A stretch of DNA of 64,000 nt from Prototheca cutis. Its lineage: Eukaryota > Chlorophyta > Trebouxiophyceae > Chlorellales > Chlorellaceae. The DNA lies in assembly GCA_002897115.2 (NCBI GenBank), contig BCIH01000003.1, positions 392,010 to 456,009 of the forward strand, in the 5' to 3' direction. A program made the position numbers and the translations under genes. The notes below the pieces were generated by a model. It did no database searches. It had not been told where the DNA came from and was given only the letters and a program-made list of their open reading frames with translations. This document shows positions 1-64,000 of this stretch, in pieces (position 1 is the first letter of the stretch; each line of letters starts with the position of its first letter).

Positions 1-2981
1 AGGCCCCCGACCCTTTGTTGCTCCAGGCACATTGGCATCGCTGACTCGGCAGCCTGGGGCGCTGCGATTCCTGAGCGGTCTTAGGGTTTTAGACCTAGCA
101 TGCAATCCCGAAGCTCTGGCATGCGAACCCAGCGTCCCACCGCACGAAAGCTGGATGGCTCTGTGGCGGCTGGCGCCTCTGCAGTACCTGGACATCAGGA
201 ACACAGGCACGGCGGCAAACACACTAGCCGTGGCCCTGCACTGGCTGGTCCACGCCGCACCCCTCGCCAGCTCCACACGCTTTGGCGAGCTGGGACACGC
301 GGGGACCCTGTCAATGCTGCGCTGTCTGAAGCTGTCGGTGCAGGGTGCTGGTCTGCCTGAAGACCTCGCGTCGCTCGGTGCGATAGGAGTGGGNGAGGGA
401 ACTGGAGGTGCATCTGTACCCGAGCTCATGGCCATGTTTACGGCAAAGCTTGCGGTGGGACAGACAGGGTCCAAGAGATGGGTGGGTGACGTTGCAGGGA
501 TTACAAGGCTTGTTTATGGTAAGAGAGACTCCCAGTGGGGTGAATAGCATGCTCCAGGGCTTGGAATCTGTAATCCTGGGCCATGATCCAATGCATTGAA
601 ACCGCACACCAGCCATCTTTCACCCTCATCTATCAACCAGAAAACTTGCTGGTCGGGCTGATCGAATGTGCCCCTCGCCTGTGCCATCTCACTGTGGAAG
701 GCGGCGCCTGCGAATCGCTGCAAAAGGCNCTGGAATCCGCCTGGCACAGGAGGCATGCGGATGCATCCGGCACGAGGGTATCATCGAGAAGGCTGGAGAA
801 CAGCGGCCTTATTCTCAACGCCGCCAGTGCAGAGATCGACTACAGCACTATCGACCTGGCTGTGGCGCAGCACGTGCTGCCTTCCCCCGAGACGCCGGCG
901 CGATCCGAGGAGCGGAGGCTGGCTTCTGGTACTGTCCAGGTGTGTGCGCTTCTTCTGCTGGGTGTTGCTGGACTTGCGCGCGGCTGGCGTCCTGCTGTGA
1001 ACGTGCTGCATTCCCGCTGCTGGCACGTGGCCGTCCATTCATTTCCGCCGACCCCCTTCACAGACGCTGGAGCCACCGCCGTTCGAGCTCCTGGGGACCT
1101 GGAATGCTGGAGCCTCAGAGTCCCGGCCGAGCGACCAGGGTGCAGTGGCGGGGCCCTCGAGGCCACCAGCCGGGGTCGGACGGGCCGCGCCCCGCTTTCG
1201 GAAGACTGGCCTCGCCATGGACCTGTTTGACCATGGTACGATGGGGGGTGGTGCTTGATTGCTTGGATGGCATTGGCTGCCTACATGATGCGTCTTTGCA
1301 CTCTACTGTCAGCCACTGCTGTTTCACAAGTGAGCTGCTGTCTCATCTTGGGAGCACGAGGTGGCTCCATTTCATTGTCGGGTGTCCCGGTCTCCCTCAC
1401 AACAGTACATTCCGTCAACCGTGCCCAACAGCAGTACGACCACTCCGCCCAACCAACTGCCAACCGCCCCCGGTACAGGCACACAGGCGGTTTGCGTAGA
1501 CCCCTTGCCACCCCGGCAGCCTCAAAGGCCACGGGGCAGGCGGCGGCCTCGTGACGAGAACATGCTGTACCGCGGGTCGGAAGCCCTCCCTGATTTTGGG
1601 CAAGACCTCACGGATGCAGATGGCATGGTGCCCGTAGACCTGTCTGAAGACGACGACTCTGGCGAGGAAGAAGGCGAGGCGAGCATGCAAGCTGCCAGCT
1701 CTGGAGGGAGCGGGGGGTGGGACGCGCGGGAGGATGGACCACGAGCCATGGAAATCGACTCTCCGCTGCAGTCCATGGCTCCACTGGGCGGTAAACAAGC
1801 TGATGGCAATGGCGCATCTGCCATTCCCACCAGGGACTCGCAGCAGACAGACGGCCGGCCGGGACGGTCAACACAGCATCCAGCCACGGCTGCTGCCAAG
1901 TTTAGGTACAGATGTGATAAGCGGCAGAGGAATCGAGACAAATCATTGTGTGGGTGGGCGGGGTTGTTTGCGACCAGTTTTTTGCTTCTTGCCATGAAGC
2001 CATGGATGCTGGAGACATGCCTGTTGCAGAAGAAATGGTTTGCCCTCATCACGGGTTCAGAGTTGTATTTTTCATGGTGGGCAAGCACTGCCATCATTTC
2101 ACAGCATCAGATCCCTCGAACCCCCCCCCCCCATTGCAGGATTGGCGACGGCCAGTTTGATGATGATGATGTGGCCGCGCGAAAGTATGCAAGGATCATC
2201 CCACAAATGATCAGGTGCTGCTAGATGAGCCTTCTTTCTTTTTTTTTTGATTTTGTTGGGGGGGGATCTTGGTGCGGGGCACTCTGCTGGGGGGAGACAT
2301 ATATAGTCTCCACCAGCCCAGCACGACCACACTCACCGGGCACAGTTGCACGACGATCACAGGGCCATCCCAGCGGAGACCGACCGCAAAAGGGCGCGAA
2401 AAGCCTACAGTCAGTGGTTCAACATGGCATCAGATCCATGGGACAGGTGTGCATGAGGGTGTAGGAGTTGGGGTGTCATAGCAATGACACCTGGTTCGCC
2501 TGGCCGACACAATCCCCAAGCCAACCCAATCCCATACAGGCGGCGTTGGGTCAACCCGCGGCTGGACAGGGAGGATTCGCCCGAACTTCTGGGGTTGCTC
2601 AACCTGCTGTATGATCTGCTGGAGCAGCATGGACTTGAGCTGGACTTTCCCTTTCCAGGTCGAGTGCGGGGGAGAGGCAAGGAGGCCTTTCTGCGGAATA
2701 GAAGCAGCAACGACGCGGCCGTGCAAGATGCAGCTACTGTGCGAGATGGAACCAAGGACGACACATCCAGCATGCGTTCGGGTGCTGGCACCAAACCAGC
2801 CCGGCCGGCACCAGGCCCAGCGGCCGTCGCGAGCCCAGATGCTCAGAGCCCCATTCGGCAGATGCAGCGTGGCATGCAGCGGAGGATTGCAGACAGCGAG
2901 AGTGATGGAGGAGGTGCCAGTACAGACGAGGACTCTGTGTCTGAGGGCCAGCCCCTGGCTGACGTGTGTCCCGACAGGTGA
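1..2981 (+). CDS. Leucine-rich-repeat-like protein of unknown function, 5' truncated, multi-exon
   Basis: I do not recognise this gene. It enters from the left edge. The first exon (open to about 518) reads like leucine-rich repeats, with segments such as LRVLDLACN and LQYLDIRNTG. A second exon (about 613-938) continues this style (LVGLIECAPRLCHLTV). Later exons at about 1071-1233 (ending KTGLAMDLFDH), 1402-1900, 2150-2214, 2344-2450 and 2539-2979 are joined by plausible GT/AG signals. The middle is acidic and low complexity (SEDDDSGEEEGE). It is followed by a better ordered block: FDDDDVAARKYARIIPQMIR, then RARKAYSQWFNMASDPWDR, then a leucine-rich helical stretch. The tail is again acidic and serine-rich and ends at the TGA at 2979-2981. 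The compact RKAYSQWFNMASDPWD block is probably the conserved core. LRR identity is inferred from spacing only, and exon boundaries are approximate. Confidence 0.5.
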
Positions 2982-3570
2982 GAGGGGCTAGGGTACCAGG
3001 CCCGTTCTGGGTGTGAGGCTGCTTACGTGGTAGGAATGGAACGTCTTAAGCAGAGACATTCTGTCCCCTTGAAATTGGACAGCTTTTGCGCCTGCATACT
3101 TAATTAATTATGAAGACCATGCAATTTTCCATTCACCTTTCTGCAGCCAACCAGACGAACTGCTGTGAGCATGACGAACGGGAAGGCAGGCCACGACGCT
3201 TGGTTGGCACAGTCGTGTCGTTGAAACCAGGGCAACAGGCATGCGGTCTTTGCTGGCACAGGACGAACATCGCGACACCCTTATTCATTCTGTAACTCGT
3301 CATGTGATTTTATGGCAGCGTGGTGACATGAATCGCGGTTTTAGTGGTCTCCGCGAGGTGCGGAATGGCGTCCAGTCAAGACCCAGTTGGCGAGGATGGA
3401 TCAAGGAGCACCAAGCATTCTCAGACGAGGTCACAAGCGTATATGTATGTGTTCGATGTGCGGAAACGGGGCACTTGTGGAACAGAAGGGCCGCCAAGTA
3501 TTCTGGCGCAAATCCGCCGTCCGTTTATGTAAGGTGGAAATTGGATCGCAAATCATCAAATGACTTACTC
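2982..3570. other. Intergenic: 3' flank of the LRR-like gene and 5' flank of the permuted tRNA
   Basis: There is no convincing coding exon here. The stretch is more AT-rich than the genes on either side, with TTAATTAATTA near 3100. Presumably it holds the 3' UTR of the upstream gene and the 5' flank of the tRNA. A short open frame lies at 3747-3959, downstream of the tRNA, after a possible splice acceptor near 3799. It matches no family I know. Confidence 0.4.
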
Positions 3571-3594
3571 GGCCTGGTCTCCCAGGCGCAGTTG
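3571..3594 (+). promoter_or_regulatory. Leader of the permuted tRNA: hairpin and splice-site helix partner
   Basis: Bases 3572-3588 can form a hairpin (GCCTGG, TCT loop, CCAGGC). Alternatively, GCAG at 3588-3591 can pair with CTGT at 3672-3675, one pair being G-U. CAGG at 3583-3586 can pair with CTTG at 3679-3682, again with one G-U. Together with the anticodon stem this makes a bulge-helix-bulge-like fold. In it, the AAG bulge (3676-3678) would be cut after A3677 and the TTGA bulge (3592-3595) before A3595. That is how a tRNA splicing endonuclease would circularise the precursor. The pairing was done by eye. Confidence 0.5.
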
Positions 3595-3677
3595 ATCTGT
3601 AGGTCCCCAGTTCGATCCTGGGAGGCCGGAGTGCATAATCCGGCCTTAGCTCAGTTGGAAGTAGCGACAGACTGTAA
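3595..3677 (+). tRNA. Permuted tRNA-Tyr(GUA): 3' half precedes 5' half
   Basis: The mature tRNA is split and reversed in the DNA. The 3' half (3595-3630) comes first: base A38, anticodon-stem strand TCTGT (3596-3600), variable loop AGGTC, T arm CCCAG-TTCGATC-CTGGG (3606-3622), acceptor strand AGGCCGG (3623-3629) and discriminator A3630. A 9-base spacer follows (3631-3639). Then comes the 5' half (3640-3677): acceptor strand CCGGCCT (3640-3646), TA, a D arm containing TAGCTCAGTTGG, anticodon-stem strand ACAGA (3667-3671), CT, anticodon GTA (3674-3676) and A3677. All seven acceptor pairs, five T-stem pairs and five anticodon-stem pairs are Watson-Crick. Reordered, it gives a 74-nt class I tRNA. 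C1-G72 and A73 match the known eukaryotic tyrosine identity elements. The internal B box therefore lies before the A box. No normally ordered copy is seen here. Confidence 0.9.
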
Positions 3678-3691
3678 GCTTGAGATCAATC

Positions 3692-3696
3692 TTTTT
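3692..3696 (+). terminator. RNA polymerase III terminator of the permuted tRNA
   Basis: A run of five T, followed by a second run at 3699-3703, begins 14 bases after the end of the 5' tRNA half. This is a standard Pol III stop. It supports a single transcript covering leader, 3' half, spacer, 5' half and trailer. Confidence 0.75.
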
Positions 3697-4034
3697 GCTT
3701 TTTATCCTTTCGGCTACCTATATTTTCCCTTCACGAGGGCGAAGCCATGGTGTTGATATCAGGTCAGCTCATCCCACACACTTTTTTTGTGTCTGTTTCA
3801 GTGCACCATGGCAGGAGGGTGTTGAGACGACGGGGGGCCAACCCTACGTTTGTCACAGCAAGGAATAACGCCAGGCTAGCAAAAGAGCATTCGCGGCTGC
3901 AAACGCACAGGAAGAAGCAACAAGAGCTAGCGTTCACTTGCAAAAGCAGGGTTCATTAAGGCTTGTCGTCCGGAGGAGCGCAGGGTTTTTGGTCCTAGGG
4001 GCACGATGCCAGGTTGGCTGCACGGCTGCAGGGC

Positions 4035-7000
4035 TCACTCCACCTTTTCTCGTTTTGTGAGCTCAAACATTACGGCCGGCAGGCGATAGATGTTGATCAG
4101 CGCCCAGTACAGCTCCTCTTCAAGTGCAAGCTCGCCCTCGGCCCGTGCGATGTAGATGTCCTGCAGCAGATTGGATGAAATGTAGTTGTTTGGTGGTGGA
4201 CAGTGTGTCGGGGCACCCAGATGAATTCCCACGGGTCCCCACAGAACAAAGGAATCGCCACCATCACCCACAAAACAAAGGAAAAAAAATCAAAACTCGC
4301 CTGACAGAGGGCAGCCAGGCGGCGCGTGTTCGGGAGGTCCTCGTACGGGATCCTCATGCGCAAGTTTGTCACTGAGAGCCGCAGGAAGCGCCCGATGCCG
4401 TAGACAAAGACGGTGTACAGCCCTGCAATGCCAAATTTGGACAGCGTCTGCCCGATCAAGCCGCCCTGCACCCGGTCCAGTATAGACACCAGCCTGCATT
4501 TTTTCAATCAGGGTTGGGGTGGGCGGACTGGCCGTCGTGCAGTCGCGCATGCCTTTCCCCCTGCCAGACCGTATGTTGGCCCTGGCATACGCGTGCGACT
4601 CTACCAACGTACTGGGGTCCGTGGAAAGAGCGGGTGCAGTGTGCCTTGGTGGTGTCCTCCATGGGCCCGCCCTCCTCGTCCACCAGACCGCAGTCAAAGT
4701 GCCACCACGTGCCGCCAGCTGTCCCTGGCTCGTCCTGGCCCAGACTCGCGTTGCACGCCACCCACTGGCTGTTGGCCAACGAGCTGCTCGTGTCCTGCGG
4801 AGGTTTTGTTAGGGTTTAACATTTGTGCAACAATTGACAGTGCAGCTGCTTGCCATTATTGGACCCCACCCCCGCGGATGGACCCACGATGCTCAAACCA
4901 ACCCCCCGAACTCCCCCTCAGAAAGGAACGTACGGGGAGCGAGGTGTCGGTGAGGAGAGGCTGGCTGGCGCACACGTCGCCTCGCATCCGCCAAAACCGC
5001 GGGTAGAGCGCCACGGTATCGTTGGTGTCAGGTCCCTGACCCCGGCGTCGGTCCAGGGGGACCGGTTCGGTGCGCTTGCCGTTGACAAGATCCAGGAGCC
5101 CCGCCCGGCTGCGATTGCCCAGGTCGAGCAGGGTGATGCCCGAACACACGGGTCCACCGTGATCCGTGGGCGGAGGCAGGTTTCGCTCCATGGTCCACCC
5201 AAAGCTGAGCTGGGCCAGGGAAGCTTCGTCTTCCAGCAGCCCAGCCAGCGATTTCCGGCCTGGACCCGGCAGCTGCCAGTACACATCAGCATCCTGCATT
5301 GTTGTGGGGCTTGGTTTGGGGTGAAGAGGGCGGTGGCATCCATGAATCGCTGACGCCATGTTCTCCTTCCGCGGGCATTGATTTACCCGGGGGGAAATAA
5401 AAACAAGAATTCCAGCTCCCAGCACGCAACAACTCTCTACCGGTGCGGTGCAGAGGAGCTGGAACTGGGCAGGCTCGTAGTCGACCATCCCTGGGCCCAG
5501 CGCAGCGGCAGCGCCGTCCCAGGTGGTGCTGAGTCGGCGGTGACCGACGCTGAACAGCGGGAAGCTGCGCACGCTCCCCGCCGCGGCCCCGGGCGGCGAG
5601 CGGCCCACCAGCGTCGCATTGACCGAAAACTCTAGGACTGTGGGCACCTGGTACGTGGGGTTGCCCGAAGAAAACACCAGCAGGGGTACCCACAGCAGGA
5701 GCAGCAGCCCAATGAACAGCAACGTGCCCTGGAAAAATTTGAGGTAGCGTGGCTGGCGCTCGCCGCGGCGCTTGGTGGCGCGGGACCGATGGTTCACCGC
5801 CACAAAGTACAGACTCTGATTGATGTCCTCCAACTTCAACCAGTCCATAAACCTGCATTTTGTTTGTTGTTCAGTGTTTATTGTTTGCTTGTTCGTTTGA
5901 TACCGCTGCAGGCCAGTGGTGTGCGTGCATACACCATGCACTCATGTCACGCTGTCCAAGAAAAGGCACAACCCCAAACTCCCCGCTCGCTCACGTCAGC
6001 GTGGTCGGGGTGCAGGACCAGTCCAGCAGCTGGCGGAGTTCATACAGGAAGGGCACCGCGATGAACACCTGGTAGCACGCCGCACTCACGGCATTCACCC
6101 GCCGGCCAAACACACACGTGTGCCGGCCCATGCCATTCCTGCAAGAAAAGAGGTGAGCAGAAGTAGCGAGATGGTGCGGACGAGCGGTGTGGAAACGGGA
6201 GCAAGGAACGCAGCTCATCCGTCCCGATGTCCCCCCCCTCCGCCACCCACACCCACACCCACACCCACACCCACACCCACCCACCCACACACACACACAC
6301 ACACACGTGCGCGCGAAAAAGCAAATAAACCCGAGTGTAATGCACCTGTAGCTCGCGGGAGGGGGGTAGCCCGACCGCAGTTGCAGGGAGGACAGCGCGA
6401 GCGACACGCAATTGAGAGCCATGAGCATGCGCAGGTGCGCATGCGCGGTGGCGCTGGTCGCTGGCGACCAGAACAACGACATGCAGTACGAGGAGAAGAT
6501 GCCCAGTTGACTGCATGAATGCGGTTTTGGGGGGAGGGGAGGTTTGGAAGGGACACTGGCAGTTGGGGGCAGTTGACGTTTGGGGGCATCATTCATCCGT
6601 GTCTGGCACCACCACCACCACCTCAGGGCCCCCCCCCCCCTCCCCCCCCCAAAAAAACAAAAACAAAAACAAAAACAAAAAACGAACTGCACAATACATG
6701 AATAAAGAAAGACTCACGTGCAGAGCAGCAGGGCCTTGCCCAGCGGGCTTCCCACGGTGTAGAACAGGCGGTCCAGCACGATGAGCATAAACAGCGTCAT
6801 CAGGGTCACCAGGTAGCCAAAGGGAACCACATGTTCATTGGTAATTTCTGTGTTGTTTTGGGTTAGGGCAGTGAGGGAACGGGTTGAACACTCGCAACAG
6901 GCAGCTTCTGTTGGTTTGTATGTTGAGGTCCAAGATACAAATTGAGATCCGGACCTAGAGCGCCAGCATCCCCCCCCCCCAACCCTGGAGCTCACCGGAA

Positions 7001-8880
7001 AGGCTCCTGGCCGAGGAAACCACCTTGTTGTAGAACAGGGCCACGTAGATGAACACCACAAAATCCACCACCGCCGTGAGTGCATACCTTTGTGTTTTAT
7101 TTCGGGAATTACGAGAGTGAGTGCAGTTTTGGTTGTGAAGGGGAGGAGGAGAGTTGGGTGTTGAGCTCAAGTGCCCCCCCCAATTCACCCCACCACTGAA
7201 AAAGTTCCACTACCCAGCAAATAAGCAAACCGATGTTATCCAAGCTCACCAGTCACGGGATTGGCGACTGTGGTGCTCAGCGGCCAGAAGCTCAGGAACC
7301 TCTGTCATTCTGTCGCTCTTGCCAGACACATCGCTACCCTTCCCTCGTGCATTCACGACCTCCTCTTCACCCTTCCCACGCTGCACTCGCAGCCTCTCCT
7401 CAAGCAGGACTCCACAAACGAGTTCGCCGGGCTTGACGGCCGGCAACGGCCGACTCCGCTCGCCGCTGGGGAGACGAGAGGGCCTTGCCGTGACTTCTAC
7501 CAGCACCGACAGCTCGTCCAGGGTCCCTCCCGCCGCCGGACTCAGCACGGCAACATACTCCAGCTCCAGCGGGCCCACCTGGGACAAATCCAAAGCCCGC
7601 CCCTCATCCCTATGGCCAGGGCCCGTGGTTCCCGCTTCATGCCTACTCCCGACGGGCTCGGCAAATTGCAAGCTCTCTAGCGTCTCCGACAAATTCTCTG
7701 GCGGCGGCGGTCGGCGTTCGGGCGAACTCGGTGGCGCAGTGCTGCCTGCGCCACCAAAATCGCCCTCGTGGATACCACTACTGCTGCTGTTGCTGCTACT
7801 ACTACCACTACTGGAGGAGTGGTGGTGTGGGCTGTGGTGGAGTGCCTCTGGATGCATTTGCCCGAGAGCCGGCCCGTGCGGTGCGGGGGACCTCACGGGC
7901 GCAATACGGGCAGCAGGTGCTGTAGTGCCAGGAGCAGCACCACCGCTTGTGCCATAGCCCTCCGTCCTCCCATTATCCCGCAGCCTTGCAGCCTTCACAT
8001 CGGCCTCTCGGCGACCGTCCAGCAGCCGCTGGAGCCAGGCCGTGGCAGCCTCACCCGCTGCATCGTCCGCCGCTTCGTTTTCCTGTTTTCCAATCCGCAG
8101 CGCGGGCGGCACGTGCATCGTGGCGATGACAAAGTACGGTGGCCGTTCGCTGACGGTGCATGTCTGCAGCACAAACTCCGCTCCCGCCACGCATCCGGCC
8201 TGGAGCCTTCTCCGCAGCGTGGAGTGGAACGACGGGGTTGGAAAACGTGGCGTATGACTTCCGGCCAGTTGTTCTCCGCCCCCTGTTCCAGATTCGATGT
8301 CCGTGGGCACTCCACTGTCCTGCCCGGCTGCTGCGCGTCCGGGGTCTCCAGTGCTGCCAGAGCCGTAGCCGACCCCTCCAGACTCCGGCAACGCTCCACT
8401 ACTGCCGGGCTGGAAGCCCAGGGTGTAGTTGTGCATGAGCGTGACGAGGTACGTCAGAAACAGTGGGATGCAAGCCAGCGAGTTTGTATGGAAGCCAACC
8501 ACCTCCATCCTGTGTGATTGGCGAGAAATGCCGCCGGTGGGGCGGTTTAGTTTGGTTTGTGGAAAGGTGTTTTTAGGGATTTCTGCCTGCTCAGGAAAAG
8601 AAAGCCCTCAAACCCCAACAGAAAAATTAACACACACACATATATAAATCAACGCTACACACCTGAACTGGAGTTCTGACGAGATAAAGGGGCATCCCAG
8701 GTGGACAGGGATGTGATAGGCATACTGCACGATGATGATCAGCTCGCTATACACCAGCATCGTCTGCATTGTGTGTGTGCGGGGGGGGGGGGGGGGCGGC
8801 AATGTTGTCCTGCTGTGGATTGCCTCTTCTTTCTCTGGACCCAACTGCCCCCGCCACCACCACTTGCGCGCGCGCGCGCG

Positions 8881-8915
<35 letters not shown>

Positions 8916-11900
8916 TCACCCGCCAGAAGTAGGGGCTGGGCCGAGTGGCACACAGGGCATACAAAAAGGTTGCAGCCGGGAAGAAGAGGGACACCAATGA
9001 GTAATCGGCCACAAACACGGCGGCATAGCAGACATAGGCCAGCACCGATTCGCGGTCCATGCGCCGCAGCCGATGGCCCAGCCAGGCCGCCAGCCTCGCT
9101 GGCAAGCTGATGCGGGGAGGTTGCGGGGCAGGAGGTTCTGGTTCGGCATCAGGACTTGGATCCACCGTGTGCGGCTCGCACGGTCCCACAGCATCCCCGG
9201 GGAGGGTCACCTCCTCCTCTTCCATCCTCGCTTGGTTTGTCGGGGTGGCATCGGTGGGTGCAGCCATGGAGGGTCTGTCGCCATTGGAGATGGAACTGCC
9301 AACGGGTGCATCGGCTTTAGAGCCGGCGCCTGCACTGCCAATGCTCACAGCAGCGCTTGGCAATCCCCCAAGCCCAGCATCGCTCCCGCCATGGCTCGGC
9401 CCACCACCCGCAGAAAAGTATGCCGAAGACGCCTCACTCGACTCGCTGGCACGCCCGGATCTAAGTCCTGGAGCAGCGCCAGTTGGCGCAGTCTCCGGCT
9501 GTGATGCCCCGGCTTGTTCGGTGATCCGGGTATCGTTGCCATGTCCCTCGCCGGGGCGCCGCTCGTCCTTTTCTTCCCTCTCCTCTTCAGCAGCCGTCGG
9601 TTCTGGCGGCCAGACATCCTCGACTACAGCTGACAAGCTGTCAGCATCCGTGGGCTGCTGCTCTGCTGCTTCTTCCTGCGGCTGCGTCTCCAAAAATGCA
9701 AAATCCAGTGCCGTAGGCGAGACCTCGACGCCAAATGCCGAAAACTGGGACGTCACACTCTCCTTGAGCCGCGCGACGCGCTGAGCTCGACTGGCTCGGA
9801 GCCGGCTGGCCTCCACCGCTGCGGCAGCCTGCTCCAGCTTCCACTCAGCCTCCCGCTCGGCCAGGGCGCGCTTGTGCGCCGCGTCCTCCGCCGCCACCAT
9901 GGCCATCACCCTGCGATATGTCTGCGTAGCGGACAGGTGCGTCTGGAGACGGATGAGCACCCAGAGCACCACATCGGCCGTGGCGGCACGGTGGCCGCCG
10001 CCCAGCAGCGAGCCGCCGACAACAGGCGTGCGGTACAGCCCCAGCAGGTGCGCGATGTTGCAGGCCTCGTCACCCGGCCCGTCGTCGCCCTCACGCCAGC
10101 CTGCCAGTGCGTCAAAGGGCGTCTGGTATGCCAGGGTCACTGCCAGAACCAGCATGTTGTACAGCGGGAGCCACCAGTAAGTGCTGGCTGGATCGGTGCG
10201 GAGGGCCTGGCGCTGCCGGAAGAAGAGCAGGGCCAGGGCAAGGTACCCTGCATGGATGATGTCATTCTCCAGCGTGCACAGTGCCACCACTGCCACCAGC
10301 AGGAACTCGAGATAATATCGATAGACAAAGAAGCGGGTCGTGTCGGCCCAGTGCCATCGGGGCCGTGCCTCTAATGTAAGCTCCGACCAGAGCCGCGAGG
10401 CCTGGCCTTCCATTCCGGGGTCAACATCTGACCACGCGGATGAGCTGTTGCCAGAGCCGGCGCCATGTGTCCCCCGCAGCGACCCCGTGCTGATGCCACC
10501 GCCGGGCAAGCGATACATCGTTCCCCTCAACATTGGCCTGGTGGCCTCCGATCCGCGCTCCGGTCCGGCCCCGCCACGAGACAGGGTTGGGGAGCCGGGG
10601 CTTGGAAATTCCGGGCTGGGAAATTCCGGGCAGGGAAAAGTGGAGGAACTCGGGCCACTGAAGCTTGGCGGACAATCGGGCCTCGGCGGTGCCGGCGCGG
10701 CACCTTCACCGCCGCTCGGTTGCCGCTCGTGCTCGTGAGCCTTGCGCTGCGCACGCTGTGCCTGTCGCACAGCCTCCTCGTTTGCAAGCCAGCCGGCATA
10801 GTGCATCTGCAGCACGGCCGTGCCATAGGCGAGAAACAGGAGCCACAGTGCCCCAGGGTCAACGTCGGCCAGGCCCAGCCAGGCGAGCACGTCGCGCCTG
10901 GAGCTGGCCGACGCGCCGGCACTGGGAAGAAAAGGAGGCGGCAGCCCCACGACCACAGCATATTCGCCCGCGAGGACCAAGGCAAGCACGGGAACGAGCA
11001 CGCAACGCCAGTAGTGCCCCCGGGAGCTGCCTCCCAGTGCCATGGCTCCTCCGAGCAAGCTGACAAACACAAGCGACACTGCAGTCGCCGACTTGAATGC
11101 GGCCAATAACAAGAGCAGCAGGCTCAGGTCCATGTTCCACCGCTGCATGGCCGAGATCATGTTGCTCTCTTATTGTTACCATCATCGACGTTTCAATCTG
11201 CTTTCCAGTCGGGTTTCCAACCCAATTGTGTGCACATAGTGTGGAAGAAACATGCCCTAATACAAAGAAGACTTCCTGCACATTCGCCGCACCTGCCAGG
11301 CACTCTCGAGCCAGTTTTGAGCCGCAAATCGAAAGGCGGTCCACTGTTGCATAGCCGCCAGTGGCGGTGGGCGCAGGGCTCCGACTCCGGCTGCTCCACC
11401 GCCGGCGCTGGTCCGCGACGCCAGCCGCGCCATGGGCGATCTGCCACGCTCGGGGCTGCCGATACTGCCGGCGTAGCGACCACGCAGATGTGGCTCCAGC
11501 AGCTCCTGTTGGTGGTGATACTGATGGTGGGGGGCAGGTGGCAGTGGCGCACGTGGCGTGGCCCCAGACGCAGCCTCAGGAGCCCGTGGCCAGTCGAGGC
11601 TGTCCAGGAAAGCGCGGAACTGCCGTGACATCGCAGCACGGAGCTCGGCTGCTGCCGCAGCAGTCGCAGCCACCCAGCTGGCGGGTTGTGCATGCCCGGT
11701 GCCCGCACCTTGCATGCCATTCCCGGCGTGGTCCCCCATGAATGCCCGGGGCGAGAACAGCGGCCCAGCACTGTCATCCCCCCGGCCGCCGCCGTTGCCC
11801 GCCAGGCGAGCCGCCGACGCTGCATGCCGCAGGTGCGGCCGGTCGAGCTCGGGGTCCAGGCCCGGCGACGCATCGCGCGGTGCATATTCGTCCCCGGGTT

Positions 11901-14900
11901 CGGGCGCAGGAGGCCAGAACAGCGCACAGGGCGCGCCGCAGGAACCAGCGGCCCTCACCGCCAAGGGCAGGTTGCGGAGCCATGCCTGCGACCGGCGTTT
12001 GACCGCGACCGAGATGATGAGCAGCATTTTAAGGGCCAGCAACCGCTGCAGCTCCGCACGGCCGATGGGTGGGGACGTACCGTCGTCGCCCTTGGCCGCG
12101 GCCGCAACCACCAGGCCAGCCCAGCGTGCCCAGCGTGCTGCATCGGGCACGCCATGCAGCCAGTCGTCCACCAGCGGTACTGCTGCCGCATACTGCAGTA
12201 CCGCCCATGCCGCCGCCAGCACGTCTGCCGCGGTCAACGCCCGCGACAGCAGGCGCTGCTGCTTCCGTTGTGTTGAGGCCATGGTGTCATCAACCGTGGC
12301 GTTGGGGTTCGGGTGCTGCTGTTCCTCGACAGCACCAGCAATGGGAACTGACTGCTGCTCTTCGCGGTCGCCCGCCCGCTCCTCGCCAGCATTACCAGCC
12401 GCCACCGCTGCCTGCCCGGGACTACGAACAACATTACTCCGCGTTCCACCACCACTACAACTACAGCCGACGCGCCAGAGCGCCGGGGGCAGCGCGACAA
12501 TCCCTGCCACAAGCAATGCAGGCAGCGCCCCCGGGCGCTGCATGCACGCAGCAAATGCACAGACGGCGACGATTTTCGAAGCGTGGAGAATGAGCAGGCG
12601 GCGCAGCCAGGGGCCCACGCCTCGCTGTGCCCGCAGGCGCGCGCGCTCCGCGCCCCGTGGGCCCAGGACCTGGCCCTCCAGCTGACGCCGCAGCGTGCCC
12701 AGTGTGAACAGCCTTTTGTACAGCGCTATCGCGGCGAGGACTACCAATGGCCGTGCCATGCCCGCCGCCCGCTGCGCATTTGTTGGGTGCAGAGGAATCC
12801 CAACGACCTCTTCGATGACCTCCCGCCACTGGACTGACATCGGGACGACGGTCTGCGCCGCTGCCGCCGGCACAGCGAGTTGTAAGAGTGTGTCCACAGA
12901 CGCCAGGCAGGCCAGCACGTACAGCGACGCCCAGCCTCCCGGGGACGAACGCTCCAGCACAAGCGCCCCACGCAGTTGCACCCAGCGGCCGCCCTGTGGC
13001 TGCCAGATCAGCGCCGCCAGCGCTGCACATAGGTACGCCAGTCCTAATGCTGCCAGTTCAGCGTCACACAGGAGCAGGCCGTATGCCACCAGCGCCACCA
13101 GCGCGGGGCCGTAGGCCACGGCCACGGGAGCCACCAGCCGCGCCCCGGGGTACCGCCGACTCAGCCGCGCACTCGGTGTTGGGAGTGGAGCGGCGGGTTG
13201 TGGTTGCAGTGATGGCCGGCGGTGGTGGGGGTGCTGTTGCTGCTGTGCTCCTGAGGTGGAGTCCCTTGGCTGGCCGGACTGCACACCACCCCTTGCATCA
13301 ACACCATCCTCGTCATCAAACCAGATGCAGGCGCGGCCCAGGCTTTCGTGCAGCGCTGCCAGCAAAGCCAGGAGCAGCAGCGGCACTGCATCGCGCGGGG
13401 TGATGTCGGGTCCCAGTCCTACAGCAGACCACGAGGGCTTTTCCATCGCCGTGCGCGCGGCCGGCACCGCCGCTCGCGCCAGTGCTGCACCGTACACCAC
13501 GGCAGTGTGCGTGGCCAGGGCAAGGCGCAGCACCCCGTGCCGGGGCACGGGAGGGCCCTCCAGGACGCGGCGAGGCAGGCGGGGCCGCAGCCCCCCCAGG
13601 CACCTCGACCCCAGCAGCCACAGGCCGCCCAGGAGGTATGCTGCATGCAGGGCGTCATAACGCGACACCGCCATGGCAAACATGCCGGCGACCAGGAGCA
13701 AGCCTGCTGCATACCATGTCGCGCACAGCAGCACCCACAGCGCTCGGCGCCACAGCGTCGGGCGGCCGGGCGGTGTCGTTCCGCGGGCGTCGGGCGACAC
13801 CCCCCGAGGTGCACGAACATGTGGTGGAGATGGCGGCTGGCCCCATGCCGGCTCGTCAGCTGCCGCAGACGACGAAAGTAAAGGCATGCGGAGGGCAGAT
13901 TCCGCGCCAGCATGCGTCGCGCGGCGGGAAGCTGTCGAGCCATCACTGTCGCCGTAGCGAGGGAGCGTCGCGGCGCGGGACAGGTGTGGAGAGGCGCGGT
14001 CTCCCCAGCGAGTCCCACGGTGACTCCCGCGTCGCTCAACTCCCTCAAGGCCATCGTCCTCTCTTCCCGCCAAATAAGCCCCAGCGGCCGACGTCGCCAT
14101 CATGGCTGCCAGCAGCGCCGAGGCCACGGCCGGAGGGGCCAGCGCATCCAGCCCCAGCAGCGCTGCTGGCGGGGCCAGCTGTCCCAGCCAGGGGAGCAGC
14201 GCCGTGCCGACGTAGCAGGCCAGCATCCAGGCCTGCAGACCTAGTGCAGTCAATCCGTACCACGACGCGCTCGCGGCATTAGGATTTGTCGTGGGAGAAG
14301 ATCCATAGGAACGTGGGCCCGGGGGAAGAGGGCGGGCAGCAGACGGCGATGGTTCCTGGGGTTGGCTTGCCTCGCCAGTGGCTAGATCGCAGCAACCCAC
14401 ACCACCACTGCCACCTCCACCGTCTGCACCGACAAGGCCCGGAAACGCTGCCAGCAACAACACAGCCCCCGGAAGGCAGGGCCGCACGAGCGCCAGCAGC
14501 GCGACGGCTGTGGCATAGACCGGAAACCGAGCCGCAGCCGCCGCAACCGCCGAGGCACCAGCCGCCACCAACGTGGGCAGCAGGCGGGCCAGCGCTGCGG
14601 CCACCGTGCTGGCCCCCCGCCGGCGCAACATGTCCGACAGCGTGTCTCGGCCCCGGGGACAAAGCTGCGCGGCCCCGATCGCCGCCACCAGCGCCGGTTG
14701 CGCGGCCAGATACAGCCGCCGCGCGGGGGGCAGGGACGCCCATTCCCTGAAATCGATTAAACCTAGCGCTGACGCAAGCGGGTGGTCGCCACTGGCAGAA
14801 GAACCAGCACCTTGCTTATCTTGCGGCAAGCTCAGCTGCCAGATATATGTTGCCAGCAACAGCCCTGCGGCATAGGCATGCACACCAAACCGTAGGCCGG

Positions 14901-15897
14901 CGACGGTCCCCGACTCGCCCTCATCGCCACGCTCCCCGCTGCCGCGAAGGGCGAAGAGCCGGCGTCTTGGATCGGGCCCGGCTGTCGCTGTCGTCATGGC
15001 TGTGGGCCTCGGAGCGGCGGCAGCCCAAGGCCAGGCCAGTGCCACGCAGACCAGCGGGGCTGCAAGCAGACTGGGCGATGCCAGTGCAAGCACTAGCAAC
15101 GCCGTTACAGCAAGCACATCAGACGTGGTGAGTGCGGGCCGCCGCCCCACGCCCGCGGGCGCGGCCCAGGGCCGCAGCCGCAGCGCGTGAAGCTCGTAGC
15201 CCTCGGCTTCCCGGCGGCGCCGAGCGGCCTCGACGCGCCCCAGCGCTGCCAGCTGCAGCCAGGCGGCCATGCCAGCGAGCACGACGGGCGCCGCCGCGCG
15301 AGCCAGGGCCACGCCGCCCGTGATCCGAGCCAGGCCCAGTGCGTGAAGCACAGCCTCCAGTGCCGGCACATGTGCCGTATACGCCAGCTGTGCTGCCAGG
15401 GTCAATAGCACAACCACCCATGCCAGACCTGATATTTTTGTTTTGAGGGAAGGGTATTTCAAGGCAGAAGAGATTTTGGGAGGGAGGCCCAGGAACACAC
15501 CCTCTTCTCCCCTCCAAGTGATGAGTTGCTGAACCAACAAACACCTGCACACGCCCCATGGACAATCACACCGAAGAGGCTGTGCCAGAGCTGCTTGCAG
15601 ATCATGGGGCCCCGGGCCCATCTGGAGACCCAGGGTGCAAAGACGACACTCCAGAGCACGGCATAGACCAGGACGACCAGACCTGGGAATGATGGGGTGC
15701 AGGGGATGGTTGTTGACATGCTGTCCCGTCGCACTGGACACCTGTCATGCCGAGTGGGGGCAAACCAAACCCTGCCTCCCACCACTCGTACCGATCAAGC
15801 CCTGGTTGATGAAGGCTGCCACAAAAAGCAGGATGGTGGAGACGGTGGGGATGAAGGGGGTCATCTCTACCTCCTCTCCCAGCAGGCTGCCCGCCAT
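4035..15897 (-). CDS. PIEZO: PIEZO-family mechanosensitive ion channel, about 15 exons
   Basis: PIEZO channels are very large trimeric plasma-membrane or vacuolar cation channels opened by membrane tension. The C-terminal exons match the family clearly: GLYTVFVYGIGRFLRL and YEDLPNTRRLAALCQ (4301-4493), then DIYIARAEGELALEEELYWALI to the stop at 4035. Other hallmarks are AVPFLYELRQLLDW (5995-6138) and the DWLKLEDI anchor exon (5441-5852). Exons 5293-4934 and 4794 to about 4575 encode the extracellular cap. The N-terminal blade is mostly two huge exons, 15428-11293 and 11142-8920, packed with membrane segments. Two short first exons (15897-15792, 15682-15545) keep frame through phase-1 junctions. 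Linkers rich in Ala, Gly and Ser are long, so the protein is near 3,000 residues. The last intron uses a GC donor (CAG|GCGAGT). The start is the first in-frame ATG before a hydrophobic segment; one at 15966 is possible. Confidence 0.92.
6244..6306. repeat. (CACCCA)n/(CA)n microsatellite in a PIEZO intron
   Basis: Imperfect CCCACA repeats pass into pure CA. The tract lies between the PIEZO exons ending at 6346 and starting at 6138. Confidence 0.9.
6628..6681. repeat. Poly-C tract followed by (AAAAAC)n in a PIEZO intron
   Basis: Two C runs are followed by A7 and four AAAAAC-type units. They lie between PIEZO exons 6847-6718 and 6510-6346. Confidence 0.9.
8779..8918. repeat. G-run and (GC)n/(CA)n tracts flanking one PIEZO intron
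   Basis: On the + strand, a long G run near 8780-8796 and a GCGC...CACACA tract at 8868-8914 sit at the two ends of the intron between exons 11142-8920 and 8763-8663. On the sense (minus) strand the donor GTGAGT runs straight into (GT)n, and the acceptor side is poly-C followed by (CA)n and AATGCAG. Confidence 0.85.
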
Positions 15898-16623
15898 CGC
15901 TCCCTGTGAGGCTGGGGGGGAGCCTTGCCTTGGCTGGGGACCCTGCACGGCAGCCCTATGGATCAACCGGCTTGGTGCCCAAGCGCAGGTACGTTGTCAG
16001 AGACTAGGCTTCGAAATCCATTTCGATCGCCCACTCCGGACACGGACTGTCGATGTGCTGTCGGGAGCAGTGGGCAATGCATGGGTCGCGGGCCGTCGTG
16101 CCTCGCTCACGCCAAGCACCCAGCTGCAGCGCCGCTGCGCAAACATGTTTCCGTCATCGCGCAATCCAACGCCCTCAAGCGACGTATCATGCCGCTGTAA
16201 AATTGCTTCTCTTGCTTGTTTGCCGAATGCATGCCCTGTGCGCGTGGCTGGGAGCACCGCCCCTGGAGCTCGAAGCCCCCGTGATCAGTTCGCTGCCGCT
16301 GCCAAGCGGAAGGGCCCGCTGGGCGCGNGCGAGCCGGGGGTGGCCCCCAGGAGCCAAACACCCCCTGCTACCGTCCGGCATGAGCGCAGGAGACCCAGCT
16401 CCAGGCACTCACTGTTCCAAACAACACACTGAATTTGTGTTTGGAGTCCATGCAATAGCACGGTTTGGACTCGAGCTAGGACCAGAGCTCGCGCGGCTGC
16501 GATAGCGTTCGCCTAAGTGCTCCACGAAAACGTCGTTCATGCAAGTTTCCTGAGGAGGCTAGCGCCGCTCGCGAGCCAGGAAGCGGCGTGGGCTTCTCGG
16601 TTTTCTTAGGGACTCTACGCACA
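15898..16623. promoter_or_regulatory. Divergent intergenic region between PIEZO (-) and MPP10 (+)
   Basis: No exon was recognised in these roughly 725 bases. The two genes start on either side and point away from each other, so both core promoters should lie here. No TATA box or other motif stands out by eye. Confidence 0.45.
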
Positions 16624-19600
16624 ATGTTGGCGGTCGGCACCCAAATTTCCATCGTCCTTCGCGACGGCGAGGTGCGTTGTGCTGGTGACTGTGCTGAGCA
16701 GGAGGGTGCGACCGGGTCGTGGTGCGGGGATGCGACTGTCCAGGCTTTGGAAGTTTTCAGGGCATACCCCATATCTTATATCATGTATTCCTACATGAAA
16801 CCACCCCATGGGAACGTGCACAGGAGCCGGTGACTGGCACAGTGCGGCACTGCAGTGCCACCGGTCGCAGCTGCCGGTTGCAACTGGAGGATGGTTCCCT
16901 GGAGCAGGTTAACCTTCCCAAGCACCAGTACAGCATTGTTGATGATGATACAGACTCTGATGCCGAGAGCGCAGACTCTGGAGGCAGCAGCGAGGAGGAA
17001 GATGTCGCTGAGCCATCAGCCGGCAGACACGCCAACGGCCATGCTGCTGCCCAGGGGCAGGCTGGGCAGGACAACGATGACAGTGTTAGTGAGGGCAATG
17101 CCCACGATGGTGATGCAAGCGACGACAACGTCAGTGAGAACGAGGGCGAATCAGCACGCTCCTCCTCTGAAGACGAGGGCGAAATGGCCCCGCTCTTGGA
17201 CATTCTGCCGCCTGCGGAGGCCGAGGCCGTTGATGCGCTGGCCGCTGCCGCCACACCGGCCTCGTTCCTGGAGCCGTCGGAAGAGCTGTCGGCTCTGTCC
17301 CGTCGGGCGGCGGCCGCGCTATACGCCGTGGCGGCTCGGGGCGCCGACGAGGCCGGCGCCGACGTGCTGCCGGAGCTTTACACCGACGGCTTTGACCCCG
17401 AACAGATCTGGCTGCAGCTGGACATGCTGGGAGCGCCGGCAATGGGCCGGGCTAGACGCCTGCTGAAGAAGACACATGGCGAGTTTGACTTGTTGACCCC
17501 CGAAAACGCCGAAGCCCTGGAAGGTGAGCGGGAGGATTGTGGTGGGTTTGGAGAGAGTTTTTCCCAGGTAACGGATGGGTCTGATTTCAGGGAGCGGAAA
17601 CTGTTTTGACCGCCTGCAATGTTCAGTGGTCTACGCCGTCGTGATGAAGGTGCTCAACCCCCTACCGATCGGCAACAATCCCACAGAGCTGCTGGGAGAC
17701 GCGAAGGCCGGGAGCGAAAGCGAGGGCGACTCTGAGGACTCTGAAGACAGTAACCGCATTGTTGGTGGCGAGCGCGCGGATCTCGAGGATCTCGACTATG
17801 CCGCCATGCTCGCCGCCGGTGGCAAGGGTGGATCAGACTCTGATGACGCCGCTGGAACCGACAACGGAGCNGCAGAAGCTGCCGGGAAGCCGGCCAAGCC
17901 GCGGCGTGCGCTGGCAGCGGTGGAGGACGACTACCTCAAGCTCGACGAGATGGAGGCGTTTCTGCAAGATGCTGAGCGTGCCGCCGCTGAAGAGGAAGAT
18001 GCGGAGCAGGGTGATGCCGGTGAGCCGCAATTGTGTTGTTGCATTTGGTAGTGGTTTGGGGTGTGAGAGTGTGTGTGTGTGTGTGTGTGNNNNNNNNNNN
18101 NNNNNNNNNNNNNNNNNNNNNNNNNNNNNNNNNNNNNNNNNNNNNNNNNNNNNNNNNNNNNNNNNNNNNNNNNNNNNNNNNNNNNNNNNNNNNNNNNNNN
18201 NNNNNNNNNNNNNNNNNNNNNNNNNNNNNNNNNNNNNNNNNNNNNNNNNNNNNNNNNNNNNNNNNNNNNNNNNNNNNNNNNNNNNNNNNNNNNNNNNNNN
18301 NNNNNNNNNNNNNNNNNNNNNNNNNNNNNNNNNNNNNNNNNNNNNNNNNNNNNNNNNNNNNNNNNNNNNNNNNNNNNNNNNNNNNNNNNNNNNNNNNNNN
18401 NNNNNNNNNNNNNNNNNNNNNNNNNNNNNNNNNNNNNNNNNNNNNNNNNNNNNNNNNNNNNNNNNNNNNNNNNNNNNNNNNNNNNNNNNNNNNNNNNNNN
18501 NNNNNNNNNNNNNNNNNGGGGGGCGCGGGCGCATGTTCTTGGGCGATGAACGGGCATGTGCAGCGTGTCCGCTCCCCCTCGCAGTTCCTTGATCTTGCAA
18601 GTGCAGCAAAAACACAAATGTACATGCTCATCAAATCTTGTATCACCCATGCGCCACCGTCTTCATCCCACAAATGACTCACACAGTCCAAGGGCTGGTC
18701 TTTGGGGAGGAAGAGGCTGCGATGATGGACGGTGAGGGTTCCGATGCGGAGGCCGGACGGGAGGCCATGTACGAAGACTTTTTTGGCCCTCGCCATGCCC
18801 GCGGCGCGGTGGCGCCCCTGCGCGTGCAGCCTGAGCGCCTGGGCCGTTCGGCCGCGGCGCTGCAGGCGGACCTGGAGGTCCGCGCGGCTGGTGATGATTC
18901 AGAGGAGGAGGATGCTCTGGACACCCAGCTGGCCGTGGATGAAGGAGAAGGTTCTGATGAGGGCAGCGAGGATGACCTAGATGCTGTGAGCGGCAGCGAT
19001 GCTGACGAGCTGGACGAGGAGGAGAATGTGTTGGACTCAGACAACGACGAGGGGGCGCTGTTTGCGCGGGGCAGGAAGGGTGCATCGGTGATGGAGGACT
19101 TGGAGGACCTCGGCACCAGTGACGACGAGGACGCGGCCTTTGTTCGCATGCCCGGCCACAGGACCAGGGACGAAAACCTTTCCACCCACGAGCGTCGCAT
19201 GGCCAAGGTCTGCTTGTTTGTCGATTGTGTGAGGACTGCTCTGTCATGCTATTGGCATCCATCCACCACTGCTGATGCTGTCTTGCACGACAAGATAACC
19301 TCCCCTTCCCCTCCCCCCCAAACACACACACACACGCGCGCACACCACACCACTGTCGCCACCGCCGCCACCCCTGACCCCACAACAGGTGGCAGAGCGG
19401 ATCAGGACGCTGGAGGAGGAGGCGATGGCGGAGAAGGCATGGTTCCTGCGCGGCGAGGTTGGCGGGGCGCAGCGCCCGCTGCACTCGGCGATGGAGGTGG
19501 ACCTGGACTGGGAGACGACGGTGGCGCCGCCGCCCGCGCCGACCGAAGAAAGCACAGCCAGTCTGGAGGACAGGATCCGCGCCCGAATTCTCGACCGCCG

Positions 19601-21212
19601 CTTTGACTCGGCCATCCGCACGGTCGCACCGGAGAAGGAAAGCAAGCGCAACGCCGACGCACCCGAGCTCGACGACAAGAAGAGCTCTAAAGGTCTGGCC
19701 GAGCTCTACGAAGCCGAGTACGTCCAACAAGTCACAGGCGTCACAGAGGACAAGGTGGGTGTTCGTTTGTGTGCATGCATCTCTTTTGCCGTTCTGTGCT
19801 TGGCACATGATATTGTCCAGACGGACTGGGCCAGCGGTGCCGCTTGGACACCTGCAAAGCCAGGTGCCTTGCACCGAACCCTAGACCCCTCATCACGACA
19901 CACAGGATGAGCCGATCCGAGCGACGGCGCGGACGCAGTTTGCCGCGCTGTGTGCAAAGCTGGACACCCTGTCACACATGCGGCTGCGGTGCGTGCTGAC
20001 TGAGTTGTTTGGTCCTGGGTCGGGGGAAGGATGGGGGTTTGAAGAGTTGGCACAAATGATACGCCTGGGAAATCTGGAAACAAACAGCGCTGCATACGAT
20101 CCTGCTGCGTTGTCAGCAGCTGCGACGGCCAGATGAGACTCCCAACGCCCCAAATTCTCCCTCCCACCAGGCCGCCAGCCCCAGTGGAGGAGGCGGGGCC
20201 CCGGCCGGATGTCCCGGCAATCATGATGGAAGAGGTTGCCCCACAGGCGCGTCGACCAATGGGGTGGAGGTTTTCTGGGCAATTCACCGGAATGTGCGCA
20301 TTCAACAAGCATGCATGCGCGGTGGGATGAAGGCGGGTGGAAATGCGACCCACCCCCGGTGCCAAGCATCCTTTCCTGGCCGGCCACAAACGTTCTCCTG
20401 CATCAGCAGCCACGGCCATTCCTTACAGCTAACAGCTCCCCAACCTCCTCCCTCCATGCAGTTTGTCTCCGAGGCGAGCCACAAGGCGCCGGAGGAAGTG
20501 CACGCCGCCGTCAAGACTGGCGGCGTGCAGGCTGCAGAGACGGAGCTGGAGCGGGAAGAAAGGAAGCGCAGGCGTGCACAGGTGCTTATGTCATGTTGGG
20601 TCTTGAGGGTTTTATTGAAGACAGGAATCCGCATGGTGACCACGTTTGGCCGGTGCCACGCGGCAGCAGGCCTGCCCTTTGCTTGCGATGCCTTTATCTG
20701 GCGGTCTTGCACCGAGCCGCAATCCAGCCACGCTTCCCATACACACCATGCTGTTCTTGCAGAAAAAGCGCGCTGGGAAAAAGCGGCGGGCGGCCAACGA
20801 GGAGCAGCGCGTGGCAATCGCCAAGAGTCGGGGCCTGGAGCCGGGCGCCTCCCGCAAGTCCGAGGCGGCTGCACTGGCACAACTCAAAAAGGCACGTGTA
20901 CATTGTTTTGCTGCCGCAAGGAATTCTTGGCTGTGCTGATGGGGGTTTGGGGGAATTATGAAGATGCAGGTTTGCGTATTTACCTTGTCTTGCGGTCTGT
21001 ATGGTCATCGACCCCCTTTACCCACCCACATACAATTCCTCCAGAGCAAGGCGAACAAGCGGGCACTGCAGGGTGGGGGCGAGAATGCCCCTGCCAAGGG
21101 CCACTACACCAAGTCCCGCGACGTGTTTGCCGCGCTGCAAAACGGCGGGGCCAAGCCCGCCGCTCCTGTCACGACAGCACAGGGGCCCTCAGCCAAACGC
21201 TTGCGGCTCTGA
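16624..21212 (+). CDS. MPP10: U3 snoRNP protein MPP10, with an unusual N-terminal extension
   Basis: MPP10 is a scaffold of the SSU processome in the nucleolus. It binds IMP3 and IMP4 and is needed for U3-guided 18S rRNA maturation. The family N-terminal helical region appears as FLEPSEELSALSRRAAAALYAVA, followed by LYTDGFDPEQIWLQLDM (about 17260-17430). Acidic runs come next, then DDYLKLDEMEAFLQDAE, YEDFFGP, STHERRMAKV, and VAERIRTLEEEAMAEKAWFLRGEV. The conserved C-terminal part (LEDRIRARILDRRFD, KGLAELYEAEYVQQ, RRAANEEQR) ends at the TGA at 21210-21212. The first two exons (16624-16671, then from 16824) add about 50 residues resembling a Tudor-like barrel, then an acidic stretch. These lie ahead of the usual start of the family. 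A 428-base N run lies inside one intron. MPP10 identity is clear; the early exon chain is less so. Confidence 0.9.
18067..18089. repeat. (GT)n microsatellite at the assembly gap
   Basis: GT dinucleotides run directly into the N run, which suggests that the repeat caused the assembly break. Confidence 0.9.
18090..18517. other. Assembly gap of 428 N inside an MPP10 intron
   Basis: The bases are unknown. The flanks are (GT)n on the left and a G run on the right. The gap lies between the MPP10 exon with EAFLQDAE and the one with YEDFFGP, so coding sequence could be missing, but family similarity does not require it. Confidence 0.95.
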
Positions 21213-21696
21213 ACATCATTGTCCTCCGGTGTGCGCTGCTGCGAGAGCTGCCATTTGTGTTCTGTCTGCAACGACCCTGGTGTTGTTGCTGCTGCTGTAA
21301 CATCGGCCATGAGATCCAGCTGTCGACAGACAGGGTACCATGCTGCGTGCATGGAATGCTACTGAATGCGCTCTGCCACGTGTGCCGCTTGCCCAGTCTG
21401 CACTTTCCCTGTCCTCTCACAGAAACAAAATAACAAACACTACCCTCATCAAATGCCCACACACCATCCCTCGGTGGCTCTGATTGTCTTCACACGCTGT
21501 TTGTCGTCGCGGCGATTTACAGCAACCACCTCGGTGGCACACGGGGGATGTCCTAGGTGATGCACTCCGAGAGCACAGCCGCCCTGCGCATTCCTCCCGC
21601 TCCACCCACACAGTCCACCAATGGAAATCGAATGAGGCGCCCGGGTGCAGGGCCGCCGCACCGCGCGCGGTTACCACATCCCGGGTCCATGCGCGC
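21213..21696. other. Convergent intergenic region, MPP10 / RPS15A 3' ends
   Basis: No coding exon is seen. The stretch should hold both 3' UTRs and polyadenylation sites. No tRNA or other RNA gene was recognised. Confidence 0.5.
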
Positions 21697-22694
21697 TCAG
21701 TAGAAGAAGCCGAGCAGCTTGCCACCGACCTTCTTCCGGCGGGCCTCCTCGTGGTCAAAGATGCCCTGGGACGTGGTGACGACAAAGTAGCCAAACTGGC
21801 GCGAGGGGAGCAGGCGGCTCACCCACTGCTCGATCTCGTCGGCGGCAAAGTCATAGCGGGGGGAGATGACACCGCACTTGTTCAGGCGGCCGTTCAGCTC
21901 GACGACAATCTTGCCAGACCGGCGGTTGTCCACAAACTCAAACTCACCAATGTAGCCTGCATGAAGGGTTTGAATTGAGACAGAAAGTGAGGAAAAAAGG
22001 GGGGGGGGGGCATGTGAGTGGTGCAATCATCCAAATCCCAATAGGAATATGCCATTCCGCTGGTGCAGCGTTCGCATCTGGACGCAGCGGCCGTGGTGCC
22101 GACCCTGCGGAGCAGCTTCCCGCCAGACACTGGCATCACGACCGTCGTCCCGAGATACGCGTGACGCTGCACTGCAGCCATGGCTCCGACTGTCCATGCG
22201 CACGAGCCATGCCAATTAGCCGGGTGCCTGAGTCAGGTCCACCACCACCACCTTCGCCGGCGGGACTCGAGTCCGGCCGGCNCCAGGAGGAGCTCCATGG
22301 CAGACTGTGAGCCCTCTGCTGTCTCAAAAAAGTCCATGCTGCCTTCCCATGATGACGACATAAAAACAATTGTCCAATTCCTGCGCCAATGGCGCCATGG
22401 CGACGTACCGTGCTTCTGCATGACCTGCAGGAACTTGATGACCACCTTCGAGGAAGGGCGGATCAGCACCTGCTTCTTCCCCTTCTTCTCCGCATTGTAC
22501 ATGCTCTTCTGCGGGTTGGGAATCCGTGAATAAACGGGAAAGAACTCAGTACTGCAGCTGGAACGCTGCGTATCGCCTCCTGCGAACACCTCTGCGCCTC
22601 GACGGTGCACTCGCACACCCCGCTCTTTGCACAGCGCTCTCGCTCTCCGACTTACGAGGGCATCGCCGAGGACGCTGATGCGCACCTGCACCAT
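21697..22694 (-). CDS. RPS15A: 40S ribosomal protein uS8 (RPS15A)
   Basis: uS8 binds the central domain of 18S rRNA in the small subunit. Three exons join cleanly. They are 22694-22656 (start [13 protein letters not shown]), 22508-22409 ([23 protein letters not shown]) and 21956-21697. The last contains [52 protein letters not shown] and [19 protein letters not shown]. Together they give 132 residues, close to the usual 130, with canonical GT/AG sites in the expected phases. The residues V-Q-V after the initiator replace the more common V-R-M or V-R-I. The gene ends about 480 bases from MPP10 and converges on it. An isolated N (22282) lies in intron 2. Confidence 0.97.
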
Positions 22695-23254
22695 AGAATG
22701 GGTGAGAACGCGTCAAAGACCGGTCATACCGCACGAACACTCGCCCAGCTCCCTTCTCGGCCTCCACAGGGGCCCTGGCAGCCGTCCCAGCTCAGCCCCC
22801 GCCCTGCCGCGAGCTCCACTCACCATCCTGACCAGCTCCTTGTGCCGACCAGGTTCCTACTTGGCTACAGTATCGCCAAAAAGAGGGCGAAGCCGCCGAT
22901 GCGTGGGCAATTCCCGACAAGCTTGGTGCGGCCCGGGTCTATGTTCGCAGCGCCCGCCAAAAACTATATCTCGCGCCCTGGGGTCAACCATTCACGGGAC
23001 AAGCGGATGCCGGTCACCTGTGATCCGGGGGCTCATCACCCCTTTCAAAACACCGCCAGCCTTGAGACACTTCATAGAGTCTACATTTTCAAAAGATATC
23101 AGCTACACGGAATATCAATGCTGCTCAAAAGCAGGTATGTCATAGACAGGGCAATGGGACGAGATGGTCTTGCTTGTGCTACACATGCTATTGGCATTCC
23201 ACTCTGGCCAGCGGGTCAGTGCCCTGTGAGACTTGCCCCCTCCTCCGGCACATG
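22695..23254. other. Intergenic between RPS15A 5' end and the Mit_KHE1-like gene 3' end
   Basis: Both neighbours are on the minus strand. The RPS15A promoter should lie next to 22695. No exon, RNA gene or repeat was recognised. Confidence 0.4.
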
Positions 23255-25388
23255 CTAGGCAGATGCCCCAGTGCTTTCTGCTCTCTTGCGAGCCCGGGCG
23301 ATTGCTTCGAGCAAGAGTGGAGCATCCAGGAAGTAAGCAGCCTCAGCGGCCGCTGCATCGCCGATGGGCTCGGTCCGCCTGCGCAGCGTTTTTTTGGGGC
23401 GCCCGAGCCAGTGGAACAAGATACTCAGTTAATGAGTCTGGTGACAGAGTCCCTGCAAGAAAACATACACCACACTCACTGCACGGCGTCGAGCCATATC
23501 CAAGCATGCAAAGCAGCCGCCCCTTGGCCCCACCTGAGTGCCGGCTGGAGGATCTGCGTCAGTGCTGGGTTCGGGGCGACATTGATGCTCGAGGTTACGG
23601 GCTCCCCGTTGTCACCCTCCTCAGTCGAATGGCTCAGCCGCTGACGCGCGAGTGCTTCTTTCCTCTGCTCGTGCTTGAGGGTCTCAAACAGCTTGGCGTA
23701 CCTGTTGTGACAGGAATGAATGGATGGATGAGTGTGGACTGATAGAACTGACCCCGAAACACCAGTCATTCATCTTCAACGCATTGGAATCCAAATACAT
23801 ATTTACAGTGCTCACGGGTGCTTGGGCTGCAGCAGCTTGGCGACCCAAGTACCAGGCTCCACATGCAGCCCGTCGGCCTGCATGGCCAGCAACTGTGCCC
23901 GCAGCTGGGACAGCTGTCCCACATCCAGCTCCAAAAACACCCGCCGCAGGGACCGACAGCCCTGCACATTGTTTGCACCGATTTGAGGAACAGTGGATGC
24001 ACATGGGAACTGATAGCAACCATCTGATGTGCATGGGCAAGCAGGACCATTGCTGATTGGACAGACCATGTCTGGCCATGGACTGCGCAAAAGTCTAGCC
24101 TCTCATCATGATCCCTCCCCATGCAGCTCATGCATCACCAAGCACACGTCCCAGGACACACATGCAGAGCGCGGAGGTGGGAATAGAAGCGATAGGCAGT
24201 GTAGTAGATGGTGATGGCCGGGAGCGGCGTCAGCTGCGTGGGAAAAATTTGCGGGGTGAGCGGGGTTCCATCGGGGAAAGGCTCAGCCTCTGTCATATAA
24301 ACCGAAGGCATGCTTGGATTCGCAACCACTCCAGATGGCAATATCCACCCAAGCAAGCTCATTCCTCACCAGGATCGGGAGCTGGGGTATGAGCGCCATT
24401 AGCCAGAGCACCATGCGGGTGCGGTGGAGCCCGGCACTCGAGGCTGTGAGCACCCGCAGCCGCCGCCTCACCAGACGCTCGGAGTACTCATCCTGTGTCA
24501 GTTGTGCGCGCGCGTGTGTGTGGAAAGGGGGCGCGTGCGCCTTGTGAGATCTGAGTTGTCTCATATGCTCTGCATGCTTCAGTCAGGGTTGTCCCAACAA
24601 CCATGGGAGGCAGACACTTCGTTAGGATCAGCCCTTGGGCAAAAGGGACTCACCGGAGCGGCAATGTCGAGGGTCAGCGGGGCCGTCGGAATGGCCTTGA
24701 GGAATGTCTCCTGTGGATCCTCGCGCGCTAGCACCGCCAGGGCCAGCCTGAAGGTGAGTCAAACCACGTGCATTCAATTTGACCAATCAATTGATTGGGG
24801 TGTTCTGTGAGCAACATTCCAGGCATGCTCCCATCAANGGAAGGTTCAGCCCTAGGGCCGACACCAAGCGGGTCAACCCAGTCCCGCTTCCCAAAATTGA
24901 AACACGCACACATACACACTCACTTGTATCCTCTGTTACGAAAGGTGCCTGGCTGAGCAGTTTCCAGCTTGTTCCACTCCTTGGCCAGCTTTCCTTGAAA
25001 CTGCAGAAGGAAGCGGGATCGAGGCTGTGGACTTTGAGGCTGGGACGGAATGCAAGAGCAACAGAGCCGGTCTCCCTTGTGNGCAGCTGTGTCTGGTTAT
25101 ATCACAGTTCACCAGGAGAATGATCTGCTGTCTCTGCCTGTGCCAGTCAGACTCTGACGCCCAGCACGCATCCCCCGCCCTGCACATTCAACAACGTAAT
25201 CTGGCGCGAACCTCACGAGGACCCCAACCCACCCTGAGCTTGAGTTGCTCGCCCAGCAGCTGGACCTTCTCTTCCAGATTCCTTCCCGTTCTCCATGATG
25301 GTGCGCGGGCTGCTGACTGCACGGTCTCAGTCGCGCATGGGTACCACAGCCAGTAGCTGCGGAAGATTGGGACCACAGCGGCCTTCAT
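23255..25388 (-). CDS. Mitochondrial K+-H+ exchange-related (Mit_KHE1-type) membrane protein
   Basis: The family is named from yeast work linking a member to mitochondrial K+/H+ exchange; its exact biochemistry is unsettled. The start MKAAVVPIFRSYWLWYP at 25388 matches the short N-terminal strand of the family and is preceded by an upstream frame with no homology. Following exons read FQGKLAKEWNKLETAQPGTFRNRGYK (about 25005-24928), LALAVLAREDPQETFLKAIP (about 24745-24655), RTRMVLWLMALIPQLPILVR (about 24490-24365) and LTPLPAITIYYTAYRFYSHLRAL (about 24235-24165). Two membrane segments lie in the last two of these. A conserved loop (GCRSLRRVFLEL) and a C-terminal helical part (LLLEAIARARKRAE) end at the TAG at 23255-23257. 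Family assignment rests on the order proline-rich membrane segment, YRxYSHxRA, then a helical tail. Exon ends are approximate. Confidence 0.65.
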
Positions 25389-25898
25389 CTTCTGCCGTCC
25401 TGCCGGCCAGGCCACGTGCCCCGAGCCCAACGCCAAGGGACTCCCAGGATGACAATGACGAAAGGTCCTTTGACACTACAGTTGTATAATGGGCAGTTCT
25501 GGAAGAATGCGCGACGCCCCGAGTGCCCCAGCACAGTCGCGAAAAGGCTCCAGACCGGGGGAGCCGGGGTGAAGCTGACTCTGCCCTTCTGGACCACTGA
25601 TCCAAAGGCCCACACTGGTTAGAGAAACATCGCACTCGAAACGATCATTTGATATAGCACAATGCAATGCTTCATGCACGGGTCGCATGGGGCCTCGGTG
25701 GCAATGGGATCTCGGGGTGGATCACCCAAAAGCATCTCCATGCACGGAGTGGCAGTCCCCCGTTGGCCCCGCAGACCACTTTCGAAATCGAGCACGCTCG
25801 CGACACGCAGGTACCCATTAGGATGCCGCAATGCAACTCTGCATTGTGGTGCATTTTCGAGCAATGAACCAGCAGATAGGGGCTGATAACTGAACTAT
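25389..25898. promoter_or_regulatory. Divergent intergenic region, Mit_KHE1-like (-) / PGP synthase (+)
   Basis: The two genes start at the two ends of this roughly 510-base segment, so it should hold both promoters. Open frames cross it on both strands, including a basic, presequence-like minus frame from 25635. None joins the genes in a convincing way. Confidence 0.4.
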
Positions 25899-27164
25899 AT
25901 GCCTGGAACCATGGCTTCCGGCCCCCCCGTCCGCCTGCCGGTGAGCTCCCCGGTTGCCACCATGGCATTGGGTGCGGGCCCCTTCCGACCGCAGCTGCAT
26001 CCAGGGCCCGGACATTTTTATGGATTGACATTGCGTCGGCCTTCCGATTCAAGGCGTGGACACTGGAGGCCCGTGGAGCCCGCGCAATGCCAGGGATCCC
26101 AGCAACCGGGGGCGCCCCACCTGCCGGGGGTGTCCCGCTCTCCAGCTCAGGTGCGGGAGCCTTACACGCCCACGGTGGCTGGAAGCGCACCACATGCAGC
26201 GTATCACTGTCGTTGATCTTTGCCTTGTACGCGCATCCAGCGCATTGTGGCACTCCAACTGCGTCAACCCTTTCCCGCCATGATGCCTGAAGGCCCAGGG
26301 CGAGCCGGGCTCTCGGCCCCGGTCACCCCCCGAGCCATCGGCGGCGCGCATCTGGACGCTGCCCACCGTGCTGACGCTGGCCCGCGTGGCCGCGGTGCCG
26401 GCGTTTGCCTGGCTCTGGCACTGGCCCACGGCATGGGCGCCTCGCACCACCACCTCTGTCTTCTTGGCCGCGGCCGTCACCGACTTTCTAGATGGCTACC
26501 TGGCCCGCAAGCTGGTACGTGTTTTCTCGTTTGCCTGCTTTGGATTTATGAGCGTGTGGTGGGTGTGGGGTTACATGAAGTTCCCGGAAAGCAGGGACTA
26601 TGTGCCAGGTCCACCGGGTCGGCTTCCTTAGAGACAGACCTTTCGTCGACACAATCTTCATCCCTCCTCGACCCCCTCTCCCTTCAAACATAACCACTAT
26701 CACCACAGCGCCTGACTTCGACATTTGGCGCATTTCTGGATCCCGTGGCAGACAAACTGATGGTGGGTGCGGCGCTGGTGCTGCTGGCAGCCGCGCCGCC
26801 TCGGGCGGGTGCGCTGGCGGCGCACCCCTGGGCCGGCGCCGCGGTTTCCTTGGCCGCCGCGACCATCATCTCACGCGAGCTCGCCATGTCGGCGCTGCGT
26901 GAATGGGCCGCCGGCGCCGGACCCCGGGCTCGAGCCGCCGTGGCTGTTGGGTTTGCGGGGAAGCTGAAGACCACCGCCCAGCTCGCGTCCCTGACGGCGC
27001 TCTGTGCAGCGCGCGACGCCGCGCTGCCACCTGGCACCGCGGCGACGCTGTGCAACGTCGGCGTGGGACTGCTGGCGGTGGCCACGGTGCTGACCCTGTG
27101 GTCGCTGGTCGAATACTTTGCTGCACTCTGGCCCTACATGTCGGGCCAAAAGCCCTGCGCCTAG
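25899..27164 (+). CDS. PGPS1: Phosphatidylglycerophosphate synthase with organelle transit peptide
   Basis: This enzyme joins CDP-diacylglycerol and glycerol-3-phosphate to phosphatidylglycerophosphate, the precursor of phosphatidylglycerol in plastids and of cardiolipin in mitochondria. Three exons keep frame: 25899-26150, 26299-26514 and 26709-27164, giving 307 residues. The first exon is rich in Ser, Pro, Arg and Ala and poor in acids, as expected of a transit peptide. The second starts the enzyme (IWTLPTVLTLARVAAVPAF). The CDP-alcohol phosphotransferase signature D-x2-DG-x2-AR-x8-G-x3-D-x3-D spans the exon 2-3 junction exactly (DFLDGYLARK, then FGAFLDPVADK). That confirms both the splice and likely activity. 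Several membrane helices follow, with ISRELAMSALREWAA in a cytosolic loop. The destination (plastid, mitochondrion or both) cannot be read with certainty. Confidence 0.93.
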
Positions 27165-27714
27165 CCGAGGCGACTGTGAAGGCCGTGTGCGTGACTGGCG
27201 TTCACGCTGGGACGCGGGCATTTTTTGATTAATCAATGACCGTGCACCCATCATCACAAAATCACCAAACCCTGCCAACCAGTTCTTCCCTCCATGGCTG
27301 AACAATCGATCCACGCGTGTATTGTGTGACCGACCTGTGCCACCAGCGATACAATGCCAGGCAGCAGCAGCACTGCCCTGGGGCTTCTCATGAGAGCTTT
27401 GGTAACAGGGCAGTGTTCTGACAGCAAGGGGTCACAGGCATGCCCGCTTGATGGCTGGGAGTGTTTTCCGGGACCACTCGCACCACCATTCATCCCTCAG
27501 CGGCTGCCGCTCAGGCGCCCTTGCGAGTGGGGTGGTCCTTGGGCACTGCGTCGGGCCTGCGAAGGCCGTGGGTGTCCAGTTGTGTCAATTCTCTGGAGTG
27601 GATGTTCAGCCAGTGCAGGGCGGATCTGAGCTCCACTGCTCATGCGGCCACACACCGCACCCGTGCGCACCCCGTTCCGATGAACAAGACCCACTACCGA
27701 TGCCGTCAACCCGC
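27165..27714. other. Convergent intergenic region, PGP synthase / PDAP1-like gene
   Basis: This should contain the two 3' UTRs. The 550 bases show no protein family match, RNA gene or repeat. Confidence 0.45.
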
Positions 27715-28771
27715 TCACCGCGCGTTGGAGTCGGAGGCCGGCGCGAATCGGTCAAACCCTTCGTCCTGGATGCGCTTTTGGCGGTCCGCCTCGCGCTTTT
27801 GGCGGATCAGCGCCAGCCGCTCCAAGTCAGCCTGGACCACCGCCGGGTCCACCTCGTCCTCCACCCTGCACGGGTAGGGGTACGACGTGAGTGTGCTTGT
27901 TTGTGTGTGCACGTGCCGTGGTGTGTATTTGCATGCATCAGGCGAAAGGATTTGAGTCGGGAGCCGTAGACACAATCAATCAGGTCGATGGCAGCCCTGG
28001 GAAGAACGCGACGAGGTGCGTGGTTCCGGCGAGCAAGACTGCCCACCTCAGCACGAACATCCGCCTATCGATCGTTCCCCGGCCACACACCACACACGAC
28101 GCACTTCTTCCGGGGCTTACTGCCGTAATCAATCTCTGGCTCGCTGTCTGCACGGCATGAGGTATCGATCAGGCTGTGGTAAGTGCGGACCTGCAAATTG
28201 GTCCATAGGGTGCCAGGCCGGCACGTCAAAACCAACAGATTCCCTGCCCACTCACCGCTGCTGCTGCTGCTTCCACTCTCATCCTCCTCGTCACTGGATC
28301 CCGGGGGCAGCTCCCCAGCACGTGCATTCTGGGTATCACGAAATGTGAGGTGTTCAGCCATCATAACACCGTGGCTCCTCGCGCGGCTGATCCACCCACC
28401 ATGCCCCAAATGCACGGCTGCGTACCTGGCGCATCTGCGGGACCTCGTCATCGCTGTCCTCATCCTCGCTGTCACTCGGTGGCAGCCTGCCCACGTTGGC
28501 CGACTGGCCCCCTGCGTCACGGGGTTGCAGGCCTGGTCGGTCAGCCACCCCAATGAGAACAACACCTCGTCCGACGACGGACGCCGCGCCAGGACNCTGC
28601 CGCATCTCACTGCAAATGGTCTTTCACTTCATTTCACGTATTCGGAATGACGACGCACGCATCCGGAAGCCCCTGCGTACTCTCGGGCCGGTACTCAAAC
28701 CCGTTTTCCTCCTCCTGAGCAGCACCGCCCCGAGACCGGCCTCCCCGGCCCCTGCCCTTGCCTCGAGCCAT
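27715..28771 (-). CDS. PDAP1-like (28-kDa heat- and acid-stable) phosphoprotein
   Basis: PDAP1/PP28 proteins are small, highly charged and largely disordered; mammalian ones are casein kinase 2 substrates, and the function in algae is unknown. The start at 28771 gives the typical basic, glycine-rich leader MARGKGRGRGGRSRGG. Acidic serine-rich exons follow (SDSEDEDSDDEVPQ near 28450; SSDEEDESGSSSSSGEW near 28270). Next come SEPEIDYGSKPRKK (about 28110) and GAAIDLID (about 27990), which fits the short conserved core of the family. The last exon (about 27866-27715) holds the conserved helix QADLERLALIRQKREADRQK and ends with TGA at 27715. Order and composition match the family well, though much of the sequence is low complexity. 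Confidence 0.75.
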
Positions 28772-29698
28772 GATACCAATCCCTGTACCAATTATTGCAG
28801 TTTCAGATTGGTACCGAAGACCGAGAGTGCTGTCAGCAGGTCCCAGGTCGACCATCACCTCCGAACTGCGACTGACCAGGGCGCCCATGTGGGCCCTGTT
28901 TTTTTTCCAGAGGCCCCTCCTGGCCCTGGATGTGGCCCTGCCTAGTGTGCTGGCATTTCGATGCTGGCATCAGGCCCTTGCTCACGCGCCCTTCTGTCAG
29001 TTGAACATTCAGTTGGGTCAATTGCGCACCGAGTACGGCCAGCTTGCTGCTTGCAACCCTCGGGGCACCCGTCGTCCAGCAGCCTCAGCGGCCATCGGGG
29101 GTGCTTGATGTTCTCTCCTCAAGTTCAGGCCCAGTAATGGTCAGTTGTTTGGTCTTTATGAAGATAGATGATCCTTGAAGAGGTGAGATCTCATTCCCCA
29201 AGCTGGTATGCCAACATGAGCAAGCCTCCGCTCAGCGGTCACAGTGCGCATGGGCTTCCGAGACCTCTGGTGCAAACACAGCGCTGTCTGCTAACAGGAA
29301 GCACGTCTGACTGACCTTGACTAGAAATAAAGCCATTGGCTGAAAAATAATGCGTGCTGCAACGTTGTAGAGGATTACGCGGAGGACAATTGCTGTCCGG
29401 AAGCAGGTGGGTGCCCACCCAGTTGTCATCCATTTCCAATGAGTTGCGCCCTTCTCGTGATCCCTGTCCCAGGGCTTCCAGGGCCCTCCGGCGGAGTGTG
29501 TTCGCACGCATGCTTCAGCACGGTTTGCTGCTCCCAGACAGCATTCCTCGGACTTGTTATATCCACACAGAGTGTAAACGGTATGTTCTGTTGTTGCCGA
29601 CTCAACGTTTGCTAACGGAAATTGCTCGAGTTATCGACCAGCCAGGAGCTGGCTCGTGGGGAGCGGGGTTTTCCTGTCATCCCCGCGGACTGAGCGCC
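28772..29698. promoter_or_regulatory. Divergent intergenic region, PDAP1-like (-) / CCCH zinc finger (+)
   Basis: About 930 bases lie between two genes that point away from each other. Short open frames occur on both strands (for example 29239-29511, -), but none shows family similarity. Promoters and 5' UTRs are the likely content. Confidence 0.4.
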
Positions 29699-32441
29699 AT
29701 GGCAGATGTGCTGTCTTCCCAGCTACATGTCCCCGTGGAGGAGGTGCGCTTGGTGTTGCGGGCATCCTTCTGGAAGATCGAGGCGCACAACCTGGCAGTC
29801 GGCGAGCGCCGCCCAGGCATAGCATCCCCTGCGAGGGCAGGGCGCCCGGCTCGGCTGCGGCGCCTGGTGCTCCGCTCGCTCCGACATGTTTGTGTTTCAT
29901 TCACATGTACAATGGTCGAAAGTGATTGTTCCATGCTCATCCCAGCCTCCCGCCGGTCCCCCTCCGCCCAGGCTCCCGTTGGGCACCAGCGTGCCTCATT
30001 CGGAAGGGCCAGCTCCGCCGAGGAGATGCTGAGCCATGTCCTTAATGCGCCCGAGTACTCCACGGATGAATTCCGCATGTTCCATTTCAAGGTGCGCGTG
30101 GGATCGGGTGGTGCTCATGGCTGGGGCGGGGGCTGAAGCCCGGGATGGCGAGTGGGATGCCCATGTCGCTCAAGCGAGTATCACAGGCGACGGGCTGGTG
30201 GGCCTTGGGCGGAATGTCTTGTGGCTTCCGGGCTGCCTTGAGATCGGGGAAGCGTGCGCGCGCTGCATAGGTTTGCCTAGGTGGCCGCTGGTGTTGGTGC
30301 GCGAGCAAGGGGTGTGGGACCAGTTTGGTTCCCTGCACCAGTTCCTGTACAAGCTTGTCTACTCATCGTGACGCGCGCACACACACACACACAAACGCAC
30401 ACAAACGCAACAAATTCCCTTGCCTACACCTGCGCAGGTGGAGCGGTGCACCAAGCGCTGCGTGCACGACTGGCGTGCCTGCCCCTTCGCACACCCCACG
30501 GAGAATGCTCGGCGGCGTGACCCCCGCGTCATGCAGTACCTCCCCGTCCCCTGCCCCGAATACAAGCGTGGGATCTGCCTGCGCGGTGACGCCTGCACTT
30601 TTGCCCATGGTGTCTACGAGTGCTGGCTGCACCCCGCCAAGTATCGGACACAGCTGTGCAAGGAGGGTCCCGCCTGCCGCCGACCCGTCTGCTTCTTTGC
30701 CCACGCGCTGCCCGATCTTCGCCAGCCCACTCACGTCCCGTGCTTTGATGGGTCGGCTCAAGTGCCGCAGGGCCAGGTGGGCGGGCATGGTAACGGCGTG
30801 GCGGGAGCCGTCCGTGGCGTCGGGCCTGATGCCGATGTGGAGGCGGAGGTTGAGAGTGCCGGCAGCGGCTTGGCCTCGCCCACTCAGCCTGGTGGCGGTG
30901 GGGCCGGCAAGCCCATCGCAGGCCTGGAAAGCAGCCCTGCCAGCGCAACGGCGGTGGGCATGGCGGCTGGCACGCCCCCGCACCCTGGCGCCCCGCCCAA
31001 CGTGCGGGAGCAGCAGCAGCAGCAGGTGACGCGGTCGCCGCTGGTTGCGGCTCCTCCGACGCCCGAGCCCGGCAGCCGGTACTCGTCGCCGCCCCCCGTG
31101 ACCCCCGGAAGGGCGTCTGGGGTCACGGCCGAGCCTGCCGCCCCCCGCACGCCCCTGCGCGCAGGCTCCCTGGGTCTGGAAGGGCCGAACGCACCGAGGA
31201 TGAGTAATGCCGTTGCACGGAAGCTGGGCCTGGTTCCGCAGCGCAGCGGGCGCGATGCTGGCGTGGGTCGGACTGGGACCTTTTTCCCGAATGGAGCGCC
31301 AGGGTCGCAGGCTGCAGCGGCGGCCGCAGCAGCAGCCGCCGCAGCCGCTGCGGCGGGGTCCAAGGCCGCCGTGCTGGGGTACGCGCCCAATGTCTCTGGT
31401 GCACCGCCGCAGCTGCTGCGTGGGAGCAGCCTGCCTGTGCTGCCCACGCAGGCTCAGGGGCGTGCAGTGGGGTCCTTTGGTGCCGCCAACGGCGGCGTAC
31501 GGCTGGGCGGCGGCACGATCCCCGCGGCCTATGCCCCCGCACCCGGGACGATCAACCTGCAGCAGCAGCAAGCTGCGGCGGCTGCCGCCGCGTTTGGCGG
31601 GCTGCACCCGGCACTGCTGTCGCTCATGGCCGGCGCGAACCTGCCGCAGGGCGCCTTTGCCGATGATGGCGCGGCGCGGGCCGGCAGCTTTGATTCGGCC
31701 GACGGCGGCTGCACGCGGCTGGATGGGCCGCAGCTGTCGCTGATCTCCACAGGCAGCGCCGACGAAGACGCCGCTCTCGCTGCACTGATCTCGGGGCTGT
31801 CGGCTGCGGGCCTGGGTCATGGTGAAGGTGCCAATGACGGCGGGGTGTTGCCACCTCTTGGAGGAGGGCCACCGGCCGCCACCAACCCGTGGGCGGTGGT
31901 GTCGGGAAATGGGCAGGCGCAGGGGTATGCCCACTCCCAGTCTCAGTACAACCCTAACAACGGCAGCAACGGCTGGGGGTCGACGACGACGCCGGCGGGA
32001 ACGCCGCTGTTTGCGCGTGGGGCCTCGCAGCCACACTCGCCGTTTGCCGCCCAGCTCTACCCGGCCACCAGCGGCGGCTGGGACTCGGTGCCAAGCGCGG
32101 GCGGGGTGCGGGCCGGCGCCGACCAGCTCTGGGCGCCGGGCCTCACCTGCTTTGGCGACATGCCGTGCCTGCCCCCCGACGTAGGTTTTTGGTGGCGGTA
32201 ATATGATGATCTTGAGTGCCTTTTGTGTGTTGGGTGGGTCGGCACTGGGTGGTGGGGTGGGGTGGAGGCGGGGGGCCGCACTATGCAATACCTGGGCAGT
32301 GACGCGTCTTGCCGTTCATCCATGTGTTCGCTGCCCCGTTTTGCATCACCTGACGATCGCCAACCATTCCTCATGCAGCACGCAGTGAGTGGGGTGGGCG
32401 AACCAGCACCCATCAACTCCTGGCGCCACACGTCACTCTGA
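29699..32441 (+). CDS. Plant-type tandem CCCH zinc-finger (RR-TZF) protein
   Basis: Such proteins bind RNA, often in P-bodies and stress granules, and act in mRNA decay and signalling in plants. The arginine-rich lead-in YSTDEFRMFHFK ends the first exon (to 30089) and continues in exon 2 (from 30438) as VERCTKRCVHDWRACPFAH. The two fingers follow: CPEYKRGICLRGDACTFAH, then WLHPAKYRTQLCKEGPACRRPVCFFAH. The spacing is that of the plant tandem finger. The remaining roughly 450 residues are low complexity, with Gln and Pro runs, a polyalanine tract (about 31311-31360) and Gly-rich parts. A final exon (about 32378-32441) encodes HAVSGVGEPAPINSW and stops at 32441. The frame is open far upstream: ATG at 29699 gives the longer form and ATG at 29912 a shorter one starting just before the conserved block. 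No ankyrin repeats are seen. Confidence 0.88.
30370..30412. repeat. (CA)n tract in the zinc-finger gene intron
   Basis: CA repeats with CAAACG interruptions lie about 25 bases upstream of the exon 2 acceptor at 30437. Confidence 0.85.
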
Positions 32442-33755
32442 GAGCAAGCTCATGGTGTTTTGGGGCGATTGATGANGTGTGTCCCTCAACCTCATCCCCC
32501 GCACCCCATGCTTTCATCGAATCGCCTTTCATTTGCCTTTCCAGCAGCGTTCCGGCGTCACTCCTGCTTGTGGTGCAGTGAAGAGGGGCGGTGAGAGGGG
32601 AGAGTGCAACCCCCCCCCNGCCACCTGTACGCCGCTTGAGGCTGCACGGCGGCTGGTTTTGCCTGTGATTCCGTTCTAGAGCCACATTGGCTGGGTCGCG
32701 TCGCCCCACCCGCAACCGAACCCTTATGCCCGATGTATTGTTTGGAAGGGGGGGCACACCTCCCATTTCCACACGCCCGTCCCACTGCCGTTTGTCTGGC
32801 CGGCCGGCCGTCACCCACGGCTCGCTTCCTTGCTGCGGGCCAACCCAGCGAGCGCTGTGCCTCCTTGCCCTGTCGGCGCGGCTCCGAACGGGGAGGTGCC
32901 TGTCGCCCTTTCCTGTCGTTTCCGAGTGCTGGACATCGTATTTCCAAGCTTCCCTTCCCTCCCTTTTTGGGGGGCCGGTTTTGGAATGGGCCGGGTGCCT
33001 TGATTTCTCGATCATGCTGAAGACACCCCGCCCCCTATTCCCTAGGTTCTGTACTGCTTGACGAGCGGCAGAGCACTCCTTTGCCTTCCTTTTCTGAAGA
33101 CTGTTTGAGAGAGCACAGACTTCCACTCCCACCCCCAGCACCTTTGCTCTCTCATGCATGCACGTCGGTGTTGCAACCCGTCCTGTCGACGACTGGATGC
33201 ACCGCATGCGCTCGAGCACGGGCGGCTCCAGGTGGACCCGCGCCCTCCCTTCCATGGACGGATGCTGCTGGGCTCGCATGCGGGTTCCTCCGACTTTGCG
33301 CCACGTTTACTATGGATACTACCTGACGGTGCCGTCATCGACTTTGAGGCAGCTTCCCATGCCCCGCTCTGATTTCATACATTCCGTCCCCAAAACAACC
33401 TTTCATGTCCTATGCACGCGGCAAGCGTGCCTGCCTGGTCGCGCAGGGAAGGAGGATGGCAGTGCAAGTTGTGCATCCAGACCCCGGAGCATATCATCTT
33501 GCACGCCACCCTCCTCCCTGTCCCCAAGCGCTTGTCGGCCGCTCCTTTTCATTTGCGCATCTTTCTTCTTCAGACGCAGCTTGGCTTACATTCTGAAAGA
33601 CCGACCAGAGCATTCATGGCAGTCCAGGAGGCAGCAGCGTGGATTGGCAAAGAGACTTTCTTGGGGGGAGCCCTGTGTGTGATGTGGGCTGCTGCCAACA
33701 ATCGCACGTCCAGGATGACGAAATCCGGCATCCACCCACAACGGCACCTTGTCCC
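32442..33755. other. Long convergent intergenic region, zinc-finger gene / TASH3-like gene
   Basis: About 1.3 kb between two 3' ends. It contains C- and G-rich stretches and two isolated N. Open frames occur on both strands but show no domain or codon pattern I can support. A long 3' UTR on one or both sides is the simplest reading. Confidence 0.4.
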
Positions 33756-36700
33756 TCAGTTCTCGCCACCGACGGCCCAGGAGGGGACGAGGCCTGAGCG
33801 CCCATCAGAGGCACGCACCACACGTGCCCAGCCATCGACGTCGCTGTGCACAAACACCTGGTCCCCGGGGCCGACAGAGAGCTCGCCCTCCATCTCCGCC
33901 ACAAAACCTGCACCATCGTGCATTGGGAGGAGGAGCGGGTTTTTTGGGGGGGTTACGTGCCGAGCTTTGGATACGGGGCCCTGGTTTGACCAGACAACAC
34001 TGCGGCCAGCGGTGGACAAAGGACACTCCCCAATCACAGACAGGCAGACGGACAACAACAAGGGCATCTCATGAAACATCCGCACCTGCGACAATGGGGC
34101 GTCCGACGGGCGTGCCATCGGCGTCGTCTGTCCTCGACCCGTCCTGTGCGGAAGGCCCGCGGGGCGGTGTGCCCGGCAACGAGCCGCCATTTCCTCCAAA
34201 CCGGCCTCCCGAACCGCCAGACATCGTCCTGCGGTGCCCCCCCGACAACGTGCGCTGGTGGCGGGCCGATGCCGGGGTCGCTGCGCCGCTGCCGGTGCTG
34301 CCAGCGGTGCCACGGTCGGCCGAACCCAGCAGCCCACCCCAGTCACCACTGCCAAACCGCCGGCGACCCGATGCAGCAAACCCGGGGGACTGGCCGCGCT
34401 TTGGAACGTCTGCCGGGGGCGGCGCCGAATACCCGCCGCCCAGCAGCGACGTGTCTTCGTCAAAGCTCCCCGCCGCTTGGGCAGCGGTGGCGGCGGCAGC
34501 AGAGGCGAGACTCCCGCTTCCACCGAAACTGTCGCCTGCCGTGTTGCCAAAGTCATAGCCGCCACCTGTGCNGCCTTGGGCAAACAGCTCCGAGCCACCA
34601 GCCCGCCCCGCAAACATGTCATCCAGCAGAGCTTCCTTGTTGGACAGCGCGAACCGTGGCGAGGCCAGGCCGCCGCTCGCGCCCCGCACCAGCCGGGGGG
34701 AGGCCTGATCGCTGAAAGACCCCGCCGAGCGGCGATCGACGGCCGGGCCCCGACCGCCACGACTGCGGGCGGGCTCTTGCATGGTGAGGTACGTCAGCGG
34801 AACCAGGCCCTCAGCACCAGAGGGGTCACGGACCATGGCCCACCCCTCTGATTCCTCCAGCACCGTCACCCGGTCGCCTTCAAACACCGACAGCTCGTCG
34901 GGCTGGCTGTAGTCAGCCACAAACATGTGTGCGACCACCGCCGTCCGTGCGGACCCGGCTCCGCCCGCTGATCGTGTGCTGTCGCGCCGCATCGAATCTG
35001 CACGCTCCGGTTCGTTGGCTGAGGTACCAAGGTAGCCCCAGTCGCCGGCCGTCGGCGAGCCGGGAGCGTCGACGCCACCACCACCACCGCCACCACCACC
35101 ACCACCACCACCACCGCCGCCCTCTTCATCGCCTTCGGGCATGCTGGGCAGCGGGTTGGACACAAACCCAGACGTAGGAGGGCTGACGAAATCGGCGCTC
35201 AGACCGCCACTGCCCCAGGGGCTCGCCTTTGGTGCCGTCGACCTGCCCGACAGCAAATCTTCCACCTCCTGCGAATAAATTTGCGGATGAGTCGGTTGAT
35301 TGTGATGGAAGAGGTGGGCATGACGATGGCTCGGAACCCTTCCTTCACCACGACGAGCATGCACGCAAGACAACCAGCTAAAAACACAATAAACAAACAC
35401 CACCCGAAAATCTAATGATATTCTTACCCGGTCCTTATCGGCAAGGCCACGGCCGAAATCAGAGCCGGCAAACCCGCCGAAATCGGCGCGACTGGCACCG
35501 GTATCGCTGCCGCTGCCCAGGATGGCGTCGACCTCGGAGGCCTTGGCCTCCACGAGCTCCGAGCCCGTGACGTCTGAGGCCGCGCCCCGGGCGTCGGCCG
35601 CGCTGGCAGCCGCCTCGGTCTCAAACAGGGCCTCCGCGCCCGAGGCCGTGGCAGGGTGCGCGGCCAGCAGCCGTGCCACGCGGTGGCCCAGGATGCAGTA
35701 GCCCGACCGCGGCAGCGAGCACACAGTCGACTCAACCTCGGCACGAAGCCGCGCGCACCGCAGCGCCACCGCCAGCGCATCTGGAGCCGACCAGGCCGCA
35801 ATGTCGTACGGCAGATTGCCGTCGGCGTTGTCATCATCGGAGTTGCCGTCGTTGTCCAACGCCGGTGGTGGCGCTGCTCTTGCAGTGGGTGAAGTAGCGC
35901 CGTCGCCATTCTCCACGTCCTCGCCGTCACTGACAACGCNGCCACCANCCCCAACTGGCCCACCACTCGACGCTGCTGCTGCCTTAGCAAACATGCAATC
36001 GACGACAGCCAGGCTGCCGTACACTTTATCCAATAATTTCAGCGCCGGCCGCGTCAGCGACGCCAGACCCAACGCGTCGCACGGCCGGCTGGCCAGGCTG
36101 GAAAGCACGGCGTAGCAGCAGCCCCGCGCGGGCTCGCCAGCACGGATGCCCAGCGTGCACAGCGCACGAGCCGCCGCGCACCGCACCTCCCAGCTCTCCG
36201 TCTCCGTCGCGTGGCCCAGTCCGGCGATGATTGCGGCCAGTGGCGGGCTTGCCGTCGTCAGCGGCGTCAGGGTGACGTCCTGTGCGTCGTTTGACCCGCC
36301 CTCTGCCACCACCACCTTCCCTGCCGCACCACCCAGAGAAGAATCNAGCGCAATGACCACGGCGGCCTTGGGTGCGGCGCCAGCAATCGCGCCGTACAAC
36401 CCTGCCGCCCGTTCGCCCAGCCACCACGCCGCGGCGGCTTTGACCCCGGACCACCCCTCGGCCTCGCGCGCCGCGGCCGCCACGCGCCGGGCATCAGAGC
36501 CGGGCGCCGCCCGCGCGACCCCTGGCGGTGCCGCGGCCAGCAGCGCCAGTGCAGCGCCCACCGTCGCGTCGCGGGCGGTGCGGCGAGAGGCCGCAGGGGC
36601 CGAGCCCACCCCGGCGCTGGCAGCCGCCGCATCCCACAACGCAATCAGTTCGCCGATGTCACATGCACTTGGCGCCATCCTCACCACTGTGTGTGGGAGA

Positions 36701-39448
36701 GAGTGTGGGAGAGAGAGGGGTGTGGCTGTTTGTATCTGCTTTTGGTTTAGGATTGCAGGAGGGCCTTTTCCTGCATCAACACGCACACCACCATACATGC
36801 CACAACACACCACCAACCGGAATCCATCCGTACCAGCATGGGCATGCTCGAGGTACGTCCCTGCCTCCCCCGGCCGGGCGAGCGCGCAGTCGAGCACGGT
36901 GCCGTTGAGCAAGACCTGCAGAGCCGAGGTCCAACCGGCACTGGCCCCCGCCTGCTCAATCTTCGCCGGCGCCACGCCGGGGCCCAGGCTTGCCGCCTGG
37001 GGAGTTGAGTTGGTGGTCGGAGTGGGGCTTCGAGTCGGTTAGTGACTAGTTTGGGAGACGGCCACCCTTCCAACAAAAGACAGCCAATCCCCCCCCCGAA
37101 CTCACACACCCACCACTCACCTGGATGAGCAGGGCGGCTTGCAGGGCCGCACAGCGCTCGGGCCCAGACAGCTTGCCCTCGAGGAGCACTGCCAACTCGG
37201 CGGCCAGTGTCCCCATCACCCGGGTCAATTCAGCACGGCCCTTTTCTGTGGCTGCCGCTGCCCCTGCAGAGGACCCCGCGGCGCCGCCGCGCGCCAGGAC
37301 GCCTGGGGGCGTGGCGTAGATGCCCAGCGGCGTGGGGCCTGAACTGAAACCACCAGCACTCGCACCTCCACTACCGCTGGCGGCATCCCCGGCGGCCAGG
37401 CAGCCTTCGGCGAGGGCTGCGACGACGCCCAGGGCCACACGCCGACGGGGGGCGTCGTCACCCTTGCGGAGGGCCAGGGCCACGAGCGCGCCGATGGCCT
37501 CGCCCAGCGGCATGTTGCCTTTGCCCGCGGGCAGGCCCGGGATCAGCACCGGCTCCAGCACCCTCGAGGCCAGCAGGCGCCACGCACGCGCGCGGCGCTG
37601 CCGCCGCACAACTGCCTCGCGTTGCGATGCCTGCGACCGCCGGGCCCCGAAAGAGGACGACGAAGCCGCGTCTTCGTGGTAACTTGCAGCGGGAGCGGTG
37701 GCGGAGCCACGCAACGGCAACGTCGTGGGCAGCGTCGTAGGCGGCCTTGCGCCGCCACCGGTGCTGCTCCTACGTCCAGCCTGTCCACCACTACCAGCCG
37801 CCAGGCCTCCTTCNGAGCTGGGCCCACCGGCCAGGGCTTCCAGCGCGCCAAAGCGCACAAGATCGGCCGTGTCGCGCGTCGCCAGCAAAACTAGCATCCG
37901 CCAAAACGGCGCGCCGTCCCGCCCGACGTCCGAACCCCTCGNGTCGCTGTGCACGACGCGCGAGCACAGTCGCGCCAGCTCCAGTCGTGCAAACGGGTCC
38001 GCCAGATTTATGGTCGGAGGAGTGTCTGCTGGTGAAGGGGATGGTGATGAAGCGGCCGTGATGTCACCATCCGCAGCATCATCCCCACTGCCACCATTGG
38101 CAAGGCCGTATGCCCGGGCGGCTTCGGCGACAGCAGGGCCCATTTCCAGCGCCACCGACGAAGGCTCACGGGCGGCCACGAGCGTCGCGAGAGCCAGGGC
38201 GTGCCTGGCGCCCACGGGATCGGGTGACCCCAGACCCACAAAGGCCGCGCGACTGATCGGATCGGTGCCGGTGGCCGCGCCCGCAGCACGAACCGCGCCA
38301 AACACGCTGTGCTGCAGCGCCCAGTCCGACGCCGCGGGGGGGCGCGCATCCGACGAACCTGGGGGAGCCGCCGCAGCAGCTTCATCGGCCGCCGCGATGG
38401 CAGCATTCGCCGCAGAAAGCAGCGCTGCACGAGAGCCTGCGCCCCCGCGAGCCGCCGAAGCCAGCAGCCACAGCATCGCCCGCTGCAGGCCGGGATCAAG
38501 CGCCGCACCCCGGCCCANCACCGTCGAGCAGAAATCATGCACCGCTGCCCGCGTCTTGTCCGCCGCAGCCTTGGACACACTCACTGCGTTTGTTTGTGTG
38601 TTTGGGGGAAGANGAGGGGGATGAGCATACACGTGAGCATGGGGTCGTTCGTATGTGGGGTGGTTGCAACGCAAGGGCCACACCCTTCGGTCACCACCCC
38701 AAACCCCGTCAACGTGGTATGAACTGACGTGCTGCGGGGTCGTACACGGTGGGCGTGCCAGCACTGGTCCCAGACAGGTGCAGGCCCGCCAGGTAGCTGA
38801 GTGGGCGGGCGAGGTGAAGGTCGTCCCCCTGGGCGCCCAACAAGTTGGCCAGGGCCGCGCCAGTCTCGGGTGTCAGGCACTCGAAGAAGAACAGCAGGCG
38901 CAGGGCGGAGGCCACCGCAGCCTTGGAGGCCTTGTCTTCAGACGCCGCGACAGCGCCCAGCTGCGCCAGCACCTGGCTCAGTCCCAGCGGCTGTTGGAGG
39001 GCCACGGAGGATCATGGAGGGGAGGATGATGATGTGGTGGTGTACTCGGAAAGTGCACAATGCTGGATTCATTCACACTGCAGATTGAGACCTTGAGAGC
39101 ATGCAAGCACGGTGCACCCAGATCAGCCCCCTTGGCCCTGTTCCAGGAAGCGCACCAGGCGGGCCCACCCACAGCATGTGCTCTCCTCAGAAGGCAGGCG
39201 ATCCACAACACTAGCTCATCCCCACCCCAAGCACCATGCGCCGATCCAATCCCCGCAGTCACCTGGTTACTACCCACACCCGTGGTGCAGGCATAGCGGG
39301 ACAGGATGGGGTCCCGCCCCGAGCCCCTGCCCTCCGTGGTGGAGTCAGATCGCTGGGGGCCCTTGGGGCCGGGCCTGGCACCCACGCCGAGCGCCTTTAG
39401 TCCCGCACCCACAACATTTGTGGCATCGCGATACACCGCGGCCGCCAT
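33756..39448 (-). CDS. TASH3-like TPLATE/TSET adaptor subunit with two C-terminal SH3 domains
   Basis: TASH3 is the SH3-bearing large subunit of the TPLATE complex, a plant endocytic adaptor; TSET relatives are widespread but absent from animals and fungi. The long N-terminal part is a helical-repeat (adaptin-like) region. Examples are RAMLWLLASAARGGAGSRAA (about 38500), EAIGALVALALRKGDDAPRR (about 37480) and SWEVRCAAARALCTLGIRAG (about 36160). Two SH3 domains follow near the end. The first contains VADYSQPDELSVFEGDRV and GLVPLTYL (about 34930-34790). The second contains EGELSVGPGDQVFV and GLVPSWAVGG, just before the stop at 33756. A poly-Gly stretch from (CCA)n precedes SH3-1. Start ATG at 39448 opens an exon reading MAAAVYRDATNVVGAGLKAL. 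The assignment rests on architecture rather than close similarity; several N bases fall in exons. Confidence 0.6.
35074..35119. repeat. (CCA)n tract encoding poly-Gly in the TASH3-like gene
   Basis: Triplet repeats read as glycine codons on the minus strand. The reading frame passes through without interruption, so length changes here would be tolerated. Confidence 0.85.
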
Positions 39449-39841
39449 GGCAAGAGGTGCCCCGTTCTCACCCCTGGGCTCACGCCCTGGTCATCCGCAG
39501 GCGTGTTCCCTGGAGGGAGACGCCGACCCTCTCGAGCAATGTCAGAAAGCAAACAATGTCACTGCTTCATTCTATGTCGCTCGCCCTCGCAGGGTACGCT
39601 GGGATGAATGCGTGCTTGCGGTGGGAACATGTCGCCCGGTAGGAGTTTCGGTTGCGTGTGATCACATTGCAGTTCGCTTCCTGTTGCGCGCCACGCACCG
39701 GATGGGCATGTGGCGACTCGTCTTCCACATGCGCATCTCACTGCCACACTATTCGGGAATTTCTGCTCCGTTACATGCCTTGGATCCATGCCTACTTTCA
39801 AGAACCTGCCAAACAACTTTGCTGCTGCAAGAACCAGCTGT
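39449..39841. other. Intergenic between the TASH3-like gene and the thioredoxin-like gene
   Basis: Both neighbours are on the minus strand. The TASH3-like promoter should be at the left end. No other feature is visible. Confidence 0.4.
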
Positions 39842-41124
39842 TCAGCTGCGTTTCCGCCTGGGTCTGGGTTTCGGCTGTGCACTCTGCTGCTTGGATGCAT
39901 ACAGCAGCGCCCCTGCCGCCCCAGCCGCGATTATTGACACGTACACGATCGCCTGCAGAGCGCGGAATGTGATGGCGCGTCACCCGTGTGACGGTACCAA
40001 CATGGTCAAGGTCGTTCCATGGAATCCAAGACGGCCCAGTCATGGCGTGGGCCGCGCACTGCCGCACCAAAGCCCCTCCCCAAAATAAGGCCGACATGTA
40101 GACTTATTCTCATGCATCCATCAAACAGCATTTCGACCTGGCTGCTGATGGAAGACTTGATCAGGTACAGCAATGGGTCCAGCAGTCCTAGCGGGGGAGG
40201 CACGGGCAGGCCCTGGTGAGAGCCGTAGCCCTCCAGTGCCCATGCCACCACCGCCTCTTGCGTCAGCGGCCCGTCATACACAAACATCTGNGAGCGAGCA
40301 TGGGGGTTGTCGGGTTTGCCTGGTCAAACTTGTGAAGACCGTCCTCGAACGCGTTTCAGGCGTCCTGCCGAGCCCTATTACCCAAGCACGTCGGACTGCG
40401 CCTCGGACCTTGTTGTGTCGGAAGAGCAGCGTCGCCGGCAGGCCCACACTCGCAAATCTCCGGCCCAGTCCTGGCTGCTCAGAGACATTCACCTGCCAAA
40501 AGATGGGCGTGGGGGTTGATGGTTGAACAGCCGCCTCGGGCGTCATTCAATGCCCACCACCACTGCCAAAACGGTGCTACTAAGCAATGGTCACAGAGCG
40601 CGCACACGCACACGCGCACAAAGTGTGGATAGTGAATCAATATCTAGGCGGATGTTTGCGGCTACTAGCCCCGCGAGCGGCAACCCCCTCGCCCATACCT
40701 CGGCGAGGAAGACGTGCTGCTCCCGAGCTGCTTCAGAGGCAGCAGCCAGATCATCCAAGATGGCAGCGTCCGTCTTGGCGCCGGTGTGAAGGTAGACCAG
40801 CCTGGTGATGACCGGCAGAGGAGGAGCTGTGGGTCAGGGCATCGCCCAGGTGGTCCCGTCGGGATGCATTCACATGGGGAGCACGGGAGCNAACCATAAC
40901 ACAGGTCCACAGTCCCAGGGCGCAAATCAATCCCTGCGCATGAACAGGAGATACCAGATGCAACCAGGGACTCACCAAATGCCGGTGGTCTGCCCTGTTG
41001 CTGCCTGCGTCGCATGTTCAAAGGTCGCGTCCGTGAACGATGCCAGGCCGGCAGGACCCCCCTCGGCATGGGAGCCCATGCCCAATGCCAAAACGGCATA
41101 CACCAGCAAGGCGTGCCACCTCAT
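39842..41124 (-). CDS. Thioredoxin-fold single-pass membrane protein lacking the CxxC site
   Basis: The start at 41124 gives a signal peptide (MRWHALLVYAVLALGMGS), then FTDATFEHATQAATGQTTGIW, a typical PDI/TMX-like thioredoxin opening. The next exon should hold the catalytic CGHC but reads LVYLHTGAKTDAAILDDLAA (about 40800). Further exons continue the fold: VNVSEQPGLGRRFASVGLPATLLFRHNK (about 40495-40412), with the cis-proline in GLPATLL, and MFVYDGPLTQEAVVAWALEGY (about 40290). The last exon supplies one membrane helix (AIVYVSIIAAGAAGALLYAS) and a basic tail ending RRKRS at 39842. So this is an ER-type lumenal thioredoxin domain anchored by a C-terminal helix, probably without redox activity. 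A chaperone or scaffold role is inference. Splices are supported by GT/AG sites and the order of family motifs. Confidence 0.72.
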
Positions 41125-41755
41125 TTCCCACCAAAACAACTTGGAGCAACTACCGTAACCTCGTGGATTCCTTTGCGTAGATCACTTGAATCACGCTAGG
41201 GATGCCCCGCCGGTGATCAAGCGATCGGTGTGTGCCGGAAATACCATGCAGGACAAAAATAATGCAACCAGCTCAGCCAGCAACAGCGTCACATCACCCC
41301 GGGGGTNGCTGGGCATCACGGATGGCCCGAAAATTTTCACACTCTGCATGGCAATAGGAAGGTGGATGACCATCTTAATGATGGACCACCAAGGTGTGAC
41401 AATTGTCGTGCCAGGCTCAATGTCCAGGACTTTCTAAAGCCTCTTTGCACGACCTGTCCTGCTGCCAAGAAGGAACTAAACCAATTCTCTGAGCGATACG
41501 GCAATGGAATGCGGTCCAACAGGCATTTTGTTTGGGAGGCATGCCCTTGCTGTGCAGGCGGGAGTCGGCGAATCCCGAGAAGGTTTCATCATTTTTGCCC
41601 TGCATGGTAGTTCCGAATTTTGCTGGATTGCTGAACCGAAACCCATCTCTGGGTGNAGGTAAAGAAGCAGCCAATTTGATTCAACTTGGCTCCATGTCAT
41701 TGTCATTGCTGTGTACATTGTGGTCGTGCCACATGAGGAAAGAAGTTCCACCTGC
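41125..41755. other. Intergenic between the thioredoxin-like gene and the J-protein gene
   Basis: Both genes are on the minus strand. A 60-codon minus frame (41191-41373) contains a hydrophobic run (LLLAELVALFLSCMV) but has no known relatives, and I do not call it a gene. There are two isolated N. Confidence 0.35.
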
Positions 41756-41976
41756 CTACTTGCGCCGGCTCTTCTTGGCCTTGCCCTTCTTGCGCTCTGG
41801 CCTGCTCATGGCTGTGGCCGACCTGTGTGTTGCGGGTGATGGAAAGCATCTTCAGATCGATGATCAGACTGCAAAATGCGGTGACACCCTGCATTGAATG
41901 TCCTGGCCTTGCCCTTGTTAGACCCAACCACACAGCTCGAACTTTGTTATGGAAGCGGAAAAACTCCCCCGCAACT

Positions 41977-42036
<60 letters not shown>

Positions 42037-44073
42037 ACAAAAGTTAAATAAATAATTGATAAATTCCTGCTTCACTTCACTTACTTGGACAGGGGGTTGA
42101 CGTGATGGTTGTCAAACTTGCCGGTTGCCAGGATGTATGGGTTTAGCATGCCCCAGCATTGGGCCATTTCACTCNCGTCCCACACCTTCCCCTGCACATG
42201 TACGAGCAGGGCATGGGAGGTACCACGCCAGGAGCGCTGGCACTCGATCCACAGCTCTCCCTCAGCCGCTGGGTGCCAGGTGTTGCAGTCGTCGCAGCGC
42301 CGGACCAGGCGCGGATCGCCGCTCTCCGCGGCAATGTCGACCACACGCACTACGTGCGATGCACCACAATCTTCACAAGGCCAGCAGGACTCCGCGGAAA
42401 GCTCGTCAGGGTTCTCGGCGGTGTACTTCGTCGCCGCCAGCAGCATCAACAGCTCCTTGTCGTATTGGGCCTTCCGCTCGGCGTCCACCAGCACCTCGGC
42501 CGCGACACTGACCCGCTCAAATGCAGCCGCGGCCGCGGGGCCGGCACCGGCCTTGTCCGGGTGCGTCAGCCGCGCCAGTCGCCGCCGCGCTGAAGCTACA
42601 GCCGTTGCATCTGCAGTCTCCGGGTCCAGGCCCAGCACCGCATAGTAGTTGCCGGCACGCAAGATGCTCAGCACTGCGGGCGGGAAAGCCCCAGCATCGG
42701 GCCCCGATGCCAATGGGTCGGGCTCCATGTGCGACGGCAAGGTCTCAGCACCCTCATCAAACCGCTGCCCACCGCCGTCCTTTTCAGTGCCCCGTGGGAG
42801 CGCCAGCTCGCTCGCGAGGAAAGACAGCGCGCCAAACCAGCACGCTGTGAATTCCGCGGCCACAGCCAACGCTGTAAGCTGCCATGGCCACACGAACGCC
42901 CACCTGCAAGGTGACAAAGCTGTGTCTGATCGTGGACCCGCACCCATGCATCGGTGAGTGGCTACGGACAATCGCGGCTCAGTGCCTTTGACAAAACCCT
43001 AAAACCCTAACACAATTCCACACCTGAATGCCAGGTATGCAGCCAGGGAGCGGAGGCGCTTGGTGGGGTTGCGCACGCTGCATGCATAGGCCAGCAGGAA
43101 GAGCGCGGGCAGACCCCAGATACCGCCCTGGCCCAGCCACCTGCAATGATGGGGAACGCAGTGGAAGAGGAGATCATGGACTGCGACTGCCTGACGCCCA
43201 GCACACACATACATGCACAGACACAGATACACATACATACATGTACATGTATACATGCAGACGGGCCACACCACATCATCTCCAGCCAGACACATCAGGA
43301 GCGCACAACATACAGGGTGATGAGGATGGCAGTAAAGGAACCAAACATCCAGTTCTGGCCATGCGGTCGGGCTCTGTACCGCGCAAACGCCTGGATCAAG
43401 CTCGCGGGCACCAGGTGCGACCACCAGACAGGGCGCCAGAACACGCGGTGGAGCAGCAGCAGCGGCAACTTGAAGACCAGGAACACCAGTGAAAGGATCA
43501 GCCGCACAGCCAGCCAGCTGACTGTGGCCAGCAGCCCTGGCCCCAGGGCAACAAGCGCGCGGCTTGCCACTGCCAGTGCCGGCGTGGCCCACAGGTACGT
43601 CTCCCAGGAGCAGAACAGCAATGGTCCCAGCTGCAGGACCAGCGCTGCGAGCGAGCAAGGGGGTACGAAAGGTCCCTTTTTGGCAGGGGGAGCCAGAGTG
43701 TGCCAGTCCAGGGTCTTCCGAATGTGAGTCATGAGCAAGCGACGACAACGTTCTCCAAAGAATGCATTGTCACAGACCAAGCCTGCACCAGGCCTCACAG
43801 CATCCCTGGGACAAATGACGTTGATTCTAGCTAGGCAACCGTCTGGCCTGCAAACAGGTCCAGGGATTCAATCTCACCGAGGGCGCCGGCAATCACGCCG
43901 CCGGACAATTTACAGATGAGCACCTGCTGCACCAGGCCCACGGCAGCAACCACTGCCCCCGGCTGCTCACACGCCAGGCGCGCACACGTCTTCCATGCCT
44001 CCGACCGCAGGCACTGCGCCCAGCGCTGCCGGATGGCCGCCGCCAGGGGAGTGTGCCGCCGCCGGCGCACCAT
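41756..44073 (-). CDS. Membrane-anchored JIV/DNAJC14-type J-domain protein
   Basis: J-proteins stimulate Hsp70 ATPase; this subfamily is ER-membrane bound and carries a C-terminal cysteine-rich JIV domain. The start at 44073 opens a basic leader (MVRRRRHTPLAAAI). Hydrophobic exons follow, for example LGPGLLATVSWLAVRLILSL (about 43535) and WMFGSFTAILITLY (about 43340), giving several membrane spans. The J domain lies in the exon about 42904-42085: NYYAVLGLDPETADATAV, then THPDKAG with the essential HPD. The JIV part has paired cysteines (CWPCEDCGASHVVRVVD; RRCDDCNTWH) and ends WGMLNPYILATGKFD. The last exon joins in phase to give SKSATAMSRPERKKGKAKK and a stop at 41756. The lysine-rich tail is typical of the group. 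A 45-base C run lies in the last intron. Confidence 0.85.
41978..42040. repeat. 45-base poly-C run followed by (CA)n, in the J-protein intron
   Basis: An uninterrupted C run at 41978-42022 passes into CACACA. On the sense (minus) strand this is (GT)n followed by a very long G run, between the donor near 42083 and the acceptor near 41845. Confidence 0.95.
42993..43010. repeat. Short telomere-like AAAACCCT repeat in an intron
   Basis: Two perfect copies of AAAACCCT plus AA lie in the J-protein intron between exons near 43025 and 42904. Similar single motifs occur near 82-95, 4808-4818 and 56857-56867. Confidence 0.6.
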
Positions 44074-44721
44074 GCATTAGCGTCCACAGCCCCTCGGCCT
44101 CACGCCACCAGGTTTCCGTGCCTTGGCTCGGTCAGGCTGCGCCCATGGGAGCAGCCACGTGTCGGTGGCTGCACGTGGGTTCTTGCCCCTGCATGGCAGG
44201 CACGACCAGGGATGCTCATGCAAGGGCCAGTTGATCTGTGGGCACAGTGGAACAGACAAAACATGGCATGCGCGTCAAAGGAATCCCGTGGGGACCCATG
44301 CACGTTGCTGGCATCGACAATGCTCCCCAGCATTGTCACGCTCCCATGATCAGGGCGACAACCGGCCGAGCAGGAGGCCCTCACCGCTTCACTGCTCAGG
44401 CGTCAGGACACCTCCTACGTCGCTGCCGTGTTTGATTGTGAACAGGAAATTCCAAAGACACGGATCAGGCGCATGATGCCCTGCATGTTGGCAAAACCGC
44501 TCGGGCACATGCTGCTCGGGTCAAACAGAGACTATTTTTCTGATCAGGTCCCCGCGCATCACAATCGCGAGGACACGACATCAAACGCTCGAGGACGGGC
44601 AGCAGCCTGTTTCCTGTTGAGATACTTGTCGAATGCGCTGGAATCACTGCATTTGAATCGAGGGAGTAGAGGGCAGGCGCTGATCCATCGACCCCAGGGC
44701 TTGGGAGTGATCTTGGGGGCA
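44074..44721. promoter_or_regulatory. Divergent intergenic region, J-protein (-) / RPN12 (+)
   Basis: About 650 bases lie between the two ATG codons. A + frame is open through much of it (44428-44724) and reads in frame into RPN12, but shows no family similarity before the MVDLASAQ start. It may be 5' UTR or an N-terminal extension. Confidence 0.45.
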
Positions 44722-46396
44722 ATGGTGGACCTCGCGTCGGCACAGCGCAATCTGCAGCAGCTCGAGGTGAGGCCCTGGGTGGAGTGCATGCTCATGAATC
44801 TCTAGCAGAACCTTTCCGGGCTCACCATGGCCTCCTCACATGAGAGGAGCAGGCGGCCGTCAGCAGTGGCGCCGTGGACCAGGCCAGCGGCTTGCTGTCC
44901 AAACTCAAGGCAAGCGAGGGAACATCTTGTCGCGTATCTGGCGAAAGGCCTGTCGTGACGTCCTTGGATGGAAAGTGTTTGCCACGGATTGACAAGTCTG
45001 GAACACGGTGCCCTGATCTGCCCTTCCCTGTCTCCTTCTTGTGCAGCTGGACCTGATCCGCCTGCCAGCCCTGAGCGCCAACCCCCAGCCCAGTGCCACG
45101 GCGCGGGATGAAATTCTCCTCGCACGTGCGTTTGTTTATTTGTGTAGGAGCATTAGGGAACCCTTCTGGTGATGGAGTGTGGCGTGTCGTTGATGCTGTG
45201 GGCCAGGCAATGGGCATACCCAATGTGCCACCCGCTGTCCACCCAATTGTCGTCTTTCGATGCCCCACCCCACGACCACCATCGTTCTCGCAGGTGGTGT
45301 GCACGAGCAGGCGGTTCTGTTGAGCGTGCTGGCGGCGGACCTGGAGGCTTTCCAGCGCAGCTGGAGCCAACTGGCTCCTTTCTACGTGCAGGACTCGGCG
45401 CTGGCAGCAGGCCTGCCACCCGCGTCGCTCCAGGCACGCCTCACGGCACTCAACCTCCTGCGCCTGCTGTCCAGCGCCGAAGTCGCGCAGTTCCATGTCG
45501 AGCTGGAGCTGCTGCCCATGGAGGCGAGTGGCCGTGGAGACTGGCGGACTGGCGGTTGTGGGTTTCTGTTTGTGGGGTTCCCAGTGAAGGGAGACGTGCT
45601 TCGCTGGGAGGGAGGGGTACCTTTCTGCAGCGGTCTTCACTGCCTCAGGTCGCACATTCACACACTCACCAACACCCCTCCTCCCCCAATACATACACAG
45701 ATCCTGGAGGCGCCCGAGGTGGCGCAGGTGTGCCAGCTGGAGACATGGCTGATGCAGGGCGCTTACAACCGCGTGCTCGATGCCAAGGAGGCCCTGGCCG
45801 GATCGCCTGAGGCCGCCCTGTTCCTGTCTAAGCTGGCCGAGACCGTAAGGTGAGCTCAGTTTTTGTCAAAGGAGACATGAGGACTGATTGCAGGGTCGAT
45901 GAAAACGGGGAAAGGGTGGACAGGCGCGCATGACAGCCCTCTGGCAGGTCGCGACCATCTCGCCACCGCCTCCCACTGGCCCAACTATGAGCAGAGAGGA
46001 GGTGGCGGCATGTGCAGAGCGGGCCTATGACAGCCTGACTGTGCACGATGCGCTTTCCATCTTCAAGCTGTCCAGCGAAGTGGAGCTGGAGGCCCTCGCC
46101 GATGAGGTCTGGTTCTAGTGTTGGTCCTCCCCCTTTTTTTGTGGGGGGGGGGGGTGTCGGGCGCCCTTAATGACAGTGCTGCCCTGCATTGTCCAGCCTG
46201 TGCACATGCTTGAACCGGTGCAGCTCAGCATGACGCCCCACCCGACTTCCAACAACAGCACGGCTGGTCCATCGAGGGCGGGGCAGTGAAGTTTGGGCCC
46301 GCAGGCGCTGCAGAGGATGGGGCGGGTCTGCCGGCGGCGACCGACATCGTGAACAACTGCATGCTGTACGCCAAGGAGCTGGAGCGCATCGTGTAA
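44722..46396 (+). CDS. RPN12: 26S proteasome non-ATPase subunit RPN12 (PSMD8)
   Basis: RPN12 is a PCI-domain subunit of the lid. Its incorporation completes lid assembly and drives joining to the base. The first exon gives MVDLASAQRNLQQLE (44722-44766). The next (from about 44848) gives VSSGAVDQASGLLSKLK, then LDLIRLPALSANPQPSATAR (about 45050). The following exon is diagnostic: VHEQAVLLSVLAADLEAFQR, then LNLLRLLSSAEVAQFHVELE (about 45295-45520). After that come CQLETWLMQGAYNRVLDAKE (about 45735), RAYDSLTVHDALSIFKLSS (about 46020) and HGWSIEGGAVKF (about 46255). The conserved C-terminus NNCMLYAKELERIV stops at TAA 46394-46396. All parts of the family are present and in order. RPT4 follows about 640 bases downstream on the same strand. 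Confidence 0.94.
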
Positions 46397-47037
46397 ACAA
46401 CAGGTGGGGTCGCTGGGCAAGGTGCAAGAGGGAGTGGGCATTCCCAGTGGACAGGAGCGTTAGGCTGTGCCCCCGGCCTGCGGTGATGGGACAATGAAAA
46501 CGCAGGAGACTGCCATTCCCGAACCTTTGCTACTGATCTTATTATGTTACGACAATTGCGAGTATGTGCTCATTGGCGACAGAACACCATAATGCACCGT
46601 GGAAAGGCAGCTCTCGCCTAGCACGCTGGAGCGGGTCTGGGGAACGACATGGTGGAAAGGTCCAATGCACGTACTGCTGCTTGCAGTCAGACCACTCCCA
46701 GATATTGCACATTGATTGTGCTGTGGATGACGAGTGTTGATCACGTGCTCATTATAACGCTGCTGCGACCTCAGGTGAACCCCAGACCCCCCAAATGTGG
46801 GTGATGATCGCGCGGGCTCTGGACGGCCTGGACGGGAATTGGGACCCCAGTGCTGGCATCGGCTACAAGTTGCGCAGGCAGTCCATTCTCCATGGGACAT
46901 TGCTCTCGTATTATTTGAAGCGCGAGGTTGGATTTCTGTTTCCTCCATTGCTGGCTGTCTGCGGGCGACTGGCCGGTGGCCGGGCTTGGAGTGATCCACC
47001 GATCACTCGGGGGGTGCTCCCCGGCCAGGCAGAAGGG
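46397..47037. promoter_or_regulatory. Intergenic between RPN12 and RPT4
   Basis: This is a tandem head-to-tail junction that should hold the RPN12 3' UTR and RPT4 promoter. I saw no clear copy of the plant or yeast proteasome control elements, but I could not scan systematically. No coding exon is seen. Confidence 0.4.
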
Positions 47038-48857
47038 ATGGCCACACCGGGGCCTGATCCCCGGGAGGGTGCCNTGGCAGAGTATAGAACCAAGCTCGTG
47101 CAGCACACAGAGTTGGACGCGAGGTTGCGGACGCTGCGGGAGGAGGTGAAGGTCGCCCGCAAGGAGTTTGACAAGACGGAGGATGATCTGAAGGCGCTGC
47201 AGAGCGTTGGCCAGGTCATCGGCGAGGTGCTGCGTCAGCTGGATCCCGAGCGATGTGCGTGGGGCCGCAAGAATGGCTGGCTGGCTGGTAGAAGGTTGCT
47301 AGAGCTTGCAGCATGGGGCCGGGGAGGATGATGGGTGTGGGGGATCATGCTATGGCAAAAAGATCTGCAGCCAGTGACATGACACAAGTCCTGCCTTCAT
47401 TGTATGGTCCTAGCCCGCTATGCTTGGCAGTGTTACAGAACAGGCCCACCAACACAAGGACGAGAAAATTCCCCGCACGGCTCCCAAACCCTTTGCAGTC
47501 ATCGTCAAGTCCAGCAACGGTCCGCGCTACGTGGTGGGTTGCCGCGCCAAGGTCGATCGGGCCAAGCTGATTCCCAACACGCGCGTGGCGCTGGACGTGA
47601 CGACCCTGACCATCATGCGCATCCTGCCGCGCGAGGTCGACCCGCTGGTGCACAACATGACCCAGGAGGACCCGGGCCAGGTGGATTACTCATCCATCGG
47701 CGGTCTCACAGAGCAGATCAGGTGTGGGTTTGTGGGTGACAGTGTGGATGGGAGAATTGGCCTGTATCTGGCTGGGTATGGAGGCATGCATGCATGGGTT
47801 CATCTGCTGGAAGGTTGACACCCGAAGCAGAACCCATCCACCCACCCACCCAAGCATGAATCACCCCCCCCCCCCCCCCACACACACGCACACACGCACA
47901 CGCACTGCCCACTCCCTAGAGAGCTGCGTGAGGCGATCGAGTTGCCGCTGATTAATCCCGAGATTTTCCAGCGTGTGGGCATCCGTCCGCCGACGGGTGT
48001 GCTGCTGTATGGGCCCCCCGGCACCGGCAAGACGCTGCTGGCCAAGGCCATCGCCTCCAACATCGACGCGCGCTTCCTCAAGGTCGTGGCCTCGGGCGTG
48101 GTGGACAAGTACATCGGCGAGTCGGCCCGCGTCATCCGCGAAATGTTTGCCTACGCACGAGACCACCAGCCCTGCATCATCTTCATGGACGAGATCGATG
48201 CCATCGGCGGCAAACGCTTCTCGGAGGGTGTGCGACGGACTCTGGTCTTGATTTTGGGCTGCTTTATTGGGTTTCTTTGTTGATTTTGCAGGTGGGTATG
48301 ATGGGGTGTTTTTCAGTCGAGAGCCCAAAGCCCAGGCAGATAGGCCAACACCCCCCCCCTCTGCTAAGAACCACAAAAACACACAAAAAAATTTACATAA
48401 AGGCACGAGCGCGGATCGGGAGGTGCAGCGGACGCTGATGGAGCTGCTGTCTCAGCTGGATGGTTTTGAAGCTCTGGGCAAGGTGAAGCTGGTGGCGGCG
48501 ACCAACCGGCCCGACGTGCTGGACCCGGCGTTGATGCGGCCGGGGCGCCTGGACCGCAAGATTGAGATCCCGCTGCCCAACGAGGCCGCGCGGCTGGAGA
48601 TCCTGAAGATTCACGCAGCCAAGGTTGCCAAGCACGGCGACATCGACTACGAGGCCGTCGCGCGGCTGGCCGACGGCTTTAACGGCGCCGACCTGCGCAA
48701 CGTCTGCACCGAGGCGGGGATGTTTGCCATCCGCGACGAGCGCGACTACGTGGTGCAGGAAGACCTCATGAAGGCCGTGCGCAAGCTGGCCGAAGCCAAG
48801 AAACTCGAGGCGCCGTCCGCATTCTCCTCCGATTTCGGCGGCGACAAGCGCGAGTGA
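47038..48857 (+). CDS. RPT4: 26S proteasome AAA-ATPase subunit RPT4 (PSMC6)
   Basis: RPT4 is one of six AAA+ ATPases in the base ring that unfold and translocate substrates. The start at 47038 ([12 protein letters not shown]) leads into the N-terminal coiled coil ([40 protein letters not shown]). The exon 1-2 splice (GAGCGAT|GT... to ...GCAG|TCATC) restores [18 protein letters not shown], part of the OB fold. The AAA module follows: [18 protein letters not shown], Walker A GPPGTGKT (about 48015), Walker [13 protein letters not shown] (about 48180), then [20 protein letters not shown] and the arginine fingers in [14 protein letters not shown]. The C-terminus [17 protein letters not shown] matches RPT4 rather than other RPT subunits and ends at 48857. 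One intron starts with GTGTGCG at 48231. It is a single complete copy. Confidence 0.97.
47866..47905. repeat. Poly-C and (CA)n tract in an RPT4 intron
   Basis: A run of about 14 C is followed by CACACGCA repeats, just before the acceptor of the exon that carries Walker A. Confidence 0.9.
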
Positions 48858-49446
48858 GGAAGATTGTGATGTGTTGTGAAGCTCGGTTTCAGGGGGGTGT
48901 CGTGGTGGGCAGATTGCAATGGCGCTCGTCGAACCTGCTGCAACACCAATGCTCTTGTTGGCTCTCGAGCAGCCTAAAAAGAGCGCGCTTCACCTGCCCC
49001 AGCTCCCTTGCAATCAAAGCGTGTGTAAAGGGAACCCAGGAGAAAGTGAGGCAGGGTCGGAAAGGTCTGAGGTTGGATAGGGACGTCCAGGGACCACAAA
49101 GCGGCACCCAGCATTGATCATGACTTGTTCTAGGGCATTCAGAATGCATAATGAGAAGGCAATCTTTGATGCAAACACCTGGCAGGAATTCCCTGGTTGT
49201 GACTGGAAGGCTGGATTGACTGGCTCCCAGCGCTATGGCAGCCGAACGCACGAGCGAGCAACCCTCTGCTTTGGTGGATTTGGTGGATACGGGCTCCGAA
49301 GCAACCCACCCGAACCCCTCTCGAAACCACTCACCCTTCGACACCAACACCGCAAGTCGTGCGGGATCAGAGAACATTTTCTACGTGCATGATCGAACGC
49401 TGGCTGCAGAGAATGGGGTAGACGCGTGGTTGCAGCAGCATCTATA
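48858..49446. other. Intergenic between RPT4 and DCP2
   Basis: Both genes are on the + strand. A 70-codon + frame at 49235-49447 ends where DCP2 starts and has no recognisable relatives. It may be 5' UTR or an upstream reading frame of DCP2. Confidence 0.4.
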
Positions 49447-51092
49447 ATGGGGCTCCCTTCCTCCGAGCTCCTGGACGAGATTTGCGTCCGGTACATCCTG
49501 TCCCTCCCAGAATCCGATCTCGAGTACGCCGGGGTGTCCTTTCATGCTTGTCATGTCCATGCAATGCCCTTGTTTGATGTGCATGTGTGGCTGGGAGGTG
49601 CTGATGGGGTCCAGGTGTTCATCAGCCTTCCCCCATTCCGGGCCCATCATGACAGGTCCTTTGAGCGGCTTCTCTTCTGCATCGAGCAAGCATGGTGGCA
49701 NTACGAGGTAGGCATAGGCTGTGGGTTGTGGGGCTCTGTGATATACCCTTGATGGCATCCTACGGCTGGAGCTGGCGTGACTGGTGGTGGTGGTGTATGC
49801 GGGACGGCTGGTCCACCAAGACGGATTGGGCTACTAGTTCGCGCTTGACCAAGCCCTGCAGCCATGAACAACAAATACACAAGCACCAGTGCAATGCGCA
49901 AGCATAGAAATACAAACAAAACCAAACGTGCAGGACAACATCCGTGAGCAAGACCCGAGCTTGAGCAGTCTGTCGCTCAAAGAGTTTTGCGCGCTGATCT
50001 TCGAGGCAGTGCCCGGGCTGGAACACTGGCGGGGTTCCCTGGAACAGATTTACGCCGCGTTCAACCAGTACAAGCGCGCGGTGCCCGTGCGCGGTGCGGT
50101 GCTGCTCAACCCCGAACTCACGCACTGCCTGCTGGTGCGGGGCTGGCGCGAGCGCGACGCGTGGGGGTTCCCCCGCGGCAAGCTCAGTCGTGACGAGGAC
50201 GACGCGGCCTGCGCTGCGCGAGAGGTCGCCGAGGAGACGGGGCTCGATGTCGGCGCGCTCATTGAGCCGGGGGAGTACGTGGAGGTCGACATCGGGGCGC
50301 AAAACGTGCGGCTTTACATCGTCCCCGGCGTCGACATGGCCACCCGCTTTGCGCCCACCGTGCGCTACGAGATTGGAGGGTTTGCCTGGCACGCCGTCTC
50401 AGACCTGCCCACAAGCTACGACCAGGACAAGAAGGTAAGATGTTTTTTTCTTTGGTGGTGGTGGTGTGTGTGGGGGGTTTGGGTTTTTTTTGGGGGGGGG
50501 GGCTTGTTTTCGTTAAAGTCCATGACCGCGGGCTTCCAACTGGCTNCAAACTACCTCCACCACCCCTTTCAGGCGTACGTGAGCGAGGGGGGCAAGCGCC
50601 ATCGCTTCTTCAATGTCTGGCCGTTCGTCAAGCCGCTCCAAGCCTGGATTGCCAAGTGCGCTGGCTGCGGGAAAGGTTGAGAAGTGGGGGATATTGGCGT
50701 GCCAAAGCGGCCCAGGCAGCTGTCCCAGCCTCTTTTGGAGAAGTCAAAGCAACCTCCTCCAACCACATGCAAACCCAACTCCCCCTAAAACGCTCTGCAG
50801 GAGGCGCAAAGCAGATAAAAAGGGGGCAAAGCGGAGAAAGGCAAGGGACATTCCAATGTTCCCACGCACTGCCGCTGCACTGGCGGCCCCTGCAGTGATT
50901 GCNCAGGTGAAAGCCAAGGAAGAGCCGGCCGCGCCGGCGGGGGCGCTGGCTTTGCCGACTGCGCTGCAAACGGGCACACCGCCGGTGCCTGCTGGTGCTG
51001 GGGCTGCGTCGCAGCCGGCACCACTCAGCGCTTTTGTGTTTGATCGGGCAGAGGTGATGACTGCACTGGAGCAGGCGCTCACGGCCCGATGA
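49447..51092 (+). CDS. DCP2: mRNA-decapping enzyme DCP2 (Nudix hydrolase)
   Basis: DCP2 hydrolyses the 5' cap of mRNA to m7GDP and 5'-monophosphate RNA in P-bodies, with DCP1. The start at 49447 gives MGLPSSELLDEICVRYILSL, the helical regulatory domain. It continues after an intron (from about 49650) as FERLLFCIEQAWW and (from about 49930) DNIREQDPSLSSLSLKEFCA. Next come RAVPVRGAVLLNPELTHCLL, then the Nudix box (GKLSRDEDDAACAAREVAEETGL), which fits G-x5-E-x7-REU-x-EE-x-GU exactly (about 50175-50245). Box B-like parts follow in YIVPGV and FFNVWPFVKPLQAWI (about 50605). The C-terminal exon is short and Ala/Pro-rich, with a basic start (RRRKADKKGAKRRK) and the motif FVFDRAEVMTALEQAL before the stop at 51092. 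The long disordered tail of plant and yeast forms is largely missing. One intron holds G-rich runs and an N. Confidence 0.93.
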
Positions 51093-51463
51093 CGAGCTCC
51101 GGGCATACAACCGCATTGCAGTGGCGTGAGGTGTGGCGACCCCTGACTACTATTGCATAGTTTGCACCCTATTTCATGATGCATGACATAGCTATGGACA
51201 TAGTGTAATCTCGAGGATTTGGGGCCGGAGGATGTTTTCTGGGAAGACCCTCGTCCTGAGCTGAGGCTGGAGGTTTCAAATCCCGTGCGAAAATTCGCAG
51301 CATGCCCCGGCTCCGGAACGGCCAACCCGAGAGATTGGGCAACCTGATCCAGACCAGCCAGCAGCCCAACCGGCTCAACAGTGTGTTGAATGCAATAATA
51401 CGGAAGTTGCCATGATGATGTAAGGCTCGTGACGCGCCAGTGGAGGTAGCGAGGGGTGACATC
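51093..51463. other. Intergenic between DCP2 and APC1
   Basis: This is a 370-base tandem junction. No exon, RNA gene or repeat is seen. It should hold the DCP2 3' UTR and the APC1 promoter. Confidence 0.4.
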
Positions 51464-54400
51464 ATGACGGCTGCGCTGATCACCCCGAGGCCCGTCGTCC
51501 ACTGGCCGGAGGTCGACCATGGGGCAGGGCGCATCGTGCGATCCCTGATCCCAGGCGTCTCACATGGGTATCTAATCGTCTACAAAGACAGGTGATGCCT
51601 GCCTTGTGGGCTGGAAAATAGGGAAGGCTCATGTGCTGCTTTGTGTATGTGTGTGGGGGGGCCTGGTAGGGGCAACGCCCCACGACAAGGCCACCATGCC
51701 ACTCCCACGCAGGGTGGAATGGCGTGTGCGAGGTGTGCTGCTGTCCTCGTTCAGNGCCCCTGCACCCATCCTGGATGCTGCATGGTGCCTCATGCCGGGC
51801 ACACCACCTGGAAACGACGACAGCGACGACATCTGGCTGGCGATGCTGTGCACGGGGTCGCAGTTGGCGCTGCACTCTCCGTCCGGGGACGAGCACCTGG
51901 TCCCTGCTCCCCATGAGTGCCGGCGCCTGCTGCCATCATGTCTCGGCCTCATCATTGACATGGTGCAGAAGAAAGGGGTCCTGGGCCGGCAGGCGGCCGG
52001 GGCCCGCGTGGCCCATGCCGATCCACTCTGTATCTGGCATGCATTTTGGGGCCCAGGCCTGAAGACAAACACACACACTGATCTGCTGTGCATGTGTGCA
52101 CAACAGATGCTGGTGATTGGTGGAACGGAAACGCCTGTCTGGCAACACACCACATTGTCCCAGCCACCTCACCCCTGCCAAACTACCCATACTGCCAGGG
52201 ACCGGGAAACGGGTTTCATCTGGTGCATGCCCCACTGTCCCCAACGCGAACCATGGACATCCCTGGTCTAGGCCAGTCGCAAGCTGTTTGGGCATCGACG
52301 AGTCAGCCCTGGGTCGTGACTCAGACCGAGGTGAGCATAGCACACGGCGTCTTGTGTGCGGGCCAGCCGTTGCAGCAGCAGCAGTTCCTGGAGCCCCAGT
52401 GGTTGCAGCAGCTGCTGGCAGGACTCGGCGTGTGGCTCGCGGGACCGTCGCAGGCTTCTTGTGGTGGCCCATCAAAACCCACAGCCACCTGTCCTGCCTT
52501 GCACAATTACTGGTCACATCCGTGCCCCTTGTTGCATGCATGCCCGGGGAGAAAAAGGCAAGTCCCACCTCTGCCGCATAACAGAGAAGCCCCAACCCCA
52601 ATCCCAACGACACAGGGAGAACTGGCAGTGTGGGATCTGAGCCGGCAACCAGGTGGCGATGCCGATGACTGCCTGGGCAGCAGGACACCTGCTCTGGCTG
52701 GGCCAGCGCCGGGCACACCGGCATCGGCGGCTTCGACGCCGGCCACACCCATGTCCCAGCACACAGCGCGCAGGTGGGTTCAGTCGGTGTACTCCTTGAA
52801 AGCGGGGTGCTGCTNCCAGTTGGCATCGCCGTCGGCCAGGAGATCAACGTACTGTTGCTTGGCTTCCTCAGTGCTCATGCCCTTGAGCTTGGCCCAGGCG
52901 TCGTACTTGGCCCGCGCCTCGAACTGCACGGCCCAGGGCCTGTCGCCCTTCACATCGCCCTCCGTGGCCTGCTTGTAGAGGCCATAGAATTTGAGCTTGG
53001 TCTCCGTGGTCGCCCCCTCACGCTTCGGGCCATGGCGGATCAGCCACACCGCTTTCTTGAACCGGGTGTCCAGATCGGCCGACATGACTTGCAATTCGAC
53101 ACTGTTTATTTGTGATGAAAATAATGGGACCGTTTGTACACCCACTTCTTGTGCGGATGCTTGCATCGGAGCGGTTTTCCCTTTCCGCATCGGTTGTCCC
53201 GGGCCCCGGCCCCCACCTTTTTTTCGCCTGGCCGGGCCGGGCTGGGATCCGGAATACCCTCTGCCAAAAAGCATCTCCCAAACCGAGCTTCTTCCCACTG
53301 TGCTTGATTCCGTGCTGAATCACTGCAGCTGTCAGGCACACAACCCTCGTCTCAGCATCAGCACACCTTTTTCACAACAATGCAGGCCCAGCATGCGCCT
53401 GTCCAACGGGCACCTATCCCCACTCGCATTTGACCCTGGGGCCGGGGCCAGGGTCGCGGGCGCCCAGCCGCCTCTGCCGGTCCTCGGCGCCGACGATGCC
53501 ACCGAGCCCGGGTTCAGCCTGCGCCTGCTGTGGGAGACGGAGGGCGCTGGGTGGTCGGGGGGCCCTGCCTGCTGCTTTCTCGCGCACACCGCCGGCGATG
53601 CCGAGCCCGCACTGTGCCTGTTGCTCCCAGGCAGACAGGAGCTGCTGGCTCTGCGGGGTCTGGGCAGCCTGGACGGCCGGGGTCCCAGTTGTGCGGCGGT
53701 GCCCGCCCGTGCCGCGGTGGCCCTGGGAAGCTGCACGGAAGCTGCGGGACCCGGACCGAAGGACGGCTGGACCAGTGCCCAGATTGTGCTTGTGGTTGAC
53801 CCTGCTTCAGGCCAGATGCGTTGCCTGACTGGCAGGCAGCTGGATCACACCCTGGCTGTCGTGGGGGGAGTCGAGCCTAGTGATTCCGGACGACTCGACA
53901 CCGACCACTCTTCCCCACAAGTCCTTGAGCTCCAGGATGTCGCGGGGTGGGAGGTCACGTTTGACCTGGGCTATGATGTGCCAGCACGTAGAGTCAGCAT
54001 CGAACTGCACCCCAAAACCGCCGCGCCCCGGGCGGTGTTGGCATTGTTTGCCGAGTTGGCAAGCACGGAAGGTGCTGTGCAGCTGCACGCCGCCTGGCTC
54101 TCTGCCATGGGTGAGAGCGTCGGTGGTCGTCATGGTGGCTGTTCTGGGCCGGGAGGTCAGTGGCTTGCAGAGCATCCTCACCGATGCTGGAGGCGACAGG
54201 CTTGTGTGCGTCAAACCCACACCACCTCTGCTGAGCAGCCACCACCACTACCCTTATCTTGCAGATGCATGCAAGGACGTGAAGAGGGCCAGGTGGGATC
54301 GGGCCGAACTCGACGCCTTGGCCAGTGCCGTGGACTGGCTTGTGGCAAGATGGCTGGGAGCAACTCCTGACAGTGCAAGCGAACAGTCTGCTGCACATCA

Positions 54401-57400
54401 GAAAGAGCAGTCCAGTAGCGCGAGGACGACGACAAGGTGCACTCGGTCCTCGATCAGGCGGTCTCCCTGGCTGGACAAGCTGGGGTCGGACATGGGCGCC
54501 ACACCAGGCATGGAGCTGCCAGCGGCGGTCCTGGCATCCCAGGCGAGCGGCTTCCGAGTGCCACGAACACCAACTGTGCCCACAGGACGGCCGCCAACAC
54601 CGCGCAGTACCCGCAAGCTGCTCCTCCTGCTCGGCGCGACACTTCAGGGCGTGGCCGACGAGTGCGCGCTGTGCACGCTGAGCTCGGGGCAGAGCATTGT
54701 CCTGCAGCGCATCGCAGCGGATGTACGGTTGAAGCTGCGGGGCACGAGATTATCTGCTCATCCCAACACGTCAATTGCCATTGACGACACCATCAACGGT
54801 GAAGAAGAAGAAGAAAGCAGGGCGTTCGCACGACTGGATGATGCGCTGATGGCACTTCTGGGCGGCGCGCCACTCGACTGCGGGCAGCTGCCGCGGGCGC
54901 TGGCCAGTCGGAGTGCCGTGACGCCGAGGAGCTGTGACTTGTGGGATGCGTACACGATTATTTACCAGGGACAGCGAGCGCATGCTGGTGTGAACAACAT
55001 CGACATTGCTGGTGAACAGGCACAACTACCTCAGGCGCTCGAACGAGCGCTGGCTTCGGCGATCGCACTGCTTGGCCGGCGGGGGTGGACGGCCGCGAAA
55101 TTCGAGACAGTGCCGCTGCAGTACCGTCTGGTCTTGGCGCTGGGTGCCGACGGCTGCCGTCGGTGTCTGCAGCCCGGCTGGGGCCCCGCAGCAGACGTGC
55201 TGGCAGGCAGACTCGACCGCGCCGCCAACACCATTGCCGCGGGCCGCTGGAATCAGCAGAATTTAAAAGCCGGTGGTGGCTTTCAAGTGGGGCGGCGCAG
55301 TACAGCGCAGCAATTGCCGGGCTTTGAGGAGAACGTGGCGTCGCCAGTGCCTGCGGCGGCACTGCCGGCCGCGGTACGGGCTCTGGGGCGGTCGTCGACG
55401 ATGGGTGCTGTGGGTGCTCGTTTCGCACAAAGCTCCTTGATGGCGTCGAGCAGCTACCCGACAGTAAACGGAGGCGCCGCTTCGGGCCCTGGCGCTGGTG
55501 CCGGAGGCGGTGGAGGTGCAGCTCTTGCAGCCTCCTCCACCACAAGCACACAACTGCCTGCCTTTGCCACAAACTCGGGGCTGGAGGCAGCATTCTCAGC
55601 CGCCGCGCAGATGCGGTTTGGCCGTGACCGGCGGCTTGAAGAAGTGGTCCGGCTGCTGAGCGCGAACCAGGTATCGCGGCTCCCGCCTGGTGGCGCGGCC
55701 GAAGCCGCCGAGGGGGGACCCAGCGCCGCGACTCAGGCGTGGCTCCGGGCCACTGCGACCCGGGCCTGGGCGCTGGGGCCCGGCCGCGGCGCTGCAGGGC
55801 TCATGACCGAGGTGTTGGACGCGACACGCCCAGTCACCATTGCCCTGCCGCGCTGTTCCGCCCTCGTCGCTGACGCCAACGACGCCGAGGTGGCGCTGGA
55901 CACTGCGGCCTTGACCCCGGCACTGGCCGGGAGCGCGGCGTGCGCCGAGTCGGCGTGGCCTGAGTTTCACGCCGCCGTCGCTGCGGGGCTGGCGCTGGCG
56001 CCGGGGTCAAGGCCACGACGCGCCCTACGTGCCTGGGTCGCGGCCCAGGCACCCGAACGGCCGACGTTTGCCCACGCCGGCCTGCTCCTCGGAATGGGGC
56101 TCGCAGGACACCTGACGTGCCTGGCGGCACCTGATATTTATAAGCTCCTGTCGGCGGGGCATGACGCAACAGTGCAGGGCCTGCTGCTGGGCCTGGCCGC
56201 ATCACATGCCGGTACGGCCGATGCCTCCGTTTCACGAACCCTGTTCCTGCACCTGCCCGGCCGCGTCCGGGCGGCGGGACCGGATCTCGAGATCCCGGCG
56301 GCCAGCCAGGCGGCCGCGCTGGCGGGGCTGGGCCTGCTCTACCGGGGAACTGCCCACCGAGCCATGACTGAGCTCGCCCTGACCGAACTGGAAAGAACGG
56401 CCACGGGCAGGGCTGGGGTTGTGCCCGGTGACGGGGCCCACACCGGACCGGGACACCACCAGCCCCTTGCCCTCCCAGCAGAGGTGTGTGGTTGTGCGAG
56501 GTGGTCCTCACCGACAAGCGTCTGTTTTCGCGGAATGGCTGGACAGATTGGTGAATGAAGGACATGCACAGCGCTCTTCTTGCCCAATGCTGCTCTGTCA
56601 CTGTGGGCCGCAAGATGATCGTTCGTGGTGATGGCCCCCCCCCCAAACACACACACACACAAAACAAGCAATTGCACTACGAATACAGGATCGTGAGGCG
56701 CTGGCACTGGCAGCCGGCATGGCGCTGGGGCTCATCCATCTGGGCAGAGGCACGTCGTCTACTGACCCTGGAATGGGAAGCCTGGACCTGCAAACACGCC
56801 TCAGGTTGGTGTGGGGGGGGGGGGGGGGGGGGGGGCTTCTGGCCACTGAATTCCTAGGGTTTTATGTGTTCTTGTCGCGCGATGACCATCGCAAACAACA
56901 ACTACATGATTAGACTCGTTCAATCCGACGCTGCCTCCAAAATCCCCCAATTCCCCTTGACCACAACCAACACCTGCCAGGCACTTAATGTCTGGCGCCA
57001 TGGAACGGGGGGCTCCGTGCCGGCCCCGTGAAGACGATGACAACGGCGGCGCCTCCATGAACCGGCAGCTGCCGCACCAGAGTGGCCGGCAGCAGGAAGC
57101 TGCGACGGCGGCGGTGCGGCAGCAGCGCCAGCCGGACGGCTCCGTGGCGGCCGACATCGCCGCAGCCGCCGCGGGCCCTCGCACCGTCCTGACTTCTGGC
57201 CTCGTCGACTCGGAAGTCGCAGTCCCTGCCGCCACACTCGCACTGTTGCTGATGCATATGCAGACCAACGACCCCGCTGCAGCGAGACTGTTCCGCCTGC
57301 CAGGTAGCACACGAGGTTGTGGCTGGTCAAAGGAGGGAGGTGGGGGGNAGAAGGCCATCACCAATGAACAACACAGTCCCCGNCATGTCCATTGCCCGCA

Positions 57401-59930
57401 GAGGCGGCTCATGAGCTCGATTTTGTTCGTCCTCGGCACCTCCTCCTTAGGGCGGCGGCGAGGTGTTTAGTCATGTGGGACGGCGTCCGACCCAGAGAAG
57501 AGTATGTCCTGGCACAGTTGCCAGACCTTCTGCAGGTGCCTGGCGACGACTGGTGTGGCGGTATCTAAAAGGGTGCAGCCTACTACTACAGTGGTGCAGG
57601 CATGCAGGATCACGTGCTTTCCGACCCTTTCTTGCAGTTTGAGTCAGACAAAGTGCTGGAGGTGGTGGCGGAGGTGGAGTCCCGGGGCGGCGATGGCGAA
57701 GCAGTCGCCCAGGTCTGTCGGTTTTTCATGGCAGGACATGTGGCGTTGTGATTCCTGCATTGTTATCGTCGTCACCTACAATGGGGCGATCCATGGTCTG
57801 CAATCCAGCAGGGCAAAAGCAGTGGCCTTGATCATGCACAATTCCCACCTTCAACGGTGGTGTTGCACAGCAACCAGATTGAGCAAACATCCCCACTCAC
57901 CCACCCACTGATCTATTCCCTCAGGCGCACGTGTACGCAAGCACAGGCATCCTGCTCGCAGTCGGACTGCGGCATGCCGGCAGCGGCCACGCCGCAGCGG
58001 CCGCACTGCTAAGGCGACGCTTGACCGTGCTGCTGCGCCTGCAGGCCGCACTGCCGGAGCGCACGCCGCGCTTTCTTTCCCGAGTACACGTGGAGGAGTG
58101 CGTGGGCGTGGTCGCGCTGTGCCTCGGGGCCGTCATGGCCGGCAGCGGACACGCAGGTACGCTGAGCATGCTGCGCGCGCTGTCCTTGCGCAGCGCGCCT
58201 CGTGGCGGTGCGGCGGCTTCCGGACAGCTTCCACCGAGCGAGGCCCGGGCGCCGACTTCCAGTCTGACCTACGGCTCGCACCTGGCCGTTGGCATGGCTC
58301 TGGGCTTCCTATGTCTAGGCATGGGCCGACTGGGATTCAGCAGCCGCCCCGAAGCCATCGCGGCCCTCCTGGTCTCCATGCTACCGCCATTNCCGCTTTC
58401 CTCGACCGACCAGCGCGGTCACCACCAGGCAAGAAGTGGGCATGGGTTCTTTGACTGACTTGTTCATCGGCTGAGCATCGACTGTTTGGGTGGGTGGATG
58501 GGGCGCAGTGCAATGGGAAACAGGGCTAGACTCTGGATCGTCGGTCATTTGGCCACGACGACACGCATGGACCCCGGTGCATCAGTCCCCACCCCACCCC
58601 CCCCGTCGATCCTCACAGGCCTGGCGCCACCTGTACGCGCTGGCGGCAGAGCCACGGTGCCTGGACGCCGTGGATGTGGAGACGGGCGAGTCGGTGCTGC
58701 TGCCCCTCGCCATCAGTCTCGCGCCTGAGGAGGAAAACGAGGCGCGATGTGTGGGCTTGAAAGAGAGCTTTGCGGGTCGGGACACCGAGGCAGGCGTATT
58801 TCCAGAGGCACCGCCGGTGTCCACCGGCAGCATTGTTCGCGATGATGTGCGAGTCCGCAAGGGAGTTGCTCTTCATGATAACGGCGATACCCATGATGAT
58901 GAGGCCGGTCCACTGGGTACACCTACGCTGGGACTCCTGGATGCGGCGCTCGGTGGGCGTAATTCCGGAGCGCCTGCTTCCCGACAGCTTCCGGCACACA
59001 TCAACCCACAAAGGCGACTGCCGATGCACTCCGTCGTGGCGCCAGCCCTCGTCCCCGAGGCCCCTCGCGTGCGGGCGCTGCGGTGCGGGGGACCGCGGTA
59101 CCTGCCGCAGGAGCTGCACGGCCGGGCGGCCCGGATTGCCTGTCGCACGGGAACGCTGTACGTGCAGCGCTCTGGCGTGGCGGTGCCATACACCGGCGAC
59201 CCCACGGGCGTCCGGTCGTTGCTGGCGAGTGCAAGACGGAGCGAGGCAATGGTTGATGGACCGGCTCTGGCAGCACTCGCCCGCCTCTACCGCGAACCGG
59301 AGTGGGTTGCCACGCTCGCCGAGATTGTCGGACAGCAACAAGGTTTGACTTGGTTTAGATGATGCATCTGTGTTTCTCTGCCTGTATTTTGTTTTTGAGG
59401 TTACATCATAGGTGCCAGCCGGCGTAAAGCCCTTTCACCAACGCCTCACAAACCCCCTCTAAACGTGCAGGGTTGCCGGCCCAGCAGCAGTCGCCCGGGC
59501 CGGCTCCGCACTGTGACTGGTTGCTGGGGCTACAGGTATGGGACGCGCCTGCCCAGCTTCGGGCCAGCTTCCGTGCCTGGGTAAAGGGCGCGCTGCTGGN
59601 GGGGTTGGGTCGGGAGCAGGCTGGCCAGCGCCTCGGTCTGGCCCTCCAGACTTTCCAGGTTGGTGCATGGCGTGGGGCTTGCTTTGTATGGGGGCATGCT
59701 GCCGAGGCTTGGAAGAAATGTGTTTTTGAAAGGGCAGCATTGCCGTCAAAACGACAATCGGTTTGTCCTTGACCCTCCATTCTCAGGCGATGGCAGATCA
59801 AGACGGGCGGCGCGAGGACAGCTGTCTGACTGTCGCCGGGCTGTGCCGGGCAATNCTGGCATCGCCGGAGCTCACTGCAACCCTGCTCCAGGAGAATCCC
59901 ACGACGAGCCAGCAACCTGGTGTGCAGTGA
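51464..59930 (+). CDS. APC1: Anaphase-promoting complex subunit 1 (APC1)
   Basis: APC1 is the largest scaffold of the APC/C ubiquitin ligase and joins the catalytic and TPR parts. Exon 1 (51464-51591) and exon 2 (from 51713) join in phase to give YLIVYKDRVEWRVRGVLL and then ILDAAWCLMP, the start of the WD40-like domain. It continues as ELAVWDLSRQPGGDADD (about 52620), LRLLWETEGAGWSG (about 53520) and VLELQDVAGWEVTFDLGYDV (about 53920). The PC-repeat domain is diagnostic: FAHAGLLLGMGLAGHLTCLA, then ALAGLGLLYRGTAHRAMTEL (about 56070-56385). Later exons give LTYGSHLAVGMALGFLCLGM with FSSRPEAIAALLVSML (about 58265) and RHLYALAAEPRCLDAVDVET (about 58625). The gene ends with TGA 59928-59930. One intron (52774 to about 53388) contains a complete antisense ACBP gene. 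A few N lie in exons, and some middle exon boundaries are uncertain. Confidence 0.92.
52780..53085 (-). CDS. ACBP: Acyl-CoA-binding protein, intronless, nested in an APC1 intron
   Basis: ACBPs are small cytosolic carriers of long-chain acyl-CoA esters. This single exon encodes 101 residues from ATG 53085 to TGA 52780. It shows the four-helix signature: FKKAVWLIRHGPKREGATTE, KLKFYGLYKQATEGDVKGDR with the acyl-CoA-contacting YGLYKQAT, and KYDAWAKLKGMSTEEAKQQY. The length fits the soluble 10-kDa class (usually 86-92 residues), with a short C-terminal tail (FKEYTD). One N falls near the C-terminus (52815). It lies wholly inside an APC1 intron on the other strand; its stop codon begins just 7 bases inside the APC1 donor at 52774. 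No membrane segment or ankyrin part is attached. Confidence 0.95.
   Translation of the reverse strand: MSADLDTRFKKAVWLIRHGPKREGATTETKLKFYGLYKQATEGDVKGDRPWAVQFEARAKYDAWAKLKGMSTEEAKQQYVDLLADGDANWXQHPAFKEYTD
56813..56835. repeat. 23-base poly-G run in an APC1 intron
   Basis: An uninterrupted G run begins close to a GT donor following LDLQTRLR. It resembles the G/C runs in other introns of this window. Confidence 0.9.
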
Positions 59931-60610
59931 TACTTCATTCTACAGACTTGGGTCTGGACTGTTGTATTTCCAGATGAGCAATGCACCTCTTTTGCCTCGT
60001 GCGGTTGGTCAGCAAGCGGACAGACAGGGTAAACTGAAAGCCCATCCCACTGCTTTGCAGGCTTGGCGGGGGAAGAAGGCATGCCGCTGCTGTCCCGGGC
60101 GACCATGCAGACTCTGGCACACGATCCGAGCCATCATGGAGACTGGGCCAACTGATGCCATGCCGTCTTGCTCGGGCCTTCCTGTAAACTCTGTGGCCCC
60201 CTGCTTCCCCCCCTTTCTCCACATGCCAGCTGCAACACACTGCTCCGTCCTTGAGTAACAAACACAATCAGTGCGCAGAGAACAACAGGGCAGAGGCGTC
60301 GGCAATCTGACGCGGGACCTCGGACGCAACGGTGGATGTGGCAGCGGAAAGCAAAGCCCGGGCTGCAGCAACAGACTCTTTCTTTTCTTCATTTCCAGGA
60401 TCAAACTGCCGTTCGTCCGTGCTGAGACAGTGGAGCAGGTGCAAGGTATAGGCGTCGTCACGATGGTGGTGCAGCAGCGACAGTGCATGATGTTGTTGGG
60501 GGGAGCGGGGGACCCGGAAAAAGTCCAGCAATGGAGCAGCCTACCGGGACAGACCCTCTCCGTGGGAGACTCAGCCGCACCCCAGCAACCAACCGGCCGG
60601 CCAGTCTGTC
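59931..60610. other. Convergent intergenic region, APC1 / ArfGAP, with one uncharacterised minus frame
   Basis: Most of this should be 3' UTR. A minus frame (about 60531-60268) reads as well-composed helical protein (RDDAYTLHLLHCLSTDE; EEKKESVAAARALLSAA). It has no ATG and an upstream stop. It could be a C-terminal exon of a minus-strand transcript, perhaps an alternative end of the ArfGAP gene, or chance. No family is recognised. Confidence 0.35.
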
Positions 60611-63531
60611 TCATGCAAAGGGGTTGCCGGACGCGGCGGGCTGGGGAGCCGCGGGGGTGCTGAGGTCGTAGAATGATGGGGTGCGGCCAAACAGCGTTGC
60701 GACTGCAGCCTCTCCGTTGACGGCCGGCAGCGACGCGGCGGCCACAGCACTACCGACGCCCGCAGGTGGCACTGCGGAGCCCGTGGAGGTGCCGCTGTTT
60801 GCCGTGGACTTTGACGGGGAGGGTCCCTGCCCAGGCAGCACACCACGCAGGCTGCCCGCCAGGTCGCTGAAGGCATCGGCGACGACAGCGGGGTGCGCTG
60901 CAGCGGTGGGAATGGGAGAGGCTTCCGCGGCATAAGGAATGCCCGGCGGGCGAACTCCGCCAGGAGGGCCGACTGCGGGCGACAGCGAGGCTGTCGACGA
61001 TGCTGGGGACGGAACGTAGTACCACGGCTGCTGGGGCATGGTACTACTGTAATGCTGGCCTGCAGAAACTGGGGTTGGTGTGCCCAGGGGAACCTGCCGT
61101 CCGCCAGCAGAGCTCGTCCCCGAGTACGCCGGAGAAGGCGCGCCCCAGCCCGGGGAGCCCTGCGGCTGGGCTTCCGGGCGGGGGGCTGCCACCACCGGCC
61201 GCTGCTGCCCCCGCTGCATAGCCGCAAAGGGGTTCACCGGCGACACCGCGGCACCAGCCACATACGGGTGGACNGGCGACACCGCGGCACCAGCCACATA
61301 CGGGTGGACAGGCGACACCGCGGCACCAGCCACATACGGGTGGACAGGCGAGGCAGGACCACCACCCATGCCCTGTGCATACCCGGCATAGGCGACGGGA
61401 AGCTGGCGGGAAGCTGCCGCACCACGCTGGTGCATCGCCAGCGCCGCCAGGGCAGGGTTGTAGGCTGCCGTACCGCCGGGGGCGCCGCCCACGGGGTATC
61501 CCGGCGGCGGCACGGGCTGGCCGTTGGGCAGCATGCCCGTCGCTCGAATCTGCTCAAACTCCGGGTAAAAGACATCCTGCGTATTTTTGTGTTTTGAAAA
61601 GGGAACTCTGCTTTTGATGTTGTTTGATTTTTGTGGCCATAAAGGGACCACGACATTGGTGGTGGTAGATCCCCACGAGACATTGATGCATCATCAGACA
61701 CGCTGTGAACAGCCAGCCATAAATTTCTGTGGGAAATTGATGAAAAAGAAAATTCAAACACACAAGCTCTAAACCTACCAGGGGCACCTCCGCCCTAGGC
61801 AGCGGCTTGGGCTTGGCCTGGGCCTGGGCCTCCTGCTTCTCCTCGGCNGGTGCAGGGCTCGGCGAGGCCGATGGGAGCGTTGACGCTGACGGCGGCCCAG
61901 TGGCTACGTCGGCCGGCGAGCCAGCGGGCTCATTCCCAAAGGCCTCCCATTTCGTCGGTGACGCCACCGCTGGTCCTGCAGCAGTGCCAGCGTTGGTGGC
62001 GGCCGCTGGCGCGCTGGCAACCGCTGCGGCAGTGCTGGAAGCTGGAGGTGCTGTCATAGTGGCACTAGGCCCAGCATCATCAAAGACCGCCCACGCCGGC
62101 TCGGCCGGGGCGGGGACCGCAACGACGGGAGCTGCCGTGCTGCCAACTACAGGACTGGCGGCCACCTTGACAGGGGACAACGAGCCGCCCAGCAAGTCGA
62201 CACTGGGCTGCTTCCTATGCTGCTGCGGCGGCTGTTTTTGCTGTTGTTCGGCAGATCTAACAGGAGAAGCTGTGCCGCTGCCGCTCACCGTCAGTCTCGG
62301 CGTGTCGGCACCCAAGATGTCAGACAGTTTTCGCTCCAGGACAACTGCAGCGCCGCCGGCTCCCTTGTCACTGACCGTGCGGCGCTTGTCGCCTCCGGGC
62401 CTGCCGGCAGTGCTCGCCGGCGCAGGGCTCTGGGCAATTGGAAAGCGGGAAGGGAATGGGAGGGGGCTTGTTTTGCAAGCAAAGGACCCACCACATTCGG
62501 TTTGTATGCAGGCATAGACCAGTACGCGAGCATGCCATACCATCCAGAATGCCACAGATTCCACCACCAAAAACAACTAGCAATACGAACCGTGCCATTG
62601 GCGGACGGCGCGCGGAAGAGGGTCCGCGGCTTGGCATCAGCAGCCGCACCGGGCTTGGAAGTATCAACTGCTGGCTTGGCAGCAGGTTCTCCAGCAAAGC
62701 GCTGATCCGTGAACACCGTCCGGATCCAGTCTTTGATCCGCAGCGGCGCGCGGTCGGTGGGCTTGGGGAAGGCAGAGGGCGTCCACTTGGCCAGAGCCCG
62801 ATCCGCAAAGTACTGCAGCAGCACGTTCATTGAAAGGGCATTGGCATGCGACTCATCGGCGCTCTTCTCGATCGCTGATCATGCATATGGTGACGCAGAA
62901 TGGCATGCAATATTCCATGATTGCAATTGCAGACAGCATTCAAGCTTGTTCAGGACTCTTCAGGCTTGTCAGGGACAGAGCTGGTCATGCCGCTGCGCCC
63001 ACCCGCCGCCCAACCGCAGCCCTCTCGCAGCAGCACCACCCACAGAACCCAAAAACAGTTACTTACCCCGTTGCCCTGCTGCTTCAAGGCCTCCACCTCC
63101 TCGGTCTTGAAGGTGGACATGGAGATGCCCTTCACCCGGTGGCCAAACTCCCGGCTGCGAGGTGGGGGGGCAGTGGAAGGGTGGAGGCCCCGGTGACCAG
63201 TGAGTTGTCGGCAACCCCCACCTGCACGGCCTCCCGCACCGGGCATGCGCGGCCAGCCGCCCACTCACACCACTTACTGAATCCCGCTACATGTCGTACA
63301 GACGAACACATTAAAGTTGGAGACAACGTACTGGGGCCCCTGCGTGGCCAAGGTGAGGTCGACATCCCCTGAGATTACGGCCCTCTCGTCACCCGGCACC
63401 CCTGGAGCGCCTCGAGAACCCGTGAAGGACCCACGCACCAAACTCTCGCAGTCGAAGCACCGGCGATTCTCTGGAAGCTTTAGGAGCTCCTTGAGCGCCT
63501 TCTCATTCTTGGCGTCCTGTCGGGATCCCAT
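60611..63531 (-). CDS. ArfGAP-domain protein, AGD14-like
   Basis: ArfGAPs stimulate GTP hydrolysis by ARF GTPases in vesicle traffic; this type (Arabidopsis AGD14 group) has an N-terminal ArfGAP domain and a disordered, FG/NPF-like tail. The start at 63531 gives MGSRQDAKNEKALKELLKLP, then NRRCFDCESL, first half of the C-x2-C-x16-C-x2-C zinc finger. The second half is GPQYVVSNFNVFVCTTCSGI. Between them is a 99-base stretch with GTGCGT and CACGCAG ends and no stop, best read as an in-frame intron. REFGHRVKGISMSTFKTEEV follows (about 63160). Then come LLQYFADRALAKWTPSAFPK (about 62820), a Ser/Ala/Pro-rich linker with KWEAFGNEP, and a final exon starting VFYPEFEQIRATGMLPNGQP (about 61570). That exon carries a triple 12-residue repeat and ends ASGNPFA at 60611. 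The position of the arginine finger (normally in CSGxHR) reads GIQ|REF here. Confidence 0.88.
61239..61346. repeat. Three tandem 36-bp units in the ArfGAP coding region
   Basis: Units at 61239-61274, 61275-61310 and 61311-61346 are identical apart from one N at 61274. On the minus strand each encodes SPVHPYVAGAAV. A degenerate fourth unit (SPVNPFAAM) follows. The near identity points to recent slippage duplication. Confidence 0.95.
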
Positions 63532-63876
63532 GGCACCAGCTGCCCTGCCAGGCCCTGGAGCGCAACAGCGGCAAACACCACAGGGTCCCCTCCGATAACT
63601 CTGGATTAATTACTTCATGCGGGGGACCAGACATTTGAACTCTGCGAGCCACATTCGCTGGATCCATTCGGGGGAAACGGCAGGGCAGATTTTTGCCAAT
63701 CCGAGGATTTGGGCGATGAGTTACGATGAGTTGAAAACACACCTTGAACTCCCAAACAAGAGCCTTTCCCTCCATGCATCAGATCTCGATTCAACTCATT
63801 GCTGGTCGTGCTACAGGAGGCCAATCCCAATCCTTGAGGCGGCAAGGAATGGGGCCATGTGCCTCGGGGAACGCCA
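63532..63876. promoter_or_regulatory. Intergenic between the WD40 gene 3' end and the ArfGAP 5' end
   Basis: Both neighbours are on the minus strand, so the ArfGAP promoter and the WD40 gene 3' UTR should be here. Nothing else is visible. Confidence 0.4.
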
Positions 63877-64000
63877 TCATGCCAGGGGGTAATGATGGAG
63901 GCGGTACACCAGCACCCTGCCCTTGGCATTGCCGATGGCCAGACTGCCGCCTGCAGGGCTAAAGGCCAGCGAGTGCACGTAGCCCAGCGGTGACCGGGTG
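63877..64000 (-). CDS. WD40-repeat protein, C-terminal end only
   Basis: A minus frame entering from the right edge reads SPLGYVHSLAFSPAGGSLAI, then GNAKGRVLVYRLHHYP, and stops at TGA 63877-63879. This is the form of a final WD40 blade (H-x-LAFSP...GG-x-LAIGN-x-GRVLVYRL). Only about 40 residues are in the window, so the protein cannot be named; many WD40 proteins end this way. Confidence 0.6.
   Translation of the reverse strand, partial: TRSPLGYVHSLAFSPAGGSLAIGNAKGRVLVYRLHHYPLA

Follow-up and report, generated by a model that had tools for sequence, protein, structure and literature searches.

Permuted tRNA genes, in which the 3' half of the molecule is encoded ahead of the 5' half, are themselves a known kind of gene, and the part of a review cited throughout this text (PMC3978253) gives a total of 34 in six algae and one archaeon. 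Maturation through a circle is described there for red and for green algae, in which RT-PCR and northern blots detected the intermediates. In Cyanidioschyzon merolae, 11 of 43 genes are given as permuted, with junctions at 20/21, 37/38, 50/51 and 59/60 and none of them for Tyr (PMC3978253). The type II genes of Ostreococcus, Micromonas and the Bigelowiella nucleomorph are split at 37/38, with a bulge-helix-bulge (BHB)-like junction and spacers of 5-64 bp, and number at most six per genome, with none listed for Tyr (PMC3978253). A permuted tRNA-Tyr(GTA) is recorded for Thermofilum pendens; this archaeal gene has its junction at 59/60, a 1-bp spacer, an intron and an encoded CCA (PMC3978253).

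Here we describe a permuted tRNA-Tyr(GTA) gene in Prototheca cutis, which has the identity of the T. pendens gene but the order, the 37/38 junction and the BHB-like junction of the type II genes. P. cutis, which is non-photosynthetic, carries 38 such genes, Tyr included, with spacers 9-80 nt long. As in C. merolae, where circular RNA was shown, its permuted genes are accompanied by a T run and, in part, by TATA-like upstream elements (PMC3978253). The 38 permuted genes among 56 tRNA genes found exceed the number in any genome of the review's table (PMC3978253); what is new is the host and the extent.

The assembly of P. cutis JCM 15793 (GCA_002897115.2) is described, in the part of the source used, as 20,029,045 bases in 46 scaffolds (PMC11302234) with a GC content of 60.3% (PMC5772498, likewise in part); our searches covered 19,886,974 bases in 23 contigs. 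No member of the light-harvesting family was recovered in a search of the genome, which speaks against photosynthesis in the host. Among the matches listed, Auxenochlorella was the nearest named relative, with P. cutis exons for 6-phosphogluconate dehydrogenase and citrate synthase 82% and 85% identical to it; for citrate synthase, one other protein ranked higher, at 95%. Permuted tRNA genes were reported in 2025 for Auxenochlorella UTEX 250, together with a tRNAscan-SE set that is incomplete (PMC12636532; preprint PMC12633428). Among the matches listed, this was the only paper to bring Prototheca together with permuted tRNA, and the word 'permuted' is absent from the main text of the Prototheca genome papers PMC6168571, PMC11302234 and PMC5772498. 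For P. wickerhamii, 64 tRNA genes were counted by tRNAscan and are said, in the part of the paper used, to cover all tRNAs but selenocysteine (PMC7941945), which does not fit a dominance of permuted genes across this lineage.

The tRNA-Tyr locus

The window, the whole 64-kb stretch of DNA analysed here, has a GC content of 62% and contains a 428-base run of N at 18090-18517 plus scattered single Ns. On the downstream side of tRNA-Tyr, the reverse strand at 4856-5848 encodes the C-terminal portion of a mechanosensitive channel of the Piezo type (PF24874). tRNA-Tyr(GTA) is encoded complete at 3595-3677 on the forward strand, as are all features of the locus given below, in the permuted order of positions 38-73, spacer, positions 1-37 and T5 run. 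The 3' half (positions 38-73; 3595..3630) contains the 3' strand of the anticodon stem (3596-3600), the T arm with the B box (3606-3622), the 3' strand of the acceptor stem (3623-3629) and the discriminator A73 (3630). The 5' half (positions 1-37; 3640..3677) contains the 5' strand of the acceptor stem (3640-3646), the A box (3647-3658), the D arm (3649-3665), the 5' strand of the anticodon stem (3667-3671) and the anticodon GTA (3674-3676). Both halves were placed by sequence, covariance model, finder and fold. A 9-nt intervening sequence (3631..3639) connects the tRNA's 3' end with its 5' end and would be removed after circularisation, and TTTT is absent from the Tyr unit. A likely RNA polymerase III terminator of the form T5 GC T5 follows at 3692..3703, with its T5 runs at 3692-3696 and 3699-3703.

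After reordering, the acceptor stem pairs at 7 of 7 positions, the T stem at 5 of 5 and the anticodon stem at 5 of 5, and the D stem has three pairs only; the anticodon loop reads CTGTAAA, and C1-G72 and A73 are present. The arrangement of an ordinary gene, with the 5' half first and the A box before the B box, is not what is found here. The initial annotation had reported a circularly permuted nuclear tRNA-Tyr gene with perfect acceptor, T and anticodon stems, a GTA anticodon, C1-G72, A73 and a B box ahead of the A box with T5 after them; all of these are borne out, its coordinates are exact, and its interpretation of the gene is supported.

Because the gene is permuted, it was expected that neither ARAGORN nor Rfam at the gathering threshold would report a tRNA in the 64-kb window, and neither did. 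Scored against a rotated covariance model, in contrast, tRNA-Tyr reached 55.9 bits (E 3.8e-12; 231,820 bases searched). The rotated model, R1, was built solely from eight ordinary class I tRNAs of the same genome, rotated in silico at 37/38 and given random spacers. Applied to 25 permuted genes seen by our permuted-gene finder (59 sources), it scored 22 of them at 43.8 to 69.3 bits; Leu AAG reached 32.0 bits, and Ser TGA (23.8) and Gln CTG (22.8) were both misaligned, the T arm of Gln being misplaced by R1 and placed correctly by the finder. A 21-nt variable arm in Trp proved false, since alignment by hand gave a 5-nt arm with 4 of 5 stem pairs. Halves of ordinary genes scored at most 28.1 bits, apart from one artefact of 35.6 bits in which neighbouring ordinary Asp and Pro genes (L018/L020) were read across each other.

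Chance as the origin of the tRNA-Tyr architecture is excluded by the controls. The finder gave 0 hits on reversed sequence (334,365 bases, both strands), and a pattern of B box then A box occurred at 5 places in the genome compared with 0 for its reversal. Four of the five are permuted tRNAs; the fifth (L013, C8:561509) matched neither model nor finder and is not a tRNA.

The gene is single copy in the assembly, a draft with gaps from which a region may be missing. The joined 74-nt mature sequence matched only its own two halves in the genome (E of at most 10; the first look put forward one candidate), and the 133-nt locus matched only itself. No ordinary tRNA-Tyr occurs among the 17 ordinary tRNAs above the Rfam cut-off. 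The A-box pattern TAGCTCAGTNGG occurs at 14 places in the genome (10 permuted genes, 2 ordinary genes and 2 chance matches) and is accompanied by a GTA anticodon at the window locus only; the A-box places L078 and L079 are not tRNAs. Viral contigs scanned for the permuted Tyr pattern contained none. The initial annotation had stated that an ordinary tRNA-Tyr elsewhere, combined with an absence of reads across the permuted junction, would make this gene a pseudogene; the joined-sequence, locus, Rfam and A-box searches found no ordinary tRNA-Tyr.

Permuted and ordinary tRNA genes across the genome

The permuted-gene finder and the model cover ordinary order and junction 37/38 only. The finder demands 6 of 7 acceptor pairs, 4 of 5 anticodon-stem pairs, A14, G18G19, T33, G53-C61 and T55C56, candidates below 18.5 points were dropped ahead of the counts, and the inventory is a lower bound. 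It comprises 56 tRNA genes, 38 of them permuted (with distinct flanks) and 18 ordinary, the latter being 17 seen by the finder plus a Met gene that it missed and that Rfam and ARAGORN detected. A permuted-tRNA search of the whole genome had been proposed in the initial annotation, which called such genes rare; at the one junction searched, they are instead the majority of the tRNA genes found in this genome. With Rfam RF00005, 17 ordinary tRNA genes lay above the cut-off (of 246 first-look candidates, 63 were scored), and ARAGORN detected none of the 7 permuted genes among 35 small loci. A gene finder that assumes the usual order of the halves would overlook the greater part of this inventory.

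The permuted genes have 26 anticodons: those for Ala (AGC three times, TGC), Arg (CCG, TCG, TCT), Asn (GTT twice), Cys (GCA), Gln (CTG twice, TTG), Glu (CTC four times), Gly (GCC four times, TCC, CCC), Ile (AAT twice, TAT), Leu (AAG, TAA), Met (CAT), Pro (TGG), Ser (CGA, TGA), Thr (AGT twice, CGT), Trp (CCA), Tyr (GTA) and Val (TAC). No ordinary gene was found for 12 of these amino acids. The ordinary genes represent 11 species, namely Arg (ACG twice, CCT), Asp (GTC three times), Leu (CAG three times, TAG, CAA), Lys (CTT twice), Met (CAT), Phe (GAA) and Pro (AGG twice, CGG). Both Met genes carry A54; by the GGG:CCC anticodon stem of the ordinary one, it is taken as the initiator and the permuted one as the elongator. 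Met aside, no isoacceptor was found in both architectures, so that the loss of a permuted gene would not be covered by any gene found. Absent from this incomplete inventory are His, Lys TTT, Glu TTC, Val AAC and CAC, Thr TGT, Ser AGA and GCT, and Ala CGC.

The short patterns used match permuted and ordinary genes alike. Pattern GGTTCGANTCC occurs at 43 places and in 26 tRNA genes (17 permuted and 9 ordinary), pattern GGTTCGANCCC at 54 places representing 50 sites, with 6 permuted and 5 ordinary genes, and pattern TAGCTCAGNGG at 14 places, with 2 permuted genes and no ordinary one. The pattern TGGCSSAGTGG, with 106 places in the genome, was kept outside the gene counts.

The permuted genes as a set are well paired, with 265 of 266 acceptor pairs and 188 of 190 anticodon-stem pairs formed. 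When each anticodon is represented by a single gene, 309 of 312 pairs form in the acceptor and anticodon stems, whereas swaps of halves (n=2000) averaged 161 pairs and never exceeded 195; since pairing at 6 of 7 and 4 of 5 positions was already a condition of the finder, this result is a measure of the shortfall of chance pairing and not a second test. T8 is kept in all 38 genes, although it is outside the finder's demands. In multi-copy families (n=7), the mature parts differ by 0-1 base, one difference in Glu being an N; Leu(CAA), whose intron ends are unclear, was left out of this identity table. The spacers and flanks of most multi-copy permuted genes diverge, and the Gly GCC copies, for example, have 4-7 of 9-10 spacer bases identical. 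The resemblance among the four Glu copies extends to their spacers and flanks, and two Ala AGC copies have a spacer in common.

Two permuted Gly(GCC) genes lie in tandem about 315 bases apart (L061, C13), and two permuted Ala(AGC) genes on separate contigs (L025 on C7, L070 on C2) are exactly identical in their halves and spacer; from these cases, permuted genes seem to duplicate as units. A lone 3' part of tRNA-Phe occurs at L054 1605-1667 on the reverse strand, where a permuted Glu(CTC) gene follows some 80 bases downstream. The Phe part is nearly identical to the 3' half of the ordinary Phe gene and is followed by a T run, and no 5' half was seen in the adjoining stretch. It may be what is left of a gene or of a permutation that failed.

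Splice junctions and maturation

At the tRNA-Tyr locus, the leader at the 3' splice site (3583..3594) was delimited by a cloverleaf-constrained fold and by leader/loop complementarity across the genome. With the cloverleaf enforced, C32, U33, G34 and U35 of the anticodon loop pair with leader GCAG (3588-3591), and the trailer GCUUG at the 5' splice site (3678..3682) pairs with the outer-helix segment CAGGC (3583-3587); leader UUG (3592-3594) forms a bulge. One cut site then falls inside a 4-nt bulge and the other at the edge of a 2-nt bulge. The initial annotation had suggested a BHB between leader and trailer that would place the cuts at the two half ends, and this arrangement is recovered in the constrained fold. 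It is not recovered at the canonical register, where 32 faces -3 and 1 of 4 leader/loop pairs forms, as against 4 of 4 one base further, nor in the free fold of the 133 nt, which at -51.3 kcal/mol compared with -46.7 for the constrained one favours another leader-trailer helix and a leader hairpin at 3572-3587. Of the 26 leaders, that of Tyr has the second-best duplex energy with the Tyr loop and trailer, and in the leader/loop pairing table Asn and Gly GCC have a one-base register shift resembling that of Tyr. The folding predictions point to a BHB-like motif at the Tyr junction in a relaxed, one-base-shifted form.

Because the finder makes no use of the leader, complementarity between leader and loop is an independent test of the permuted set. 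At the canonical central helix (pairs 32:-3 to 35:-6), with a single gene taken for each anticodon, 67 of 104 pairs form, compared with 51.2 +/- 3.3 for shuffled leaders, and the pair 32:-3 is present in 16 of 26 genes compared with 11.9; none of 5000 shuffles was as high in either case. The mean energy of the leader/loop duplex was -5.8 kcal/mol, as against -3.8 for shuffled leaders (0 of 500). In a register test, none of 2000 shuffles was as high at the canonical register and there was no signal at two neighbours; at the register one base further, 57 of 104 pairs form and 54 of 2000 shuffles were as high. A gene's own leader was the best of the 26 for 5 genes, in the top three for 12 and 13th or worse for 8. 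The outer BHB helix was not significant across genes at a fixed register (p 0.14). Junction 37/38 is also where the ordinary Asp, Pro AGG, Pro CGG and Leu TAG genes carry their introns. Two tRNA-splicing endonuclease domains (PF01974) were found in the genome.

These data make it very probable that 3595-3677 is a working, single-copy, type II (37/38) permuted nuclear gene for tRNA-Tyr(GUA), matured via a circle and one of at least 38 with this architecture. By analogy with the algal pathway, we infer that RNA polymerase III would make a single transcript running from the leader through the 3' half, the spacer and the 5' half to the trailer, in which the halves would form the cloverleaf, the 9-nt spacer closing its acceptor end, and leader and trailer would meet at the anticodon loop as an open 'intron'. 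The tRNA-splicing endonuclease would cut at 3594/3595 and 3677/3678, and a tRNA ligase would join A37 to A38 and so give a circle. RNase P and tRNase Z would then excise the spacer, and CCA would be added.

It is improbable that the gene is an unused relic or pseudogene, with the tyrosine tRNA supplied by an ordinary gene that was missed or lies outside the assembly. Relics do occur, as the tRNA-Phe 3' fragment without a 5' half indicates, the gene list is incomplete, and the draft assembly has gaps, with N runs in the window itself. Against this, the Tyr stems, save for the three-pair D stem, are intact, with the invariant bases retained (in the other genes, partly as imposed by the finder), and no second match to tRNA-Tyr was obtained. 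The same excuse would be required for 12 amino acids, and the fit of leaders to the anticodon loops of their own genes also speaks against it.

Still less probable is a tRNA that works in two unligated pieces, as permuted tmRNAs and a mitochondrial rRNA do according to the part of the review cited (PMC3978253). The leader/loop complementarity is what a splice-site helix requires, the halves are split at the place where eukaryotic tRNA introns lie, those of the ordinary genes named above included, and the algal precedent is ligation into a circle (PMC3978253). An artefact of chance or of assembly is the least probable explanation of all, for although the assembly is a draft from short HiSeq 2500 reads in the part of its description used (PMC11302234), the 38 loci have distinct flanks and almost always a spacer not seen elsewhere (one is common to two Ala copies), reversed controls gave no finder hits and swapped halves fail to pair.

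Transcription signals, sister genes and meaning for the lineage

A run of T4 or longer lies within 60 nt downstream of all 38 permuted genes, compared with 9.8% of random 60-mers from the window, and a T5 run lies there in 33 of 38, compared with 3.6%. Within the spacer, TTTT occurs in one of the 38 permuted units (Arg TCG). In the 60 nt that follow the gene, the hexamer TTTTGC, seen at 3693-3698 of the window, occurs for 26 of 38 permuted genes and 12 of 17 ordinary ones (Leu(TAG) left out), as against 1.2% of random window 60-mers; it may be a variant of the Pol III terminator peculiar to this lineage.

No TATA-like motif is present in the 60 nt upstream of tRNA-Tyr. Across the permuted set, such a motif, picked after the sequences had been inspected, starts between -60 and -30 from position 38 in 16 of 38 genes and between -29 and -1 in 2 of 38; most lie at about -45 to -40. 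The corresponding count for ordinary genes, at -60 to -30 from position 1, is 1 of 18 (Fisher p 0.0044, first window tried), and three further windows gave p 0.0074 to 0.044. With one gene per anticodon, the contrast is 11 of 26 permuted to 1 of 11 ordinary (p 0.051). Random stretches of the window carry the motif in 2.6% of cases, the window being poorer in AT than the upstream regions (51% AT), and for AT richness upstream the contrast between the two architectures was not significant (p 0.15 and 0.26). In C. merolae, TATA-like upstream elements are reported for most genes, permuted and ordinary alike (PMC3978253). The enrichment at permuted genes may be treated as a lead drawn from sequence comparison.

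One sister pair bears on how permuted genes arise. The permuted Pro(TGG) gene (L037 1445-1525, reverse strand, C2 near 935340) and the ordinary Pro(CGG) gene with its 48-nt intron (L022, C1:222817-222936) are identical at 71 of 72 mature bases and differ at the wobble base. This degree of identity may mean that one architecture gave rise to the other, either not long ago or through gene conversion. A tandem duplicate that recently lost its outer halves is a possible origin, for which homology of the leader, trailer or flanks of Pro(TGG) to the intron or flanks of Pro(CGG) would be expected. The upstream score of the pair was third among 54 comparisons, with 12 of 1000 shuffles as high, and unrelated pairs scored higher. 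The leader and trailer of Pro(TGG) match the Pro(CGG) intron over 7 and 6 bases only; no intron trace was found in either, nor any clear flank homology between the two genes. We tentatively consider, at somewhat less than even odds, that permutation may have become the default form of nuclear tRNA genes in this lineage, with the switch ongoing, as the Pro pair might illustrate, and with permuted genes having partly moved to TATA-like promoters.

With the only tRNA-Tyr gene found and most of the other nuclear tRNA genes found permuted, the cell probably depends on cutting these tRNAs and rejoining them via circular RNAs. Auxenochlorella is a genetically tractable relative that is reported, in the part of the work cited, to carry permuted tRNA genes (PMC12636532). 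One lineage thus makes testable the transcription of genes with inverted A and B boxes, the way in which permuted genes arise, for which the Pro sisters offer two architectures one base apart, and any benefit of circular tRNA precursors. If the inventory holds, translation in P. cutis would rest on the circularisation of most tRNAs, with permuted genes the only ones found for 12 of the 20 amino acids.
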